Shown here: positions 1 through 64,000 of the stretch, one piece after another
Position numbering within the stretch: position 1 is the first letter of the stretch
Layout: each line of letters opens with the position of its first letter
Source of the DNA: Pedobacter glucosidilyticus DSM 23534
GTDB lineage: Bacteria; Bacteroidota; Bacteroidia; Sphingobacteriales; Sphingobacteriaceae
Direction of reading: 5' to 3'
Assembly (NCBI RefSeq): GCF_000425145.1
Contig: NZ_AULF01000023.1
Span: 1 to 64,000, forward strand
Length of the DNA: 64,000 nucleotides
The notes under the pieces: model-generated
What the model was told of the DNA's origin: nothing
Database searches by the model: none
Seen by the model: the letters and a program-made list of their open reading frames with translations, nothing else
Made by a program: the position numbers and the translations under genes

Positions 1-1
1 G

Positions 2-451
2 AGCTGCACCAAGAACAAAGCAGGCAGATTGATAGAGCGAACTGAACATGCAGAGGTCATTGAAGCCAATAAACAACGAATCGAGCTTAACAAAGAAATT
101 TACCGGAAGCGGCAGGCAATAGTAGAGCATCCCTTCGGGATCATCAAAAGGCAGTGGGATTTCTATTATATCATGACAAAGAAAACCATTAACCACGCAT
201 CAGCTGATGTAGGGCTTATCTTTACCGCCTTTAACCTGCGAAGGATATTCAATATTATTGATAAAAACCTACTGAAAGAGTACCTCAAAGTACTTGCCTT
301 GATTTTGCTGCTACAGAAGGCTTATTTTAAGCACTTATCAGCAACAATTATTTCTTATAGCATGAAAGCAAAAGTGAAAACTACAGATTTTTTAATGCGC
401 TATAATCGCTTATATTTAACTCCTGATAAGCTCGACTTTAACCTATTTTAG
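2..451 (+). CDS. IS1182-like transposase, C-terminal part (cut by window start)
   Basis: The reading frame is open from base 2, so the gene begins outside the window; an internal TTG at 29 is not a real start. The visible part encodes C-terminal DDE transposase sequence. A CT-x-KAGR-x-IER-x-EH stretch is followed by 'IVEHPFGIIKRQWDFYYIMTK' (shown only in part here as EHPFG and the following Arg/Trp segment), which is typical of the last third of IS1182/IS4-like transposases with their terminal catalytic Glu region. It would cut and join the ends of its own insertion sequence. The stop lies about 18 bp before an attC-like terminus (470). The element's right end therefore probably falls between 452 and 470, although the left end cannot be seen. 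Whether the copy is intact cannot be judged. Confidence 0.72.
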   Translation, partial: SCTKNKAGRLIERTEHAEVIEANKQRIELNKEIYRKRQAIVEHPFGIIKRQWDFYYIMTKKTINHASADVGLIFTAFNLRRIFNIIDKNLLKEYLKVLALILLLQKAYFKHLSATIISYSMKAKVKTTDFLMRYNRLYLTPDKLDFNLF

Positions 452-469
452 GTTTTTAGACGGACTGAT

Positions 470-486
470 GTTATAAGCCATTTAAT
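470..486 (+). repeat. Left terminus (R'-like) of cassette 1
   Basis: GTTATAAGCCATTTAAT is the inverted complement, 15 of 17 positions, of the sequence at 1751-1767 on the other side of the DUF6688-like gene. It begins with a GTT core, as the R' end of an integron cassette does. It sits directly after the IS1182-like gene, which may have replaced the left half of the site. The bases from here to 615 contain no other recognisable feature. Confidence 0.55.
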
Positions 487-614
487 CAGAATGAAGGATA
501 ATCAAAAATCAGCCTGAGTTCTCTATTTTCTCACTCCAATATGTTTATTTGGTTAAATCAAACAAATTAATCAACAATGGTGGAACAGGACGATATGTCT
601 AAATAGATATTTAT

Positions 615-1694
615 ATGATTCTTAGCATTTTAATTTTTATTGGAATAATTTTAAAACTTTTGAATGGAAAGGCAACCTTTATAGAAATCTTACTAATTAT
701 TATTTATATAGTTAGCTCCCTTATATTTTATATTGATTTGACGACCACTCATCATTATCAGTATAATTCACCTATTGTTTATGGAGGAATTAACGGAACA
801 GGTTGTTATAGTCCATTTGCTGAACAACATAGCTTAACATTAACTTGGTTTTTATATGCCTCTTACGCTAGTATGTTGGTGGTATGGGCTTGCAAGAGAT
901 TTATTTCCCCTATTTTATTAACATTGTCGTTAATCTTTATATTAATTGGAATATTAATTAATATTTTCATTTTCTTACAGCTATCACAGCATGATATAGG
1001 GATTTTGAGTTTTTATAATAAAGATCATATCGGTTTATCTCCTATAGATTCACTTTTTGCCATTATAATAGGTCTATTACTTATCTATAAATCAATTACG
1101 CAAGAAGTTAACAAAACTTTTAATCGGCGATATAATAATAAGTTTCTAAATTATCTAAATACTTTTTTGGCTAAAAGAGGAAGAAATCCTATATGGTTAC
1201 TTATATTCAGTGTGCCAGTTTTTTTCATTGTTACACTTATCTTAATTTTATTTGGACAGGAAACAAATTCTATAGTCAAAGTATTTACTGAAACGGCAAC
1301 TTGGAGATTTTCACAACATTCTTTTCCGCATCCAATTCCTGATAATAGCAGTGGGGGACATTACTTATGTACTGTTGCAATAGCGGGAGACCCTAAACTT
1401 GTAAAGCCATTAAGATTGGGAAAGCGACACGGTAAAATCATTGTGGTTAATAGACAATTATTAATTGCAAATGCTTTTGAAGAATTAATACAGGATTTTT
1501 CACCCAAACTTCATTTTATCATTCGAAAAAACTATGATAAATATGGTTTTAATATTTCAAAAAAGATAAATTCCGTATTTTGGTCAAATACTGTTTATCT
1601 CTTAATGAAGCCTTTAGAATGGATTTTTCTAATAACCTTATATTTATTTTGTACTAAACCAGAAGAAAAAATTAATGCTCAATATGCTTTATGA
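615..1694 (+). CDS. Multipass membrane protein, DUF6688-like
   Basis: This is a 359-residue protein with about five to six hydrophobic helices. Most lie in residues 1-180 and around 195-215, and another lies near the C-terminus. Between about residues 225 and 320 there is a hydrophilic domain with the conserved-looking segment 'GGHYLCTVAIAGDPKLVKP' followed by LRLGKRHGK and an ANAFEEL motif. That segment matches my memory of the DUF6688 family, whose function is unknown; no catalytic motif is evident. The gene is a single-gene unit between inverted termini at 470 and 1751. It has no obvious promoter of its own and is very AT-rich, all of which fits a mobile cassette. The ATG at 615 is the first plausible start. 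The family name is from recall and is unverified. Confidence 0.7.
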   Translation: MILSILIFIGIILKLLNGKATFIEILLIIIYIVSSLIFYIDLTTTHHYQYNSPIVYGGINGTGCYSPFAEQHSLTLTWFLYASYASMLVVWACKRFISPILLTLSLIFILIGILINIFIFLQLSQHDIGILSFYNKDHIGLSPIDSLFAIIIGLLLIYKSITQEVNKTFNRRYNNKFLNYLNTFLAKRGRNPIWLLIFSVPVFFIVTLILILFGQETNSIVKVFTETATWRFSQHSFPHPIPDNSSGGHYLCTVAIAGDPKLVKPLRLGKRHGKIIVVNRQLLIANAFEELIQDFSPKLHFIIRKNYDKYGFNISKKINSVFWSNTVYLLMKPLEWIFLITLYLFCTKPEEKINAQYAL

Positions 1695-1750
1695 AAGGGC
1701 TAATAAAAATGAAGAGCGGAATGAAGTTATCGGACTAGGAAAATGGAAAA

Positions 1751-1900
1751 AATAAACGGCTTATAACCACAAATTTGTATTATAATGGTTGAACTACTTT
1801 ACTTTATTTCATCGCAATTAACTAAGTTTATACGGGCAGACAAGTTTTTGCTTTCTAAGCCATTACAACACAAATTCGCCAATCGTTAAGCGATAGCAAA
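1751..1900 (+). repeat. attC-like recombination site between cassettes 1 and 2
   Basis: The site contains an R''-like core GCTTATAAC (1759-1767) and an R'-like core GTTAAGC (1885-1891). Between them is a 19-bp imperfect inverted repeat (1770-1788 against 1860-1878) with 16 of 19 positions complementary. The three mismatches are all of the G/A kind, which allows G-T pairing in folded single strands. The hairpin spans about 130 bp, within the size range of known attC sites. It lies after the DUF6688-like gene and before the lipoprotein gene. The core sequences only partly fit the canonical RYYYAAC/GTTRRRY, so 'attC-like' is an inference. Confidence 0.6.
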
Positions 1901-1927
1901 ACGCAGACTCAAACATCTAAACCAATT

Positions 1928-2584
1928 ATGAGAGAAAAACTAATTTTATTGACAATCATCGGACTATTATTTTCATGCAATCAAAATGAAAATAAAAGCG
2001 TGACTGACCAAGAAGGAGTTAATTCAAAACAACTGAATAACAAAATAATAAGTAAAACTGAACGACAAATAATAATAGAAGAACTACAACGTCTTCAATC
2101 AATTATTGCGTCCAACAACAAGGAAAAAATTTCTGATGTTTTTAGATTCCCTATTAATAACGAGACCATCGGTATTTATGTTGACAACAAAGACTTTAAT
2201 GAACAGCTGGACAAAAACGGTGACAAAGTAACCAAAAACATGTTCATTAGTTTTTATAACGATATTTCTGAGAGTATCCAGACTGAACAAATAAACCAAC
2301 TATTTAAAAAACTAGATATCAACAAACTTTTAAATAAGGACAACTTAGAATATACTGAAAGAATTAAAACAGAGCCCTGCCATCATTTTTATGGTGTGAA
2401 AATAGAAAATAAACTTGTAACTCTTACCATAGGGACAAACTCAAATGTGGACTATAAAAGTAAATCGACTTCTGAAGACGAAATACAAGAAAATGACAGT
2501 TCAATGTGTGAGCATGTAATGTGGTGGGTGTTTACTTTTGACGGAAAGAAACTACTATTTAAAGAAATTACAGGTGCGGGATAA
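1928..2584 (+). CDS. Lipoprotein of unknown function in a cassette
   Basis: A 218-residue protein starts with a short positively charged n-region, a hydrophobic stretch and a lipobox ending LLFSC (Cys17), so it should be lipidated and exported. The mature part is Asn/Lys/Glu-rich and contains a late CEHVMWWVFTFDG segment; I recognise no domain. It resembles small hypothetical lipoproteins often seen in mobile DNA of Bacteroidota. The start codon lies 27 bases after the left terminus (1885-1900) and the stop lies two bases before the right terminus (2587-2602). The gene therefore almost fills its cassette, as in integrons. No promoter is visible between the terminus and the start. Confidence 0.75.
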   Translation: MREKLILLTIIGLLFSCNQNENKSVTDQEGVNSKQLNNKIISKTERQIIIEELQRLQSIIASNNKEKISDVFRFPINNETIGIYVDNKDFNEQLDKNGDKVTKNMFISFYNDISESIQTEQINQLFKKLDINKLLNKDNLEYTERIKTEPCHHFYGVKIENKLVTLTIGTNSNVDYKSKSTSEDEIQENDSSMCEHVMWWVFTFDGKKLLFKEITGAG

Positions 2585-2586
2585 AA

Positions 2587-2602
2587 TTTGCCATCGCTTA
2601 AC
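2587..2602 (+). repeat. Right terminus (R''-like) of cassette 2
   Basis: TTTGCCATCGCTTAAC matches the inverse of GTTAAGCGATAGCAAA at 1885-1900 in 15 of 16 positions. GCTTAAC fits the canonical R'' core RYYYAAC, and GTTAAGC fits the R' core GTTRRRY. The following bases to about 2720 do not contain a clear matching second half, so this site looks interrupted, possibly by the event that brought in the AbiE operon. Confidence 0.55.
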
Positions 2603-2727
2603 ACGGGTAACTGTTGCACAACTCACTAAATAGTTATATAAAATCATTTTATTAAGTAAAGAAGCGTTATTTAAAGCTGATATAAGCGAGGCTCATTTTT
2701 TTTGGTGTTTTATTGTTTGTAAAAAAA

Positions 2728-2811
2728 GCGAGTCTTTAAAAGGCTTATTTTAGTTCAGCTATAAAGGGTTTAAGAAATTAAGTTTGATATGCTGATTTAG
2801 CTTTAGTATAC
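2728..2811 (+). repeat. Direct repeat, copy 1 of 3
   Basis: The stretch from AGCGAGTCTTTAAAAGGCT to the TTTGATATGCTGATTTAGCT segment recurs at 4717-4818 and 5653-5746. This copy is the most diverged, with differences concentrated around 2765-2775. It lies just upstream of the AbiE operator and promoter. Read in one frame, the first bases would encode the peptide end SESLKGLF followed by a stop, as in copy 2, suggesting that the repeat began as the 3' end of a gene plus downstream DNA. Confidence 0.8.
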
Positions 2812-2828
2812 TTTATCAAATTTTAAAA

Positions 2829-2858
2829 TGTCCAGTTTTTTTGCTAATAAACTGGACA
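2829..2858. promoter_or_regulatory. Probable AbiEi operator (10-bp perfect inverted repeat)
   Basis: TGTCCAGTTT (2829-2838) and AAACTGGACA (2849-2858) are perfect inverse complements separated by 10 bases. The second arm ends eight bases before the -7 element of the AbiE promoter. AbiE antitoxins (AbiEi) are known to bind inverted repeats in their own promoter and repress it. The position here fits negative autoregulation; the binding itself is inferred. Confidence 0.65.
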
Positions 2859-2865
2859 AATCAAT

Positions 2866-2873
2866 TATCTTTG
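2866..2873 (+). promoter_or_regulatory. Bacteroidota -7 element for the AbiE operon
   Basis: TATCTTTG matches the TAnnTTTG -7 consensus. A TTTG at 2840-2843, inside the operator loop, may serve as the -33 element although the spacing is slightly long. The antitoxin ATG follows 16 bases later. Confidence 0.6.
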
Positions 2874-2889
2874 TACTACAATAGAGAGA

Positions 2890-3615
2890 ATGAAAATAGC
2901 TGAATACATAGCATTTACCATAGACAGGCTGTCCAAAGGCTATGTGTTCACCTATGCCGATTTTACTACAGAGGTGAGCCAAAAAGAAGCGGTGATAAAA
3001 GCCCTGAACCGTATGGTAGCTTCGGGCAAAATTGCCAAACTATCCAAAGGCAAATACTACAAACCCGAAAACACCCCTTTTGGTAATCTTCAACCCAATC
3101 AGGCACAAGTAGTAAAAGATTTATTGGAAGAAAACGGAAAAATAACAGGTTATCTCACGGGTTATAGCACTTACAATCAGTTGGGCTTAACCACACAAGT
3201 AAGCAATACCATACAAATCGGGAAAAATCAAATTCGCCCCAATTTTAAAAGAGAACGCTATACGATTGCTTTTGTAAAGCAAAAAAATACCATCACCAAA
3301 GAGAATATTCCTTTGTTGCAGCTATTGGATGCCATCCGATACATCAAAAAAATACCTGATGCCAGTATAGAAGCATCCTGCAAACGGTTTTTAGCCATAA
3401 TAAAAAACTTTACAGACAAAGAAACAAATACCTTGGCCCGCTTGGCATTAAAATATCCACCTGCTACAAGAGCTTTACTAGGTGCGTTGCTAGAACAATT
3501 ACAACAGGGCAAAACGGCTGAACCACTTTTTAAATCATTGAATCCCATTAGTAAGTATAAACTAACAGGTGCAGCGAAAGCAATATCCAATACTGAAAAA
3601 TGGAATATTGTATGA
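2890..3615 (+). CDS. abiEi: AbiEi-type antitoxin / transcriptional regulator (DUF6088-like)
   Basis: This is the antitoxin half of an AbiE-type (type IV toxin-antitoxin, abortive infection) system. The N-terminal 60 or so residues form a winged-helix region, including 'AVIKALNRMVASGKIAKLSKGKYY', that should bind DNA. It is followed by the GYLTGYSTYNQLGL and IRPNF segments common in AbiEi/DUF6088 proteins. It is 241 residues long, within the usual range. Its stop codon overlaps the toxin ATG by four bases (ATGA), so the two are translationally coupled. An inverted-repeat operator and a TAnnTTTG promoter lie directly upstream, indicating autoregulation. Antitoxins of this type counteract the toxin without forming a stable protein complex in the systems studied. 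Confidence 0.85.
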   Translation: MKIAEYIAFTIDRLSKGYVFTYADFTTEVSQKEAVIKALNRMVASGKIAKLSKGKYYKPENTPFGNLQPNQAQVVKDLLEENGKITGYLTGYSTYNQLGLTTQVSNTIQIGKNQIRPNFKRERYTIAFVKQKNTITKENIPLLQLLDAIRYIKKIPDASIEASCKRFLAIIKNFTDKETNTLARLALKYPPATRALLGALLEQLQQGKTAEPLFKSLNPISKYKLTGAAKAISNTEKWNIV

Positions 3616-4601
3616 ACCTACACGAGAATACAACCTTATTCAGACAAGCTGTTCAGTTTACGGCTGACCAAATGAAAATACCTACTATTTATGTAGAAAA
3701 AGACTATTGGGTTACCTATGCTTTGTTTACAATTTTCAATAATGATATTGGCAAAGACACTGTGTTTAAGGGCGGAACAGCACTATCCAAGTGTTACCAT
3801 ATGATTGAACGATTTTCGGAAGATATTGACTTGGTAATATTAAGGCGAGAAGGAGAAACAGACAGCAAGTTAAAATCAAAATTAAAAGCAGTAAGCACAG
3901 TTGTAGAAACCGTATTGCCCGAAGTAACTATTGAAGGTATTACCCATAAAATGGGAATGAACCGAAAAACGGCACACGCTTACAACAAAGAATTTAAAGG
4001 TGATTACGAACAAGTAAGAGATGTGATAGTATTGGAATCAACATGGTTGGGATACTACGAACCATATACTACCAAAAGCATTGTTTCATTTGTTGGTCAA
4101 ATGATGTTGGATAATAAGCAGTCTGATATTGCAAAAGTAAATGGGCTGCTTCCTTTTGAGCTATTGGCATTAGAACCCATAAGAACCATTTGTGAAAAGA
4201 TAATGAGTTTGGTTCGCTTTTCTTATGGAGAAAATCCGATAGATGATTTAAGGAAAAAGATACGACACACCTACGACTTACACCAATTACTCAAACAAGA
4301 AGAATTTGTAAGTTTTTTCCATTCCAAAAACTTTGATGATATGTTGCTAAAGGTTGCAAATGATGATGTAGCAAGTTTTAGAAACAATAATAAATGGCTG
4401 AATCATCATCCTAATGAAGCTCTATTTTTTAAAAATCTAGAAGCAGTTTGGAATCAACTTAAATCAATTTATAGCGGTGATTTTAAAAATTTGGTGTATG
4501 GAGAATTACCAAAAGAAGAAGCTGTTTTGGAAACTTTAAAAATGATTGAAGAAAGATTGAAATCTGTTTCTTGGACAATAAAAATTGAAACCAAGGAATA
4601 A
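3612..4601 (+). CDS. abiEii: AbiEii/AbiGii-type nucleotidyltransferase toxin
   Basis: A nucleotidyltransferase-fold toxin of the AbiE system. Members transfer nucleotides to RNA targets (tRNA in studied relatives) and arrest growth, which can abort phage infection. The catalytic signature KGGTALSKCYHMI followed by FSEDIDLVI gives the GG-T and D-x-D metal-binding motif near residue 60-80. A later EPIRTICEKIMSLVRFS segment carries the conserved Lys. I chose the ATG at 3612, which forms the ATGA overlap with the antitoxin stop, over the upstream in-frame ATG at 3600, because MNLHEN is the normal N-terminus of relatives. It appears intact at 329 residues. Confidence 0.88.
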   Translation: MNLHENTTLFRQAVQFTADQMKIPTIYVEKDYWVTYALFTIFNNDIGKDTVFKGGTALSKCYHMIERFSEDIDLVILRREGETDSKLKSKLKAVSTVVETVLPEVTIEGITHKMGMNRKTAHAYNKEFKGDYEQVRDVIVLESTWLGYYEPYTTKSIVSFVGQMMLDNKQSDIAKVNGLLPFELLALEPIRTICEKIMSLVRFSYGENPIDDLRKKIRHTYDLHQLLKQEEFVSFFHSKNFDDMLLKVANDDVASFRNNNKWLNHHPNEALFFKNLEAVWNQLKSIYSGDFKNLVYGELPKEEAVLETLKMIEERLKSVSWTIKIETKE

Positions 4602-4604
4602 AAT

Positions 4605-4740
4605 TTATCAAAGAAAAATTAGAAAAGGCATTTACTGAGTTGTTAAGACAAGAAGGATTTCGCAGGACAGCCAAGGCATTTAGCAGAATATTTACAATTT
4701 TTTGCCGAAACACAAAGCGAGTCTTTAAAAGGCTCATTTT
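4605..4740 (+). pseudogene. Remnant of the 3' end of an unknown gene
   Basis: Directly after AbiEii there is codon-like sequence reading IKEKLEKAFTELLRQEGFR, then, after a one-base frame change, GQPRHLAEYLQFFAETQ and the end SESLKGSF with a TAG stop. The two parts make one plausible helical protein tail, but no start codon, and the frame change indicates decay. The parent gene is not identified. Its last codons overlap direct repeat copy 2, and a shorter piece of the same tail is seen at copy 1. Confidence 0.45.
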
Positions 4741-4818
4741 AGTTCAGATATAAATGTATCAAAAAATTAAGTTTGATATGCTGATTTAGCTTTAATACAT
4801 TCACACTTAGGGTGTGAT
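4717..4818 (+). repeat. Direct repeat, copy 2 of 3
   Basis: From 4725 to 4818 this copy matches copy 3 (5653-5746) at about 90 of 94 positions. It shares the leading AGCGAGTCTTTAAAAGGCT with copy 1. Inside it AATGTAT and ATACATT form the outer arms of an imperfect palindrome around the invariant GTTTGATATGCTGATTTAGC core, and it ends in a short hairpin CACAC-TTAGG-GTGTG. It separates the AbiE operon from the ParE-type toxin-antitoxin module. Confidence 0.82.
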
Positions 4819-4925
4819 ATTTAATTTTAGGACGAGAGAATTTCATCAGTTTTTTCAGATTATAAGCCAAGCTTGTTGATAGTTTTTATACTCCGAAAAC
4901 CCGCCCGAACGCAAAGCCCCAAACC

Positions 4926-4939
4926 GTTGTAAAGCATGG
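4926..4939 (+). repeat. Left terminus (R'-like) of cassette 3
   Basis: GTTGTAAAGCATGG is the inverse complement of CCACGCTTTACAAC at 5525-5538 with one G/A difference. The pair brackets the toxin-antitoxin genes exactly. The stretch 4819-4925 before it is non-coding and contains GC-richer bases (CCCGCCCGAACGC) that could be the inner half of an attC-like hairpin whose other half is lost. Confidence 0.5.
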
Positions 4940-4974
4940 TGGGTACTAATTATCAAACTCTTAATTAAAATTCA

Positions 4975-4982
4975 TAAATTTG
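4975..4982 (+). promoter_or_regulatory. Bacteroidota -7 element for the ParE-type module
   Basis: TAAATTTG matches TAnnTTTG and lies 17 bases before the antitoxin ATG. No clear -33 element is seen. Possession of its own promoter inside the cassette is typical for toxin-antitoxin cassettes in integrons. Confidence 0.5.
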
Positions 4983-4999
4983 TACAAAAGACTAGAATT

Positions 5000-5221
5000 A
5001 TGAATATTCAGGCAGAGAAAATAGAGATAATGAAGTTGATTTTGGAAACTGATAATCCAGACATTCTGGAATCAATAAAAACACTTTTTAATCGAAATAA
5101 AACCTTGGATTTTTGGGGAACTCTTTCTCAAGACCAAAAGAATGATATCTTGCAAGGTATCGATGAAATAGAAAATGGTGAAATTGTAGATTACGAGGAT
5201 TTTATGAAGAATCACCGATAA
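5000..5221 (+). CDS. Antitoxin of a ParE/RelE-type toxin-antitoxin pair
   Basis: A 73-residue acidic protein ending in the segment 'LSQDQKNDILQGIDEIENGE', then a short Tyr/Glu/Asp-rich stretch and FMKNHR. This is the usual C-terminal toxin-binding and linker region of small Bacteroidota antitoxins paired with ParE/RelE toxins. It lacks a recognisable ribbon-helix-helix domain at its N-terminus. The stop overlaps the toxin ATG by one base (TAATG), indicating translational coupling. The gene lies inside cassette 3 with its own -7 element. It should neutralise the ParE-type toxin downstream, which is frameshifted here. Confidence 0.7.
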   Translation: MNIQAEKIEIMKLILETDNPDILESIKTLFNRNKTLDFWGTLSQDQKNDILQGIDEIENGEIVDYEDFMKNHR

Positions 5222-5522
5222 TGAGGACTATAAAATTATCTAAGAGGGCTTCCAAAAATCTTGATAAGTTGCTTGAATATCTTGAAAACGAATGGTCCTT
5301 AAAGGTAAAATCAGATTTTTTAAAAAACTTGATAAATCACTAAAACAAATTCAAAAATATCCTGACAGTTGTCAACAAACGGATTTTGTTAAGGGACTTC
5401 ACATGCTTGTAGTTACAAAACAAACTTCTTTATTTTATCGGTTTGATTCTAAGACAATTTCAGTTGTGACTATTTCTGACAATAGAATGAATCCAGAAAA
5501 ACTAAAGGAAGAAACTAAATAA
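5221..5522 (+). pseudogene. ParE/RelE-type toxin, split by a -1 frameshift
   Basis: Translation from the ATG at 5221 begins MRTIKLSKRASKNLDKLLEY and continues through EWSLKVKSDFLKNL, then meets TAA within three codons. The rest of a normal ParE-type toxin (LDKSLKQIQKYPDSC, then FVKGLHMLVV and SLFYRFDSKTISVV) continues in the -1 frame from the CTT after the T6A6C run at about 5315-5328. Restoring one A, or slipping -1 at A-AAA-AAC, yields a full toxin of about 100 residues. A homopolymer deletion, a sequencing error or programmed frameshifting would all explain this. The ATG at 5292 is an artefact of the split frame. Confidence 0.72.
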
Positions 5523-5524
5523 AC

Positions 5525-5587
5525 CACGCTTTACAACACAGTATATAAAATATGCGTGATAGTAGTAAATTCAAGGGTTATAGCCCA
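5525..5587 (+). repeat. Right terminus of cassette 3 and possible attC-like site
   Basis: CCACGCTTTACAAC lies two bases after the toxin stop and is the inverse of the left terminus at 4926. About 40 bases on, GTTATAGCCC (5578-5587) resembles the left terminus GTTATAAGCC of cassette 1 and could be the R' end. From there to about 5632 there is a hairpin-forming stretch (GGTT...TTCAAA / TTTGAA...AACC). The inner stems are weak, so the site assignment is tentative. Confidence 0.4.
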
Positions 5588-5652
5588 CTTCAAATTTGTA
5601 GTTGTTTGATAAGTTTGAAGCCCGCAACCGTCTACTTCGCATTTCCTCAGCG

Positions 5653-5746
5653 TTAAAAGGCTCATTTTAGTTCAATTATAAATGTATCAAAAAATTAAGT
5701 TTGATATGCTGATTTAGCTTTAATACATCCAAACTTAGGGTGTGAT
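5653..5746 (+). repeat. Direct repeat, copy 3 of 3
   Basis: Nearly identical to copy 2, with four base differences in 94. The leading gene-tail bases present in copies 1 and 2 are missing; the repeat begins at TTAAAAGGCTCATTTTAG. It marks the right edge of the accessory block. The remaining 87 bases to the P-type ATPase gene contain no feature that I can identify. Confidence 0.82.
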
Positions 5747-5833
5747 TTTGATTTTTTGTAACTAAAATGGATTTGCAATGACTATATTTAATCATCACAA
5801 CCAAAACATTAGAGATACTCATATTCACCCCTC

Positions 5834-8344
5834 ATGACTCCCAATAACCCTTTTCAAATCTCAGGTTTAAGTACAGCAGAGGTACTGCAATCAAGATTGA
5901 GCCATGGTGATAACAAGGTAGTTTACAAAAAGCAAAATAGTTTTGTATCCTCAATAGCCGGCTTGGTAAAAGAACCCATGGTGATTTTACTTTTTGCAGC
6001 TTCTCTTATTTACTTTATCAGTGGAGAGCCCGAGGACGCCTTATTTCTTGCCGTAGCTATCGTACTGGTTGCTACCATTTCTATTTATCAGGATTATAGA
6101 AGCAAAACGGCCTTAGAAAAACTTAAAGAATTTACACAGCCTGTTTGCAAAGTTATCAGAGATGGTGAAATTATCGCCATAAAAACCGAAGATTTGGTTG
6201 TTGGGGATTTTTTAATTGCCGAGGAAGGCACCACCATTACCGCAGATGGTATGATGGTGAAAGGGAATGATTTTTCTGTGAATGAAGCGGTGCTTACCGG
6301 AGAGTCTTTTGCCGTTTTTAAAAATCATAAAGACAATAACGAGGTTTATCAAGGTTCGCAAGTGGCAAGCGGTATGGCTTTAATACAAGTTACTGCCATT
6401 GGCAAAGCAACAAAATTGGGTAAAATAGGAAAAAGCCTTGGCGATATAGAAGAAGAAAAAACGCCTCTAGAAATACAGATTGGCTATTTTGTTAAGAGGA
6501 TGGTGATGATAGGCGCCCTAGTATTTGTTATTGTTTGGGTTTTAAATTATCTGAAATCTTACAACCTGCCAGATAGCTTATTGAAAGCTTTAACCCTGGC
6601 CATGAGTATTTTGCCAGAAGAAATACCGGTAGCATTTGTGACTTTTATGGCTCTGGGTGCTTGGCGATTGATGAAAATGGGGATTGTGGTAAAGCAAATG
6701 AAAACCGTAGAAACTTTGGGTAGCGCAACGGTGATTTGTACAGATAAAACAGGTACACTTACCGAAAATAAAATGGCTTTAGCCCGATTATTTTTGTTGA
6801 GCGTTAATCAGGTAAGTACTTTTCAGGAGGATGTTATGCCTGAGGAAAAAAATCTGATAGAAATAGCGATGTGGGCTAGCGAGCCTCATCCCTTCGACCC
6901 GATGGAGATTGCCCTTCATCAAGCTTATCAAAAAGCGACGGATAGTGATAAACGACCCGATTTTCAGATGTATCATGAGTATCCGCTAGGGGGGAAGCCA
7001 CCTATGATGACGCATATTTTTCAAAATCAACAAAAAGAAAGAATAATTGCTGCAAAAGGCGCTCCGGAAGCTATTATAGCTGTTTGTCGGCTTACCGAGG
7101 ATGAAAAGAATAATATCCAGAAAGCTATAGCAGAAATGGCTTTTGAAGGTTTTAGGGTATTAGGTGTAGCAAAGTCTGATTTTACTGGCGATAATTTTCC
7201 TCAACAACAGCAAGACCTTCCTTTTCAGTTTATAGGTTTGGTTGCCTTTTATGATCCACCAAAAAACAATATCTCTGAAGTACTAAATGGTTTCTACCAG
7301 GCAGGTATAAAAGTGAAAATTGTAACTGGTGATAATGCTTTAACAACTAAAGCCATAGCCAAAGAAATTAATTTTAAAGGTTATGATAAAGGTATAAGTG
7401 GCGATGAATTGATGCAGTTAAACGACCAAGAACTCGCAAAAGCTGTACAAGAAAATGCAGTTTTTACCAGGATGTTTCCAGAGGCTAAACTCAAAATTAT
7501 TAATGCATTAAAAAGTAATCAGGAAATTGTAGCCATGACAGGCGATGGCGTTAACGATGGTCCGGCTTTAAAAGCTTCGCATATTGGTATCGCCATGGGT
7601 AAAAAAGGAACTGAAATAGCTAAACAGGCCGCTTCTTTAATTTTAGTTGAAGATGATTTATCTAAAATGTTAGATGCCATAGCCATGGGCAGAAGAATTT
7701 ATACCAATTTAAAAAAGGCTATTCAGTATATTATTTCCATACATATTCCTATCATATTAACAGTATTTATTCCTTTAGCTTTGGGATGGTTATACCCCAA
7801 TATATTTTCTCCTATTCATGTTATTTTTCTTGAGCTCATTATGGGGCCAACTTGTTCTATCATTTATGAAAATGAACCTATAGAGCAAAACAGTATGCTG
7901 CAAGCACCAAGACCGTTCACAGTAAGTTTTTTTAGTGGTAAAGAGTTATTTACCAGTATAATACAAGGCTTGGCTATTACAGTCGGAACTTTGTTTGTTT
8001 ATCAATACGCCATTTATCAACAATTATCAGAAGAGCTTTGTAGAACAATGGTTTTTACAACCCTTATATTTGCCAATATCTTCTTAACCTTAATTAATCG
8101 TTCTTTTTACTACAGCATCTTTACCACATTGTTTTATAAGAATTCATTAGTTACCATCATCATTCTTATAACCCTCATCATCTTGGCTTCTTTACTTTAT
8201 ATTCCTATTTGTACTAGCTTTTTTGAATTTGAGAGGCTTGATTCATTTCAATTAAGCTTAACCTTAGGAGTAGCTTTTTTGAGTGTAATTTGGTTTGAGC
8301 TGGTTAAATGGCAAAAAAGACTACATCCAAAAAAGACGATGTGA
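5834..8344 (+). CDS. P2-type cation-translocating ATPase (Ca2+-ATPase-like)
   Basis: An 836-residue P-type ATPase that would pump cations across the inner membrane using ATP. Present in order: two N-terminal membrane helices; the actuator domain with LTGES near residue 155; a fourth helix with PEEIP at residue 261; the phosphorylation motif DKTGT with Asp304; the nucleotide domain; GDGVND near residue 570; and a C-terminal helix bundle. PEEIP replaces the PEGLP of classical Ca2+-ATPases, a variant found in bacterial P2-type pumps, so the ion (Ca2+, Mn2+ or another) is not certain. No HMA domain is present, arguing against Cu or Zn export. It is a single gene next to the mobile block and looks intact. 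Confidence 0.88.
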   Translation: MTPNNPFQISGLSTAEVLQSRLSHGDNKVVYKKQNSFVSSIAGLVKEPMVILLFAASLIYFISGEPEDALFLAVAIVLVATISIYQDYRSKTALEKLKEFTQPVCKVIRDGEIIAIKTEDLVVGDFLIAEEGTTITADGMMVKGNDFSVNEAVLTGESFAVFKNHKDNNEVYQGSQVASGMALIQVTAIGKATKLGKIGKSLGDIEEEKTPLEIQIGYFVKRMVMIGALVFVIVWVLNYLKSYNLPDSLLKALTLAMSILPEEIPVAFVTFMALGAWRLMKMGIVVKQMKTVETLGSATVICTDKTGTLTENKMALARLFLLSVNQVSTFQEDVMPEEKNLIEIAMWASEPHPFDPMEIALHQAYQKATDSDKRPDFQMYHEYPLGGKPPMMTHIFQNQQKERIIAAKGAPEAIIAVCRLTEDEKNNIQKAIAEMAFEGFRVLGVAKSDFTGDNFPQQQQDLPFQFIGLVAFYDPPKNNISEVLNGFYQAGIKVKIVTGDNALTTKAIAKEINFKGYDKGISGDELMQLNDQELAKAVQENAVFTRMFPEAKLKIINALKSNQEIVAMTGDGVNDGPALKASHIGIAMGKKGTEIAKQAASLILVEDDLSKMLDAIAMGRRIYTNLKKAIQYIISIHIPIILTVFIPLALGWLYPNIFSPIHVIFLELIMGPTCSIIYENEPIEQNSMLQAPRPFTVSFFSGKELFTSIIQGLAITVGTLFVYQYAIYQQLSEELCRTMVFTTLIFANIFLTLINRSFYYSIFTTLFYKNSLVTIIILITLIILASLLYIPICTSFFEFERLDSFQLSLTLGVAFLSVIWFELVKWQKRLHPKKTM

Positions 8345-8484
8345 TAAGTTATCTGTTATTTAAATTAGGCGGGTAGTATGAGATGAAATTCCTAAAGACT
8401 TATCATGGGATAACCCACCTTTAGAAGATCAGAAATTAAATAGATGATAGGAGTGATTAATGTTAAACAAGCTTTAAGTAATCA

Positions 8485-8519
8485 TCCTCAGCATCTACCA
8501 TTATGATAGTTGCTGAGGA
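8485..8519. terminator. Hairpin between convergent genes
   Basis: TCCTCAGCA (8485-8493) and TGCTGAGGA (8511-8519) form a 9-bp stem, extended by CTA/TAG with one mismatch. It lies between the ATPase gene and the leftward 8576-8908 gene and may end transcription from either side, though there is no long T run. Between 8345 and 8450 one frame reads DEIPKDLSWDNPPLEDQKLNR without a start codon, possibly a gene remnant. Confidence 0.4.
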
Positions 8520-8575
8520 CAATTTCAAGTTTTGATTTGAAAAATCTTCAAGTACAAAAAATTCTTATTTTTGGT

Positions 8576-8908
8576 TTAATGCTGATGTTCGATTTCTAGT
8601 TTTTTGATGAGCTCAGAAGATGCATCGTCAGCATACACGCCGTAGGCATTAACCAATACGCCCTTAAAATCTCCTTCAATAGATTCTATAGCATACACTA
8701 CCGCATTATCTGCTGGGTCTGTAATACCTTCAAAGCGGTATGATTCTACAACCTTGAAATTTTCAGGATATAAAATCAGTTGCTTTTCTGTTTCTTCTAA
8801 AAAATTGGCTCTAAGCTTCAAATTTCCAGAGTAACCTCTGCTATTTAAGTTATTTAAAGCTTCAACCATAGTATCAAAATCTTTTCGATGTTGGCTTACG
8901 TTTTCCAT
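8576..8908 (-). CDS. Small conserved protein of unknown function
   Basis: A 110-residue soluble protein. The central segment YRFEGITDPADNAVVYAI and the later GVLVNAYGVYADDASSEL recall a small Bacteroidota family that automatic pipelines sometimes label 'phosphoribosylpyrophosphate synthetase'. It is far too short for that enzyme and lacks a PRPP-binding loop, so I leave the function open. There are 17 bases between the upstream small membrane-protein gene and this one, so they are probably co-transcribed. The His-rich tail EIEHQH is notable but common. Confidence 0.7.
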   Translation of the reverse strand: MENVSQHRKDFDTMVEALNNLNSRGYSGNLKLRANFLEETEKQLILYPENFKVVESYRFEGITDPADNAVVYAIESIEGDFKGVLVNAYGVYADDASSELIKKLEIEHQH

Positions 8909-8925
8909 ATAGATGTTTGTTTATT

Positions 8926-9084
8926 TTATCCTGTAGATTCTTCTTCGCTTAACAAATTAATAATCATGGTAAATACGCCTAATACTAATAAAATATGAAT
9001 CAGTATACCGGCGGTAAAAACAAATACTCCTAAGCCCCATCCCAATACAAACAGCATTGCTAAAATATTCAATAATGTTTTCAT
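8926..9084 (-). CDS. Small two-helix membrane protein, Lmo0937/DUF5670-like
   Basis: Starting at MKTLLNIL the protein has 52 residues with two hydrophobic helices and the pattern GWGLGVFVFTAGILIHILLV. This matches the Lmo0937 family (DUF5670), small inner-membrane proteins of unknown role that are often stress-associated. An in-frame ATG 48 bases upstream would add a polar MAYSLRNNLWENGPDI leader not found in that family, so I prefer the internal start. The gene is followed closely by the 110-residue protein gene. Confidence 0.65.
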   Translation of the reverse strand: MKTLLNILAMLFVLGWGLGVFVFTAGILIHILLVLGVFTMIINLLSEEESTG

Positions 9085-9242
9085 AATATCAGGTCCATTT
9101 TCCCATAAGTTGTTTCGCAAACTATATGCCATTTATTACAAAGACGAAGTAGTGGTAAAGACAACGTACTGTTTTTGTTTTAAATATATAGGTAACTAAC
9201 ATAATTATAACAAGTAGCTAACACGTACATCACTCGTAAATT

Positions 9243-9297
9243 AACCTGTTATGACCCTGTTAATACCCTGTTACCACCCTGTTAGTACCCTGTTATG
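9243..9297. repeat. Five tandem copies of an 11-bp unit ACCCTGTTAnn
   Basis: Successive units read AACCTGTTATG, ACCCTGTTAAT, ACCCTGTTACC, ACCCTGTTAGT and ACCCTGTTATG. The first eight or nine bases are constant and the last two vary. The 11-bp period places each unit on nearly the same face of the helix. The array lies between tRNA-Ala and the leftward small membrane-protein operon, upstream of the latter. The rest of the 9133-9364 interval contains no gene that I can see. Confidence 0.85.
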
Positions 9298-9364
9298 TAC
9301 ATATTTCCCCGTACTGAAAATAAGATATACCATAGCATGATTTTTAGAGGGAAACTTTAAAATG

Positions 9365-9402
9365 AAAAAATCCCCTTTAATTTTCTTAAAGAGGATTTTT
9401 TA
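9365..9402 (-). terminator. Terminator after tRNA-Ala
   Basis: On the minus strand AAAAATCCTCTTTAA pairs with TTAAAGGGGATTTTTT around a short AAGAAAA-type loop and ends in a T run. This is a standard intrinsic terminator located a few bases after the 3' end of the tRNA. The T runs on both sides make it usable in either direction. Confidence 0.75.
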
Positions 9403-9409
9403 TATAGTG

Positions 9410-9483
9410 TGGAGATTACCGGATTCGAACCGGTCACCTCTTGCCTGCCAGGCAAGCGCTCTAGCCAAATGAGCTAAACCCCC
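9410..9483 (-). tRNA. tRNA-Ala (anticodon GGC)
   Basis: The minus strand folds into a standard cloverleaf of 74 bases. The acceptor stem GGGGGTT pairs with AATCTCC and contains the G3-U70 pair that marks alanine tRNAs. The anticodon arm is CTTGC-CTGGCAG-GCAAG with anticodon GGC, and the T arm contains GGTTCGAATCC. The discriminator base is A and the CCA end is not encoded. It reads alanine codons GCC and GCU. Confidence 0.95.
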
Positions 9484-9583
9484 GTTTTTTTAAGGTCAGC
9501 AAATATGTAAAAACTTAAGAGTATTTACAATAAAAGCAGTAACAATTATAAAAATTATTACAAACGGAAGCTTAATATGCTTA

Positions 9584-9709
9584 TTAGGCAGTTTTTAGCT
9601 TTAAAGACTTGATATCTTCCATCAATAATGCTGCTAATTGCTGATCAAATTTTTTGATAAGATTTTTTACTTTAGAGCTTGTATTTTTAGTAGTTCTTGC
9701 AGTTTTCAT
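9584..9709 (-). CDS. Possible 41-residue basic small protein
   Basis: A short open frame starts at ATG and encodes MKTARTTKNTSSKVKNLIKK, then a helical segment FDQQLAALLMEDIKSLKLKTA before TAA. The first half is Lys/Arg/Thr-rich and the second half looks like an amphipathic helix. The composition is protein-like rather than random, and no other gene occupies the 9484-9900 gap. I do not recognise a family and see no strong promoter, so it remains a candidate. It lies 100 bases upstream of tRNA-Ala on the same strand. Confidence 0.45.
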   Translation of the reverse strand: MKTARTTKNTSSKVKNLIKKFDQQLAALLMEDIKSLKLKTA

Positions 9710-9871
9710 ATATGTTTAGTTTTTGATAATATAAATATGGTTTTAAAATACGTTACGAAAAACAATGCCAAAATGGTTTTTAAAATTCTAAATTTTTTAT
9801 AATCATCTGATTATAAAGGTAATTAATTTTTCTTTTCTGGTGTTTTATTCTTAAAAAAATATGATTTAATC

Positions 9872-9904
9872 TTGTTTTTTTACACCAATTATGAATTATC
9901 TTTG
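9872..9904 (+). promoter_or_regulatory. Bacteroidota promoter of the DUF4403 lipoprotein gene
   Basis: TATCTTTG (9897-9904) fits TAnnTTTG and TTG at 9872-9874 is a fair -33 element with a 22-base spacer. It overlaps a GTG at 9904 that would otherwise extend the downstream gene, which supports the ATG at 9922 as the true start. Confidence 0.6.
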
Positions 9905-9921
9905 TGAAATTTTTTAAAAAC

Positions 9922-11319
9922 ATGAAAACCATATTATCGATATGCTTTGCTACGGCTTTATTTGTGATAGCTGGCTGTAGCACCAGTAAACAAGTAACAG
10001 CCTTAAAACCCCTTCCAGACTATTCTTCAACCACAGTTGTGTATGATAAGCAGCTTTCGTTTATCAATATGCCGGTAGAAGTTAGCGTTGCCGATTTACA
10101 AAACCAAACCAATAAGTATTTGGTAGGTATCATTTATGATGATAAATCTTTAGATGGTGATAATGTGATGATGAAAGTTACTAAAGAAGCACCTATTACC
10201 ATTAGAGAGCAAAACGGAAGGATTTATATAGACCTTCCATTACGTATCAACGGAAAAGTTAAGTATGGTTTCGAGAGTTTAGGTGTTTCTATGTACGATA
10301 CTCGTGATTTTTATTTAAATGGCGTGGTAAAGCTAAACTCTTTAGTGGCTTTAAAAGATTGGAAAATTAATACCAATACAGTTATTCAGGAAATTGTTTG
10401 GAAAGAAAGTCCTAGCATAAGTATAGCAGGCAAAAATGTGCCTATTACCTATTTAATTAACCCTGCAATTAGCGTTTTTAAAGGTAGATTATCTAAAATG
10501 GTAGATGATGCCATAGCACAATCTTTAGATATTAAACCTTATGTATTAGATGCTTTGCAAGCTATAGCATCTCCTATACAAGTTGATGAGCAATACAATA
10601 CTTGGTTTGCTATGCAGCCCGTAGAGATGTATGCTACTAAAGCTGTAGCGGCTAATAAAAAAATAACGGCTACTTTAGGCTTAAAGACTTATTTAGAAAC
10701 TTCTGTAGGTAGAAAACCATCGCTTACTTTTAATAAAAATGCCATTGCTTTAAAAGCAGTAGATAAAATACCTAACGAGTTTAAAGTTAATGTGGCTGCT
10801 TTTGCACCTTATACTTATGCGTCAGAAATTATACAGAAAAATTTTGCTGGTCAGAAGTTCGAGTCTGGAAAGAAATCGGTAACGGTTAACAAAGTAGAAC
10901 TTTGGGGTAAAGAAGGTAAAATGATTGTTGCTGTAAACATGAGTGGTGCTGTAAATGGAGATTTTTACCTTTCCGGAGTGCCTTTATATGATGCTGCTAC
11001 CAAAGAAGTATATCTAGACCAAATAGATTATGTTTTAGATTCAAAAAGTAAACTCCTTAAAGCCGGAAGCTGGTTAGCTCATGGTATTATCCTCAATAAA
11101 ATAAAACAAAACTGCCGCTTTTCTATAGCTGCGCAGTTAGCAGAGGGAGAAAAATCAATGAAAGGCTATTTAACCAATTATCAACCTGTTAAAGGTGTAA
11201 AGGTTAATGGTACTTTAAATCAGTTTACGCCAGATAAAATTATCTTAACGCCAAATGCTATTGTAGCCATGATGACTGCAAACGGAAAAGTTGCTGTAAC
11301 CATAGATGGCTTAGAATAA
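9922..11319 (+). CDS. DUF4403 family lipoprotein
   Basis: A 465-residue exported lipoprotein. The signal ends in the lipobox IAGC with Cys19. The mature protein is rich in beta strands, with a FINMPVEVSVADLQ start, a GKVKYGFES motif and paired repeated halves, matching DUF4403, a Bacteroidota family related to lipid-binding TULIP-like folds; its function is unknown. The ATG at 9922 is preferred over the GTG at 9904 because the promoter -7 element covers the latter. The following tatD-like gene begins on the very next base after the stop, so the three genes to tcdA likely form one operon. Confidence 0.82.
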   Translation: MKTILSICFATALFVIAGCSTSKQVTALKPLPDYSSTTVVYDKQLSFINMPVEVSVADLQNQTNKYLVGIIYDDKSLDGDNVMMKVTKEAPITIREQNGRIYIDLPLRINGKVKYGFESLGVSMYDTRDFYLNGVVKLNSLVALKDWKINTNTVIQEIVWKESPSISIAGKNVPITYLINPAISVFKGRLSKMVDDAIAQSLDIKPYVLDALQAIASPIQVDEQYNTWFAMQPVEMYATKAVAANKKITATLGLKTYLETSVGRKPSLTFNKNAIALKAVDKIPNEFKVNVAAFAPYTYASEIIQKNFAGQKFESGKKSVTVNKVELWGKEGKMIVAVNMSGAVNGDFYLSGVPLYDAATKEVYLDQIDYVLDSKSKLLKAGSWLAHGIILNKIKQNCRFSIAAQLAEGEKSMKGYLTNYQPVKGVKVNGTLNQFTPDKIILTPNAIVAMMTANGKVAVTIDGLE

Positions 11320-12000
11320 ATGATATTTCCTACAAAAGAGCATTTCATCAATATCCATACCCATAAAAAGGCATCTAGCCCGAAGGAGTGGATTTTGAGG
11401 AATGCTTTTTTTGTTTTACCACCTCAGACTTTGCATGATTTGGATTATGCTATTTCTGTTGGCTTACATCCTTGGTTTGCTACTGAGGCTCAAGATATAT
11501 CCCAAAATTTAGCTGCTTATCTAGAACTAGAAAATGTATTGGCCATAGGTGAAATTGGCCTAGACCGAGTAAATGGACCTAATTTAGAACTGCAAAAGCA
11601 AGTTTTTCAAAAGCAATTAGCCATTGCAGAAGCCCATCAAAAGCCGGTTATTATTCATGCTGTTAAGGCTTACGCCGATGTAATACCTTATTTAAAGCAG
11701 TTTAAGATGCCGTTTATATTACATGGTTTTAATGGTAATTTGCAACAGTTAAAGCAGCTTATTAGCTATCCTCAAGTATATTTTTCTTTTGGGAAAGATT
11801 TATTAAAGCCAGATTGTAAAGCTTATCAAGCTTTTCAGGAAGTTCCGGCAAACCGTTTCTTTTTAGAAACAGATATAGCTCATTTGCAGATTGATGACCT
11901 TTATCAGCAAGCAGCAAAAATCAGAAAAATAGATATTGCACAATTAAAAAAGCAGGTTTTTTATAATTTTGAAGCCGTTTTTAAAAGATTAACTCCATAA
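11320..12000 (+). CDS. TatD family metal-dependent hydrolase
   Basis: TatD-type TIM-barrel hydrolase of 226 residues, slightly short for the family (about 250-265). The metal ligands are visible: HTH near residue 13 (H-x-H), GEIGLD, IIHAVKA (His of the H-x-R/K motif), ILHGFNG and LETD near the C-terminal part. Relatives act as 3'-5' exonucleases or DNases in repair. Shortened Bacteroidota forms like this one keep the ligand set but have replaced residues around the third motif, so the substrate is uncertain. It starts immediately after the DUF4403 stop, and tcdA follows eight bases after its own stop. Confidence 0.82.
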   Translation: MIFPTKEHFINIHTHKKASSPKEWILRNAFFVLPPQTLHDLDYAISVGLHPWFATEAQDISQNLAAYLELENVLAIGEIGLDRVNGPNLELQKQVFQKQLAIAEAHQKPVIIHAVKAYADVIPYLKQFKMPFILHGFNGNLQQLKQLISYPQVYFSFGKDLLKPDCKAYQAFQEVPANRFFLETDIAHLQIDDLYQQAAKIRKIDIAQLKKQVFYNFEAVFKRLTP

Positions 12001-12008
12001 ATAATATC

Positions 12009-12740
12009 ATGATTGAAATTCCTCATTGGATGTCTCGCACCAACTTATTGCTAGACAATCATCAAATGCAAAGATTAATGAATGCCAATGTATTGGTGGT
12101 AGGTTTGGGTGGTGTTGGTGGCATTTGTGCAGAAATGATTGCCAGAGCTGGAGTTGGTAAAATGACTATTGTAGATGCTGATGTGGTAGAAGCGAGTAAT
12201 CGTAACAGGCAAATTCCTGCTTTAATATCTACCGATAATCAGCCTAAAGCAGAAGTCATGGCTCAGCGTTTACGCGATATTAATCCTGATATAGATTTAA
12301 CCGTTATTAATGAATATATCAAAGACGAGCGTACTGAAGAAATTCTTAATGAAGGTAATTTTAATTATGCTGTTGATTGTATTGATACGCTTTCTCCTAA
12401 AGTATTTTTTATCCAAACCTGCTTAGAAAAAGGCATTCCTTTAGTGTCATCTATGGGTGCTGGCGGTAGGGTAGACCCCTCAAAAGTGAGAATTTCAGAT
12501 ATATCTGCCTCATATAATTGTACTTTAGCCCGCTATGTAAGAAAAAGGTTAAAGAAATTTGGTATTAGAAAAGGCTTGAAAGTGGTGTTCTCATCAGAAC
12601 TTCCTGATGCAAGTAAAGTTATCTTAGCGCCAGAAGGCGGCCCTAAAAAGTCTTTAATTGGTACAGTTTCTTGGATGCCGGCCATATTTGGCTGTACGGT
12701 AGCCAGTGTAGTGATTAGAGATTTGTATAACAAAGCTTAA
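12009..12740 (+). CDS. tcdA: tRNA threonylcarbamoyladenosine dehydratase (TcdA/CsdL)
   Basis: An E1-like ThiF/MoeB-fold enzyme of 243 residues. It uses ATP to cyclise t6A37 of tRNAs into ct6A. The nucleotide-binding loop GLGGVGG near residue 34 and the DADVVEASNRNRQ segment with the conserved Arg residues are intact. A KRLKKFGIRKGLKVVFSSE segment typical of TcdA distinguishes it from MoeB and ThiF, and the two CxxC zinc motifs of MoeB are missing. It is last in the DUF4403-tatD-tcdA group. Another t6A-related gene (tsaB) lies elsewhere in the window. Confidence 0.88.
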   Translation: MIEIPHWMSRTNLLLDNHQMQRLMNANVLVVGLGGVGGICAEMIARAGVGKMTIVDADVVEASNRNRQIPALISTDNQPKAEVMAQRLRDINPDIDLTVINEYIKDERTEEILNEGNFNYAVDCIDTLSPKVFFIQTCLEKGIPLVSSMGAGGRVDPSKVRISDISASYNCTLARYVRKRLKKFGIRKGLKVVFSSELPDASKVILAPEGGPKKSLIGTVSWMPAIFGCTVASVVIRDLYNKA

Positions 12741-12822
12741 TTTATTTGCTTAAGGATTCTTTAGATATTTTTAATTGCTCTTAAGGCAAAGAATCATAAT
12801 GTCTAAATGTTAATAAATCATA

Positions 12823-12853
12823 TTTGCCCCTTTTGCGTAAAATTTTAGCTTTG
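12823..12853 (+). promoter_or_regulatory. Promoter of the parE-cdd operon
   Basis: TTTG (12823-12826) and TAGCTTTG (12846-12853) match the -33 and -7 elements of Bacteroidota primary-sigma promoters with a spacer of 19. The parE ATG follows 53 bases later. Confidence 0.7.
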
Positions 12854-12906
12854 TACAAGGGAAAATATGATGTTTTCTCATTTTCCATATCAATCTATAA
12901 AAAGAA

Positions 12907-14832
12907 ATGGCTGAATTACAAGTGAATTACAGTGAAGATAGCATACGTTCGCTCGATTGGAAAGAACATATCAGGCTCAGACCTGGTATGTACATCGGGA
13001 AACTAGGAGACGGTTCTGCTTTTGATGATGGTGTTTATGTTCTCCTGAAAGAGATTATGGACAACTCTATAGATGAGTTTGTGATGGGTGCAGGTAGAAC
13101 CATAGATATTTCTGTTAGTGACCATAAAGTTTCTATCAGAGATTATGGTAGAGGCATCCCTTTAGGGAAAGTAATAGATTGCGTAAGTAAAATAAATACC
13201 GGTGGTAAGTACGATTCTAAAGCCTTCCAAAAATCTGTTGGCTTAAATGGGGTAGGTACCAAAGCCGTTAACGCTTTATCTGCATCTTTTACGGTTCAAT
13301 CTTACCGAGATGGAAAAACAAAAAAAGCCGAATTTGAAAAGGGAGAATTAGTTAAAGATAATCCTGAAATAGAAACTACACAAAGAAATGGTACAGCAGT
13401 AGTTTTTATTCCTGATGAAAGCATTTTTAGGAATTTTAGATTTATACCAGAGTTTATTGAGAACATGATTTGGAATTATGTCTTCTTAAATGCTGGTTTA
13501 ACCATCAATTTTAATAATCAAAAATACTTCTCAGAAAGAGGCTTACATGATTTATTGGTAAGAAATACCGATGCAGAAGCTAATAGATATCCAATTATCC
13601 ATTTAAAAGGAGAAGATATTGAAATAGCCATGACGCATGGGCAACAATACGGCGAAGAGTATTATTCTTTTGTAAATGGGCAGCATACTACGCAAGGCGG
13701 TACACATCAGCAAGCTTTTAGAGAAGCTGTGGTACGTACCATCAGAGAATTTTATAAAAAAGAATTTGACGCCTCTGATGTTAGGGCTTCTATTGTAGCG
13801 GCAGTTTCTATCAGGGTTCAAGAACCTGTTTTTGAGTCGCAAACCAAAACTAAACTAGGTTCTTTAAATGTTGGTCCTGATGGTCCTACGGTTAGAACTT
13901 TTGTTAATGATTTTGTTAAGAAAGAACTAGACGACTATTTACACAAGCATCCGGAAACGGCAGATGGCTTATTAAAGCGTATCCTACAGTCAGAAAGAGA
14001 GCGTAAAGATATAGCAGGTATCAAAAAACTAGCTAATGAAAGAGCCAAAAAAGCTTCTTTGCATAATCGTAAGCTAAGAGATTGTAAATGGCACATGGAT
14101 GATGAGAAGCTCTCTGAAGAAGACCGTAAAAAGACTACTTTATTTATAACTGAGGGAGATTCTGCTTCGGGTTCTATCACCAAAGCTAGAGAAGTAAAAA
14201 CCCAAGCGGTTTTTAGCTTGAAAGGAAAGCCTTTAAATGCTTATGGTTTAACTAAAAAAGTAGTGTACGAGAATGAAGAATTTAACCTTTTGCAACACGC
14301 TTTAAATATTGAAGATGGTTTAGAAGGTTTACGCTATAATAATATTGTTATTGCAACAGATGCCGATGTGGATGGTATGCACATTCGTTTATTATTAATG
14401 ACATTCTTCTTGCAATTTTTCCCTGATTTGGTAAAAACAGGTCACGTTTTTATTTTACAAACGCCATTATTTAGGGTAAGAAATAAAAAAGAAACCATTT
14501 ATTGTTATAGTGATGAAGAACGTGTTTTAGCTATTGATAAATTGGGTAATAAGCCAGAAATCACCAGATTTAAAGGTTTGGGAGAAATCTCTCCGGATGA
14601 GTTTGAAAACTTTATTGGTGAAGATATTAGATTAGATCCTGTTATTTTATCAGGCGATATGAAAATCAAAAACTTACTGGAGTATTATATGGGAAAAAAC
14701 ACTCCAGATAGGCAAAAACATATTGTACAAAATTTAAGGATAGAGAAAGACGAAGCTGATATTATTGCTGATGCTAAAGCAGTACAAGATGCAGCAGATG
14801 CTTTATTGGCTAGTAAGGAAAACGCGGCTTAA
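12907..14832 (+). CDS. parE: DNA topoisomerase IV subunit B
   Basis: The ATPase subunit of a type IIA topoisomerase that decatenates daughter chromosomes. The GHKL ATPase motifs include MDNSIDEF (catalytic Glu region), DYGRGIP and the [14 protein letters not shown] lid. The Toprim domain has [11 protein letters not shown] and the metal-binding [10 protein letters not shown]. At 641 residues it lacks the insertion found in many GyrB proteins, and its partner parC lies 1.4 kb downstream, so ParE is the better name than GyrB. The stop overlaps the cdd ATG by one base. Confidence 0.93.
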
Positions 14833-15323
14833 TGGAAGTTAAAAATATAACCATAGCTTACGAGGCTTACACAGGTATTGATAAACTTTCTGCCCAAGAC
14901 AAGCAATTGTGCTTAGAAGCTGTTAAAGCCATGGAGACTTCTTATTCTCCTTATTCTAAATTTAGGGTGGGTGCTGCAGTTTTGTTAAGTAATCATGAGA
15001 TTGTTAGAGGAAGCAATCAAGAAAATGCCGCTTATCCATCTGGTTTATGTGCAGAAAGGGTCGCACTTTTTGCTGCAGGAGCTAATTTTCCAAATGAAGA
15101 AATAGTTACGATAGCAGTTACAGCATCAACACAAGAGTTTCAATTATTAAGACCTGTTACTTCTTGTGGACCTTGTTTGCAGGTAATGGCCGAGTATGAG
15201 CAGAAGCAGAATAAACCCATAGAGGTTTTGCTTTATTGTATTGGCGGAGAAGTTTGGAAAGTTAAAGGTGTAAATAGCTTTTTACCGATGATGTTTTTTG
15301 AAAAAAGGTTGGGTAAAGGGTGA
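14832..15323 (+). CDS. cdd: Cytidine deaminase
   Basis: Zinc-dependent cytidine/deoxycytidine deaminase of 163 residues for pyrimidine salvage. The active-site signature is present as ENAAYPSGLCAERVALF (catalytic CAE) and TSCGPCLQVMAEY (PCxxC zinc ligands). The N-terminal SPYSKFRVGAAVLL segment is characteristic. It is translationally coupled to parE through a TAATG overlap, an arrangement common in this family of bacteria. Confidence 0.93.
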   Translation: MEVKNITIAYEAYTGIDKLSAQDKQLCLEAVKAMETSYSPYSKFRVGAAVLLSNHEIVRGSNQENAAYPSGLCAERVALFAAGANFPNEEIVTIAVTASTQEFQLLRPVTSCGPCLQVMAEYEQKQNKPIEVLLYCIGGEVWKVKGVNSFLPMMFFEKRLGKG

Positions 15324-15380
15324 TTTTTTGATTTTACTACAGAGTTTTTATTTGGGAACTCCGAGGTTTAATAAAAAAAT

Positions 15381-15775
15381 AACCACGGAGTACACGAAGA
15401 GCACAGAGCTAGGTTGCTTTTGAGTAGATACAAAAGAGGTTGAAAATTTATAGGCCCAGCTAGGTAAAAATTTATAAAGGTAACTCTGTGAACTTTGAGC
15501 TCTCTGTGGTTAAATAAAAAAAAACTCAGGGTTATAGGGTTAAAAAATCAACCACGGAGTACACGGAAAGCACAGAGCTGGGTTGCTTTTGAGTAGAGAT
15601 AAAAAGAGGTTTAAATTATACGCCCAGCTAGGTAAAAATTTATAAAGGTAACTCTGAGAACTTTGCGGCCTCTGTGGTTAAGTAAAAAAACGCAGGGGTT
15701 ATAGGGTTAAAAAATCAACCACAGAGAACACGGAGAACACAGAGCTGGGTTGCTTTTTAACTGAGATAAAAAGAG
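15381..15775. repeat. Two and a part tandem copies of a ~168-bp palindromic unit
   Basis: Units start with AACCACGGAGTACACG at 15381 and at 15550, and with AACCACAGAGAACACGG at 15717 (spacings 169 and 167). Each full unit ends in CTCTGTGGTTAA, the inverse of its own start, so each is a large imperfect palindrome. The middle includes GCACAGAGCTGGGTTGCTTTT and CCCAGCTAGGTAAAAATTTATAAAGGTAACTCTG. Sequences of this type are known neighbours of GxxExxY genes in many genomes, and one such gene follows directly. The stretch 15324-15380 holds a degenerate piece of the same unit. Confidence 0.85.
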
Positions 15776-15800
15776 AGGTTAAAAATAATAAGACCATAAT

Positions 15801-16184
15801 ATGCATATAGAAAACAAATTAGCCACCGAAGTAATTGGAGCCGCTATAAAGGTTCATAAATATTTAGGTCCTGGTTTGTTAGAATCTGCATATCAAGAAT
15901 GTTTGTATTATGAGTTAAAGAAATCTGGTTTAAACGTTAAAAAAGAACAGAAATTACCTTTACTGTATGAAGATGTAGAATTAGATTGTGGTTATAAATT
16001 AGACATTCTGGTTGACAATAAACTTATTGTAGAAGTAAAAGCTGTAGCAGAAATAAATGATATACATTTAGCACAAATGTTAACTTATTTAAAGCTTTCG
16101 GAATGTAAGTTGGGTTTGCTTATTAATTTTAATGTTCTCTTATTAAAAAGCGGAATTAAAAGAGTAATTAACGATATAGAATAA
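15801..16184 (+). CDS. GxxExxY protein (PD-(D/E)XK-like nuclease fold)
   Basis: A 127-residue protein with the family signature GLLESAY (G-x-x-E-x-x-Y) near residue 25. It is followed by LDCGYKLDILVDNKLIVEVKAV, which contains the D...E-x-K residues of a PD-(D/E)XK nuclease core. The biochemical role is unproven. The family is widespread and sporadic, usually a single gene embedded among CCACGGAGAACACGGAG-type repeats, as here. It splits what would otherwise be a parE-cdd-parC block, which suggests insertion. The ATG directly follows the repeat array. Confidence 0.85.
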   Translation: MHIENKLATEVIGAAIKVHKYLGPGLLESAYQECLYYELKKSGLNVKKEQKLPLLYEDVELDCGYKLDILVDNKLIVEVKAVAEINDIHLAQMLTYLKLSECKLGLLINFNVLLLKSGIKRVINDIE

Positions 16185-16238
16185 AAGAGTAAACAAGAAT
16201 GGGGATTAATAAATGTAATCTCTATAGTTTATAATAAT

Positions 16239-18947
16239 ATGGAAGAAAACAATTACGAAAACGAAGAAGTACTTCATAATGTAACGGCTATAAACGGCCT
16301 GTACGAGAACTGGTTCTTAGATTATGCTTCTTATGTAATTTTGGATAGGGCTGTACCTCATATTCATGATGGTTTGAAGCCTGTACAAAGACGTATTCTT
16401 CACTCTTTAAAAGAAATGGACGATGGTCGTTTTAACAAAGCGGCAAACGTGATTGGTAATACCATGAAATATCACCCTCATGGTGATGCTTCTATTGGCG
16501 ATGCCATGGTCCAAATTGGTCAAAAAAATCTTTTAATTGATACCCAAGGAAACTGGGGAGACCCTATTACCGGAGATTCTGCAGCAGCTCCTCGTTACAT
16601 AGAGGCCAGATTATCTAAGTTTGCCTTAGATGTTGTGTTTAATCCTGATACTACAGAATGGCAAGCTTCTTATGATGGTAGAAATAAAGAACCCGTTACG
16701 CTACCTGTAAAATTCCCGTTATTACTAGCGCAAGGCGCAGAGGGTATAGCAGTAGGTTTGGCTACCAAAGTTATGCCTCACAATTTTGTTGAGCTGATTG
16801 ACGCTTCTATAGAGGTTTTAAAAGGAAACAGACCAGATATCCTTCCTGATTTTCAAACCGGTGGTATGGCAGATTTTTCTGCTTATAATGAAGGTCAACG
16901 CGGTGGTAAAATCAGGGTTCGAGCTAAAATTTCAGAGCTTGATAAAAAAACTTTAGTGATTACCGAAATCCCTTTCAGCACCACAACCATCGGCTTAATT
17001 GATAGTATTATCGCAGCTAATGATAAGGGAAAAATCAAAATCAAAAAAATAGAAGATAATACAGCTAAAGATGTAGAGATTTTGATTCATTTAGCGCCAG
17101 GTATCTCTCCAGATGTTACCATAGATGCTTTATACGCTTTTACAGCTTGTGAAACATCTATCTCGCCAAATACCTGTGTTATCAAAGGCGATAAGCCTCA
17201 TTTTATGAGTGTAAATGATATTCTGATAGAGAGTACACATTACACCAAAAACCTATTAAAAAGGGAGTTAGAGATTAAATTGCATGATTTGCAAGAAAAG
17301 ATTTTCTTTAGCTCGTTACTAAAAATATTCATTCAGGAGGGGATGTATAAACATCCTGAATATGAAAACTCATCAAATTTTGATGAAGTTGTAAAAGTAT
17401 TACATCAACTTTTTGAACCATTTAAGTCATCTCTTTATAGAGAAATTTTAGCTGAAGATTTTAAAAGGTTAATTGATAAACCTATGAGTAGCATCACCCG
17501 CTTTGATGTTAAAAAAGCGGATGAGCAAATGGCGGCTTTAGAAAAAGACATCATCCAAATTAAAAAAAACTTAAAGCATCTTACAGATTTCGCTATTGAT
17601 TATTTCCTAAAACTAAAAGAAAAGTACGGAAAAGATAGAGGTCGTAAAACAGAAATCAGAGCTTTTGACAAGGTAGAAGCCTCTCAAGTAGCTTTAGCAA
17701 ATACCAAGTTTTATGTAAACCGTGAAGATGGTTTTGTAGGAACAGGCTTAAGAAAAGATGAATATGTATTTGATTGTTCTGATTTAGACGATATCATCGT
17801 TTTTAGAGAAGATGGTATCTGCTTGGTAACTAAAGTTCAAGATAAAACCTTCGTAGGGAAAGGTATTTTACACGTAGGTGTATTTAAAAAGAATGATGAC
17901 CGTACCATTTATAACATGATTTATAAAGATGGTAAAACAGGCACATCTTACATGAAAAGATTTGCCGTTGGTGGCGTAACCAGAGATAAAGAGTATGATT
18001 TAACCAAAGGTAGCAAAGGTTCTAAGGTTTTATATTTTACGGCTAATCCTAACGGAGAGGCAGAAGTGGTCAATGTGGCTTTAAAGCCGATGTCTAAATT
18101 GCGTAAATTAAGTTTTGATTTAGATTTTGCCGAGACAGCCATTAAAGGAAGAGCCTCTCAAGGTAATATCGCAACCAAATATGCAGTAAAGAAAATCACT
18201 CTAAAATCTAAAGGAGTTTCTACCCTTGCCGGAAGAAGAATTTGGTTTGATGATGTAGTTAAACGTTTAAATGAAAATGGGCATGGACGTTTCTTAGGTG
18301 AGTTCCAAGCAGAAGATAAAATATTATGTGTTTTTGCTGATGGCAGCTACGAGCTTAGTAGTTTTGATTTAACTAACCATTTTGATGATAAAATGGTGAG
18401 GATGGAAAAGTTTAATCCAGAAGCTATCTATGCTGTTATCCATCAAGACGGAAAATCAAAAGTTTACTACATTAAACGCTTTAAATTTGAGGATATAGCC
18501 ATAGGTAAAAGAATTGGTTTCATTAATGAAGAGCCTGGTTCTAAGATGATGATCATTACCAAAGCTCAACAACCCATAGTTAAAATAGAAGCTTTAAAAG
18601 GTAAAAGTCAGCTTTTTGATGAAAGCGAAGTTAATTTAGCAGAGCTGATAGATGTAAAAGGTATCAAAGCACAAGGCAATAAGTTAAGTCCGCATGATGT
18701 GCAAAAAGTTACTTTATTAACTGATGAGCTAGAAGAAGAAATAGAAGAAGAAAAGTCTGTAGCATCTTTAGAGGAAGATGAAACAGAAGGGTTAGAGCCT
18801 AATGCAACAGAAATAACTGATGAATCTGAAAAAGAAGAAAAGCAAGCCGAGCCATCAGAATCAAAACCTATTAAGAAAATAGATTTTGAAATTACCAATC
18901 CTGATGATATTGATATAGACGATAAAGGGCAGTTGGGATTGTTTTAA
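16239..18947 (+). CDS. parC: DNA topoisomerase IV subunit A
   Basis: The DNA-breaking subunit of topoisomerase IV, 902 residues. The N-terminal domain has DGLKPVQRRILHSL and the catalytic tyrosine in AAPRYIEARL (Tyr120), which forms the covalent bond to DNA. A coiled-coil and C-terminal beta-pinwheel follow. The last 80 residues are a Glu/Ser-rich acidic tail ending DIDDKGQLGLF, a low-complexity extension common in this phylum. Pairing with parE upstream supports ParC over GyrA; the strict GyrA box was not seen. Expression may come from its own promoter because the GxxExxY unit separates it from parE-cdd. Confidence 0.92.
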   Translation: MEENNYENEEVLHNVTAINGLYENWFLDYASYVILDRAVPHIHDGLKPVQRRILHSLKEMDDGRFNKAANVIGNTMKYHPHGDASIGDAMVQIGQKNLLIDTQGNWGDPITGDSAAAPRYIEARLSKFALDVVFNPDTTEWQASYDGRNKEPVTLPVKFPLLLAQGAEGIAVGLATKVMPHNFVELIDASIEVLKGNRPDILPDFQTGGMADFSAYNEGQRGGKIRVRAKISELDKKTLVITEIPFSTTTIGLIDSIIAANDKGKIKIKKIEDNTAKDVEILIHLAPGISPDVTIDALYAFTACETSISPNTCVIKGDKPHFMSVNDILIESTHYTKNLLKRELEIKLHDLQEKIFFSSLLKIFIQEGMYKHPEYENSSNFDEVVKVLHQLFEPFKSSLYREILAEDFKRLIDKPMSSITRFDVKKADEQMAALEKDIIQIKKNLKHLTDFAIDYFLKLKEKYGKDRGRKTEIRAFDKVEASQVALANTKFYVNREDGFVGTGLRKDEYVFDCSDLDDIIVFREDGICLVTKVQDKTFVGKGILHVGVFKKNDDRTIYNMIYKDGKTGTSYMKRFAVGGVTRDKEYDLTKGSKGSKVLYFTANPNGEAEVVNVALKPMSKLRKLSFDLDFAETAIKGRASQGNIATKYAVKKITLKSKGVSTLAGRRIWFDDVVKRLNENGHGRFLGEFQAEDKILCVFADGSYELSSFDLTNHFDDKMVRMEKFNPEAIYAVIHQDGKSKVYYIKRFKFEDIAIGKRIGFINEEPGSKMMIITKAQQPIVKIEALKGKSQLFDESEVNLAELIDVKGIKAQGNKLSPHDVQKVTLLTDELEEEIEEEKSVASLEEDETEGLEPNATEITDESEKEEKQAEPSESKPIKKIDFEITNPDDIDIDDKGQLGLF

Positions 18948-18970
18948 CTATGTACATATACATATCTAAG

Positions 18971-19500
18971 AGGCTGTCTCAAAAATCATATTTGTCACAT
19001 TGAGCGGACCTTTGTTGTCATCCTGAGGTCTAATATATTTCATATAAATCAATATTAAATGACGTGTTTAAGTAGTTCGATAGTCCTGCCCAAGCATTAA
19101 CAACCGTTTACGCCCAATTCCGCCTTGGCGGTTGCGGCTTCTAGAGGATTAGCCTTAGTAGAACCTTTAGAAGCAAGCGGCGCAGCGGAGAGTTTATTCA
19201 ATTAGCTTATTGTTTTTTAAAGGCTTTCATGTGTTCGCTACGCTCGGGTTTGGGTACTTTTTGCGGAAACATGCGAAGCATTCATGAAGGCCAAAATATA
19301 AAATCAATACTTTGAATAAAAGTACCTTGACATGGCCGGTCAAGAGGCCGGAAAGCCAGCGGGTGAATGCCTGATTTTTAAACATTTATAAAAAACGTCA
19401 ATGGTAGCGGAGTCGAGTTGTCATCCTGAGCGGAGTCGAAGGAAAGAAAAAGGCTTCGACTCCGCTCAGCCTGACACAAAGTGATGATTTGAGACAGCCT
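18971..19500. mobile_element. 530-bp element with 13-bp perfect terminal inverted repeats
   Basis: The ends AGGCTGTCTCAAA (18971-18983) and TTTGAGACAGCCT (19488-19500) are exact inverses. The complementarity continues imperfectly inward for about 40 bases (TTTGTCACATTGAGCGGA against TCCGCTCAGCCTGACACAAA). There is no open frame of note inside, so it resembles a MITE-like non-autonomous element. No target-site duplication is apparent. The interior contains stretches much less AT-rich than the neighbourhood (for instance AAGCAAGCGGCGCAGCGGAG) and a REP-like hairpin near its right end. It fills the whole parC-kinase gap. Confidence 0.6.
19419..19476. repeat. REP-like palindrome
   Basis: TGTCATCCTGAGCGGAGTCG and its inverse CGACTCCGCTCAGCCTGACA form a stem of about 22 bp with a short A/G-rich loop. 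The same core TGAGCGGAGTCGAA occurs in the palindrome at 59030-59100. It lies within the 530-bp element. Its repeated, GC-rich, palindromic nature is that of extragenic palindromic repeats. Confidence 0.7.
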
Positions 19501-19537
19501 TTTTTTGTTTGGATTAAATTTTGCTTAAAGCTTTTTA

Positions 19538-22066
19538 ATGAACCAACAAACAAAAAGCTTTAGCCAATCTGTTCGGGGTAAAATTATCATAGCAGCATTT
19601 TTTGCTTGTATAGCTTTAGGTCTTGCATGGGCTACCAGTAAGTATGCGTTTAACAAAATGCTTAATTCTTTTGAAGATGTTGCCAAACCCGGCGAACGCT
19701 TAAGATTGGTAAATGAGCTTACTTTTAAAATCATTAGTTTAGACCAATTACAAAAAGCTCAAGCACTAAACAACCCGGGCGATTACAGTATTTTTTTAGA
19801 AGAAACCAAGCAATTAAGTTTAGGTATTGATAGCCTAAGCAAGCTTTATGTTAATGATTCTTTACAGCTTAGCCGTATCAAATCTATGAATGAGCTACTG
19901 AAAGAAAGAGACCGCTTATTCATCAATTACTTAAAAGTGAGAGAAGGGTTGCTTAATAACAACTCTTTTTCTAACCAAGTTGCAGAGTTAAACGCTTTGG
20001 TTAATGAATCATCCAAAGATCTGGATAGTTTAGTTTTACGTTCAGAAAAAAGAACACTAACCACTACCATAAAAGATGCTGATGGAAATAAGTCTACCGA
20101 AGAGCCTAAAACTTTCTTTGGTAAATTATTTGGCAAGAAAAAGACAGATAAAAGTAATCAGTCTTTCAATATCATGAATGAGGAACTTAATGTAAAAGTA
20201 GATACTTTAGCTTTATCACGTCAAGATAGTATTATCCAAAATGTGGAGAAAACCATTAGGCAATTAGAAGAAGTTCAACGCAAAAAAAGTGAAGTTTTTA
20301 TTAATAGAGAAGCTATTTTAGCTAGTACCAGCGATTTACTCATCAATAAAATGTTAACCGTTTTACGTGAGGTAGAAAGCGAAGCTGTTAAGCAAATAGA
20401 AATCAACAATAAAGAAGCCCGTGAAGTGGTAAATGATAGCATCAAGCAAATCAGTATCATCATCATTGTTTTTTTCTTAGTCACGGTTATCTTACTTTAT
20501 TTTATCCTTTCTGATATTGCAAAAAGCAACCAATACCGTAAAGATTTAGAGTTAGCTAAAGAAGAAGCCGAGTATCATAGTTTAGCAAAACAACGCTTTT
20601 TATCTAACATGAGCCATGAGATTAGAACACCTTTACAAGCTATTATTGGATATTCAGAGCTCATCAGAAAACAAGAAAATCCTCGTAAAAAGGATATTGA
20701 AGCTATATATCATTCATCAGAACATTTAATGCAAATTGTAAATGAGGTATTAGATTATAACCGTATTGTATCAGGAAAACTTACTTTCTCTCACGAAGTT
20801 TTTAATATGCAAAAACTTTTAACCGAGGTGCTTTCTGTGATGCACTTACAAGCGGAGAAAAAAGAACTTAAAATTGTTCAGGATTTTGATGTTAACGATG
20901 ACTTATGGGTAGAAGGTGATGCTTTTAGGCTGAAACAAATTCTCTACAATTTGTTAAGCAATGCTATTAAATTTACTCATGCAGGCATGGTTAGCATTTC
21001 AGTATCTTATAAAAAGCAAGCTGATGATGTGCATTTTATGTTTGTTGTTGAAGATACCGGAATTGGAATGACTAAAGAAGAACTTAAGCTGATTTTTAAC
21101 GAGTTCGAGCAAGCCAATAACCCCGAAAACAAGGAGATGAATAGGGCCGGTGCCGGGTTAGGACTAAGCATAGTTAAAGCCTTAGTGGAAAGTCAGGAAG
21201 GTAGAATACACGTGAAGAGCAGTCCTTCAAATGGAAGTTCATTTACTGTTTATTTAAAGTTTAAAGAGGTAAATAAGCCTCATGAGGGTAATATATTAGG
21301 GGTAAAAAACACTTTACTATCAACTGCTTTTAATGGCAAAATATGGGTGGTAGATGATGATCCATTCATTTTAGATCTATGTTCGCTAATTTTTGCTCAT
21401 CATCAAATAGCATATCAATGTTTTTCATCGCCAGAAGAGGCTCTGGAAGCAAAAATTACTAATGATGTTAAGTTTATCTTTTTAGATATGCGTATGCCGG
21501 GTATGAACGGTATAACACTTTGTAAAAAATTAAAAGAAAAAATTCAACATCCAGAAGTATCGGTGTATGCTTTAACAGCTCAGGTTTTACCAGAAGAAAG
21601 AGCACAGGTTATAAATAGTGGTTTTGATGGCTTGCTGATGAAACCTTTTAAAGAAGAGCAATTGCTTTCCATTTTGTTAAATGGCAGCTTACCTACCGTT
21701 GATTTTGAAAATGAAAATCAGCCAGAATTTGATTTAACTGCTTTAGAGAAAATGACTTTTGGCGATTGGGAACAAACTGTAAATATCTTAAATCGGTTTG
21801 TTGAAGATTGTAGCCAAGATATAAAGATGCTAGAAAGTGATATTGAACAACAAAATTTAGAAGAAGCTAGTTTGGTAGCTCATCGTATTGCCGGACGTGT
21901 TGCACAAGTGGGTGCAAGGCCTTTAGCGGTATTGTTTAGAGAGCAAGAACTAGTTTTGCAACAAGCAGAAAAGTGGGATCACCAATTTAATGAAACTTTA
22001 TTACATCTTATAAAGCAATTAAATTTATTGATAGACGAAATAGAGAAACTAAAAGCAAAAGCTTAA
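19538..22066 (+). CDS. Hybrid sensor histidine kinase with receiver and Hpt domains
   Basis: An 842-residue inner-membrane kinase combining several phosphorelay modules. A membrane helix near residues 13-30 and another near 307-325 enclose a mostly helical periplasmic sensor region. The HisKA domain has MSHEIRTPL with His360. The ATPase domain shows LYNLLSNAIKF, VEDTGIGM and GAGLGLSIVKALVE. The receiver domain contains VVDDDPF, LDMRMPG with Asp650 and a conserved Lys in LMKPF. The C-terminal Hpt domain has LVAHRIAGRV with His782, so phosphate can pass on to a separate response regulator. None is adjacent. The 3' end overlaps the convergent glycosyltransferase by four bases. Confidence 0.9.
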   Translation: MNQQTKSFSQSVRGKIIIAAFFACIALGLAWATSKYAFNKMLNSFEDVAKPGERLRLVNELTFKIISLDQLQKAQALNNPGDYSIFLEETKQLSLGIDSLSKLYVNDSLQLSRIKSMNELLKERDRLFINYLKVREGLLNNNSFSNQVAELNALVNESSKDLDSLVLRSEKRTLTTTIKDADGNKSTEEPKTFFGKLFGKKKTDKSNQSFNIMNEELNVKVDTLALSRQDSIIQNVEKTIRQLEEVQRKKSEVFINREAILASTSDLLINKMLTVLREVESEAVKQIEINNKEAREVVNDSIKQISIIIIVFFLVTVILLYFILSDIAKSNQYRKDLELAKEEAEYHSLAKQRFLSNMSHEIRTPLQAIIGYSELIRKQENPRKKDIEAIYHSSEHLMQIVNEVLDYNRIVSGKLTFSHEVFNMQKLLTEVLSVMHLQAEKKELKIVQDFDVNDDLWVEGDAFRLKQILYNLLSNAIKFTHAGMVSISVSYKKQADDVHFMFVVEDTGIGMTKEELKLIFNEFEQANNPENKEMNRAGAGLGLSIVKALVESQEGRIHVKSSPSNGSSFTVYLKFKEVNKPHEGNILGVKNTLLSTAFNGKIWVVDDDPFILDLCSLIFAHHQIAYQCFSSPEEALEAKITNDVKFIFLDMRMPGMNGITLCKKLKEKIQHPEVSVYALTAQVLPEERAQVINSGFDGLLMKPFKEEQLLSILLNGSLPTVDFENENQPEFDLTALEKMTFGDWEQTVNILNRFVEDCSQDIKMLESDIEQQNLEEASLVAHRIAGRVAQVGARPLAVLFREQELVLQQAEKWDHQFNETLLHLIKQLNLLIDEIEKLKAKA

Positions 22067-23526
22067 TTTTTTAATCCCATAAAACTGTGTTTGATGGAAT
22101 AAAAGTTTAACAAACAAAATCCACAAAATAGAAGCGTATGAAAGGGTAATAATCCAAAATCTCGATAAATAAAAGATAAGATCATCCCGCTCAGGAAATA
22201 AAAAGCTAAGAAAAATTCTACAAAAAATGATTTAGGTAAACTTTTCTTGATATAGATATTATCCATAAAGCCTTCTTTTTTATCGTTGATATTAAATTTT
22301 GGTGTTCTGATAAAATCAGATTTAAACCCGAAAATACCTTCTAAAACCGCTATAGCATTATGAAAACTCATGGCCATAGAGAATGATAAAAAAACAGGGA
22401 AAAGCTTTAAGAAGTTTAAAAAACTTGTTTTTTTAGAGAAATAAGATGTTGTGTAGAAAATAGCAACGATGATAAATCCGCCTACAAAAACAGTCATCAA
22501 ATTAAAATATAAAATATCAATCAGATGCAAGTTCTTGATTACCAAAATAGGTAAGCTTAAAATACTTACTATAAATACCAATAAAAAGGCATAAGAGTTA
22601 AGCAAGTGTAAGGAGCCGAAAATTTTACGGGCAAGGCTTTCGTTGGATTGCCAAATTTGCGAAAGCATTTTTTTTGAGGTTTCTATAGCGCCTTTAGTCC
22701 AGCGATGCTGCTGAGATTTATAAGCGTTAAGTTCCATGGGTAGTTCTGCCGGAGTGCCAAACTCTTCTACATATTTAAACTTCCAGCCTTTTAGTTGTGC
22801 TCTATAACTTAAATCTAAATCTTCTGTTAAGGTATCATGTTGCCAGCCACCAGCTTCTACAATACAGGCTTTACGCCAAATACCAGCTGTACCATTAAAA
22901 TTGATGAATAAATTCTGCTTATTTCTGCCTGTTTGTTCAACCGTAAAATGGCCATCTAAGCCAAAGCTTTGGATTTTTGTTAACAGAGAATAATCCTCAT
23001 TTAAATGCTCCCACTTGCTTTGGACCATACCAAGCTCAGCCTCTTGAAAGTAAGGTACGAGCTTTTGTAAAAAGTCTTGTGGAGGAACAAAATCGGCATC
23101 AAAAATAGCTATTAATTCTCCAGAAGCTTGTTCTAAACCATATTGTAAAGCACCGGCTTTAAAACCAATATTTCTTGTTCTGGTAATATGTTTAATATTA
23201 AAACCAGCAGCTTGTTGTTCTTTGATAAGTTGAGCTGTTAAGGCCAAAGAATCGTCATTAGAATCATCCAACACTTGTATTTCTAATAGCGCTTTAGGAT
23301 AATCTAACTCGCAAACACTTTTTATCAGTCGTTTTACAACATAAAGCTCATTAAACAAAGGTAATTGTATGGTTACTTTAGGTTGATGATGCCATGATGA
23401 AGCTTTAACCTCTTTTTTAGATGATTTGATATAATAATAAACCAGAAAAGCTTGACCTATACTAAATATAAAAATGGCTAATAAGCAAAAAGCATAAATG
23501 ATTAAGATAGAATACTGTAGAAACAT
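22063..23526 (-). CDS. Membrane glycosyltransferase family 2 (cellulose synthase-like)
   Basis: A 487-residue processive-type GT2 enzyme. One N-terminal membrane helix precedes the GT-A domain, with VTIQLPLFNE at the start, an IFDADFVPP motif (D-x-D-type metal site), TEDLDLSYR (acceptor Asp), and QQHRWTKGAIET matching the Q-x-x-R-W motif. Three to four helices follow. It should move sugar from a nucleotide donor to a lipid or growing glycan at the membrane. It lies six bases after a second GT2 gene on the same strand, so the two are likely in one operon. Confidence 0.85.
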   Translation of the reverse strand: MFLQYSILIIYAFCLLAIFIFSIGQAFLVYYYIKSSKKEVKASSWHHQPKVTIQLPLFNELYVVKRLIKSVCELDYPKALLEIQVLDDSNDDSLALTAQLIKEQQAAGFNIKHITRTRNIGFKAGALQYGLEQASGELIAIFDADFVPPQDFLQKLVPYFQEAELGMVQSKWEHLNEDYSLLTKIQSFGLDGHFTVEQTGRNKQNLFINFNGTAGIWRKACIVEAGGWQHDTLTEDLDLSYRAQLKGWKFKYVEEFGTPAELPMELNAYKSQQHRWTKGAIETSKKMLSQIWQSNESLARKIFGSLHLLNSYAFLLVFIVSILSLPILVIKNLHLIDILYFNLMTVFVGGFIIVAIFYTTSYFSKKTSFLNFLKLFPVFLSFSMAMSFHNAIAVLEGIFGFKSDFIRTPKFNINDKKEGFMDNIYIKKSLPKSFFVEFFLAFYFLSGMILSFIYRDFGLLPFHTLLFCGFCLLNFYSIKHSFMGLKN

Positions 23527-23532
23527 TTTGCT

Positions 23533-24246
23533 TTATAGATTTTTAAAAATCATCCAAATAATTTTATAACCAGCTAAAATAACACCTTTTACCGTTCCAG
23601 AAACCTTACTAACACCAATTCTTTTACGGTATTTAACTGGCACTTCAATACATCTTAAGCCTTGCTTAGCAGCTTTAATCTGCATCTCAACCGTCCAACC
23701 GTAGGTTTTGTCTTGCATGTTAATTTGTTGCAAATGTAACCATGTTATTGCTCTAAATGGTCCTAAGTCTGTAAATTTAACTCCATAAAACAGCCTGATT
23801 AATTTTGTAGCTAACCAATTGCCAAACTCTTGTGGAATAGTCATGGAGTTTTTTTCTTTTACGCCTAAAGCTCTGGAACCAATAACTAAGTCGGCTTGTT
23901 TTTTTAAAATCGGGTCAATAATAGCTGGAATTTCTTCGGGGTAGTCAGAAAAATCGCCGTCTAAAAAAACAACAATATCTTGTGGCTTAATATATTGGTT
24001 ACTTAAGAAGTCTATACCTTTTAAACAAGCATATCCATAACCAGGACGGGGTTCATCAACAACCACAGCGCCAGCCATTTCTGCTTGTGTTTTTGTGTTA
24101 TCTTTTGAGTTATTATTAGCCACAACAATAGTTTTAACAAATTCTTTAGGTATAGCTTGTATAACTTTAGCTATAGATTGTTCTTCATTATATGCCGGAA
24201 TAATTACATATACATTAGTAGTTAGTGGAGACAATTCTTCTGGCAT
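23533..24246 (-). CDS. Glycosyltransferase family 2 (polyprenyl-phosphate type)
   Basis: A soluble 237-residue GT2 enzyme starting with YVIIPAYNEEQSIAKVI. It carries the NNNSKDNT segment and FLDGDFSDYPEEI (D-x-D). Unlike full DPM1-type enzymes it has no long C-terminal membrane domain, only a hydrophobic tail KGVILAGYKIIWMIFKNL. Relatives move sugars onto polyprenyl phosphate or related lipid acceptors; the precise donor cannot be told. It is the first gene of a two-gene operon with the membrane GT2. A palindrome of operator type lies about 225 bases upstream. The 24247-24470 gap is very AT-rich with no other feature. Confidence 0.82.
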   Translation of the reverse strand: MPEELSPLTTNVYVIIPAYNEEQSIAKVIQAIPKEFVKTIVVANNNSKDNTKTQAEMAGAVVVDEPRPGYGYACLKGIDFLSNQYIKPQDIVVFLDGDFSDYPEEIPAIIDPILKKQADLVIGSRALGVKEKNSMTIPQEFGNWLATKLIRLFYGVKFTDLGPFRAITWLHLQQINMQDKTYGWTVEMQIKAAKQGLRCIEVPVKYRKRIGVSKVSGTVKGVILAGYKIIWMIFKNL

Positions 24247-24471
24247 TGATATCTAAATAATTTTTTAATGATATTGAATAGCTAAGTCTTGAAAAAATCG
24301 TATTAAATATTTTAAAAAATATTTAACTTTAATTAGACTAATATTTACATTAGAATAAACTTAAACTTCCTCAAAATTACTAACAATTACGTTGGCAGGT
24401 GTAGAAAAGTTTTAGGGATGGTATGAAAAATACAAACTTTTAAAAAGCTTAAAATTATGGCTTGGTTCTGT

Positions 24472-24492
24472 TGTACCGTATCAAACGGTACA
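24472..24492. promoter_or_regulatory. 21-bp palindrome, possible operator
   Basis: TGTACCGT and ACGGTACA are perfect inverses with a five-base centre (ATCAA). The shape, two 8-bp half sites with a short spacer, is that of a dimeric regulator site rather than of a terminator, as no T run follows. It sits in the gap upstream of the glycosyltransferase operon and after the rpoN palindrome. Confidence 0.45.
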
Positions 24493-24501
24493 CATGAAAT
24501 T

Positions 24502-24531
24502 GTAATAGGCTTAAAGCTTTAAGCCTATTAC
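24502..24531 (-). terminator. 30-bp perfect palindrome after rpoN
   Basis: GTAATAGGCTTAAAG followed immediately by its inverse gives a perfect 30-bp palindrome with no loop, nine bases beyond the rpoN stop. As RNA it would form a long hairpin and could end or stabilise the rpoN transcript. A T run does not follow, so an intrinsic-terminator role is only probable. A protein-binding role is also possible. Confidence 0.5.
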
Positions 24532-24540
24532 GATGAATTT

Positions 24541-26013
24541 TTAAAGTTCTTTTCTTAATCGGGCAACAGGTATCCCCATTTGTTCACGATATTTTGCTAC
24601 CGTTCTTCTAGCAATGTTATAACCTTTATCTTTTAAAATCTCAGTTAATTTTTCATCTGCTAAAGGCTTTCTTTTATTTTCATTACCAATACACTCTTCT
24701 AAAATTTTCTTTACTTCTTTATTAGATACCTCCTCGCCACTTTCTGTTTGTATCGCTTCTGAGAAGAAAGACTTTAGTAAATAAGTGCCAAATTCTGTTT
24801 GTACATATTTAGAATTAGCTACTCTAGACACCGTTGATATGTCCATACCTATTTTATCAGCAATATCTTTTAATATCATAGGTTTTAGGTAGCGCTCATC
24901 ACCATCAGAAAGAAAATATTCATACTGGTAGTGCATAATAGCATTCATGGTTTTTAGCAAGGTTTGTTGTCTTTGCTTAATAGCATCAATGAACCATTTT
25001 GCCGAGTCTAACTTTTGCTTCACAAAATGAACAGCTTCCTTAAGCTTTTTATCTTTATCAGCAGTTTTTTCATAATGCTGAAACATTTCTTGGTAAGATT
25101 TGCTCACCCTCAGTTCTGGAGCGTTTTTAGAATTTAATGTAAGTGTAAGCACTCCATCATTCTTTGAAATATGAAAATCTGGGATAACCTGCATTTGCTT
25201 AAGGTTAGATACACCAGAATCTCCGGGTTTTGGGTTTAACTTCAAGATTTCGTTAATAACTTCTTTTAGTTCTTCAGAGGATAAGCCCAAAGATTTTTCT
25301 AATCTATCGTAATGTTTTTTGGTAAACTCGTCTAAATAATTTTCAACAATATTAATAGCTATTTCTATTGTTTTAGAAGAAGTGTCCTTTTTTCTGAGCT
25401 GTATGAGTAGACATTCTTGTAAATCTCTAGCACCTACACCCGGAGGATCAAAAGTTTGGATGACTTTTAGCATCTCCTCTGCTTCCTCATCTTCTGCCAA
25501 AACACTTTGTGAAAAAGCTAAATCATCAACCAAAGAAGGAATAGGTCTTCTTAAATATCCGTCATCATCCAAACTACCTATAATTTGTTGTGCAATTAGA
25601 TATTCTTTATCCTCCAGCGGAATTAAATCGAGTTGGGCTTGTAAGTTTTCAAAAAAAGTGTTGTTTATAGCGATAGGAAGCTCTTTTTTATCTTCATCAT
25701 CATCGTTACTATCATATCTACTTCCATAATCATTGATGTTATCATCTTGCAGATAATCATCAACATTAAATTCATCAAAATCATCATGAGCGTCGTCTGC
25801 TCTAAAATCTTCATCAGGGTCTTTATCCGGATATTCATCAATCGGCTCACTCATATCAGCTAAGCTAATATCCTCTAAAGCAGGGTTTTCTTCTAGTTCT
25901 TCTTTTATTCTGGTATCTAAAGCAACCGTAGGAACTTGTAACAGCTTGATAAACTGTATTTGCTGAGGAGATAATTTTTGTAATAATTTTTGTTGAAGAT
26001 TTTGTTTAAGCAT
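24541..26013 (-). CDS. rpoN: RNA polymerase sigma-54 factor
   Basis: Sigma-54 of 490 residues, which directs RNA polymerase to -24/-12 promoters activated by AAA+ enhancer-binding proteins. The N-terminal Gln/Leu-rich activator region (LQQKLLQKLSPQQIQFIKLLQ begins it) is followed by a long acidic region II (about residues 40-110). A core-binding domain comes next, then the RpoN box ARRTVAKYRE near residue 468, just before the C-terminus. All parts look intact. It stands alone with a minus-strand -7 element about 20 bases upstream. Confidence 0.95.
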   Translation of the reverse strand: MLKQNLQQKLLQKLSPQQIQFIKLLQVPTVALDTRIKEELEENPALEDISLADMSEPIDEYPDKDPDEDFRADDAHDDFDEFNVDDYLQDDNINDYGSRYDSNDDDEDKKELPIAINNTFFENLQAQLDLIPLEDKEYLIAQQIIGSLDDDGYLRRPIPSLVDDLAFSQSVLAEDEEAEEMLKVIQTFDPPGVGARDLQECLLIQLRKKDTSSKTIEIAINIVENYLDEFTKKHYDRLEKSLGLSSEELKEVINEILKLNPKPGDSGVSNLKQMQVIPDFHISKNDGVLTLTLNSKNAPELRVSKSYQEMFQHYEKTADKDKKLKEAVHFVKQKLDSAKWFIDAIKQRQQTLLKTMNAIMHYQYEYFLSDGDERYLKPMILKDIADKIGMDISTVSRVANSKYVQTEFGTYLLKSFFSEAIQTESGEEVSNKEVKKILEECIGNENKRKPLADEKLTEILKDKGYNIARRTVAKYREQMGIPVARLRKEL

Positions 26014-26032
26014 AATAATGTATCAGAAATGG

Positions 26033-26040
26033 CAAAGTTA
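26033..26040 (-). promoter_or_regulatory. -7 element for rpoN
   Basis: On the minus strand TAACTTTG fits TAnnTTTG and lies 19 bases before the rpoN ATG. The -33 element is not clear. Confidence 0.45.
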
Positions 26041-26165
26041 AACAAAGCTGTCCGTAAAAACAGTACTAGTTTAATCATTATTTAAATGATAATTAAGTAG
26101 TTTTTTTTAGTTAATTGTTTTTTTTATAATTTCAATCATTATTAACAAAATTAAAACCAAAACTG

Positions 26166-26555
26166 ATGGGAATAATAAAAGAATTTAAAGAATTTGCTGT
26201 TAAAGGTAACGTTATTGATTTGGCGGTTGGTGTGGTAATAGGTGCCGCTTTTGGGAAAATTGTAAGTTCATTAGTGGATGATGTGATTACACCTGCAATT
26301 TTAACACCTGCTTTAAGTGCTGCAAATTTAACGGAGCTTAGTCAATTAGTAATACCAGGTACGGCAATTAAATATGGTAACTTTTTATCGCAGGTTATAG
26401 CGTTTATTATTGTGGCCTTTGTACTTTTTATGATTATAAAAGGGGTTAATAAGATCAATAAAAAAGATAAGGAAGCAGCTCCGGCAGCACCTCCAGCACC
26501 AAGTAAAGAGGAAATATTATTAACAGAAATAAGAGATTTATTAAAATCAAAATAA
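26166..26555 (+). CDS. mscL: Large-conductance mechanosensitive channel
   Basis: A 129-residue inner-membrane channel that opens under membrane tension to release solutes in osmotic downshock. The start [41 protein letters not shown] matches the N-terminal helix and the pore-lining first membrane helix with its [11 protein letters not shown] constriction. The second helix is [17 protein letters not shown], and the Pro/Ala linker and C-terminal helix [15 protein letters not shown] follow. It is a single gene. Confidence 0.95.
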
Positions 26556-26589
26556 GAGCTCATATATTTTAATTTATTTCTATTTAGGT

Positions 26590-26620
26590 TTTGATTTATA
26601 GAAAAACAAGTCTATATTTG
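26590..26620 (+). promoter_or_regulatory. Promoter of the rpmH operon
   Basis: TTTG (26590-26593) and TATATTTG (26613-26620) fit the Bacteroidota -33/-7 consensus with a 19-base spacer, among the best matches in the window, as expected for a highly expressed ribosomal gene. The rpmH ATG is 41 bases further on. Confidence 0.75.
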
Positions 26621-26661
26621 CACTCTTATTTTATAGAGCGAAATTATTATTATATATAATC

Positions 26662-26820
26662 ATGAAAAGAACATTCCAGCCTTCTCAAAGAAAAAGAAGA
26701 AACAAGCATGGTTTCAGAGAAAGAATGTCTACTGCAAATGGTAGAAGAGTATTAGCATCTAGAAGAGCTAAAGGCAGAAAAAGATTAACAGTTTCTGACG
26801 AGCGTCGTCATAAAGCATAA
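26662..26820 (+). CDS. rpmH: Ribosomal protein L34
   Basis: A 52-residue, very Arg/Lys-rich protein beginning [20 protein letters not shown] and continuing [20 protein letters not shown]. It is the standard L34 sequence with a short C-terminal extension ([12 protein letters not shown]) typical of Bacteroidota. It belongs to the large ribosomal subunit. It leads the conserved rpmH-rnpA-yidD group; rnpA follows after 76 bases. Confidence 0.97.
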
Positions 26821-26896
26821 TTTTAATTGCATTCATTACCTTTTTAAGGTGAATGTATAATCCGATGTCTCTATATTTACTAATCGGGTTTATGCA

Positions 26897-27286
26897 ATGA
26901 AAAATTTTCAATTTACAAAAGAAGAACGATTGTGTAGTAAAAAACTCTTAGCAGAGCTTTTTGACAATGGTTCTTCTTTTTTGTTTTACCCTTTCCGGAT
27001 AACTTGGCAAATTAATCAAGAGCCGCAAAAATATCCTGTACAAATTGTTATCTCTGTTCCTAAAAAGAGATTTAAGAAAAGTGTTGATAGAAATCTTATC
27101 AAGAGAAGAATCAAAGAGGCTTATAGATTACAAAAATCTGCTTCCTTGTATCCTTTTTTACAAACTCAGCAAAAGCAGCTTTTAGTGGCATTTCATTATG
27201 TTGGGAAAGAGCTACTAGATTACTCTTATATTTATCAGAAGCTGTCATTAGCTTTAATTAATCTAGAAAAGCAAATGGTTAAGTAA
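26897..27286 (+). CDS. rnpA: Ribonuclease P protein component
   Basis: The protein cofactor of RNase P, 129 residues, which helps the RNA subunit trim 5' leaders from pre-tRNAs. The early [17 protein letters not shown] segment and the basic RNR motif in [22 protein letters not shown] are diagnostic. Its stop overlaps the yidD ATG by one base. Its position after rpmH is conserved in bacteria. Confidence 0.93.
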
Positions 27287-27516
27287 TGGGATTTATCAGA
27301 CAAATATTTTCATTGCTGTTTTTGTTGCTGATAAAACTTTATCAATATTTGCTGTCTCCTTTATTAGGTGCATCATGTAGGTTTACACCTACTTGCTCTC
27401 AGTATGGTATTGATGCAATTAAAAAATATGGTCCTTTTAAAGGGATGTGGTTAACTTTAAATAGAATTAGGAAGTGTCACCCTTGGGGGGGGCATGGGCA
27501 TGATCCGGTACCTTAA
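27286..27516 (+). CDS. yidD: Membrane protein insertion efficiency factor YidD
   Basis: A 76-residue protein thought to help the YidC pathway insert membrane proteins. After a hydrophobic N-terminus, [28 protein letters not shown] carries the conserved Cys residues, and the end [17 protein letters not shown] is the family hallmark. It is translationally coupled to rnpA and followed five bases later by tsaB. Confidence 0.94.
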
Positions 27517-27521
27517 ACAAT

Positions 27522-28211
27522 ATGGCACTTATTTTACATATAGAAACAGCTACCAGCACTTGCTCTGTTGCTTTGGCAGAGGGCGGTGTTTTTTTGGATA
27601 AAATAGAACGTACTGAGGCTAATATACATGCAGCCTCTTTAACCGTTTTTATTGATGAGTTGTTAAAAAGGAATCAAAAAAGTTTTAAAGAGCTTAATGC
27701 TATAGCCGTTAGCATGGGGCCGGGTTCTTATACAGGTTTGAGGATAGGTGTATCTACCGCTAAAGGCTTATGTTTTGCTTTGGATATTCCGTTAATTGCT
27801 ATCAATACTTTAACAGCAATGGCTAATGGATTTATTAAAAAATGCTATTCTGTAAACGGAAATACTATTTTTTGCCCCATGATAGATGCCAGAAGGATGG
27901 AGGTATATACGGCTTTTTATAATAAAGACGTAGAGGTTTTAAAAGATACAGAAGCTGTAATTGTAGATGAAAATTCTTTTAAGGCTATTTTAGATACTTA
28001 TATTGTTTACTTTTTTGGTGATGGAGCACCTAAATGCGATGAGGTTTTAGGTAAATATACAAATGCCAGAATAATGGATGATTTTTCCAATTCTGCCGAA
28101 GATTTAATAGAACCAGCTTATGAGAAATTTAAAGAAAGCGCTTTTGAAGATGTAGCCTATTTTGAACCTTACTATCTAAAGGATTACGTAGCTGGAAAGA
28201 AAAAAGCTTAA
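27522..28211 (+). CDS. tsaB: tRNA t6A biosynthesis protein TsaB
   Basis: A 229-residue ASKHA-fold protein that partners TsaD and TsaE in making the threonylcarbamoyl modification at A37 of tRNAs. ILHIETATSTCSVAL is the phosphate-1 loop and SMGPGSYTGLRIGVSTAKGL is the conserved interface segment. It lacks the metal-binding His residues of TsaD, as expected. The last four bases overlap the convergent DUF5723 gene. Confidence 0.92.
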   Translation: MALILHIETATSTCSVALAEGGVFLDKIERTEANIHAASLTVFIDELLKRNQKSFKELNAIAVSMGPGSYTGLRIGVSTAKGLCFALDIPLIAINTLTAMANGFIKKCYSVNGNTIFCPMIDARRMEVYTAFYNKDVEVLKDTEAVIVDENSFKAILDTYIVYFFGDGAPKCDEVLGKYTNARIMDDFSNSAEDLIEPAYEKFKESAFEDVAYFEPYYLKDYVAGKKKA

Positions 28212-29656
28212 TTTCTTCTTTTACCTGCTTTTTTACTGTTTCTTGCTGCTTCTTTTCTTACAGCTCTTCTTTCTTTATTGCTTAATCGATATACAAAGCC
28301 CGTTTCTTCGTCATTTAAGCCATCAACAAAATCTGCCATTCCATCACTTTGAACTTTTCTGCCAAACTTGATATTAAGGCCCATAAAAATATTCATTTGT
28401 GTGGGGCTTTTACCAATATTACCATCTTTACTTATCATACCTTTGGTGAAATAGTAGCTAGGAAGAAGTTTTTCGGAGCCTAAATAAAACTCGGTACTTA
28501 TAGATTGTAACATCAATAAACCACCAATTTGTAAACCATCAGGTTTTTCATAAGTGGTATTGATAGCAATATTAAAAGCACCTTTTTTAAAATTGTTAAG
28601 TAAAGCTAGCTGGGTACTCCGGCCATCAATATATTGCGTAGCCACAAAAACAGGTCTGTAAAAACCAAAATTTCTGGAAGCTGCAATTTGTAAATGAGCA
28701 GGTAAAAAGCTATTAAATTTCTCTAAACTGGCATTTCTCACAATCATCTCGGTAAGTTCTGTCCTGATATTACCATTAGGTTTAATTTCCCCTATTTTGG
28801 TTGGTACCAAAGTATCACTAAAAGTAGAATAAACAGCATTTTTATGCCATCTGATAAAGCCTAAATCTTTTAAATGCGCTGTAACATAAATACCATTTTT
28901 AAAAGTATAAGAACTACCAAGGGTAAGGGCTAATCCCGGATTTTTGAAATTAGGTAGCAGGTTTTTTATCTTTATAGTATCTGCACCTAAATTAGAACGA
29001 TAAGTACCATTAAAATAAGCTTCATAACCATCATCTAAAGGGGTAATAGCCGATTCTTGAATATTAATTTTATGATAAGTTGTGCCACTTAAAAAGCTTA
29101 ATTTAGCACCAAAAGCAAGTTTTTTATTATAATTTTCTCGGTAAGTTAAACCAAATTGCCAGAAAGATTGGTTTAATGTATTGCTATTGAAAACACCTGG
29201 AAAGGGATCATTGAAATTTTCGTAGCTATCTAAAAATGCAAATAAAGCATTGGGTAATTGGGTCTGACCAATATTTCTAAATTGTATAGATGCCCCAATC
29301 TCTCTTTGATATGTTAGACTTTTAAATAATTTAAACATAGCCAGGTAAGCATTGATATTACCTGATAATTGATTTTGATTGTTGGCTGCTAATAATGGAC
29401 CGCCCTTGATACTGTCTCTATTAAAAATATAAGATTTTAAACTGGTTTCTATATCTCCTTTAAAACGTAGTTGCGCACCAAAGGTGGGGAACAAAAAGCT
29501 TACTGCGTATTTGCTACTAAGTTCTGGAGTAAAAGCGGTATTTACAGGGTTTTCAAAAGAATCAAATACAGTTTTAGAATGTATAAGCGATGTTTCCTGA
29601 GCTTTAGCTGCTAAACAAGTTAATGATATAAAGCTTATAAACACCCAGATTCTCAT
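28208..29656 (-). CDS. DUF5723 family outer-membrane protein
   Basis: A 482-residue exported protein with a signal peptide ending near AKAQ. Many alternating strand segments, such as ALTLGSSYTFKNGIYVTAHLKDLG, suggest an outer-membrane beta-barrel of the DUF5723 family restricted to Bacteroidota. A basic C-terminal tail rich in Arg, Lys and Ala extends beyond the expected barrel end (GLNIKFGRKV), so that tail is probably periplasmic. The function is unknown. The gene upstream on the same strand ends 36 bases away, so the two may be co-transcribed. Confidence 0.75.
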   Translation of the reverse strand: MRIWVFISFISLTCLAAKAQETSLIHSKTVFDSFENPVNTAFTPELSSKYAVSFLFPTFGAQLRFKGDIETSLKSYIFNRDSIKGGPLLAANNQNQLSGNINAYLAMFKLFKSLTYQREIGASIQFRNIGQTQLPNALFAFLDSYENFNDPFPGVFNSNTLNQSFWQFGLTYRENYNKKLAFGAKLSFLSGTTYHKINIQESAITPLDDGYEAYFNGTYRSNLGADTIKIKNLLPNFKNPGLALTLGSSYTFKNGIYVTAHLKDLGFIRWHKNAVYSTFSDTLVPTKIGEIKPNGNIRTELTEMIVRNASLEKFNSFLPAHLQIAASRNFGFYRPVFVATQYIDGRSTQLALLNNFKKGAFNIAINTTYEKPDGLQIGGLLMLQSISTEFYLGSEKLLPSYYFTKGMISKDGNIGKSPTQMNIFMGLNIKFGRKVQSDGMADFVDGLNDEETGFVYRLSNKERRAVRKEAARNSKKAGKRRN

Positions 29657-29692
29657 GATTAAATTTATCTAAAAATATGGGTTAAATAAAGT

Positions 29693-31309
29693 TTATTTTA
29701 ACAAGGAGTCTAAAAGTAAAGAGTCTGCCTGTGTATTTGTATCTTCTAGCTCAGGAATTTTACTCATATAAAGGTTTGTAAAAAATTTATCCTTATCGGC
29801 ACTAAATTGTACCGATATACCGTAAATATTTTTCCATCCAAAATTATCACTCTTAAATTGTTGATTTACTTTACTGTTTAAATAAGATTTTATAACAGCT
29901 TTAGCATTACTATTATGTAAAAAATAAAAAATATTTCCTTGGTTTGATAAATATTGCTGAAACTGCAAATTTCTATCTGTTCTGCTTAAGAAATTTTGCT
30001 CCTCATAGTTTTGAAGAAAACCATGAAGTGCCTGCATGCTGTTAGAAACCAGCAAATGATTTTCAATTATAGCATAATAAGGTCTTCTAAAGCCTTTAAA
30101 AGGATCACCTAAATGGTAGTAGAGGATATCAGAATCATCAAATCTTGATATTTTTGAATTGATAGGTGTACTAATGGTTGATAAAATAAAAGATAGTCTC
30201 CCGGTATTATTAGTTTTAATGATACCAATTTTATTTCCAGATGCTACTTGTATACATCCAAACTCTTTACCTAACACCAGCGGAAATTCTTTCTCTATAT
30301 TGATAGAGTGTCTTTGAGAGATATTTTGGAGTTGGCTATTCTTTTTGTTACGCTCTTTTCTTTTCTCAAATAAGGCGTTTAAATCCTGTTGAAAAGTTTG
30401 CTGATTTGAAACCAAGTAAAAGAGGTAAGAAGCTGCATCAAAAGGAACTAAATCTAAAAGTGTACATTTTCCTGATTGTTGGTTTAAAAATAAAGCTGGA
30501 TAGCTACCTTTTTGTTCTAGCTCTGTTATTCCGCTAAACATAAAAGCATTTTTTTGGTAATTGATGTTTAAGCTAGAAAATGCTGGAAACGTTTTTAAAT
30601 TCTCTGTTTCTGCGGGTTTGTCTTTTTTAGAAAATCCAGCTAAAAAAGGAGCTAAGTTTGGGTAATTGATATATAAGTTGGCAATAGCATTCTTATTTCT
30701 TACCGAGCTAAAACTCTCGCCTTTAAAGAATTTTTGTTTTTTATTTGAGCTTTCTAAAAGAGCTTTTTGAACAAGATTTTCGTTAAAACTACCTATCCAA
30801 ACATTTTTTGCCAATGTAAAGTAGAATTTGCTTTGGTTATTAAATGTGAGGGTATAACTTGTAGTTTTGTTTAGAACTTTTTCTTCTATTTTAAACTTTT
30901 GCTTTAAATTCTGGATACTTTCTTGGCTACTTTCTAGTTGTTTATTATTTAAAGGAGCAATAATTAATACATCGGCTTGGTTTTTAGCTGTTTGGTGTAC
31001 AGAAAAGTAAAGTTCTGATGTAGATAAAGCATCGTTAAAACTTGTATTATCAATAAAAGTATTTTTAAGTGCTGTTAAGTGTTTACTGATATTCTGTCCT
31101 AAAACAGCTTCAAAAAGTGTGAAATCTTTAAAAATATCATAAAAAGAAGTTTCATTCTTATATTCAAAAATTAGAGAAGCATCTGCGGGTATCGTGTTAA
31201 AAGCTTTTTCTGTAGTACTTTCAGACGAAGAAATATTATTAAAATACAGCCATGCAGTAGCAAAAGCGGCAATTATAAGCAAGCTAATCGTGATTATTAT
31301 TTTTCTCAT
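29693..31309 (-). CDS. Membrane-anchored protein of unknown function
   Basis: Starting at MRKIIITISLLIIAAFATAW, the protein is 538 residues long with one N-terminal membrane anchor and a large periplasmic part rich in alternating polar and aromatic residues. It includes NTIPADASLIFEYKN, reminiscent of DUF3352-like proteins, but I cannot assign a family firmly. A longer frame starting at 31369 exists; a minus-strand TATTTTTG promoter element at 31327-31334 lies inside that extension and supports the start used here. It neighbours the DUF5723 gene. Confidence 0.65.
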   Translation of the reverse strand: MRKIIITISLLIIAAFATAWLYFNNISSSESTTEKAFNTIPADASLIFEYKNETSFYDIFKDFTLFEAVLGQNISKHLTALKNTFIDNTSFNDALSTSELYFSVHQTAKNQADVLIIAPLNNKQLESSQESIQNLKQKFKIEEKVLNKTTSYTLTFNNQSKFYFTLAKNVWIGSFNENLVQKALLESSNKKQKFFKGESFSSVRNKNAIANLYINYPNLAPFLAGFSKKDKPAETENLKTFPAFSSLNINYQKNAFMFSGITELEQKGSYPALFLNQQSGKCTLLDLVPFDAASYLFYLVSNQQTFQQDLNALFEKRKERNKKNSQLQNISQRHSINIEKEFPLVLGKEFGCIQVASGNKIGIIKTNNTGRLSFILSTISTPINSKISRFDDSDILYYHLGDPFKGFRRPYYAIIENHLLVSNSMQALHGFLQNYEEQNFLSRTDRNLQFQQYLSNQGNIFYFLHNSNAKAVIKSYLNSKVNQQFKSDNFGWKNIYGISVQFSADKDKFFTNLYMSKIPELEDTNTQADSLLLDSLLK

Positions 31310-31402
31310 TTTATATTTCCTCTCAACAAAAATAGATTTTTGTATTGAAGCACCGAAAATTGATTGCATCTTTATTAAATTAGCAATTTACACTGCGGGT
31401 TT

Positions 31403-31789
31403 ATGAACAAAAGAATTATCATCACAGCAGCTTTTTTTGGAGCTTTAGCCGTAATTTTAGGTGCCTTTGGTGCTCATGCGTTAAAAAAAATATTATCTGT
31501 AGATAGCCTTGATGTCTGGCATACTGCTGTTCAGTATCATTTCTATCATACGTTTGCATTATTATTTTTAAGTACTTTTGCCAGGTATAAAAATGCTCTT
31601 ATAAATTTTTCTTCATACTGTTTTACCGGGGGTATTTTACTATTTAGTGGCTCTTTATACATCTTATCTTTAAAAGATTATATGGGCTGGGATGGCGCTT
31701 CTTTTCTTGGTCCGGTTACACCCATTGGCGGCTTATTGTTTATTTTGGGTTGGTTAAGTTTATTATTAGCAGCCTTCAGAGATAAATGA
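31403..31789 (+). CDS. DUF423 family inner-membrane protein
   Basis: A 128-residue protein with four hydrophobic helices. The N-terminal GALAVILGAFGAHALKK and the HTAVQYHFYHTFALL segment are the hallmarks of DUF423 (E. coli YgdD). The function is unknown. Its stop overlaps the priA ATG by four bases (ATGA), so translation of priA is probably coupled to it. Confidence 0.88.
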   Translation: MNKRIIITAAFFGALAVILGAFGAHALKKILSVDSLDVWHTAVQYHFYHTFALLFLSTFARYKNALINFSSYCFTGGILLFSGSLYILSLKDYMGWDGASFLGPVTPIGGLLFILGWLSLLLAAFRDK

Positions 31790-34266
31790 TAGATTTTGAT
31801 CATCACACCTCCAGAAAAACCTTATTTGCTGAGGTAATTTTACCTTTGGCAATATCTAAGTTTTATACTTACCGAGTTCCGTTTGAATTAAATGATGAAC
31901 TAGCTATAGGGAAGAGGGCTGTAGTGCAGTTTGGAAAGAGTAAGATTTATACCGCTATTGTTGCTTCTATTACAGATAAAGCGCCAGTGGCTTATGAAGC
32001 CAAATACCTGATTGATATTATTGATGACCAGCCCATCATCACCCAAAAACAATTAAAACTATGGGATTGGATTGCCGAATACTATTTATGTTTTACTGGC
32101 GAGGTTATGGCTGCTGCTTTGCCTTCTGCACTAAAATTAGCCAGCGAAACAAAAATTATTCTGAGTCATGAAGAAAACATAGATAAAAGCAACCTTAATG
32201 ATAAGGAATACATTGTTGTGGATGCTCTTGAAATCCAAAACGAGCTTAGCCTACAAGAAATTGCTAAAATACTAGGTCAGAAAACTATATTTCCCATCAT
32301 AAAAAGCTTGCTAGATAAGCGAATTGTTTTTATCTCAGAAGAAATAAACGAAAAATTTAAACCTAAAACGGTTAAGCATCTTCGTTTAAATAGTTTTTAT
32401 GATGACAAAGAACATCTGAAGGCATTGTTTGAAATTCTTGAAAAATCGCCAAAGCAATTAGATGCTTTATTAGCTTATTTGAAACTTCAAAAAGAGCAAT
32501 TAAAAATCACTAGAGCTACACTTACAGAAGCTAGTGGAGCTAGCTCAGCTGTGATAAAAGCTTTAATAGATAAAGGAATTTTTGAGGTTAAAGAAGAAAC
32601 TGTCAGTCGTTTTAGTTTTGATGATGAAGAAAATACCAATGATTTTATTTTAAGTGAACCTCAGCAAAAAGCTTTTGATGAAATCAGGCAATCTTTTAAA
32701 GAAAGGCCTGTTACACTTTTGCATGGTATTACCTCTTCTGGTAAGACTCAACTGTATATCCGTTTAATGGAAGAGTACTTAGCCTTAGGTAAACAAGTGC
32801 TTTATTTGCTTCCAGAAATAGCTTTAACAGCGCAAATAGTAGAACGCTTAAAGTTTCATTTTGGAAATCAGATTGTGGTTTACCATAGTAAATTTAATGA
32901 TAATGAAAGAGCTGAAATTTGGCAAAAAGTTTTAAAAAATGAAGCTAAAATCATTTTAGGAGCTCGCTCTTCCTTATTTCTTCCTTTTACAGATTTAGGT
33001 TTCATCATTGTGGATGAAGAGCATGAGGCCAGTTATAAACAGTACGACCCAGCACCACGCTACCATGCCAGAGATGTTGCTATTGTTTTGGCTAATATTT
33101 ATCAAGCTAAAGTTTTGTTAGGCTCTGCTACACCATCTTTAGAAAGTTATTTTAATGCAACTACTCAACAAAAATATGGTTTGGTTAGGTTAGATGTTCG
33201 CTACAGTGGAGTTAACTTACCTGAAATTGAAGTGGTAAGTATCACGGAAGAAAAGGCTCGTAAAACCATAAAAGAGAATTTTACAAGCGTACTTTTAGAT
33301 CGTATACAAGAAGCTATAAAAGTTAAAGAGCAAGTTATTTTGTTTCAAAACCGTAGAGGTTATGTACCTATTTTAATTTGCAAAACTTGTGGTAATACAC
33401 CCAAGTGCATCAATTGCGATGTCAGCTTAACCTATCATAAAGCATCGGGCAAATTACATTGCCATTATTGTGGTTATAGAGAAGATAATATTACCGAGTG
33501 TCCGGCTTGTGGTTCTAAGCATATCGAGTATAAAGGCTTAGGTACTGAAAAAGTAGAGGATGATTTACAAGTATTACTTCCTGATTTAAAAATTGGTCGT
33601 TTAGACTACGATACTACGAGAAATAAAAATGCCCATCAACATATCATCAATGATTTTGAAGAGAAGCGTTTGGATGTTCTGGTTGGTACACAAATGGTTG
33701 CAAAAGGTTTGGATTTTGATAATGTAACCACTATAGGCGTTATCAATGCCGATAGTATGCTACAGTTTCCTGATTTTAGGGCTTATGAGCGTAGTTTTCA
33801 AATGTTATCACAAGTTGCAGGTAGAGCCGGAAGAAGAGAAAAGCAAGGTAAAGTAATTATTCAAACTTATGATACCAAAAACCGGGTGATACAGCAAATT
33901 GTGAATAATGATTATGAAGCCATGTACAGGCATGAGATTTTAGAAAGAAAGCAGTTTAAATATCCTCCTTTTTACCGTTTAATTCATATCGATATTAAAC
34001 ATAAAGATTTTTCTAAAAACCAACAAATTGCAGAAGGTTTTGCCAGAGAATTAAAGAAAACTTTGGGCGATTTGGTTATTGGTCCTCAAACACCGCTTAT
34101 TGGGCGTATCCGCAACTACTATATCCAAACTATTATTTTAAAGATAGATTTACAACATCAATCTATACCTAAAATAAAAGAGTATTTGAGAAAGGAAATT
34201 AGCAATTTTGATGCTAATAAACTCAATAAGGGAAGCTATCTGGTGGTTAATGTAGACCCTTATTGA
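31786..34266 (+). CDS. priA: Primosomal replication protein N', DNA helicase
   Basis: PriA restarts collapsed replication forks by loading the replisome. The 826-residue protein has the N-terminal 3'-end-binding domain and the helicase core with LLHGITSSGKTQLY (Walker A) and VDEEHEASYKQYD (DEEH box). The zinc cluster follows with Cys pairs in CKTCGNTPKCINCD and CHYCG...CPACG, and helicase motifs such as QVAGRAGRREKQG. It is intact. The last seven bases overlap the convergent outer-membrane gene. Confidence 0.95.
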   Translation: MIDFDHHTSRKTLFAEVILPLAISKFYTYRVPFELNDELAIGKRAVVQFGKSKIYTAIVASITDKAPVAYEAKYLIDIIDDQPIITQKQLKLWDWIAEYYLCFTGEVMAAALPSALKLASETKIILSHEENIDKSNLNDKEYIVVDALEIQNELSLQEIAKILGQKTIFPIIKSLLDKRIVFISEEINEKFKPKTVKHLRLNSFYDDKEHLKALFEILEKSPKQLDALLAYLKLQKEQLKITRATLTEASGASSAVIKALIDKGIFEVKEETVSRFSFDDEENTNDFILSEPQQKAFDEIRQSFKERPVTLLHGITSSGKTQLYIRLMEEYLALGKQVLYLLPEIALTAQIVERLKFHFGNQIVVYHSKFNDNERAEIWQKVLKNEAKIILGARSSLFLPFTDLGFIIVDEEHEASYKQYDPAPRYHARDVAIVLANIYQAKVLLGSATPSLESYFNATTQQKYGLVRLDVRYSGVNLPEIEVVSITEEKARKTIKENFTSVLLDRIQEAIKVKEQVILFQNRRGYVPILICKTCGNTPKCINCDVSLTYHKASGKLHCHYCGYREDNITECPACGSKHIEYKGLGTEKVEDDLQVLLPDLKIGRLDYDTTRNKNAHQHIINDFEEKRLDVLVGTQMVAKGLDFDNVTTIGVINADSMLQFPDFRAYERSFQMLSQVAGRAGRREKQGKVIIQTYDTKNRVIQQIVNNDYEAMYRHEILERKQFKYPPFYRLIHIDIKHKDFSKNQQIAEGFARELKKTLGDLVIGPQTPLIGRIRNYYIQTIILKIDLQHQSIPKIKEYLRKEISNFDANKLNKGSYLVVNVDPY

Positions 34267-34943
34267 TGTCCAAAATTATATTGCAAACTTAGCATACTTA
34301 AAGGTAGGTTATTAAAACCCCATCTTCTAAAATTAGCAATGGAAGTTGTTCTATTACCGTCGTTTAAAGTTTTAGTTTCTCTATCATTAGAGTAAAGTAT
34401 ATCTAAACCAGCTTCTGCACTAATGGTAAATTTTGATTTTAATAAATTTACTTTTACACCAATTAAGGGATGAATAAGCGCTCCATTTTTTTCAACAATA
34501 ACATCATATAAAAGTGCATTGTTACTAACATTGTTGGCAATACCATCAAAATAAATTCTTCTATATCCTAAATCTAAGCCATAAAAAGGTTGGAAAACAC
34601 CATAAATAAGGCTACGTTCAAAACCAGCTTTTAAAGTAAAATCAGAAAAATTACCGTTTACGGTTTCACAATCTTGACAAACATTTTTAAAGCTATAATC
34701 ATTGTTAGTATACTTAGAACCTATAAACCTATAGCTGATTTGGTTATCATTAAATTTAAATACAATACCATTTAAATAGGATGGTGTAAAGCTTTCAGCG
34801 CTTCTTACTTCATTCATTAATTTAGGGAAATCACCAAAACTAGCGGCTTTGATACCCACACTATAGCTATAATTGTTCTGTGACTGAGAAAATGCTTGAA
34901 AGTAAAATATAATACCTACAGTTAAGAGTAATATTTTTTTCAT
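34260..34943 (-). CDS. Exported beta-barrel-like protein of unknown function
   Basis: From MKKILLLTVGIIFYFQAFSQ the protein is 227 residues with a clear signal peptide ending at AFSQ. Alternating strands and the end PLSMLSLQYNFGHQ suggest a small eight- to ten-stranded outer-membrane barrel. No family was recognised. A longer frame begins at 35003 but would overlap the preceding gene, and its extra residues are not signal-like, so the internal Met is preferred. Confidence 0.68.
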   Translation of the reverse strand: MKKILLLTVGIIFYFQAFSQSQNNYSYSVGIKAASFGDFPKLMNEVRSAESFTPSYLNGIVFKFNDNQISYRFIGSKYTNNDYSFKNVCQDCETVNGNFSDFTLKAGFERSLIYGVFQPFYGLDLGYRRIYFDGIANNVSNNALLYDVIVEKNGALIHPLIGVKVNLLKSKFTISAEAGLDILYSNDRETKTLNDGNRTTSIANFRRWGFNNLPLSMLSLQYNFGHQ

Positions 34944-34977
34944 TTTGTTGGCTGAAAAATTTTTACAAGTATAAAAC

Positions 34978-36348
34978 TTATTTTCCTCTTCCTTGCATAA
35001 CAATTAGAATTGTGTAGCATAAAATCTTAAAGTCTAACGCCAGAGATCTATTTTCTACATAAATAATATCGAAAGTAAGCCTTTTAATCATTTGCTCTAC
35101 ATTTTCTGCATAGCCAAACTTCACTTGTCCCCATGAGGTTATACCAGGTAAAACTTTATGCAAGTAATGGTAATGAGGTGCTTTTTTTTCTATTTGTTTA
35201 ATGTAAAAAGCTCGTTCAGGACGTGGTCCAACCAAAGACATTTCTCCTTTTAAAATGTTAAAAAACTGAGGTAATTCGTCTAATCTCGTTTTTCTCAAAA
35301 TTTTACCTACTCTGGTAACTCGTGGGTCGTTAGATTTTGATAAAGAAGGTCCTTTTTCTTCCGCATCTATAAACATGCTTCTAAACTTGTATATGTTAAA
35401 TGGTTTCCCATCTTTTCCAATTCTTTCTTGATGATAAATACCAGGACCTTCACTATCTAGTTTAATCATGATATAAATGATGATAAACAAAGGAGCTAAG
35501 AAAAACAGTACTGTTATAGCGATTGTATAATCTAATATTTTTTTAAAGCTTCTTTGCCAAAAAGGCATGTGGTCTGGATGTAAAGTAATTAAAGGGATAG
35601 AAAAAAGATAATTTAGCTTTACAAAGCCCGACAGGATTTCATAAATATCAGGTATGATATTGATAATAACTGCTGTTTGTTCTAATTGATTTAAAATATC
35701 TTTAAGTTGATGATGCTGATTGGTTTCTATAGCAATAATAACTTCCTCTATCTGATAGTTTTCGATGATAACTTTAATGTCATCAAAAGAGCCTAGTTTT
35801 GGTAGCTTTACCATTGTGGTATTTTCCTCATCTCGTAAACCAACATAACCTAAAATATGAAACCCTAAATTTTTAGGCTGAGATTTAATATCTGCCAAAA
35901 TCTGTCTAGCTTTTTTATTATTACCAATTAAAATGGTATTAAAGCTTATTTTTCCTTTACGTATTTGTCTTTTTATCCAGGTATGAAATAGCAATCTGCC
36001 AAAGCCCATGATAAAAAAATGTGTCAATCCAAAGTTTAAAGCTGCTTGAATGTTGTTACTATTATTTTTAAATAATAGAATATATAACAGAGTGATGATG
36101 ATAGATTGATTAAATGTCCTGATAACTTCTTTAAATCTGGATTTTCTAGTGAATTGGGCATAAGTACCCGTAAAAGCATAAATTGAAAGAAGTATAAATA
36201 AGGAAATAAATACTATCAAGTTGTTTTTAATCAACAAACTTTCTGTAAAAAAGATAAAAATGAGAGCAAGAAGAGCATCAAGAAAGATAAAAAGTAAAAG
36301 TTTTTTTTGTTTAAGCATTGATGTTCTGCTACTTGTGTATTTTATCAT
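34978..36348 (-). CDS. Undecaprenyl-phosphate sugar phosphotransferase (WcaJ/PglC superfamily)
   Basis: A 456-residue inner-membrane enzyme that starts exopolysaccharide repeat synthesis by moving a sugar phosphate from UDP-sugar to undecaprenyl phosphate. About four N-terminal helices precede a CoA-binding-like Rossmann domain (around residues 130-230). One more helix follows, then the catalytic domain with MIKLDSEGPGIYHQERIGKDGKPF, the KFRSM and TRVGKILRKTRLDELPQFFN segments, and MSLVGPRPE. It likely acts with the capsule or EPS glycosyltransferases elsewhere. The start may be at 36348 or ten codons downstream. Confidence 0.88.
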   Translation of the reverse strand: MIKYTSSRTSMLKQKKLLLFIFLDALLALIFIFFTESLLIKNNLIVFISLFILLSIYAFTGTYAQFTRKSRFKEVIRTFNQSIIITLLYILLFKNNSNNIQAALNFGLTHFFIMGFGRLLFHTWIKRQIRKGKISFNTILIGNNKKARQILADIKSQPKNLGFHILGYVGLRDEENTTMVKLPKLGSFDDIKVIIENYQIEEVIIAIETNQHHQLKDILNQLEQTAVIINIIPDIYEILSGFVKLNYLFSIPLITLHPDHMPFWQRSFKKILDYTIAITVLFFLAPLFIIIYIMIKLDSEGPGIYHQERIGKDGKPFNIYKFRSMFIDAEEKGPSLSKSNDPRVTRVGKILRKTRLDELPQFFNILKGEMSLVGPRPERAFYIKQIEKKAPHYHYLHKVLPGITSWGQVKFGYAENVEQMIKRLTFDIIYVENRSLALDFKILCYTILIVMQGRGK

Positions 36349-36400
36349 TAAAAGTGAAGAAGTAAAGCTAATAAAATTGCTTTAAATTCGTTTCAGATTC

Positions 36401-36408
36401 TATTTTTG
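36401..36408 (+). promoter_or_regulatory. -7 element very close to the pcm start codon
   Basis: TATTTTTG ends six bases before the pcm ATG. With a usual distance from the -7 element to the start of transcription, the mRNA would have almost no leader. TTG at 36378-36380 could be the -33 element. Confidence 0.5.
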
Positions 36409-36414
36409 TAGCAA

Positions 36415-37071
36415 ATGGGATATAAATTTGTAGATAATTATCGCGAAAAGGGCGCAAGGAAGAAACTAGTAGAAGAACTAAGAAAAAAAGGTATTTCTGA
36501 TGAGCAAGTATTAAAAGCCATTGGTACTGTAAAAAGACATTATTTCTTTGATGAAACTTTCTGGAACCAAGCTTATTTAGATAAAGCATTTCCTATTGGT
36601 GAAGGGCAAACTATTTCTAACCCCTATACGGTAGCTTACCAAAGCGAATTATTACATATTAAAAAAGGAGATAAAGTTTTAGAGATTGGTACAGGTTGCG
36701 GTTATCAAACCTGTGTCTTGTTAGAGTTGGGTGCTAAAGTTTATACCATAGAGAGACAAGAAAAACTATTTGAAAGAACCAGACAAGTATTGCCTCACAT
36801 TGGTTATCAGGCCGAGTTTTTTCTTGGCGATGGGTCTAAAGGTATTGCAGAGCATGCCCCTTACGATAAAATTATTGTAACAGCAGGTGCTCCTTTAGTT
36901 CCACAAATTTTATTAAAGCAATTAAAGATAGGAGGTATTTTGGTAATACCCGTAGGGGATGAAAAAAGCCAAAAAATGGTAACTGTACTACGCGTTTCTG
37001 AAAATGACTTTGATAAAATTGTATTAGATACTTTCAGATTTGTACCCTTATTAGGAGACCAAGCATGGTAA
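36415..37071 (+). CDS. pcm: Protein-L-isoaspartate O-methyltransferase
   Basis: A 218-residue SAM-dependent enzyme that methylates isoaspartyl residues so damaged proteins can be repaired. The pattern begins KRHYFFDETFWNQAYLDKAFPI, then GEGQTISNPYTVAYQSELL, which carries the conserved active-site segment. The SAM site VLEIGTGCGYQTCVLLEL and the downstream IIVTAGAPLVPQILL complete it. It is divergent from the sugar phosphotransferase gene. The ATG lies directly behind a promoter element. Confidence 0.92.
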   Translation: MGYKFVDNYREKGARKKLVEELRKKGISDEQVLKAIGTVKRHYFFDETFWNQAYLDKAFPIGEGQTISNPYTVAYQSELLHIKKGDKVLEIGTGCGYQTCVLLELGAKVYTIERQEKLFERTRQVLPHIGYQAEFFLGDGSKGIAEHAPYDKIIVTAGAPLVPQILLKQLKIGGILVIPVGDEKSQKMVTVLRVSENDFDKIVLDTFRFVPLLGDQAW

Positions 37072-37156
37072 ATAGAGCTGTTTGATGTTTAACTAACTAA
37101 TAACTAACTCCCAAGCTATCGGGACTAACAACCTAACCAACTAACAATCTAAGCAC

Positions 37157-37624
37157 CTACACAAACTTCTTCTTCACCATATCTAACTCTCTCTTTACGT
37201 CTCTTTCTTTGATAGCATCACGTTTATCAAAAGCTTTTTTACCTTGGGCCAAGGCTATTTCCATTTTAGCAAAGCCTCTTTCGTTAATGAAAATGCGTAA
37301 AGGAATAATGGTAAGACCTTTATCTTCGCCTTTAACTAATAACTTTTTGATTTCCTTTTTATTGAGTAAAAGTTTTCGGTCTCTTTTAGCTTCGTGGTTG
37401 TAAAAAGAACCATGAGAATATTCGGCTATATCCATATTTCTCACATACAGCTCGTTATTGATGAAAGAACAAAAAGAATCGCCAATATTTGCTTTTCCTT
37501 GTCTGATAGATTTAATCTCGGTACCTAAAAGTTTAATGCCAGCAACAAATTTTTCAAGAATGCTATATTCAAAAGTGGCTTTCTTGTTTCTGATGTTTAC
37601 ACTGGATGTTATTTTATTAGACAT
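37157..37624 (-). CDS. smpB: SsrA-binding protein
   Basis: SmpB, 155 residues, binds tmRNA and brings it to stalled ribosomes for trans-translation. The N-terminal NIRNKKATFEYSILEKFVAGI and the GTEIKSIRQGKANIGDSF segment are diagnostic. The basic C-terminal tail with KRDAIKERDVKRELD is the part that enters the ribosomal A site. No tmRNA gene was seen nearby. The gap 37072-37156 holds imperfect AACTAAC repeats only. Confidence 0.94.
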   Translation of the reverse strand: MSNKITSSVNIRNKKATFEYSILEKFVAGIKLLGTEIKSIRQGKANIGDSFCSFINNELYVRNMDIAEYSHGSFYNHEAKRDRKLLLNKKEIKKLLVKGEDKGLTIIPLRIFINERGFAKMEIALAQGKKAFDKRDAIKERDVKRELDMVKKKFV

Positions 37625-37677
37625 ACTGCGAATATCGTGAAAAAATTGAGTAATTGAAGTTTTAACAGGGTTACTTC

Positions 37678-38127
37678 CTAGTTAGTTTTTAAAATTTGAA
37701 GGAGTTTATCGCGACTTAAATATTCAAACCACCGACTTTTAACAGCGAAATGACTATCTAAAATAAGTGTTACCGGCGGTATAAATTGTTTTTCTTTAGC
37801 GCCAAGCAATAGGGCCAGCTCATGAAATTGAGATTTTTTATGAAAGGTTTTTCCATCAAAATGGACCGGTGTTTTAGTTTCTGCATCAAACTTAACTGCA
37901 TAATAATGTTGGCTTATTTCTTTAATGATAGCCACTTTTGAATAAACTTCTTTATCCATTTTTTTGCAGTAAACACACCAATCAGTATAAAAACTAATGA
38001 TAACAGGTTTAGGTTTAATTTTTAAGGAATCATCTAATTGCTCAAAACTTAGCCATGTAATTTCCTGAGCCACTCCAGACTTTATCATCCCTAAGCAAAA
38101 AAATACCACGAGCAAAAACCTCAGCAT
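37678..38127 (-). CDS. Thioredoxin-fold exported protein
   Basis: A 149-residue protein with a signal peptide (ending near GVAQ) and a thioredoxin-like domain carrying the redox motif WCVYCKKMDKEVY (C-x-x-C). It ends with VTLILDSHFAVKSRWFEYLS. The cis-Pro segment is IPPVTLI. Such proteins act as periplasmic thiol oxidoreductases or reductases. It is the last gene of the metal-uptake operon and starts one base after the TonB-receptor stop. An interaction with the Cys pair of that receptor's plug is an open possibility. Confidence 0.8.
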   Translation of the reverse strand: MLRFLLVVFFCLGMIKSGVAQEITWLSFEQLDDSLKIKPKPVIISFYTDWCVYCKKMDKEVYSKVAIIKEISQHYYAVKFDAETKTPVHFDGKTFHKKSQFHELALLLGAKEKQFIPPVTLILDSHFAVKSRWFEYLSRDKLLQILKTN

Positions 38128-38128
38128 A

Positions 38129-40477
38129 TTACAAACTCCTAAATTTCAAGCCTAAATAAAATGTTCTTGGTCTGGCTGGTCCGTAAACATAATCAGAGTC
38201 TCTGGTAGGCCCTGTATCAAAATCTTTTTGGAAACTATTAAATATATTTTGAACGCCTAAACTGCAATCTATCATCAAGTTTTTTAGCTTAAACTGATAG
38301 GTGTTTTTTAAATTTAATTCTAAAAAACTAGGGGTTTTAACCAATAGAGGTAATCCATCAGCATTGATAACTCTGGCAGCGCTCATATTTCCGGTATAAA
38401 CAGCACTGATATCAAAACTTAATTTTTGGGTAGCCTTGTAATTACTATTAAAGTAGCCATAGCTACGTGGTGTTCTTAAAAACTCGGTAATACTAACCTT
38501 TGTATTTGCTAGATCATTAGGATTATCGTAAATAACCTGAGCATTGTTGTAAGCAGTTTTTTGCCAAGTTCCACCAGCTTGTAGGTTAAACTTAGCAGAA
38601 GGCACAATATTAAGCTCGAAATTTGCACCACTAACATAAGCACCTTCGCCATTACTTACTTCTTCTAAAATAGTTCCGTTCCCTAAAGAAGCACCTGTAT
38701 TGATGGTTACAAACTGGTTTTTTAAAGTGGTGTAAAAACCTTCTGTTAAGAAACTTACTTGGGTATTGCCCCAAGTACAAGCATAACTTAAAGAGGCCGT
38801 AAAGGCATCAGAAAATTCGGTTTTTAAGTTTTCTGATAGTATCACAAACCTTTGCTCGCCAGCTACAGATGATATGTGCATATCTTCATTAAAAGCCTGC
38901 GGAGCTCTAAAACCTCGGGCATAGCCACCTCTGAACTGCCAATCTTCATTAAATTTATACAAAAGCGTAAAACGCGGACTCAATACACCTTTTCTAAGGT
39001 TTGAGTTGCGGAATATATTTTGTAAAGTATAATTCCCATTTACATGTGTGATATCGTACCTGCTACCTAACAAAGCGGTTAGTTTCTCGTTTGGCTTCCA
39101 TTCGTACTGGGCATATAAACCAAAAGTGGTTAAAGATTGATCTATAATTCTGTTGTAGCCAGCAATTTCATCATCTACTTGGTTATGTTGTAGTTCTGCA
39201 CCCATTACAAAAACAGATGTATTTTCTAGATTTTTGGTAAACTGTAAGCCTCCAACAAAAGAAATATCATCTGTAAAACCATAGGCATTATTAGCTCTGG
39301 TGCTATCTGCCGCGGTATAACTACCGCCTAAACCACCATAATAGCTGTTTCTTTTTCCTTTTTGTGTTGATATATAAGCAGAGTATTTATTCTTTAGATT
39401 TTTACTGTACTGGTCAAAAGTTAAACCTCCTAATAAAATGTTATGGTCTAGCTGCTCCGTAATATCTGTAAATTGTGGTGCCAGATGAAGGCGGTCTCCA
39501 CCTCTTCTAAATTCTTTTATAGCGCTAAAATCTAGCGTAAGCCTACTTCTATCGCTAGGTTTTAAAAAAGCTTTTCCTCCAAAGGTATTATTCTCCATCC
39601 GGGTGATTTCTGTAAAACCATCTGAATTGGCGTCAAATGGAGAGCGATCTCTAAACATCCCATAAAATGTAGCGCCACTTTTTAAATCTTCTGCGGCAAT
39701 GCTACCATTAAAATTTATTACATGGTCTGGCTCTCTGCTATTGATTAAAGCTATGTTAGAACCTATTTCCCACGAGTTTAAAATGGGGTCTTTGGTAATG
39801 ATATTAATGGTGCCAGCAATGGCATTAGACCCAAAAAGTGCCGAGCCACCGCTTCTTACCACTTCCACACGCTCTATCATACTGGTGGGTATTTGGTCCA
39901 ATCCGTAAACACTACTTAAAGCGCTAAAAATTGGTCGGCTATTGATTAAAACTTGTGAATATGCGCCTTCTAAGCCATTTAATCTTACTTGGGTAAACCC
40001 GCAATTTTGACAATTATTTTCTAATCTTACACCGGGCTGGTAATTTAAACCTTCTGATAAACTTAAAGATTGCGTAGCGTTAAAAAGTTTAGCACCAATA
40101 ACATTTACCACAACTGGAGCCTCTTTTCTAGATACACCATATCGGGTAGCACTTACCACCACTTCATTTAAGCCTAAATCATCGTTATTAAGCTGTATTT
40201 CTAACGATATATTTTCATCCGGTTTAACCGAAATAGATTTTTTATAATTTTTATAACCCAATAAGCTTACGCTGATGTGATGCTCGCCTGGAGTAACATC
40301 TTTAAAATGAAATACACCTAAGCTATCGGTTATTTGATAATTTAAATTCTTATCTAACTTAACAATAGCTTGTTTTACAGGCATACCCGAAGCAAAAACC
40401 CTCCCATAAATATTGGCTTTTTGAGCTAAAAGCGCTATCGGAGATAGTAAAAATATTAGAATGAATAGATTTTTCAT
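38129..40477 (-). CDS. TonB-dependent outer-membrane receptor
   Basis: A 782-residue TonB-dependent transporter. The signal peptide ends near LLAQ. An N-terminal carboxypeptidase-regulatory-like domain (about residues 22-105) is followed by the plug, which contains NNCQNCGFTQVRLNG (Cys156 and Cys159) and IERVEVVRSGGSALFGSNAIAG. The C-terminal barrel ends in an aromatic-containing strand (TFYLGLKFRSL). The Cys pair occurs in a recognisable Bacteroidota subfamily. The cargo is not established; because the gene lies one base after an NRAMP transporter gene and within an MntR-led operon, Mn2+ or Fe2+ (free or chelated) is the best guess. Confidence 0.85.
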   Translation of the reverse strand: MKNLFILIFLLSPIALLAQKANIYGRVFASGMPVKQAIVKLDKNLNYQITDSLGVFHFKDVTPGEHHISVSLLGYKNYKKSISVKPDENISLEIQLNNDDLGLNEVVVSATRYGVSRKEAPVVVNVIGAKLFNATQSLSLSEGLNYQPGVRLENNCQNCGFTQVRLNGLEGAYSQVLINSRPIFSALSSVYGLDQIPTSMIERVEVVRSGGSALFGSNAIAGTINIITKDPILNSWEIGSNIALINSREPDHVINFNGSIAAEDLKSGATFYGMFRDRSPFDANSDGFTEITRMENNTFGGKAFLKPSDRSRLTLDFSAIKEFRRGGDRLHLAPQFTDITEQLDHNILLGGLTFDQYSKNLKNKYSAYISTQKGKRNSYYGGLGGSYTAADSTRANNAYGFTDDISFVGGLQFTKNLENTSVFVMGAELQHNQVDDEIAGYNRIIDQSLTTFGLYAQYEWKPNEKLTALLGSRYDITHVNGNYTLQNIFRNSNLRKGVLSPRFTLLYKFNEDWQFRGGYARGFRAPQAFNEDMHISSVAGEQRFVILSENLKTEFSDAFTASLSYACTWGNTQVSFLTEGFYTTLKNQFVTINTGASLGNGTILEEVSNGEGAYVSGANFELNIVPSAKFNLQAGGTWQKTAYNNAQVIYDNPNDLANTKVSITEFLRTPRSYGYFNSNYKATQKLSFDISAVYTGNMSAARVINADGLPLLVKTPSFLELNLKNTYQFKLKNLMIDCSLGVQNIFNSFQKDFDTGPTRDSDYVYGPARPRTFYLGLKFRSL

Positions 40478-40478
40478 G

Positions 40479-42353
40479 TTATTTCCTTACCACTAAAACA
40501 GGTATGTTTACCTGATGCCTTACCGCATCTACAGTAGAACCAAATAGTAAATCGCTAAAACCTTTATGACCATGCGCCCCCATTACTAAAAAGTCTATTT
40601 CGCTTTTATTTACAATTTTTGCGATAGCACCAGAGGTAGAGCCATAGCCAATTTTATAGGTGCTGTTAAAACCCAAATCTTTTAAGTTTTGCTGATATTT
40701 TTTGAGGTTTTCTTCATCGCTGATGGTTTCCATATCCATCACATTTTGTTGATGATAACGGGCCCCAGCTGTTTCAACAATATGGATAAGCGTATAATTG
40801 GCTAGTTGACCACCTTGTAAAATAGCATGTCTGATGACGTTTTTATCGTTTGCAGAAAAGTCTATACTGATACCAATATTTTGATAAACAGGAGTTTTTA
40901 AATCTGCTAAGCTTAAAGCGCTACCATGTGGCACAGCTATTTGTTTGTCTTGCGTAGGGAAAAACGGCTTGATGATAATGTACAATAACAGCAGACCAAC
41001 GGCAATAGCTAAAGGAATTACAGTTATATATAACCAAAAAGCATTTTCGCCAGCACTTATTATCCATCCGCTAATTTCATCAACAACTAGTTTTACGTTT
41101 AAACTGATGATGATAACCGCACTTAGCCAAGCCAGAATTTTAACCCATGTCTTGATGGTAAATTCTTTCATCAGTTTAGCATCTGAATTAAAATGGATAA
41201 GCGGAATAATAGCAAAACCTAATTGTAAGCTTAATACCACCTGACTTAGAATAAGCAGTGCACCCAAAGATTCCTCTCCAAAATAAATGATGGTAAAAAA
41301 TGCTGGAGTGATAGCCAGCAGACGAGTAATTAACCTTCTTAGCCATGGCGCAATACGTAAATTTAAATGTCCTTCCATAACAATTTGCCCAGCTAGCGTA
41401 CCTGTTATGGTAGAACTTTGCCCCGATGCGATAAGCGCAATAGCAAAAAGTGCGGGTGCTGCCTCACCAAATATGTTTCCTAGTAATTTATGTGCATCTT
41501 GTATCTCAGCAACTTCATTAAAGCCATTGGTGAAAAAAGCCGCTGCTGCTAGTATTAAAATAGCCGCATTAACTAAAAAAGCCAGATTAAGCGCAATAGT
41601 AGTATCAATTAAATTAAATTTTAAAGCTTCTTTAATGCCTTTGCTACTGCGCTCTATCTTACGTGTTTGTACTAAAGAAGAGTGTAAGTATAAATTATGT
41701 GGCATTACCGTAGCGCCGATAATACCAATGGCGATGTAGAGAGCACTACCATCTAAAGAGCTAGGGATAAATCCTTTTACAACATCATTTAACTGGGGTT
41801 GCACAATAATCATCTCCATTAAAAAGGAAACACCAACAATAAAAACCATAGAAACTATAAAAGCTTCCATGCTGCGCATACCTTTTTTTAATAAAAAGAG
41901 TAAAAGAATGGTATCTAAAACAGTAATGCTGATGCCCCAAATTAGCGGGATACCAAAAAGGAGGTTTAGACCTATGGCCATCCCGATGATTTCGGCCAAA
42001 TCACAAGCTATTATAGCTATTTGAGCCAAAATATACAGCGGAATATTTGCCCAATTAGGGTAAGCTTTTTTAGAAGCTTGGGCTAAATCTAAACCTCTTA
42101 CTATGCCTAAACGGGCACTTAATGATTGTAATAAAAGAGCAATCAGGTTAGACATGAGCAAAACCCATATCAGTTTATAACCAAACTGAGAGCCTCCAGC
42201 TATATCTGTTGCCCAATTTCCAGGATCCATATAGCCAACACTAACCAAATAAGCTGGCCCAAGAAAGGCGAAAATCTTTCTCCAACCTGTTTTTTTCTCG
42301 GTTTTAACACTGCTATGTACCTCACTTAAAGATTCTGTATGTTTTCTGTTCAT
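40479..42353 (-). CDS. mntH: NRAMP-type Mn2+/Fe2+ transporter with C-terminal UspA domain
   Basis: A 624-residue fusion. Residues 1-470 are an NRAMP divalent-metal transporter of eleven or twelve helices. The metal-binding DPGN (Asp43-Asn46) of helix 1 and MPH (in MPHNLYLHS, near residue 215) of helix 6 are intact, the set that favours Mn2+ and Fe2+ with proton co-transport. From about 485 a universal-stress domain follows, with an ATP-binding GAHGHKGFSDLLFGST motif. The USP part may sense ATP or energy state and gate the transporter; that is inference. The ATG overlaps the mntR stop by four bases. Confidence 0.9.
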   Translation of the reverse strand: MNRKHTESLSEVHSSVKTEKKTGWRKIFAFLGPAYLVSVGYMDPGNWATDIAGGSQFGYKLIWVLLMSNLIALLLQSLSARLGIVRGLDLAQASKKAYPNWANIPLYILAQIAIIACDLAEIIGMAIGLNLLFGIPLIWGISITVLDTILLLFLLKKGMRSMEAFIVSMVFIVGVSFLMEMIIVQPQLNDVVKGFIPSSLDGSALYIAIGIIGATVMPHNLYLHSSLVQTRKIERSSKGIKEALKFNLIDTTIALNLAFLVNAAILILAAAAFFTNGFNEVAEIQDAHKLLGNIFGEAAPALFAIALIASGQSSTITGTLAGQIVMEGHLNLRIAPWLRRLITRLLAITPAFFTIIYFGEESLGALLILSQVVLSLQLGFAIIPLIHFNSDAKLMKEFTIKTWVKILAWLSAVIIISLNVKLVVDEISGWIISAGENAFWLYITVIPLAIAVGLLLLYIIIKPFFPTQDKQIAVPHGSALSLADLKTPVYQNIGISIDFSANDKNVIRHAILQGGQLANYTLIHIVETAGARYHQQNVMDMETISDEENLKKYQQNLKDLGFNSTYKIGYGSTSGAIAKIVNKSEIDFLVMGAHGHKGFSDLLFGSTVDAVRHQVNIPVLVVRK

Positions 42354-43006
42354 ATAGCTATCAATAAATTTTTTGCCACTTCTCTGCTAATCATAATGTC
42401 GTTTTCTTTGATAGAAATGATAAAAGAGCCATCAAACTCTATTTGCTCTTTAATGGTAATTTCTTGGCCTAAGACCAGTCCGGTTTTTTCAAGATATTTT
42501 AAAAATAGGGGCGAGTGTTCTCTTACACCGCTAATAATTCCTAAAGTTTCATTCTTAAGTCTTGATATAGGTATGAGTTCCGGAACGTTAAATTTGCCGT
42601 TCTTATCCGGAATAGGGTCGCCATGAGGGTCTGTTTTAGGGAACTCTAAAAATTCATCTAAACGATTGATCAATAAATCAGAATGGATGTGTTCTAATTC
42701 TTCTGCTAAATCATGTACTTCATCCCATTTAAAATTAAGCTTCTCTACCAAAAAAACTTCCCATAAACGATGCTTACGAATGATGTTTAAAGCTCTCTCT
42801 CTGCCCAAAGGTGTTAAAGTAACACCTTGATATTTGATGTAATTTATGAATTCTTTATCGGCAAGTTTCTTCAACATATCTGTAACAGATGCTGCTTTGG
42901 TATTTAAAGATTCTGCAATAGCATTGGTATTTACAGCAGTACCTTCATCTGGAGATAGGTGATATATAGATTTTAAATAATTCTCTTCTGTAAATGAAGT
43001 AATCAT
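42350..43006 (-). CDS. mntR: Metal-dependent DtxR/MntR family repressor
   Basis: A 218-residue regulator with an N-terminal winged helix (SFTEENYLKSIYHL, then SVTDMLKKLADKEFINY), a dimerisation and metal-binding domain, and a C-terminal SH3-like (FeoA) domain. At the position of the DtxR Cys102 the segment AEELEHI has Glu, as in Mn-responsive MntR proteins, rather than Cys as in iron-responsive DtxR. The HG-x-PIP segment is present (DPHGDPIP). It should repress the operon when Mn2+ is plentiful. A 22-bp palindrome overlaps its promoter, so it probably represses itself too. Confidence 0.88.
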   Translation of the reverse strand: MITSFTEENYLKSIYHLSPDEGTAVNTNAIAESLNTKAASVTDMLKKLADKEFINYIKYQGVTLTPLGRERALNIIRKHRLWEVFLVEKLNFKWDEVHDLAEELEHIHSDLLINRLDEFLEFPKTDPHGDPIPDKNGKFNVPELIPISRLKNETLGIISGVREHSPLFLKYLEKTGLVLGQEITIKEQIEFDGSFIISIKENDIMISREVAKNLLIAI

Positions 43007-43027
43007 GATGCTAAAATATTATTAATG

Positions 43028-43035
43028 CAAATCTA
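43028..43035 (-). promoter_or_regulatory. -7 element for the mntR operon
   Basis: On the minus strand TAGATTTG matches TAnnTTTG, 21 bases before the mntR ATG. The palindrome at 43041-43062 covers the spacer and -33 region directly upstream of it. Confidence 0.6.
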
Positions 43036-43040
43036 ATTAT

Positions 43041-43062
43041 ATTTTTAGATTAATCTAAAAAT
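43041..43062. promoter_or_regulatory. Probable MntR operator, 22-bp perfect palindrome
   Basis: The core TTTTTAGATTAATCTAAAAA is a perfect palindrome, extended by one matching base on each side. Its TTAGATTAATCTAA centre has the shape of DtxR-family boxes (TTAGGTTAnCCTAA-like). The location over the promoter spacer fits repression by the regulator whose gene it precedes. Confidence 0.68.
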
Positions 43063-43110
43063 TATTTTTGCCAATTAATATCTTGATATAAGCAGTTTTA
43101 TAAAATTTTA

Positions 43111-43140
43111 TTTGGTTTAAAGGATTAAAAACTAACTTTG
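43111..43140 (+). promoter_or_regulatory. Promoter of the Lrp-type regulator gene
   Basis: TTTG (43111-43114) and TAACTTTG (43133-43140) fit -33/-7 elements with an 18-base spacer. The ATG lies 17 bases downstream. Confidence 0.65.
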
Positions 43141-43157
43141 TATAAAAATTTAAGGTT

Positions 43158-43622
43158 ATGGAACTGGATAAGATAGATTTGAATATTCTTAAAATTATGC
43201 AAGAAAATGGTAGGATTACCAATTTGCAGCTCTCCCAGATGATTGGTTTATCACCAGCACCAACTTTAGAAAGGGTAAGAAAACTAGAGCACTCTGGTTA
43301 TATCAAAAGTTACCATGCCTTGGTTGATGAGGAAAAGTTAGGTTTAGGAATTAAAACGTTTATACAAGTTTCTTTAGATTTTCATCAAAACGATACCATT
43401 ACAATTTTTTTAGAAGAGGTTAACGCCATAAAGGAAATTACAGAGTGCCACCACGTAACTGGTCAATGTGATTTTATTTTAAAAGCTTACGTAAAAGACA
43501 TAAAGGCTTATGAACAGTTGATTATGCAAAAGATAAGCAGAATATCTGTAGTGAAGACTTTCCAAACAATGATGATTATGTCTACTAGCAAAAAGGAGCC
43601 TATTATCCCGCTAGAATATTAG
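43158..43622 (+). CDS. Lrp/AsnC family transcriptional regulator
   Basis: A 154-residue regulator with an N-terminal helix-turn-helix (LDKIDLNILKIMQENGRITN, then LQLSQMIGLSPAPTLERVRKLE) and a C-terminal RAM ligand-binding domain. The latter contains ECHHVTGQCDFILKAYVKD, the motif around the effector pocket that binds amino acids in relatives. It probably responds to amino-acid supply; the particular effector is unknown. It has a good promoter and stands divergent from the mntR operon. Its last 20 bases overlap the end of the convergent histidine kinase gene. Confidence 0.9.
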   Translation: MELDKIDLNILKIMQENGRITNLQLSQMIGLSPAPTLERVRKLEHSGYIKSYHALVDEEKLGLGIKTFIQVSLDFHQNDTITIFLEEVNAIKEITECHHVTGQCDFILKAYVKDIKAYEQLIMQKISRISVVKTFQTMMIMSTSKKEPIIPLEY

Positions 43623-45489
43623 GTTGAGCAGCAACATAACCGGGTAGGGTAAAGTAAAAAGTTGTTCCTTTATTAATTTCGCTTTCTACCCAAATTTGTC
43701 CTTGGTGTAATTCTACAAATTCTTTAGCTAGTATCAATCCTAAACCTGTTCCTTTTTCATCGGCAGTACCGGGTTTAGAATACCTGTTTTCTATCTTAAA
43801 GATTTCATCAACATACCCTTTTTCTATCCCGATGCCGTTATCGGTGATACTAAATAAAACTTCTTGCTTTTTTACATCTAGTTTAAGCTCTATTTTACCA
43901 TTTGGGTGTGTAAACTTAATGGCATTGGTTATTAAGTTACGTAAAATGGTATTCAGCATTTGCCTATCTGCATTTACGTAAATAAGTTCTCTATAATTTA
44001 AGTTGATGGTAATATTTTTAGCATCGGCGGAAGCCAAAAATAATTGATGTGTTTCTGTTAATATATCTACCGCAGATAAGATTTGTATTTTTGGTGCTAG
44101 GTTACCAGTTTGTATTCTAGACCAGCTTAGTAAATTTTCTAACAAGTTAAACACTTGTTTGGCACTACTATTCATTCTAAATGCGAGTTGTTGTATACGC
44201 TCTGTACTATACTTATCCGCGTTTTTATAAATCAACTCGCTAAAGCCTATTAAGGCGTTAAAAGGGTTTTTTAAATCATGAGCAATGATAGAAAAGAATT
44301 TATCTTTTGTTGCATTAATTTCTTGTAAATGATTTTCGGTATTTTTTAATTGCGTAATATCATAACAAATAATCAGATAAGTTTCTATTTGGTTGTCTGA
44401 TATATATTCTGGAACAATTTGTATAGCAAAAAAATATTTTTTATGCTCTAATAAAATATCTAGTTTGGTTTCTTTTATAGATTTATCTTTTTGGGCACTT
44501 AATAAAATTTCTATCAAAGCTTTTTCTAAATAATCAGGCAAGCCCATAGCAAATAATGCTTTACCTAAAAAATGCTGGCTGTTTAGCTTTGTGAATTTAC
44601 TTAATGCGTTGTTGGTATAAATACATCTAAAATTTTTATCTAAACGGATAATAAGCTCGGGAAGGTTTTCTGCTAAAGTTCTGTAGCTTTCTTCTTTGTC
44701 TTTTAGGTCTTTAAATAAAATACCTGTTGGGTTAAGAAAACTGGTTTCTACATTGGCTTTATAAATCAGAAAGAAAGATATGAGTTTACCATAATGTCCA
44801 ATTTGGTTTATAAATCCATCGTTAGTGGTATATAAGGTGAAACAAAACTCGCTTAAGATAGAAAAAGTTAAAGAGGCAAAAAGCAAATAGAAAACTTTGT
44901 CATCAAAGTACTTTTTTCTTCTCACTAAAGTTAAACATGCTATACTTAAAATGATGATAACGATATACTCTGAATAAATTTTAAAATCTGTTTGACCAAT
45001 ACCTTCTACATAGCAAACAGGAAAATTTTTCCAATAAAGGATAGATAAAATAAGTAAGCCACTAATAAATAGGTAGATAAGGAAAATATAATCTGCATTA
45101 AGTCTTTGTTTACGTTTTAAAAACCAGAAACCTACTAACAAAGTAATACTTTCTAAAAAGCGGGTGGCTATCCAAAATTGGTTGGCATAAAATGCTGTAC
45201 CATTTAGGATGTTCATGCCTTTATAGGTAAGGGCATGTAAAATATCTAGTATCCCGATGAATAAATAGGCTATACCAACCAAGAATAAATAATTGTTATC
45301 AAGAATTTTTCTGGAGTTCCAGGTAACAATAAAAACAGCAAAAGCAACCGTTACAGAAAATAACTCAACCAGCGTATGAAAAAGCAGATAACTTTCTTTT
45401 AAACTTAGAAACAAAACCAGCAACAGCAAGCTAGATGCAAACAAAGTGCGGTAGTTTTTTTTGATAAGATGGCTTATGGGTAGATTCAA
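43603..45489 (-). CDS. MASE3-domain sensor histidine kinase
   Basis: A 628-residue membrane kinase. Residues 15-240 form about seven membrane helices of the MASE3 sensor type (LDILHALTYKGMNIL is a marker). A PAS domain lies at about 265-380, and HisKA has IIAHDLKNPFNAL with His404. The ATPase domain contains NLITNAIKFTHPNG, ITDNGIGI and GTGLGLILAKEFVE. There is no receiver domain, so a separate response regulator must exist. A TATTTTTG element on the minus strand (45508-45515) probably drives it. The last bases overlap the Lrp gene tail to tail. Confidence 0.9.
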   Translation of the reverse strand: MNLPISHLIKKNYRTLFASSLLLLVLFLSLKESYLLFHTLVELFSVTVAFAVFIVTWNSRKILDNNYLFLVGIAYLFIGILDILHALTYKGMNILNGTAFYANQFWIATRFLESITLLVGFWFLKRKQRLNADYIFLIYLFISGLLILSILYWKNFPVCYVEGIGQTDFKIYSEYIVIIILSIACLTLVRRKKYFDDKVFYLLFASLTFSILSEFCFTLYTTNDGFINQIGHYGKLISFFLIYKANVETSFLNPTGILFKDLKDKEESYRTLAENLPELIIRLDKNFRCIYTNNALSKFTKLNSQHFLGKALFAMGLPDYLEKALIEILLSAQKDKSIKETKLDILLEHKKYFFAIQIVPEYISDNQIETYLIICYDITQLKNTENHLQEINATKDKFFSIIAHDLKNPFNALIGFSELIYKNADKYSTERIQQLAFRMNSSAKQVFNLLENLLSWSRIQTGNLAPKIQILSAVDILTETHQLFLASADAKNITINLNYRELIYVNADRQMLNTILRNLITNAIKFTHPNGKIELKLDVKKQEVLFSITDNGIGIEKGYVDEIFKIENRYSKPGTADEKGTGLGLILAKEFVELHQGQIWVESEINKGTTFYFTLPGYVAAQPNILAG

Positions 45490-45566
45490 GCTGATTATTT
45501 ATAAGTGCAAAAATAATTTTAATTTTATTATTTTACGCTTAATTAAAGACAGTAGTTTGTTTTGAC

Positions 45567-46244
45567 CTAAAAAAAATGCCAATTGATAGCTTTTTTACCT
45601 TGCTGTACTAAATAATGATTGGTTTTACTAAAAGGCTTTGAACCAAAAAAGCCACTATAGGCAGAGAATGGCGATGGGTGTGCAGATTTAATAATGAAAT
45701 GCTTACCTGTGTCTATCAAAGCTATTTTTTGTTGTGCAAATTTACCCCATAGTATAAAAACAAGTTTCTCTTTATGTAGCGATAAGGCTTTAATTGCTGC
45801 ATCAGTAAAAACTTCCCAACCTTGGTTTTGGTGCGAACCGGCTTTTCCAGCTTCTACTGTTAAAGTAGCATTTAAAAGTAATACGCCTTGTTTAGCCCAA
45901 CTGCTTAAGTTTCCATGTAATGGAATTTTAAAGCCCGGGATATCATCACTTAATTCTTTATAAATATTTTGAAGAGAAGGTGGTAATTTTACGTTTTCTT
46001 TAACGGAAAAAGATAAACCATGTGCCTGCCCAGCACCATGGTAAGGGTCTTGACCTAGTATCACAACCTTAACATCATCAAAAGGAGTTAAATTAAAAGC
46101 GTTAAATATTTCTGCTCCGGGTGGGTATATGGTTTTGCCTTTTTTCTTTTCTTCTTGCAAAAATTGCTTTAGTTGAAGCATGTAATCTTTTTCAAATTCT
46201 TCTCCTAAAACAGCCAACCAAGATGATTCTAATTGTACAGACAT
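45567..46244 (-). CDS. ung: Uracil-DNA glycosylase
   Basis: Family 1 UDG, 225 residues, removes uracil from DNA to start base-excision repair. Motif 1 [18 protein letters not shown] contains the catalytic Asp, and motif 3 [13 protein letters not shown] holds the leucine-loop His. The region [20 protein letters not shown] and the uracil-recognition segment are intact. It stands alone. In the upstream gap TTTTTATTG-rich bases separate it from the divergent 46323 gene. Confidence 0.95.
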
Positions 46245-46322
46245 ATTTCTTTATCTTTTTATTGATTAAAAGCTCAAATAAACGATATTTGCAGCCACTA
46301 AAGTATATTAAATACATTTGAC

Positions 46323-46889
46323 ATGCCAAATTTCATTAGAATTATATTAGGAGCCTTAATTCTTGGAGCTGCTATTACCTTAATTGTTTTTTCTTATTGG
46401 GGATGGGGAATTCTTTTAATTTTCATATCCATCTTAGTTTTTGTTACCTATATCTTTAACGAGAAAATGCTGATAGCGCAATGGTTTTTGAGAAAAGAAA
46501 ATATGGAAAAAGCAGAAGCTTGGTTAGCTAGTATCAAAAACTACGAAAAAGAGTTGTTTAAAGGCCAGTGGGGATATTACCATTTGTTATTAGGTTTAAT
46601 AGAATCTAGAAAATCCCCAATGAAATCAGAAAAGTTCTTTAAAAAGGCTTTATCTTTTGGTTTAACGATGGATCATAACATCGCCTTAGCAAATTTAAGT
46701 TTAGCTGGTGTAGAGATGGGAAAAAGAAATAAGCGTGAAGCACAAAGATTATTAAAAGAAGCAGAGAAAGCCGATAAGAATAAGCTTTTAGCTGAGCAAA
46801 TTAAAATGATGAAAGGCCAGATGAGTATGCTAGATAAAACCCAAATGGTACGTGGTGGCAGAGGCGGAAGCGGATTTAGGCAGTTTTAA
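46323..46889 (+). CDS. Two-helix membrane protein with TPR-like C-terminal region
   Basis: A 188-residue protein. Two hydrophobic helices lie in residues 5-50 (IILGALILGAAITLIVFSYWGWGILL and following, part shown). A helical cytoplasmic part with TPR-like patterns follows (KAEAWLASIKNYEKELF; SEKFFKKALSFGLT; EAQRLLKEAEKA). It ends in a Gly/Arg-rich tail, GGRGGSGFRQF. I recognise no named family. A TACATTTG element at 46313-46320 sits almost on the ATG, so either the start lies further in or another promoter is used. A terminator follows the gene. Confidence 0.72.
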   Translation: MPNFIRIILGALILGAAITLIVFSYWGWGILLIFISILVFVTYIFNEKMLIAQWFLRKENMEKAEAWLASIKNYEKELFKGQWGYYHLLLGLIESRKSPMKSEKFFKKALSFGLTMDHNIALANLSLAGVEMGKRNKREAQRLLKEAEKADKNKLLAEQIKMMKGQMSMLDKTQMVRGGRGGSGFRQF

Positions 46890-46914
46890 TAGTATAGAAA
46901 TTTTATAAAATCAG

Positions 46915-46942
46915 AGGCTCGAAAAATTTCGGGCCTTTTTTA
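46915..46942 (+). terminator. Intrinsic terminator after the 46323 gene
   Basis: AGGCTCGAAA and TTTCGGGCCT form a ten-base stem with one G-T pair and a two-base-plus loop, followed by seven T residues. It also overlaps the end of the convergent GtrA-like gene. Confidence 0.75.
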
Positions 46943-47443
46943 TTTTTCTTTCCTAACCCTAAAAGAGAAATACCTTTGCGATAAATAGCTAAAACCGATG
47001 ATGATTACCGTAGTTAAAATTGCAGATGGTGTAGGGTACCAGCCAAACTGCTCTACAAATAGTTTTAAAAACAGATAATTTAAAACTACACAAGCCATTA
47101 CTACTATGATATACCTTACAAATTGTATTCTTCTGCGTAGGTAAGAGCCTTTAAAAACCACAAACATATTTAAGTAAAAACCTATCGGCATGGTTATAAA
47201 AAAGGCTATTAAGAATGCTGCAATATGTGGGCTTATGGCTATAAAGGGTAAATGAACAATTTGCTTTTTTAAGACGAAGTTATAAGAAACAAAGTAGATC
47301 AAAATGTTTAAGGCCGTGTTTGAACCTCCACAAGCGGCATAACGGTAAGTTTGTAGCGGCATAAATCTTCTGAAGATTGGATAGAAAAAATCAACAGTTT
47401 TAAGTATGGTTTCTTTAATGAAATAGTGAAGGCTTAAAAGCAT
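46940..47443 (-). CDS. GtrA-like membrane protein
   Basis: From MLLSLHYFIKE the protein is 167 residues with four membrane helices and the GtrA pattern YRYAACGGSNTALNILIYF at the start and IIIGFSYLSQRYFSFR at the end. GtrA proteins are thought to help flip polyprenyl-linked sugars across the inner membrane for cell-surface glycan synthesis. A frame opening at 47536 would overlap the MFS gene stop, and its Cys-rich extension looks wrong, so I use the internal Met, 20 bases after that stop. It is likely co-transcribed with the MFS gene. Confidence 0.78.
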   Translation of the reverse strand: MLLSLHYFIKETILKTVDFFYPIFRRFMPLQTYRYAACGGSNTALNILIYFVSYNFVLKKQIVHLPFIAISPHIAAFLIAFFITMPIGFYLNMFVVFKGSYLRRRIQFVRYIIVVMACVVLNYLFLKLFVEQFGWYPTPSAILTTVIIIGFSYLSQRYFSFRVRKEK

Positions 47444-47463
47444 AAACAAGAATACAAAAATCT

Positions 47464-48684
47464 TTAACTTTTTGGTGCATGTCTTCTCATGCTTTTTGCA
47501 GCAGTAAAAACACTTATTAGAACCAAAATAGAACAAACAAAAAATGGTGCCCCAGGAAAAATGAATGGTGCTTTATCTCCTGTAAAGAAAGCAAAAAGGT
47601 TAGTCATTACTGGTGGTGCTACAATGGTTGTAGCGCTCATTAAGCTTGTTAAAGCACCTTGAAGCTCTCCTTGCTCATTTGTTGGGGCATAACCGCTAAT
47701 AATACTTTGAAGTGCTGGTCCGGCTATGCCTCCTAAAGAATAGGGGATGATAAAGGCAAACATCATCCATCCTTCAGCAGCAAAAGCAAATAATAGTAGG
47801 CCTAGGCTGTAAAAAGCTAAGCCAATGTATAAGCTTTTCTCCTGTCCGAACTTAGGAATTACCCACCTGATGATACCTACTTGTACAATACCTATCATTA
47901 AGCCTATAAAGCCTAAAGAATAGCCCACCCAAGCTTCGTTCCACTTAAATTTTTCCATCCCATAAAAAGACCAAGTACTTTGCAAACCGTTATTGGCAAT
48001 ATACATGAGGATAAGGGTTAATACTAAACCATATACAGCTGGATATTTTTTCAATTGATATAATGAGCCTAGTGGATTTGCTCTTTTAATATCAAAAGGA
48101 CGTCTTTTTTCTACCGGTAAAGATTCTGGTAACACAAAGTATCCGTAAATAACATTTAAAAAACTTAGACCTGCGGCAGCAAAAAATGGTATTCTGGAAC
48201 CAAATTGACCTAAAACACCACCTAGTACTGGTCCTAGAATAAAACCTAAACCAAAGGCAGCGCCAATTAAACCAAAATTTTGAGCTCTTTTTTCTGGTGT
48301 GCTAACATCAGCAATATAGGCCGATGCTGTTGTAAAGCTTGCTCCGGTAAACCCAGCAATGATACGTCCTACAAATAACCATCCTATGGTAGGAGCAAAA
48401 GCTAGTAGTAAATAATCAATCCCGAAACCTAATAAAGAAAATAGTAAAACAGGTCTTCTACCGTATCTATCACTTAAATTTCCTAACAATGGGGCACAAA
48501 TAAATTGCACAAAAGCATAAGCAAAAGTTAACCAGCCGCCAATACTTGCTGCTTCACTAATATTTCCGTGGATGAGTTCTGAAATAAGAGTAGGCAGTAC
48601 CGGAATGATGATACCTAAACCAGTAACATCTATCAATAAAGTAATAAAGATAAACCCGAGTGCTGTATTTTTAGGCTCTTTCAT
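47464..48684 (-). CDS. MFS efflux transporter, TetA-like
   Basis: A 406-residue major-facilitator protein of 12 helices. The N-terminus contains LLIDVTGLGIIIPVLPTLISEL, the family pattern of TCR/Tet-type antiporters, and GNLSDRYGRRPVLLFSLLG gives the loop 2-3 motif (motif A). Such proteins export small drugs, but the natural substrate in Bacteroidota is often unknown and resistance cannot be assumed. It precedes the GtrA-like gene on the same strand. Confidence 0.85.
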   Translation of the reverse strand: MKEPKNTALGFIFITLLIDVTGLGIIIPVLPTLISELIHGNISEAASIGGWLTFAYAFVQFICAPLLGNLSDRYGRRPVLLFSLLGFGIDYLLLAFAPTIGWLFVGRIIAGFTGASFTTASAYIADVSTPEKRAQNFGLIGAAFGLGFILGPVLGGVLGQFGSRIPFFAAAGLSFLNVIYGYFVLPESLPVEKRRPFDIKRANPLGSLYQLKKYPAVYGLVLTLILMYIANNGLQSTWSFYGMEKFKWNEAWVGYSLGFIGLMIGIVQVGIIRWVIPKFGQEKSLYIGLAFYSLGLLLFAFAAEGWMMFAFIIPYSLGGIAGPALQSIISGYAPTNEQGELQGALTSLMSATTIVAPPVMTNLFAFFTGDKAPFIFPGAPFFVCSILVLISVFTAAKSMRRHAPKS

Positions 48685-48761
48685 TATATAGAGATGATAT
48701 TTTTATTAAGACATCTGGCTTTTCTCATGAAATAAATCTCTTTAAACTCAGCTCTAAAGAG

Positions 48762-49397
48762 TTATATATTTAGTTTTAAACGTAATTCTCGGGAAATTTC
48801 ATCGGTTAAATCTAAAATGTTTCTAAGTTCATTGGTAGAGTTATCTGCAATTTTATCGCAACGGTTACGATGAGGTAATAGAAATTCTTCATAAGCAGGC
48901 ATCACATGGTTTTCCCATTTATACATCACATCTTCTTCCGAATATCCTCTTTCTATTAAATCTCGATTCAAACGCCTTTCCAGTGCTATTTCTGTTGCAG
49001 CATCAATGAAAATACGGTAGTTAAAAAGCGGGTCTACGCTTGGGTAATGATAAATAAATAATCCCTCGATAATTAAAATAGGAGCAGGCTTAATTTCTAA
49101 GATTTTAGGAACCGCATTGCTATTGTTAAAAGTATATTCTTTTTTATAAACGGTTTGGTAATTTAATAAGCTGGTGATATCTCTTTCAAAAGCCTCAATA
49201 TCAATACATGAAGGTAAGTCAAAGTTATAAAGCTTATTTTCTTCAGCAGATAAATCACCTACCGGGATATAATAATCATCCTGAGAAACTAAACAAACCT
49301 CCTCTGGTGTAAAATGATTTAAAAAACAGTTTAAAAAAAACGTTTTACCCGAGCCACTGCCTCCAGCAACCCCTATCACAAAAGGCTTATTGTTCAT
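48762..49397 (-). CDS. udk: Uridine kinase
   Basis: A 211-residue P-loop kinase of the pyrimidine salvage pathway, phosphorylating uridine or cytidine with ATP or GTP. The Walker A motif is GVAGGSGSGKTFFLN near residue 9, followed by LVSQDDYY and YNFDLPSCID, with ILIIEGLFIYHYPS later. Its start overlaps the end of the upstream LysM gene by 11 bases, so the two are probably translated together. Cytidine deaminase elsewhere in the window serves the same pathway. Confidence 0.86.
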   Translation of the reverse strand: MNNKPFVIGVAGGSGSGKTFFLNCFLNHFTPEEVCLVSQDDYYIPVGDLSAEENKLYNFDLPSCIDIEAFERDITSLLNYQTVYKKEYTFNNSNAVPKILEIKPAPILIIEGLFIYHYPSVDPLFNYRIFIDAATEIALERRLNRDLIERGYSEEDVMYKWENHVMPAYEEFLLPHRNRCDKIADNSTNELRNILDLTDEISRELRLKLNI

Positions 49398-50292
49398 TTG
49401 GAAGTCCGTATGTAATGTTTACTAAAAACCTTTTATCTAGCGCACCTAAAGCATCAGAAGCTGCTTTGGTAATCACAATAATAACATCTTTGGTGGTTTC
49501 GTTCTCGGTATATTTACCTACAACTTTCGCAAAAACGCTTCTATTGGTCATAGGGTTGGTAATTTTTACAATAGTACCTACAGGGGCAAGCTTGTGTAAA
49601 GCGTAGCTTTTGGTGGCGTCTAGGTTTTCGTCGTTTATCCAAACGGCAATGCCTTTTTCATTTTTCTCAGTAATACCATATCTATTTCTTGGTATTTCTA
49701 TACCTGAGTTAGAGTCTGTTGAGTCTATGTATTTAATTTTAACTTCAGGCTTTGTAATTTGTTCTTTAACTACTTCTGGTTTACCTGTTTGGGTATTTTT
49801 AACCACTTCTGGTTTTAGGCTAACTTCATCATTAACTAAAACTTTTAATGTTTGGCCAATACTTAAGCCTGTAGTTTTAAGGTTGTTGAGGAGCTTTAAA
49901 TCATCCACACGCATATTGTATTTACTGGCAATACTGTAAAGTGTTTCTTTAGCTTGCACAACGTGTATTGATTCTCTTTTACCGTTGTTTTGCGCAGTGT
50001 TTGATGAAGAATTAAAACTTACAGGTTTTTGCTCTGCAAAAGGTCTATCGGTTGGTATTTTTATAACCTGACCAATGCTAAGCGCAACATTATTATTGAA
50101 ATCCATAATTGCTTTTGGCGAAACATTATATTTTCTGCCTAACGCATAATAGTTTTCTTTTGGTTCTATTTTATGTAGGATAACTTTTTTTCCGGCAGAA
50201 TTTTCTATACCTACAGAGTCTACTAAGGTAGTTGCAGAGGCAGAAAATGATAGTATAGAAAAGGTTATTAATAAGATTGTTTTAAGCTTCAT
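49387..50292 (-). CDS. LysM-domain exported protein with RlpA-like C-terminus
   Basis: A 301-residue protein with a signal peptide (ending near SASA). Two LysM repeats follow (about residues 38-82 and 108-153), the second reading VVQAKETLYSIASKYNMRVD, and these bind peptidoglycan. The C-terminal 100 residues look like a double-psi beta-barrel of the RlpA/expansin type (YALHKLAPVGTIVKITNP, then RSVFAKVVGKY), though its catalytic Asp cannot be placed with confidence. It probably acts in cell-wall remodelling in the periplasm. It overlaps the following udk gene. Confidence 0.82.
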   Translation of the reverse strand: MKLKTILLITFSILSFSASATTLVDSVGIENSAGKKVILHKIEPKENYYALGRKYNVSPKAIMDFNNNVALSIGQVIKIPTDRPFAEQKPVSFNSSSNTAQNNGKRESIHVVQAKETLYSIASKYNMRVDDLKLLNNLKTTGLSIGQTLKVLVNDEVSLKPEVVKNTQTGKPEVVKEQITKPEVKIKYIDSTDSNSGIEIPRNRYGITEKNEKGIAVWINDENLDATKSYALHKLAPVGTIVKITNPMTNRSVFAKVVGKYTENETTKDVIIVITKAASDALGALDKRFLVNITYGLPNEQ

Positions 50293-50323
50293 GTATTAAG
50301 GTCTTCTCTGAAAAACTTTGCAA

Positions 50324-51076
50324 TTATAGTAAATAACTCACAATTTCTGATTTGTTTCTGATGTATACCAGCTTGCCGAGCCACACAAAGAACGTATCTT
50401 CTGCTAGTTTTTGTATGTTGTCATTTAAAATATCAGAAAGTAAAATATTGTTTTCTTTATTATAAACTTCAATTATTTGGGTGTAGCTGTCTTTATTTTT
50501 AAGATATAAGCTTCTTATGAAAAGGTCTTTGTAAATTAATTGTTGCGCTGTTTCCCAAATATTTTCAGCTAGTTGATGTTCTGGTAAGATAATTTGATTT
50601 TGAAGCTGTTGTAGGTTTTTATCTGCTTTAAGTAAACCTAAAGACTTTCCCGTATTTAAATCTAACAACTCTAGTTTACGAGGCATTATTTTGGCATTAT
50701 AAGCTAAAATACCTTCTTTGTAAATGGCTTGTGCAGTATGACTATAATTTTGCCAAACGATATTTTTATCAACTAAATTAAAGACCAATATGTTTTTTTG
50801 TGTAGGCGCAAATTCGTTCTCAAAACCATGTAATATCAATTTATGTTGATACAGAGCTAATAATCCTAATTGCCACTTTTCTTCAAAAGAATAGTTAAGG
50901 ATAAGAAAGCATTTTTGGTTAAAATCATAAACAGAAAATAACACCTGTTTTGTTAAAGTTCTGCTTTCTATAGCCATGCAATTTAGCTCGTCATCTAAAA
51001 CTATTTTCCAGATAATTCCCTCTATTTGCTGTTTTAATAAGGGCTTTAATGTATCTTTATTTAACATCTTATTCAA
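50324..51076 (-). CDS. DUF4905-like protein
   Basis: A 250-residue soluble protein with no signal peptide. Repeating strand-turn segments (LDLNTGKSLGLLKADKN, IVWQNYSHTAQAIYKEGIL) give a beta-propeller-like look, and the ordering recalls DUF4905 of Sphingobacteriaceae. This family name is from memory and its function is unknown. It is divergent from the NfeD-like gene, whose 5' end overlaps by a few bases if a longer frame is used; with the internal start used there the overlap disappears. Confidence 0.6.
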   Translation of the reverse strand: MNKMLNKDTLKPLLKQQIEGIIWKIVLDDELNCMAIESRTLTKQVLFSVYDFNQKCFLILNYSFEEKWQLGLLALYQHKLILHGFENEFAPTQKNILVFNLVDKNIVWQNYSHTAQAIYKEGILAYNAKIMPRKLELLDLNTGKSLGLLKADKNLQQLQNQIILPEHQLAENIWETAQQLIYKDLFIRSLYLKNKDSYTQIIEVYNKENNILLSDILNDNIQKLAEDTFFVWLGKLVYIRNKSEIVSYLL

Positions 51077-51093
51077 AAATAGAAATTAATATC

Positions 51094-52425
51094 ATGAAGC
51101 ATATCTTTTATCTCTTTATAAGCTTGTTTTTAAGCAATCATCTAGTGATAGCGCAGCCAAAAGTTTATCAGTTTAATTTAAAACAAGAAATAAATCCAGC
51201 TGCTTGGCGCACTACCAGAATTGCTATAGAAAATGCCAAACAACAAAAGGCTGATGTTTTATTAATACACATGAATACCTTTGGCGGAATGCTAGACTAT
51301 GCAGACTCCATACGCTCTGCTATTTTGACTGTACCTATGGAAACTATTGTTTTTATTGACAATAATGCAGCATCAGCAGGTGCTTTAATTGCTATAGCTT
51401 GTGATAAAATATATATGCACAAAGGAGCAAGCATTGGCGCTGCAAGTGTTGTAAATGCAGAAGGAGAGGTGCTGCCAGAAAAATATCAATCCTACATGCG
51501 TGGCTTAATGCGTACCACAGCAGAGAGTAAAGGTAGAAATCCCAAAATAGCAGAAGGTTTTGTTGACCCTGATTTAGATATACCCAATATTAAACCAAAG
51601 GGTAAAGTGCTTACTTTTACCACTGCAGAAGCTATTGCTAATGGTTTTTGCAATGCAGAGGCCAGCTCTGTAAAAGAACTATTAGCTAAAGAAGGCTTAA
51701 AGTCTTACGATTTAGAAGTTTATCAGCCAACTTTAATAGACAATATTATAGGCTTTTTAATAAACCCGGCTGTAAGTGGTGTTTTAATTTTATTGATTAT
51801 TGGGGGGATTTATTTCGAGTTGCAAGCACCCGGAATTGGTTTTGCCTTACTTGTATCAGTAGTTGCGGCCTTACTTTTCTTTGCTCCTTTATATTTAGAA
51901 GGTTTAGCCGATAATTGGGAGATTTTATTATTTATTGTTGGGATAGCTTTACTCGTGTTAGAAATATTTTTCATTCCTGGGTTTGGTATTTTTGGTATTT
52001 TAGGCATTGTAATGATGATTAGCGGATTGGCTTTTAGCCTTATTTTAAACGATTTTTTTGATTTTAATGTTACTAGCGGAGAGCGTTTAACCAATTCTTT
52101 CTTACTGGTTCTCCTCTCTATGATTGGGGCTATTGTGGTAGGTGCTTTCTTTGGGGGCAATGTGCTAAAATCTAAAATGTTTAAAAGGTTAGTTTTGGAA
52201 GATGAGCAGCAAGCTACACAAGGGTATCAGGTAAGAAAACCAGATACCACTTTTATTGGTAAAATTGGTTTTGCTAAAACCGATTTACGCCCATCAGGTA
52301 AAATAGAAATAGATGGTAATTGGTACGATGCTGTATCTAACGATGGATTTATTGAGAACGGAACGAATATTGTTGTAAGTAAAATTGAAAATTATAATCT
52401 CGTAGTTAGAAAATCAAATAGCTAA
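51094..52425 (+). CDS. NfeD-like membrane serine protease
   Basis: A 443-residue ClpP-class protein of the NfeD/STOPP family. After a signal peptide a ClpP-like domain (about 20-190) contains IDNNAASAGALIAIACDKIYM, where the Ser of ASAGA is the likely nucleophile; a catalytic Lys follows. Four to five membrane helices come next (about 225-365) and a C-terminal OB-fold NfeD domain reads SGKIEIDGNWYDAVSNDGFIE. Such proteins partner with stomatin-like proteins to control membrane quality. I use the ATG at 51094, which begins the signal peptide; a longer frame starts at 51049. Confidence 0.84.
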   Translation: MKHIFYLFISLFLSNHLVIAQPKVYQFNLKQEINPAAWRTTRIAIENAKQQKADVLLIHMNTFGGMLDYADSIRSAILTVPMETIVFIDNNAASAGALIAIACDKIYMHKGASIGAASVVNAEGEVLPEKYQSYMRGLMRTTAESKGRNPKIAEGFVDPDLDIPNIKPKGKVLTFTTAEAIANGFCNAEASSVKELLAKEGLKSYDLEVYQPTLIDNIIGFLINPAVSGVLILLIIGGIYFELQAPGIGFALLVSVVAALLFFAPLYLEGLADNWEILLFIVGIALLVLEIFFIPGFGIFGILGIVMMISGLAFSLILNDFFDFNVTSGERLTNSFLLVLLSMIGAIVVGAFFGGNVLKSKMFKRLVLEDEQQATQGYQVRKPDTTFIGKIGFAKTDLRPSGKIEIDGNWYDAVSNDGFIENGTNIVVSKIENYNLVVRKSNS

Positions 52426-52453
52426 TTACCCTTTAATTTAAATTATACTTATT

Positions 52454-52936
52454 ATGGCAACAAACAAAATAGGATTAAACGACAAAAAAGTAGTAGCGCT
52501 AGTGGACCAACTGAATGATTTATTAGCTAATTATCAAGTACATTATCAAAAACTTAGAGGCTGCCATTGGAATGTAAGAGGAAACGACTTTTTTACCCTC
52601 CATGTAAAGTTTGAAGAACTGTATAACAATGCACAACTTACCATTGATGAACTTGCCGAACGTGTGTTAACCTTAGGCAAATCTCCATACAGCACTTTTA
52701 AAAGCTATACAGAAGTTGCAAAAATTAAAGAGATAGAAACAGAAGGAATGGCTCCGGCAAAAATGGTTGATGCTATATTGGAAGACTATAAAACCCTTAT
52801 TGATCTGGAAAGAGAAATCATTGAGAACGCATCAGAAAATGCAAATGATGAAGGTACAGCCGATATGATTACAGGCTTTATGAAGTTCCAAGAAAAAACC
52901 AGTTGGATGTTGAGAGCCTACAACGGTAATAAATAA
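52454..52936 (+). CDS. dps: Dps family DNA-binding ferritin-like protein
   Basis: A 160-residue four-helix protein that oxidises and stores iron and protects DNA under stress. The ferroxidase residues are in HWNVRGNDFFTLHVKFEELYNNA (His, Asp and Glu positions), with ERVLTLG downstream. The N-terminal NKIGLNDKKVV region is polar. The end MITGFMKFQEKTSWMLRAYNGNK is typical. It follows the NfeD gene by 28 bases but also has its own terminator downstream. Confidence 0.92.
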   Translation: MATNKIGLNDKKVVALVDQLNDLLANYQVHYQKLRGCHWNVRGNDFFTLHVKFEELYNNAQLTIDELAERVLTLGKSPYSTFKSYTEVAKIKEIETEGMAPAKMVDAILEDYKTLIDLEREIIENASENANDEGTADMITGFMKFQEKTSWMLRAYNGNK

Positions 52937-52953
52937 TTTTAATCATGATGATT

Positions 52954-52989
52954 TAAAAAGGTGTCTACTTTTAGTAGATGCCTTTTTTT
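52954..52989 (+). terminator. Terminator after dps
   Basis: AGGTGTCTACT and AGTAGATGCCT pair with two G-T pairs around a short T loop and are followed by seven Ts. The 52990-53216 gap contains no other feature that I can support. Confidence 0.78.
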
Positions 52990-53216
52990 ATGCCTAAAAA
53001 AATGCTCTACAACGCTTTTTAAACGCTAATTTGAATGATGAATCTGCCAATTCAAGTTAGTTTTTCATTCTTTTTAATCTTGATATTTGAAATAGCTCAT
53101 AGTGGCAAACCAATTATTTCATGTAAATCTATTTTAATTATCATAATCAGGTTTTAAAAACGCTGTTATGAGTTCTTAATAGTTTTATGATTTCTCATTT
53201 TTTAAACTCAATAACT

Positions 53217-55739
53217 ATGAAATTAAAACTACTACGCTCTTTTAAGACTTTAATAACTTTATTACTTACTTCACAATTTCTTTTTGCCCAAGAAGGCACA
53301 GGTTGGAATGATATTACAACTGTTCAAGAACAAGCACAACGTGTGCATTTACAAAATTATGAAGGAAGTTTAATTACCAGAGCGTGGAATAATGGTGATG
53401 CAAATTACATGGATACAAACGGTGCTACTTCAAGTAATTTCAATACAACTAATTCTACAAGTGGTTATTCTTTTATTGAAAATGGAGTTAATAGAACCCA
53501 TACTTTTTCGCTTTTTAAATTTCCAGGAAATCGCTCTGAGATAAGAATACATGATGACTATGTTGACGGAACAAGACAATTTGAAGGTTTTGTTACTATA
53601 AATGACAATGTTTTTTCTGATAATGCAGTATTTCAAATATTTGGAGGTATTATAGAAAACGGCGTACAAAGAGCCACTTTACTACAAATTAGAGGAGACG
53701 CTTTTTCAAATGGAGGAACTTTAAGGGTTGTTTCTAATGGAACATTTGATATGATCGGGAATACAACCATTGCAACAAATATCCTCAATCAAGAAGTCAA
53801 AATTAACGTTATTCACGAACAACAAACAGCTACAAAAGCAGGCAAGATTTACTTCTTTGTTAATGGTGTTTTAAGACTCACTTTGTCAGAAAATTTCACT
53901 CCTAACAATGTGGATGGAAATTATTTTAAATATGGATGTTACGGGCGTGAAGATGAGCCAAGTACAAATAGCATTGTAAATTCTCAAGTACAATGGAGAA
54001 ATGTAAGGCTTTGGGAAGGAGGAACTTATGCGCCTAGTAATACGCCTAATCCTGCTGTGCCTACAGGTTTATCAGCTTCAATTGTTAGTCCAACTGCTGT
54101 TAACCTTTCTTGGACAGATGTAAGTCATGATACTGGTTATACCTTACAAGTATCAACTACAAGTGCAACTACCGGTTTCTCAGATTTAACAACTACAAAT
54201 TTTAATGTTAAAACGTTTCAAGCAACAGGTTTAACAGCCGGCATTGACTATTGGTTTAGAGTAAGAGCTAATGGTGTTAGTAACTCTGCCTTTTCTAATG
54301 CTATATTCGTTAATACAACTAATATGCCTTTTGCTAATGCTTCTAACGCTATTTGGCAGTATAATTTTGGTACACAAGCAGCAACATTTACAGTAGGGGC
54401 AGCAACATATACCACAGGTGGTACTGCTAGTGGCGGTTCAAATCCTTTAACTTCTCCAGGAGAAGGCCAAAGTGCAACTATTAGAGTTAATAGTAACGCA
54501 AATGGAGGTTTTAGGTTAGTTACATCCGGTACAAATTTTACTAATGGAAGTAATGGTGCAAGACTAGCCGTATACCCTGCAACAGGAGGAAGTGTTAATA
54601 AATTTTACATTACAAATATTGGAACTACGGCTCAAGCACCAAGAATAGCAACCAATTTATTTAGTTTGAGTATGAATGTGAAGTTTGTATTTGGAACTAA
54701 TGGTACCTATCAATTACTAGTGGGAGATGGAGGTGCTACTACTGCAGGTTCAAGCGGATCAAATTTACAGAATACAGACCCTGTATTTGCGGTAATTAGA
54801 TGGCAACCACAATCAAATGGTAACTATAATTTTGCGACAAGAGTAGGGGCTACAAGTACTTACACCAATATTTCTGGAGTTACTTTGAGTAACGGTACAG
54901 AATTTAATATGAGAATGTTTTGTAATAATTCGGCACAGCCATTAGACTATACTATCGGTACTCAAAGCTATACTGTAACAGCAGGCTCTTACCATATTTG
55001 GATTAATAACACACGCTTAACTACAACAGGAAGTAATCATAATTTTAGCGCTGCGGGCTTATCAGCCGATGCTAAATTAGATTTTATTTCTCTTATTGTT
55101 AATAACAATTCTAATGCAGATGGAGAGATTATCTTGGATGATCTCAGATATGCAAATTTTTTAGCAGATTTAAATGACCCTACGGTTTTACCAGTTTCTT
55201 TAATAGGTTTTGATGCCAGAAGAGTTTTCAATAGCGTAAGTCTAAATTGGAGTACCGCGTCAGAGTCTGATAACGCTAGGTTTGAGATAGAAAGAGCTAA
55301 TGATGATGGGATTTTTGTTAAAATAGGCGAGAAAGAAGGAGCTGACAATAGTAATAGCACTTTAGATTATCATTTTATTGATAATAATCCCTTTAACGGA
55401 AATAATTACTACCGTTTAAAGCAAATAGATTTTAATGGCAAATATGAATATTTTGGGCCTAGAGTAGTTAATTATAGTTTAGAAAATCTAAACACAAGCT
55501 ATATATATAAATTATCTGCTAATGAGTATCATGTGGTTATTCACGCTATAAGTCAACATCAGGGTACTTTAAGTATAAGTAATTTAAATGGTCAAAAAGT
55601 ATACGAGCAAAAAATTATAATTAAAGAAGGTGAAAATACCTATCCAATTTCTTTAGCAGGGGTAGCAGATGGTATTTACTTATTAAACCTATCATCTAAA
55701 GAACTTGCTAACACCATAAAATTTGTAAAACAGCCTTAA
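53217..55739 (+). CDS. Secreted protein with PL7-like, fibronectin-III and type IX sorting domains
   Basis: From MKLKLLRSFKTLITLLLTSQ the protein is 840 residues. After the signal peptide (ending FAQ), residues 30-280 form a concanavalin-like sandwich resembling polysaccharide-lyase family 7, with RSEIR, VFQIFGG and YFKYGCYG. A fibronectin-III domain (about 285-370), a beta-rich middle (370-650) and a C-terminal type IX sorting domain (about 765-840, ending NTIKFVKQP) follow. It is probably surface-secreted by the type IX system. In PL7 enzymes the second motif has a catalytic His (QIH/QVH); here the position is Phe, so activity is doubtful. The next gene shares the domain. Confidence 0.75.
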   Translation: MKLKLLRSFKTLITLLLTSQFLFAQEGTGWNDITTVQEQAQRVHLQNYEGSLITRAWNNGDANYMDTNGATSSNFNTTNSTSGYSFIENGVNRTHTFSLFKFPGNRSEIRIHDDYVDGTRQFEGFVTINDNVFSDNAVFQIFGGIIENGVQRATLLQIRGDAFSNGGTLRVVSNGTFDMIGNTTIATNILNQEVKINVIHEQQTATKAGKIYFFVNGVLRLTLSENFTPNNVDGNYFKYGCYGREDEPSTNSIVNSQVQWRNVRLWEGGTYAPSNTPNPAVPTGLSASIVSPTAVNLSWTDVSHDTGYTLQVSTTSATTGFSDLTTTNFNVKTFQATGLTAGIDYWFRVRANGVSNSAFSNAIFVNTTNMPFANASNAIWQYNFGTQAATFTVGAATYTTGGTASGGSNPLTSPGEGQSATIRVNSNANGGFRLVTSGTNFTNGSNGARLAVYPATGGSVNKFYITNIGTTAQAPRIATNLFSLSMNVKFVFGTNGTYQLLVGDGGATTAGSSGSNLQNTDPVFAVIRWQPQSNGNYNFATRVGATSTYTNISGVTLSNGTEFNMRMFCNNSAQPLDYTIGTQSYTVTAGSYHIWINNTRLTTTGSNHNFSAAGLSADAKLDFISLIVNNNSNADGEIILDDLRYANFLADLNDPTVLPVSLIGFDARRVFNSVSLNWSTASESDNARFEIERANDDGIFVKIGEKEGADNSNSTLDYHFIDNNPFNGNNYYRLKQIDFNGKYEYFGPRVVNYSLENLNTSYIYKLSANEYHVVIHAISQHQGTLSISNLNGQKVYEQKIIIKEGENTYPISLAGVADGIYLLNLSSKELANTIKFVKQP

Positions 55740-55757
55740 ATTATAAATATTTTAATC

Positions 55758-56732
55758 ATGAAAAAAATCACCTTAACTACGATTTTGTTGGCGGTATCTA
55801 TACAACTAATTGCCCAAATCCCCGTAAGTCAAATTAATTGGGAAAACTATAATCCTAAAAAGAAAATACACCTCTGTAACGAGGTTGGTAAACACATGAT
55901 GTACGATTGGACAGCGCATCAAGAGTTACATACTTCGGTGGGTAAAAATGCTAGTTATACCTACAACGCAAAAGATAAAACTGAAACATTTCAGTTATAT
56001 GATAAGAAATCTAACCGAGCAGAAATTAGGTTGATAAACGAGTATGAATACGGAGCCCGTCAGTTTGAAGGTTATGTAACCATTTTTAAACCCTTAGATG
56101 ATGAATGTTTAATGCAAATTTGGGGGAGCCACGAAGGCGCAACTCAATTTATGTTGAGAGGTTTTCATGAAGATAATGGAAGCTTAACCATTAATTGTGG
56201 ATCTTCTTCCAGAATTAAAGTGATGGATAATATTTACGGGAAAGAAATAAAAGTTAATGTAATACACTTACAAGAAGATGTAGGTAATAAATTTATGGTT
56301 TATTTAAATGATAAGAAGGTTTTTGAGCTGCCAGATAACGAAAAAGCTATCAACAATTTCAACGGAAATTATCATAAATATGGTGTTTATGGTACAGTAA
56401 GAGATGGTCATGAAAGCCCTAAGGTAATATGGCGTAACGTTCAACATTTTAAAGATAAAGGTGGTAAAATGTATGATAAACAGGAACAAAAAATTAATTA
56501 TCCGCCCTTAGCAGTTAAAAAAGTAGGAGATGCTGATTTTGATGCAGGAGCAAGTTCTAGCGCAAAATTGCCTTTAATTTACAGAAGCTCTGACTTAACA
56601 GTTGCAACCATTACACCAGAAGGTAAAGTGCATATTGTAGGTCCAGGCAAGACACTTATTCTGGCTTTTCATGAAGGTAATCATCAATATCATCCAAATA
56701 GCGAGTTAAGAGAACTTGTGGTGGAGAAATAG
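55758..56732 (+). CDS. Exported protein with PL7-like and Ig-like domains
   Basis: A 324-residue protein with a signal peptide (ending LIAQ). Its first 230 residues match the lyase-like domain of the upstream neighbour in order: NRAEIRL, LMQIWGSHEGA, YHKYGVYG and WRNVQHF. The lyase His position is Trp here. The last 80 residues resemble a bacterial Ig-like (BIG2-type) domain, LIYRSSDLTVATITPEGKVH. There is no type IX sorting domain. It begins 18 bases after the previous stop, so the two are co-transcribed duplicates or partners. Confidence 0.72.
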   Translation: MKKITLTTILLAVSIQLIAQIPVSQINWENYNPKKKIHLCNEVGKHMMYDWTAHQELHTSVGKNASYTYNAKDKTETFQLYDKKSNRAEIRLINEYEYGARQFEGYVTIFKPLDDECLMQIWGSHEGATQFMLRGFHEDNGSLTINCGSSSRIKVMDNIYGKEIKVNVIHLQEDVGNKFMVYLNDKKVFELPDNEKAINNFNGNYHKYGVYGTVRDGHESPKVIWRNVQHFKDKGGKMYDKQEQKINYPPLAVKKVGDADFDAGASSSAKLPLIYRSSDLTVATITPEGKVHIVGPGKTLILAFHEGNHQYHPNSELRELVVEK

Positions 56733-56821
56733 TTGCCTTTTAGGATAAATTTTAGATAGCTAATCTCATTTAAGGAATTATATGTTATAATTCCTAATAG
56801 TGTAATATTTAATACTTCTAT

Positions 56822-56829
56822 TAATTTTG
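56822..56829 (+). promoter_or_regulatory. -7 element for the YoeB-type module
   Basis: TAATTTTG matches TAnnTTTG and lies 23 bases before the antitoxin ATG. A -33 element is not clear. Confidence 0.5.
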
Positions 56830-56852
56830 TATATCATCTTAAAACTTTAAAA

Positions 56853-57077
56853 ATGGACAGCATTACCATATATCCTAAAAATGATAAGCAAAAATCTTTG
56901 CTTCAATCCTTATTGGAGGAAATGAAAGTTCGTTTTGAAATAGTAAAATCTGATGATGAGGCTTTATTTAGTAAAGATGAATATTTTGCAAAGATAGATA
57001 ATTCTATTAAGCAAGCGGACTCCGGAAAAGTAAAAAGGCTATCTAAAGAAGAGCAAAAGAAGTTTTTAGGTTTATGA
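56853..57077 (+). CDS. Antitoxin of a YoeB/Txe-type pair
   Basis: A 74-residue acidic protein, MDSITIYPKNDKQKSLLQSL at the start and YFAKIDNSIKQADSGKVKRLSKEEQ in its second half. The second half is the typical toxin-binding region of small Bacteroidota antitoxins. It has no clear DNA-binding domain. Its stop overlaps the toxin ATG by four bases (ATGA). It should hold the YoeB-like ribonuclease inactive. Confidence 0.78.
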   Translation: MDSITIYPKNDKQKSLLQSLLEEMKVRFEIVKSDDEALFSKDEYFAKIDNSIKQADSGKVKRLSKEEQKKFLGL

Positions 57078-57349
57078 GTTATGCTTTAGAACTAACTGAT
57101 GAAGCTGTTTTAGATATTGAAAAACATAAAAAAGCAGGCGACAAGAAAGTTCTAATAAAAATAGATAAGCTTTTAAATGAATTACGAGAAAATCCTACAA
57201 AAGGAACAGGCAAGCCTGAGAAACTAAAATATTTTAAGGCTGTAGTTTGGTCGCATAGAATTACAGATAAACATCGTTTAGTTTATCAGATTATGGATGA
57301 TAAATTAATTATTTTAGTTCTGGCTTTTTGGGGACACTATGAAGATTAA
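57074..57349 (+). CDS. YoeB/Txe family mRNA interferase toxin
   Basis: A 91-residue RelE-superfamily toxin that should cleave mRNA at the ribosome. The C-terminal half has VVWSHRITDKHRLVYQIMDD and the end LVLAFWGHYED, which match the YoeB active-site segment; the His and the final Tyr of the family are present. It overlaps the antitoxin gene by four bases and a strong bidirectional terminator follows. It is intact, unlike the ParE-type toxin in region 1. Confidence 0.87.
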   Translation: MSYALELTDEAVLDIEKHKKAGDKKVLIKIDKLLNELRENPTKGTGKPEKLKYFKAVVWSHRITDKHRLVYQIMDDKLIILVLAFWGHYED

Positions 57350-57400
57350 TAGAAATAACTTTTTAGCCTTATTAACTGTTTAATAATTATCTCACTGATA

Positions 57401-57440
57401 AAAAAAGCCTTAAATACAGTACGTATTTAAGGCTTTTTTT
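57401..57440. terminator. Bidirectional terminator
   Basis: AAAAAAGCCTTAAATAC pairs perfectly with GTATTTAAGGCTTTTTT across a six-base centre (AGTAC-type). The A and T runs at its ends allow it to end both the toxin-antitoxin transcript and the convergent porin transcript. Confidence 0.9.
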
Positions 57441-57457
57441 ATGATGTTTAACTTGTG

Positions 57458-58927
57458 TTAAAATCTAGCTCCAAAAGTGATACTAACAGCCGTTACGTTA
57501 GTTTTAGTATCTGCAAACGGCGTAACTTGTGGATTATCAAAAGTATAAAAAGAGGTAGATAAGACACTATTTTGTTGATGCTGAACCGCTAAATCTAGCG
57601 TATAAGAACCAAAGCGATAACCAATTCCTCCGGTATATCTATTAGCTTTATAATCTAAATCTTGATAAGGGCTTCCTAAATTTCTATAACCTGCTCTTAA
57701 AGCTACATTATTGGTTACTTTATACTCTGCACCTAAACCAATATTGATACTTTCTTGATAAGTAGAAGCTATTTGCCTATTGGTATTGATGTTTAAAGCA
57801 TTTTCATCAGACCTAAATTTAATAGTAGAAAAGTCCTGATAATTAATATCAGCACTAATAAAACCTTTATTTCCAATAAAGAAAGATATACCTCCGTTTA
57901 CTTTTAAAGGCGTATTTAAACGATAAGAAAAAGGAAAGGAATTATTATCAGTGATAAAATTATTATCTGGATCTCTTAAGGAAAGTTCCTCATAATAATC
58001 GTCATCTATGCTGTAATAAGTTGGTGTTTCTAAAGATAAACCTAATCTGATTTCTTTAACAGGTTTTAAAATAGCACCTATTTTAAAGTTTACACCAGAA
58101 CCTCGGGTATCAAAGCTCTTGGCGAAATTAGCATTATAATTTACGCCATCAACGAAGTTAAGCCCTTGTTCATTTAATAGTTCTTCTGAACGGTAATTAA
58201 TAGATGCTAAACCTAATCCAAAACCTAGATAAAATTTATTGCTAAAATTCATCCCTAAAGAAAAGTCAACATTAGACTGCCCACCTTTCCTATCATAGGA
58301 AACCGCTTGATCTGCATCTATAGCAGTATTATTTACATAATTACCATTAGGTGTCCCTGGAATTTCATCATCAATTAATCTTGCCACATAAGCTACATTG
58401 GTAAGTCTATTGTCAAGTTGTCCTCCTTGTGAAATAGGACGATTTGCTATCTCAGTAAAATAATCACTTATACCATTAGCATTGGTAACTCCACTAAAAG
58501 AAAGTTCATTTCTAAAAAAGTTGTTTTTTTGGTAGCCAATACCAAAGTTTATGGATACAAGACCTTTCTTTAAATCGCCTGTTCTGTATGTTGGGCTATG
58601 AAAAACTACACCTAAATTATTAATATTAAGGTTGCCCAAAGAGGATTCGGAGTTCTGCCCTAAATAGGTTGTTTTATTTGAAGAGTTAACATAGCCAGGT
58701 GTAAAACTAAACTCAGAGCTGCTAAACATACCCAAGCCTGCTGGGTTGCCGTATAAAGAACTTAAATCTCCGCCCAAAGAAGTATGTGGGCCACCTAAAC
58801 CACCAAATCTAGCGGTTACGCTACTCTCTGTTCCCGAGAATTTAAGTGCATCAGATGTATATTGCGCAGAAACACTTGAAATAGTGCCTACTATAAAAGT
58901 TGAAAGAACAAATATTTTTAATTTCAT
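57458..58927 (-). CDS. FadL/OMPP1/TodX-type outer-membrane transporter
   Basis: A 489-residue beta-barrel with a signal peptide ending SVSAQ. The N-terminal plug-like stretch SSVTARFGGLGGPHTSLGGDLSSLYGNPAGLGMF carries the NPAGL motif of the OMPP1/FadL/TodX family, and the end AVSITFGARF is the outer-membrane insertion strand with final Phe. Family members pass hydrophobic compounds across the outer membrane; the substrate here is unknown. It is followed by a bidirectional terminator. Confidence 0.85.
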   Translation of the reverse strand: MKLKIFVLSTFIVGTISSVSAQYTSDALKFSGTESSVTARFGGLGGPHTSLGGDLSSLYGNPAGLGMFSSSEFSFTPGYVNSSNKTTYLGQNSESSLGNLNINNLGVVFHSPTYRTGDLKKGLVSINFGIGYQKNNFFRNELSFSGVTNANGISDYFTEIANRPISQGGQLDNRLTNVAYVARLIDDEIPGTPNGNYVNNTAIDADQAVSYDRKGGQSNVDFSLGMNFSNKFYLGFGLGLASINYRSEELLNEQGLNFVDGVNYNANFAKSFDTRGSGVNFKIGAILKPVKEIRLGLSLETPTYYSIDDDYYEELSLRDPDNNFITDNNSFPFSYRLNTPLKVNGGISFFIGNKGFISADINYQDFSTIKFRSDENALNINTNRQIASTYQESINIGLGAEYKVTNNVALRAGYRNLGSPYQDLDYKANRYTGGIGYRFGSYTLDLAVQHQQNSVLSTSFYTFDNPQVTPFADTKTNVTAVSITFGARF

Positions 58928-59029
58928 GTTTTTTGTAAGGATAATTATCAGTTGTATAAGTTTTAACCACTGATATTTAAATGAAAATACATCTTTATAT
59001 ATTAAGCTTTATCAACACATTCTTTTTTA

Positions 59030-59100
59030 TGTCAGGCTGAGCGGAGTCGAAGCCTTTTTGAGATTTTCAGACTATATTTCGACTCCGCTCAATGTGACAA
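59030..59100. repeat. REP-like palindrome
   Basis: TGTCAGGCTGAGCGGAGTCG and its inverse GACTCCGCTCAATGTGACA form a hairpin around a loop of about 30 bases. The core is the same as at 19419-19476 and as the outer ends of the 530-bp element. It lies 16 bases beyond the stop of the repeat-rich lipoprotein gene, where it may also act on its transcript. Confidence 0.75.
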
Positions 59101-59115
59101 AAAAATATGATAAAA

Positions 59116-60147
59116 CTATCTTGAAGGTCTTCCACCACCAGAACTACTGCCTCCAGATGAACCTCTGCTGCTACCACCAGAACTGCCACCACTGCTAGAA
59201 GGCGGACTATAACTAGGAGAAGGAGAGTAACTAGGTCTTTCAGTTCTAGCAGGTCTACTACTTTCAGTACGAGCAGGTCTGCTTTGTTGAGCTTCTGACC
59301 TTGTAGGTCTGCTACTTTCTGTTGGACGAGATGAGCTTCCACTAGAAGAGGGTCTTGTACCAGAAGTTGCTGGGCGGCTGTAATCTCCACCATAACTTTC
59401 TCTAGTTGGTCTAGATGATGTTCCAGCAGGTCTGCTTGAACTAACCGGCCCTGTAGGACGAGGAATTCTACTTACACTACTTCCATCAGCGTTAACAGGT
59501 CTAGTTGCCACACTTCCTCTTGATGGCCTTGGGTTATTAGGTCTGGTAATAACACCAATGCCCGGATAAAATCCGCCACCCCACAAACCACCATTGCCTA
59601 TCCAGCCACCACCCCAAGGGTTGTTAAAAGAATATATTCCCCAATATGGAGATCCTAGAGGGCTGTACCAAGGGTTATAAGCCCAACTGTTCCATCCCCA
59701 ATTGTTCCAACCCCAGTTATTCCAGCCTAAGTTCCAATTATTCCAACCCCAGTTGTTCCAGCCTAGATTAAAACCAAAACCGGGTCTGTTCCAGCTATTC
59801 CATCCCCAATTATTCCATCCCATAGAAAATGCTGGGTCAAAATAAGGGTCAAAAGCTAAATTGTTATTATAATAATGGTCTCTCCAGTTGTATTCGTTAC
59901 GATTTTCTATATCTAAACGCGGTCTGTTTTCTTCTTCATAAGCATAATCATCAGTAGAATAATCATAACTATGGTTGTTAGCATTAGCTGCTGGCCTTGG
60001 CGTAAATGTCAAGGCTTTGGCTTCTACTTCCGAGTTGTAAACATCATCGTACAAAGCCGTTTGTGTAGCGATATTGCCGGTAGCACAACCACCTAGAATT
60101 AGAGCAATCCCCCCACTCATTACCGATAAAATAACTCTATTTTTCAT
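59116..60147 (-). CDS. Gly-Trp-Asn repeat lipoprotein with Ser/Arg/Pro-rich tail
   Basis: A 343-residue low-complexity lipoprotein. The lipobox is ILGGC (Cys21). Residues 20-100 are Asn/Tyr/Asp-rich. About residues 105-195 hold many near copies of GWNNWGWN with extra Trp, Phe and Tyr. About residues 205-300 are Ser/Arg/Pro/Thr-rich with RPT and SSRP repeats, and the end is a Gly/Ser-rich tail. I know no function; the aromatic repeats suggest a surface-adhesive or matrix-like role by analogy only. A REP palindrome follows at once. The internal DNA repeats make length variation by slippage likely. Confidence 0.78.
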   Translation of the reverse strand: MKNRVILSVMSGGIALILGGCATGNIATQTALYDDVYNSEVEAKALTFTPRPAANANNHSYDYSTDDYAYEEENRPRLDIENRNEYNWRDHYYNNNLAFDPYFDPAFSMGWNNWGWNSWNRPGFGFNLGWNNWGWNNWNLGWNNWGWNNWGWNSWAYNPWYSPLGSPYWGIYSFNNPWGGGWIGNGGLWGGGFYPGIGVITRPNNPRPSRGSVATRPVNADGSSVSRIPRPTGPVSSSRPAGTSSRPTRESYGGDYSRPATSGTRPSSSGSSSRPTESSRPTRSEAQQSRPARTESSRPARTERPSYSPSPSYSPPSSSGGSSGGSSRGSSGGSSSGGGRPSR

Positions 60148-60265
60148 GTTGTATATTTTTTAAGGTCTTAAAGACAATTTTGGTCTATTTATAACATACG
60201 TTTATTAGACGTAAAATATTACAATTGGTTGCATCAAACCTAAAATTATTAGTGTAATATTTTTA

Positions 60266-60273
60266 TAACTTTG
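60266..60273 (+). promoter_or_regulatory. -7 element for proS
   Basis: TAACTTTG fits TAnnTTTG. It overlaps a TTG at 60271 that could be mistaken for the gene start, so the real start must be the downstream ATG at 60322. Confidence 0.6.
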
Positions 60274-60321
60274 AGCTCTAAAATCAATCATAAAAATACA
60301 AAAATTATTCCAAATCAGCTC

Positions 60322-61794
60322 ATGAGTAAAGGATTAACAAGCAGATCAGAAGACTATTCACAATGGTATAACGAATTAGTAGCAAAGGCCGACCTTGCAG
60401 AACACTCTGCCGTTAGAGGTTGTATGGTGATTAAGCCCTATGGATACTCTATTTGGGAGAAAATGCAGGCTGTTTTGGATCAGAAATTTAAAGAAACTGG
60501 CCACAGCAACGCTTATTTTCCTTTATTCATCCCTAAGTCATTTTTTTCTAAAGAAGCATCTCACGTAGATGGTTTTGCAACTGAGTGTGCCGTGGTTACA
60601 CATTATCGATTAAAAAATGATGGTAATGGTAATATCATTGTAGATGAAGATGCCAAGCTAGAAGAAGAATTAATTGTTAGGCCAACATCAGAAACCATTA
60701 TCTGGAATACTTATAAAGGTTGGATACAATCTTATCGAGATTTGCCAATTTTAGTAAACCAATGGGCTAATGTGGTACGTTGGGAAATGCGTACACGTTT
60801 ATTTTTACGCACTGCAGAGTTTTTATGGCAGGAAGGCCATACAGCGCATGCAACCGCAGAAGAAGCTATTGCAGAAACCGAGCAAATGCTTGATGTGTAT
60901 GCAGATTTTGCAGAAAACTGGATGGCTTTACCCGTAGTAAAAGGTAAGAAAACCGCTAATGAGCGTTTTGCAGGAGCTTTAGATACCTATTGTATTGAAG
61001 CTTTAATGCAAGATGGTAAAGCCTTACAAGCTGGAACTTCGCATTTTTTGGGGCAGAATTTTGCCAAAGCTTTTGATGTAAAATTTACCAGTAAAGAAGG
61101 TAAGCAAGAGTTTGTTTGGGCTACTTCATGGGGGGTTTCTACCCGTTTAATGGGGGCTTTAATTATGGCTCATTCTGATGATAGCGGATTGGTATTACCT
61201 CCAAAATTAGCTCCAATTCAGGTTGTTATTGTACCTATTTATAAAGGAGAAGAAGAATTAGCTAAAATTTCTGAAGCTGTTGATGTAATCATCAAAGATT
61301 TAAAGAAAAAAAGCATTTCTGTTAAATATGACGACCGCGACACGCAAAGGCCAGGCTATAAATTTGCAGAATATGAACTAAAAGGTGTACCAGTGCGTTT
61401 GGCTATGGGTGGAAGAGATTTAGAGAATAACACTGTTGAGCTTGCCAGAAGAGATACTAAAACAAAAGAAACGGTATCAAGAGACGGTATAGCCGATAGA
61501 ATTGAACTTTTATTAGAAGAAATTCAACAAAGCATATACCATAAAGCTTTACAGTTTAGAACAGAAAATACTAGAAAAGTAGATTCTTATGACGATTTTA
61601 AAAAGGCTTTAGACGAAACGCCAGGTTTTATTGCAGCACATTGGGACGGCACTTCTGAAACCGAAGCTAAAATTAAAGAAGAAACAAAAGCTACCATTAG
61701 ATGTATTCCTTTAAATAACGAGCAGGAAGAAGGTGTTTGTATGGTAACTGGAAAACCATCTAGCCAAAGAGTATTATTTGCAAGGGCTTATTAG
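60322..61794 (+). CDS. proS: Prolyl-tRNA synthetase (eukaryote/archaeal type)
   Basis: A class II synthetase of 490 residues that charges tRNA-Pro. The core has the proline-specific motif 2 region [16 protein letters not shown] and motif 1 and 3 regions around it, then an anticodon-binding domain and a C-terminal domain that ends VLFARAY. The lack of the bacterial editing insertion and the tail ending in Tyr mark the eukaryote/archaeal type, normal in Bacteroidota. The upstream TTG at 60271 lies inside the promoter, so the ATG at 60322 is used. Confidence 0.94.
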
Positions 61795-61902
61795 GATGGG
61801 AAGTCTGATGTCCGATGACCGAAGTCTGAAGTTGAAAGTTCAGGGTTGAAAGTACAACGTAGAAAGACGGAAGACTGCTGTCTGAAGTATGGCATATCAA
61901 TA

Positions 61903-61948
61903 AAAGAGTAGAATTAGCCTAAAGCAATAAATCCTAATTCTACTCTTT
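61903..61948 (+). terminator. Long hairpin after proS
   Basis: AAAGAGTAGAATTAG (61903-61917) pairs exactly with CTAATTCTACTCTTT (61934-61948), a 15-bp stem with a 16-base loop. It may end the proS transcript. The 61795-61900 stretch before it is GAAGTCTGA/GAAAGT-type low-complexity sequence. Confidence 0.6.
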
Positions 61949-61989
61949 GTATAAAGCCTTCTATCTAAAATTTAATATCTAAAAACAGC

Positions 61990-62853
61990 GTGTCACAAAT
62001 AATAAATCTTAAAGCTTTTCTAGATCAAAAGGTGATACAGTATAACCAACCTGAGTTTATTACTCATGATCCTATTTGTATTCCGCATTTGTTTTCTAAA
62101 AGGCAGGATATAGAAATTATGGGATTTTGGGCTTCTATTTTGGCTTGGGGGCAAAGGGTTACCATCATTAATAAATGTAAAGAGTTGATTGATTTGATGG
62201 ATGGCACTCCTCATGATTTCATCATAAATCATCAAGAGCAAGATTTAAAAAGATTTCAGCATTTTAAACATCGTACCTTTAATTATACCGATACTTTATA
62301 CTTTGTCCATTTTTTTAAACATCATTACAGTAGTTTTGAGAGTTTAGAAGATGCTTTTTTACCCTTTCAATTGCAGCAAGTTTATCAAGATGCTTATCTG
62401 GAAAATCCGCAACTGAAAAAGTCAATTAAAAATCAATCGTCAGTTTGTTTACAAGAAGATTTAGCAGTTGAAACCACTGAAGGCAACCTCAATTTTTTTA
62501 GGTCTTATTTTTTCTCTTTGCCAGATTTTCCTCATCGAACTAAAAAGCATATCTCATCGCCATTACAGAAATCTACTTGTAAACGTTTAAATATGTTTTT
62601 GCGTTGGATGGTCCGTAAAGACGATAAAGGTGTAGATTTTGGTATCTGGAACAGAATAAAACCTTCTCAACTCATTTGCCCTTGCGATTTACATGTAGAT
62701 AGGGTAGCCCGAAAACTTAATTTAATTACCCGTAAACAAACCGATTGGCAAACCGCTTTAGAGCTTACCCATCAGTTAAGAATGTTAGATAAAGACGACC
62801 CTGTAAAATACGATTTCGCCCTGTTTGGCTTAGGAATAGAAGAGAAGTTTTGA
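61990..62853 (+). CDS. TIGR02757 family protein
   Basis: A 287-residue soluble protein with a GTG start. IPHLFSKRQDIEIMGFWASILAWGQRVTIINKCKEL is the family signature of TIGR02757, and RIKPSQLICPCDLHVDRVARKLNLI near the C-terminus resembles helix-hairpin-helix DNA glycosylase-like folds. The family is common in Bacteroidota, but its biochemical function is unknown. No operon partner is evident; the next gene begins 45 bases after its stop. Confidence 0.85.
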   Translation: MSQIINLKAFLDQKVIQYNQPEFITHDPICIPHLFSKRQDIEIMGFWASILAWGQRVTIINKCKELIDLMDGTPHDFIINHQEQDLKRFQHFKHRTFNYTDTLYFVHFFKHHYSSFESLEDAFLPFQLQQVYQDAYLENPQLKKSIKNQSSVCLQEDLAVETTEGNLNFFRSYFFSLPDFPHRTKKHISSPLQKSTCKRLNMFLRWMVRKDDKGVDFGIWNRIKPSQLICPCDLHVDRVARKLNLITRKQTDWQTALELTHQLRMLDKDDPVKYDFALFGLGIEEKF

Positions 62854-62898
62854 TAGCAGCAGCCTTTCATTATATTTATATATCAAAAAATAAAAATC

Positions 62899-63321
62899 AT
62901 GAAAAAACATAACTACATCATTTTATTATTCATATTCATTATCAGTAGCTGCGCTGTTAAAAAAGCTACGGAAGATAAAAATCAACTCAATGGTACTTGG
63001 GAGCTTAATTATATCTCTGGTCCTAGAATAGCTTTTGAGGGTTTATATCCCAACCAAAAACCACAACTCACCTTTGATGTAGCAAGTAATAAACTTTACG
63101 GCAATACCAGTTGTAATAGTTTAAGTGGTGCTTTGGTTATTACCGATAATCGTATAGATTTTAATACTCCTATGGCCTTAACTAAAAGATTTTGCGAAGG
63201 ACAAGGAGAGCAATTATTTCTTGAAAGCTTGAAAAAATCAACCCGTTATAGTGTAAATGAAAATACTTTAACATTTTTAATGGATGATATTGCCATCATG
63301 AGATTTATCAAAAAGCCTTAA
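62899..63321 (+). CDS. META-domain lipoprotein (HslJ-like)
   Basis: A 140-residue lipoprotein with lipobox ISSC (Cys18). The mature part, with GTWELNYI, FDVASNKLYGNTSCNSLSGAL and the later LTFLMDDIAIMRF, is a META domain as in HslJ, a heat-inducible outer-membrane protein of E. coli. The Cys residues in SCNS and FCEG are conserved in the family. The exact function is unclear. Confidence 0.85.
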   Translation: MKKHNYIILLFIFIISSCAVKKATEDKNQLNGTWELNYISGPRIAFEGLYPNQKPQLTFDVASNKLYGNTSCNSLSGALVITDNRIDFNTPMALTKRFCEGQGEQLFLESLKKSTRYSVNENTLTFLMDDIAIMRFIKKP

Positions 63322-63401
63322 AAAGAAAGTTCTCGAAGTTATAATATAAACTAATGCTAAGTTTTCTTCGTTTAAGATTCTTGTAAATGGTAACATCATA
63401 T

Positions 63402-64000
63402 ATGCTAAAATTCTTTTTGATAATATTAACAGGACTATTATTTACTTCATGTTCTTCTCTTTACCTGCCAAATGTACCAAATACCCCAATGTTGCGTAAC
63501 AAAGGCGAGTTTAATGTAGATGGTCATATTGGTTTAAAAGGTAATATCAGTGCCAATGCAGCTTATGCGTTTTCAGATCATATAGGGATTATTTTTAGCG
63601 GAGCTTATGTAGACCAAGTTAAAGATAAAAGGGATTTTACTTCTGATTTCTTAGAGGTAGGTGCTGGCTATTTTACAACCTTTGGTGAGCAAAAAGAACG
63701 TGTTTTGGAAATTTACGGCGGTTTTGGTTTTGGTAACTCCAGAAGGGTTTATAAAGATTTAACTTTTGATGGACCTGTTGTAACAGAAATACAGGATGCA
63801 TCTTTAAATAAAGCTTTTGCTCAGGTTAACTTTAGTAAAAATAAAAAGAATGATTTGAGGTTATTTGGTTCTAAATTTCCTCTAAGTTATGGTACGGCAA
63901 TACGCGTAAATTATATCAGTATGAAAGATTTTACTGTTAATAACATAAACGCACCCTTAGAAAACAATGTTTTTATTGAGCCGATTTTCTTTACTAGGAT
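63402..64000 (+). CDS. Lipoprotein with outer-membrane-barrel-like sequence, cut by window end
   Basis: An open frame from ATG runs to the last base of the window. It begins MLKFFLIILTGLLFTSC, a signal with lipobox FTSC (Cys17). The mature part shows strands such as AYAFSDHIGIIFSGAY and GAGYFTTFG with YGGFGFG, reminiscent of small porin-like barrel proteins. The 3' end is missing, so its family and length cannot be given. Confidence 0.75.
   Translation, partial: MLKFFLIILTGLLFTSCSSLYLPNVPNTPMLRNKGEFNVDGHIGLKGNISANAAYAFSDHIGIIFSGAYVDQVKDKRDFTSDFLEVGAGYFTTFGEQKERVLEIYGGFGFGNSRRVYKDLTFDGPVVTEIQDASLNKAFAQVNFSKNKKNDLRLFGSKFPLSYGTAIRVNYISMKDFTVNNINAPLENNVFIEPIFFTR

Follow-up and report, generated by a model that had tools for sequence, protein, structure and literature searches.

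The left part of the window (the whole stretch of DNA that was analysed, 64 kb in length) carries three gene cassettes, A, B and C, together with the end of an insertion sequence and an inserted segment (Table 1). Cassette A runs from the R' core GTTATAAGCC-A480-TTTA to the R'' core TAAA-C1757-GGCTTATAAC, and cassette B from GTTAAGCGAT-A1895-GCAA to TTGC-C2592-ATCGCTTAAC. The pairs of ends that bound A, B and C are the only three in the window to combine 11/11 terminal complementarity with the A/G signature; a looser criterion (at least nine matches plus A/G) is reached about once per shuffled window. In cassette C the match to ParE_toxin is weak (E 0.025, below the cut-off). The insertion sequence end has a 99.6% identical copy in a congener. 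The segment between cassettes B and C appears to split the attC of cassette B and would extend as given in Table 1; D1 repeats at 2736 and 4725, with a third at 5653, and the multicopy stretch 2599-2660 flank its AbiEi/AbiEii genes. Further along, tandem 11-bp repeats (ACCCTGTTA-type) were seen at 9242-9296, near a tRNA-Ala gene at 9409-9483. No integrase was found near the window's cassettes. Because the only IntI-like recombinase gene found in the source genome sits on another contig (C10), next to an array, the three cassettes are locally a CALIN-like remnant beside an insertion sequence inserted at an attC core.

Table 1. Features assigned in the window, in order of position.
Feature	Position	Strand	Basis
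Insertion sequence right end, DDE transposase (ORF 2-451)	1-469	+	Pfam PF13751; ends exactly at core GTTATAAGCC
Cassette A, DUF6688 membrane protein (ORF 615-1694)	470-1767	+	11/11 terminal complementarity, A/G signature; Pfam DUF6688
attC-like site of cassette A, continuing into cassette B	1753-1899	+	39-site alignment; covariance model R1
Left (L'') arm of inner stem	1769-1788	+	Arm register; A1782 = near-invariant wobble position L15, A1779 = L12
Right (L') arm of inner stem	1860-1879	+	Arm register; wobble partners C1866, C1869
Cassette B, small lipoprotein (ORF 1928-2584)	1885-2602	+	11/11 terminal complementarity, A/G signature
Inserted segment, AbiEi/AbiEii genes and D1 repeats	2603-4865	+	Pfam AbiEii; multicopy segment 2599-2660; D1 repeat
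Right half of attC-like site	4866-4925	+	Resembles L066:9151-9285, compared by eye; R' core GTTGTAAAGC next at 4926
Cassette C, toxin-antitoxin-like pair (ORFs 5000-5221, 5292-5522)	4926-5537	+	11/11 terminal complementarity, A/G signature

At the junction of cassettes A and B, the original prediction had described an attC-like hairpin, with an R''-like sequence, an inner inverted repeat and an R'-like GTTAAGC in attC order. All of these are present in that order: the R'' core GCTTATAAC can be read off the letters at 1759-1767, the R' lies at 1885-1891, and between them the two arms form an imperfect inverted repeat. Its mismatches are A opposite C on the top strand and so G.T on the bottom strand (for example, T1782 opposite G1866), in agreement with the tolerance for G.T that had been proposed. 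Of 15 positions, 14 pair between the R'' and the core at 470, and the R' pairs with the core ending at 2602, which bears out the claim that they belong to different cassettes. Covariance model R1 scores the site at 149.7 bits on the minus strand, the site itself being part of the R1 training set. With a DNA folding model, the bottom strand reached -16.4 kcal/mol (z -2.0; 9 of 200 shuffles equally good) and the top strand -12.1 kcal/mol (z -0.8; 45 of 200). Taken alone, this predicted fold is modestly unusual and weak evidence, with a DNA-level z of only -2; the strong evidence for the element comes from comparison of many sites rather than from the folding of one.

Five copies of the element were found in its own genome. 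A sequence-similarity search recovered it in 12 of 60 genomes, every one from the window's genus, and model R1, built from 39 sites, located sites in 16 of 18 congeneric genomes, with 66 in one and 42 in another; Pelobium manganitolerans YS-25 is one of the congeners with sites. In alignment the element is conserved from TAAC to GTTA, with unrelated flanks, and the sites are arrayed in one direction per array, mostly 0.4-2 kb apart. The start of a cassette, GTTANNNNNN-A-NNNN, is the complement of that cassette's own end, such that the R' of one site pairs with the R'' of the next. Pairing of R' with R'' was 8/8 in 42 of 53 cassettes. Over 15-base ends of these 53 cassettes, the match rates at positions 1 to 10 were 1.00, 1.00, 1.00,.92,.91,.91,.89,.92,.87 and.62, falling to 0.00 at position 11 and returning to.83-.91 at positions 12-15. 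Position 11 was thus mismatched in 53/53 cassettes, nearly always with A at the start and C at the end, which gives a T.G wobble on the bottom strand only. Complementarity of cassette ends amounted to 5.11 of 6, compared to 2.37 +/- 0.16 in shuffled sequence, and the control comparison of R' with R'' within one and the same site showed background only. The GTT/AAC of the cores is invariant and the following A is mostly kept, whereas core positions 5-7 take any of the four bases; the family departs from GTTRRRY/RYYYAAC, as had been noticed for the R'' of the window site.

Of 130 sites from many genera, 111 have inner arms that align in a single register, free of bulges and with the R' side longer by 4 bases. 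Pairing is nearly complete across L7-L21. The stem has no extrahelical bases on one side, which the original prediction had suggested looking for and of which canonical attC has two. Pair L15 is A/C on the top strand and T.G on the bottom strand in 88 of 101 non-redundant sites and in 43 of the 44 outside Pelobium; this wobble is missing from about 13% of sites, and among the 101 no L15 pair wobbles on the top strand. With L5, the first position of the inner arm, taken as pair 1, L15 is pair 11, and the wobble of the outer arm falls at pair 11 too. These counts suggest that the two G.T wobbles occupy two-fold-symmetric places, each with its T on the strand expected from the symmetry. Within Pelobium, covariation was observed at four stem pairs, with the bottom-strand wobble conserved. 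The bottom strand was the more stable in 43 of 58 other sites (Wilcoxon 1e-5), and the mean z over the 58 sites was -3.0; the fold of the family is better than that of shuffled sequence, as the original prediction required. Structure prediction and covariation together point to the bottom strand as the folding strand of the attC. The smallest site seen, a minimal attC at L124:11435-11478, has just 43 nt between its cores and keeps the L15 wobble.

Just before the arrays, in the direction of the cassettes, lie genes for tyrosine recombinases that form a clade and have about 350 residues. None of the 18 congeneric genomes has an IntI at the curated cut-off of TIGR02249; in all 18 the match to this model is broken at about 180-238 and stays under the cut-off. 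A 484-residue variant with a longer N-terminal part (L054:3037-4491 and L069:11335-12789) is the only IntI-like recombinase found adjoining an array in the window's genome. Complete arrays mostly begin 64-118 nt 3' of the recombinase stop codon. In Pelobium the first cassette lies 64-97 nt past the stop codon at six of seven loci, with a complementarity of 13-14/14; at the seventh, the integrase reading frame has an abnormal end. Relatives of the integrase, picked outside Pelobium by protein similarity alone, occur with the same anatomy in Flavobacterium, Chitinophagaceae, Algoriphagus, Saprospiraceae and others. With a single exception, the Pelobium site model has same-strand matches downstream of their genes. 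In a model-free test for the signature, the regions downstream of the integrases gave 117 forward, 0 reverse, 2 identical and 5 other pairs, compared to 2 forward, 1 reverse, 9 identical and 11 other pairs upstream, and the first cassette was mostly 90-118 nt from the integrase end. Inspected by eye, the region between integrase and first cassette shows an arm motif twice in inverted orientation and once more as a direct copy; an AT-rich stretch and GTTA come next, and the motif differs between lineages. We read this region as the attI, where, judging from its position, cassettes would be inserted. One integrase, in Chryseobacterium sp. SNU WT5 (L160), is plasmid-borne; behind it lie cassette-like genes, a transposase of the IS110 family and an oppositely directed group II intron.

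By NCBIfam models, the proteins score just below the XerA cut-off and well below the integron-integrase cut-off, and both by sequence and by predicted fold the nearest solved structures are XerA and IntI4. The AlphaFold model (pTM 0.49, from an alignment that excluded one plasmid-derived row) has a modest domain arrangement, and we used the order of its hits (IntI4, XerA) rather than the TM scores. Identity to IntI1 is 27.6%, with the catalytic residues and an SP-(F/L)-D C-terminus kept. In all eight aligned proteins, a stretch of 44 residues corresponding to the IntI additional domain is missing relative to IntI1. The IntI1 residues P242, H250 and H251, which have been reported to hold the first extrahelical base (PMC3053210), fall inside this stretch. 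In a tree with the host XerC/D, the 20 Bacteroidota proteins fell on the same side as two IntI (SH-aLRT 97), and the Bacteroidota rows made up one group (95); the grouping with IntI reflects those two rows and a thin sampling of IntI, to which viral contigs, tried as a source of diverse IntI, added one useful relative.

A phylum-wide model, R2, found sites in 126 of 247 genomes. These comprised 33 of the 34 genomes with the new integrase and 93 of the 213 without it (Fisher 5e-10); in the window's class, as counted from the listing, the figures were 15/15 and 34/46. Many genomes have sites without an integrase at the threshold used. Congeners share cassettes that stand behind different attC sites, and the identity starts exactly at GTT. 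A shared unit of about 1 kb, attC included, has its end precisely at ...AAAACGTT; to the left of one copy there is no attC, as would be expected of a solo insertion. At L072:3813-4811, a cassette with its attC occupies a place that has no attC to the left; this may be an attG-like solo insertion. Insertion sequences with the conserved ends GTCAAACTGTCTAAAAACC ... GGTTTTTAGACAGTTTGAC lie exactly at attC cores, at Pelobium and Flavobacterium-type loci (window 1-469; L054:5392, L055:14552, L063, L069, L163, L225), and resemble known attC-targeting elements. Among the products encoded in cassettes are a Cass2-type protein, MerT/ArsR and restriction-type nucleases; the Cass2-type protein (L066:13917-14402) belongs to PF14526, a family known from integron cassettes.

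The element in the window is very probably the attC recombination site of a gene cassette, within an integron-like system of the Bacteroidota whose recombination we infer. If these were instead ordinary attC sites of a canonical integron or CALIN, with a standard IntI supplied from elsewhere, the R''/R' core logic would be the same, and IntI genes above the curated cut-off do occur in the wider phylum, in 70 of the 244 genomes sampled, nearly all of them outside the window's class. However, such genes are absent from the 18 congeneric genomes and number one in the class sample. A better control than a class 1 array, which held too few cassettes, came from canonical IntI loci within the phylum: 20 of them yielded 16 canonical cassettes, whose cores are 7 bp long and which lack the signature at position 11. 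Essentially no R2 sites occur at these IntI loci, and the genome of the lone exception carries the new integrase too. We consider this explanation unlikely. Movement of the modules by the host XerC/XerD at dif-like sites appears slightly more improbable still: the recombinase is related to Xer and the genus has XerC/D, but the distance between the first cassettes and an integrase of a separate clade is nearly constant, 33 of the 34 genomes with that integrase have sites, and the sites are hairpins of about 150 nt with 15-bp arms rather than 28-bp dif-like sites.

A conserved hairpin between genes, oriented as the genes are, could also be a structured non-coding RNA or a terminator-like intergenic element, and homologues in the form of an untranslated RNA had been named as one outcome that would overturn the original prediction. 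Rfam gave no match at the element, a tRNA being its sole result, the wobbles favour the antisense (bottom) strand, and the pairing between cassette ends reaches across whole genes, something that would follow from no RNA model; we regard an RNA as highly improbable. The same very low probability is assigned to a MITE or REP-like dispersed repeat without cassette function, with which the multicopy, dispersed occurrence in the genome would agree, but not the shared unit of gene plus site with GTT boundaries or the arrays that start at a recombinase gene.

The favoured attC reading combines parts that are visible in the sequence with a proposed mechanism. Visible are a dedicated XerA/IntI-related tyrosine recombinase encoded in the cassette direction, an attI with repeated arms between its stop codon and the first cassette, and arrayed cassettes that each start with GTT, usually carry one gene and have their own attC at the end. 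In the mechanism, the bottom strand of attC, once single-stranded, would fold into a hairpin. Its R arm of 15 bp would be whole in the excised circle alone; next would come an asymmetric internal loop, with the R' side exceeding the other by 4 nt, and then an L arm of roughly 20 bp. Each arm would be bound by one of two recombinase monomers, and the G.T at pair 11 of each arm would mark the correct strand, replacing the extrahelical bases and the IntI additional domain. Cleavage at the GTT core would then join cassettes to attI or to other attC sites.

In its working and build the system resembles an integron, and we class it as a variant of that kind, but it departs from the canonical integron by three definitions that were tested, since it lacks the IntI domain and the extrahelical bases and does not follow the core consensus. 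On balance, we lean towards a separate, phylum-wide integron class, whose integrases never had or have lost the additional domain and in which strand choice is made by symmetric G.T wobbles; it may be a sister lineage or an earlier form of integron. The initial observation was real, and understated: a Bacteroidota attC variant with a longer core was supported at the points that could be checked, the 15-bp arm among them, while the non-IntI recombinase, the attI and the full arrays had been overlooked. If this reading is true, about half of the sampled phylum genomes (126/247) carry an unrecognised type of cassette site, a large reservoir of mobile genes is opened (toxin-antitoxin-like, restriction-like, mercury transport, Cass2), and two old questions become testable, that of strand choice in integrons and that of their origin from Xer-like recombinases.

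In the open-access literature, preprints aside, we found no report of such a Bacteroidota system. Recognition of integrons depends on canonical attC models as well as on the IntI domain. Integron surveys have required the IntI domain (PMC9668308, PMC2426708), and standard searches would probably miss the system because its recombinase is without the domain used to recognise integrons. With IntegronFinder 2.0, Bacteroidetes appear as carriers of nothing but integrase-only elements in an earlier survey and of one complete integron (Salinibacter) in a later one (PMC9024848). Smyshlyaev et al. 2021 (PMC8138268) place an integron-like subgroup among the simple tyrosine recombinases; the passages of that paper available to us call the insertion essential for integron function and describe no cassette arrays for members without it.

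Canonical integrons, such as class 1 and the sedentary chromosomal integrons of Vibrio, have in common with the new loci a tyrosine recombinase, an attI, same-direction arrays, complementarity of cassette ends, GTT/AAC cores, a bottom-strand hairpin and the IntI-like SP-(F/L)-D C-terminus, and the new sites have the length of Vibrio repeats. Compared to canonical IntI, however, the new integrase is without the additional domain and has about 70 extra N-terminal residues, and its gene precedes attI and is read in the direction of the cassettes. Compared to canonical attC, the new sites have an R arm of 15 bp that contains a fixed G.T, they are without extrahelical bases, and their core varies beyond GTTA. 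A CALIN consists of at least two attC sites, recognised by the standard attC covariance model, with no integrase nearby, and the window cluster is likewise without a nearby integrase; unlike a CALIN, its attC type is found in complete integrase-attI-array loci in congeners and in other genera. In archaeal integrons attI lies immediately downstream of the integrase gene, as it does here, but archaeal IntIs retain the IntI-specific domain (PMC9668308), unlike the new integrase. XerA and archaeal Xer (NF040815; 4a8e, 5hxy) have insertion-free core domains and give the best or near-best sequence and fold matches; in contrast to XerA, the new integrase adjoins an attI and cassette arrays and has an IntI-type C-terminus.
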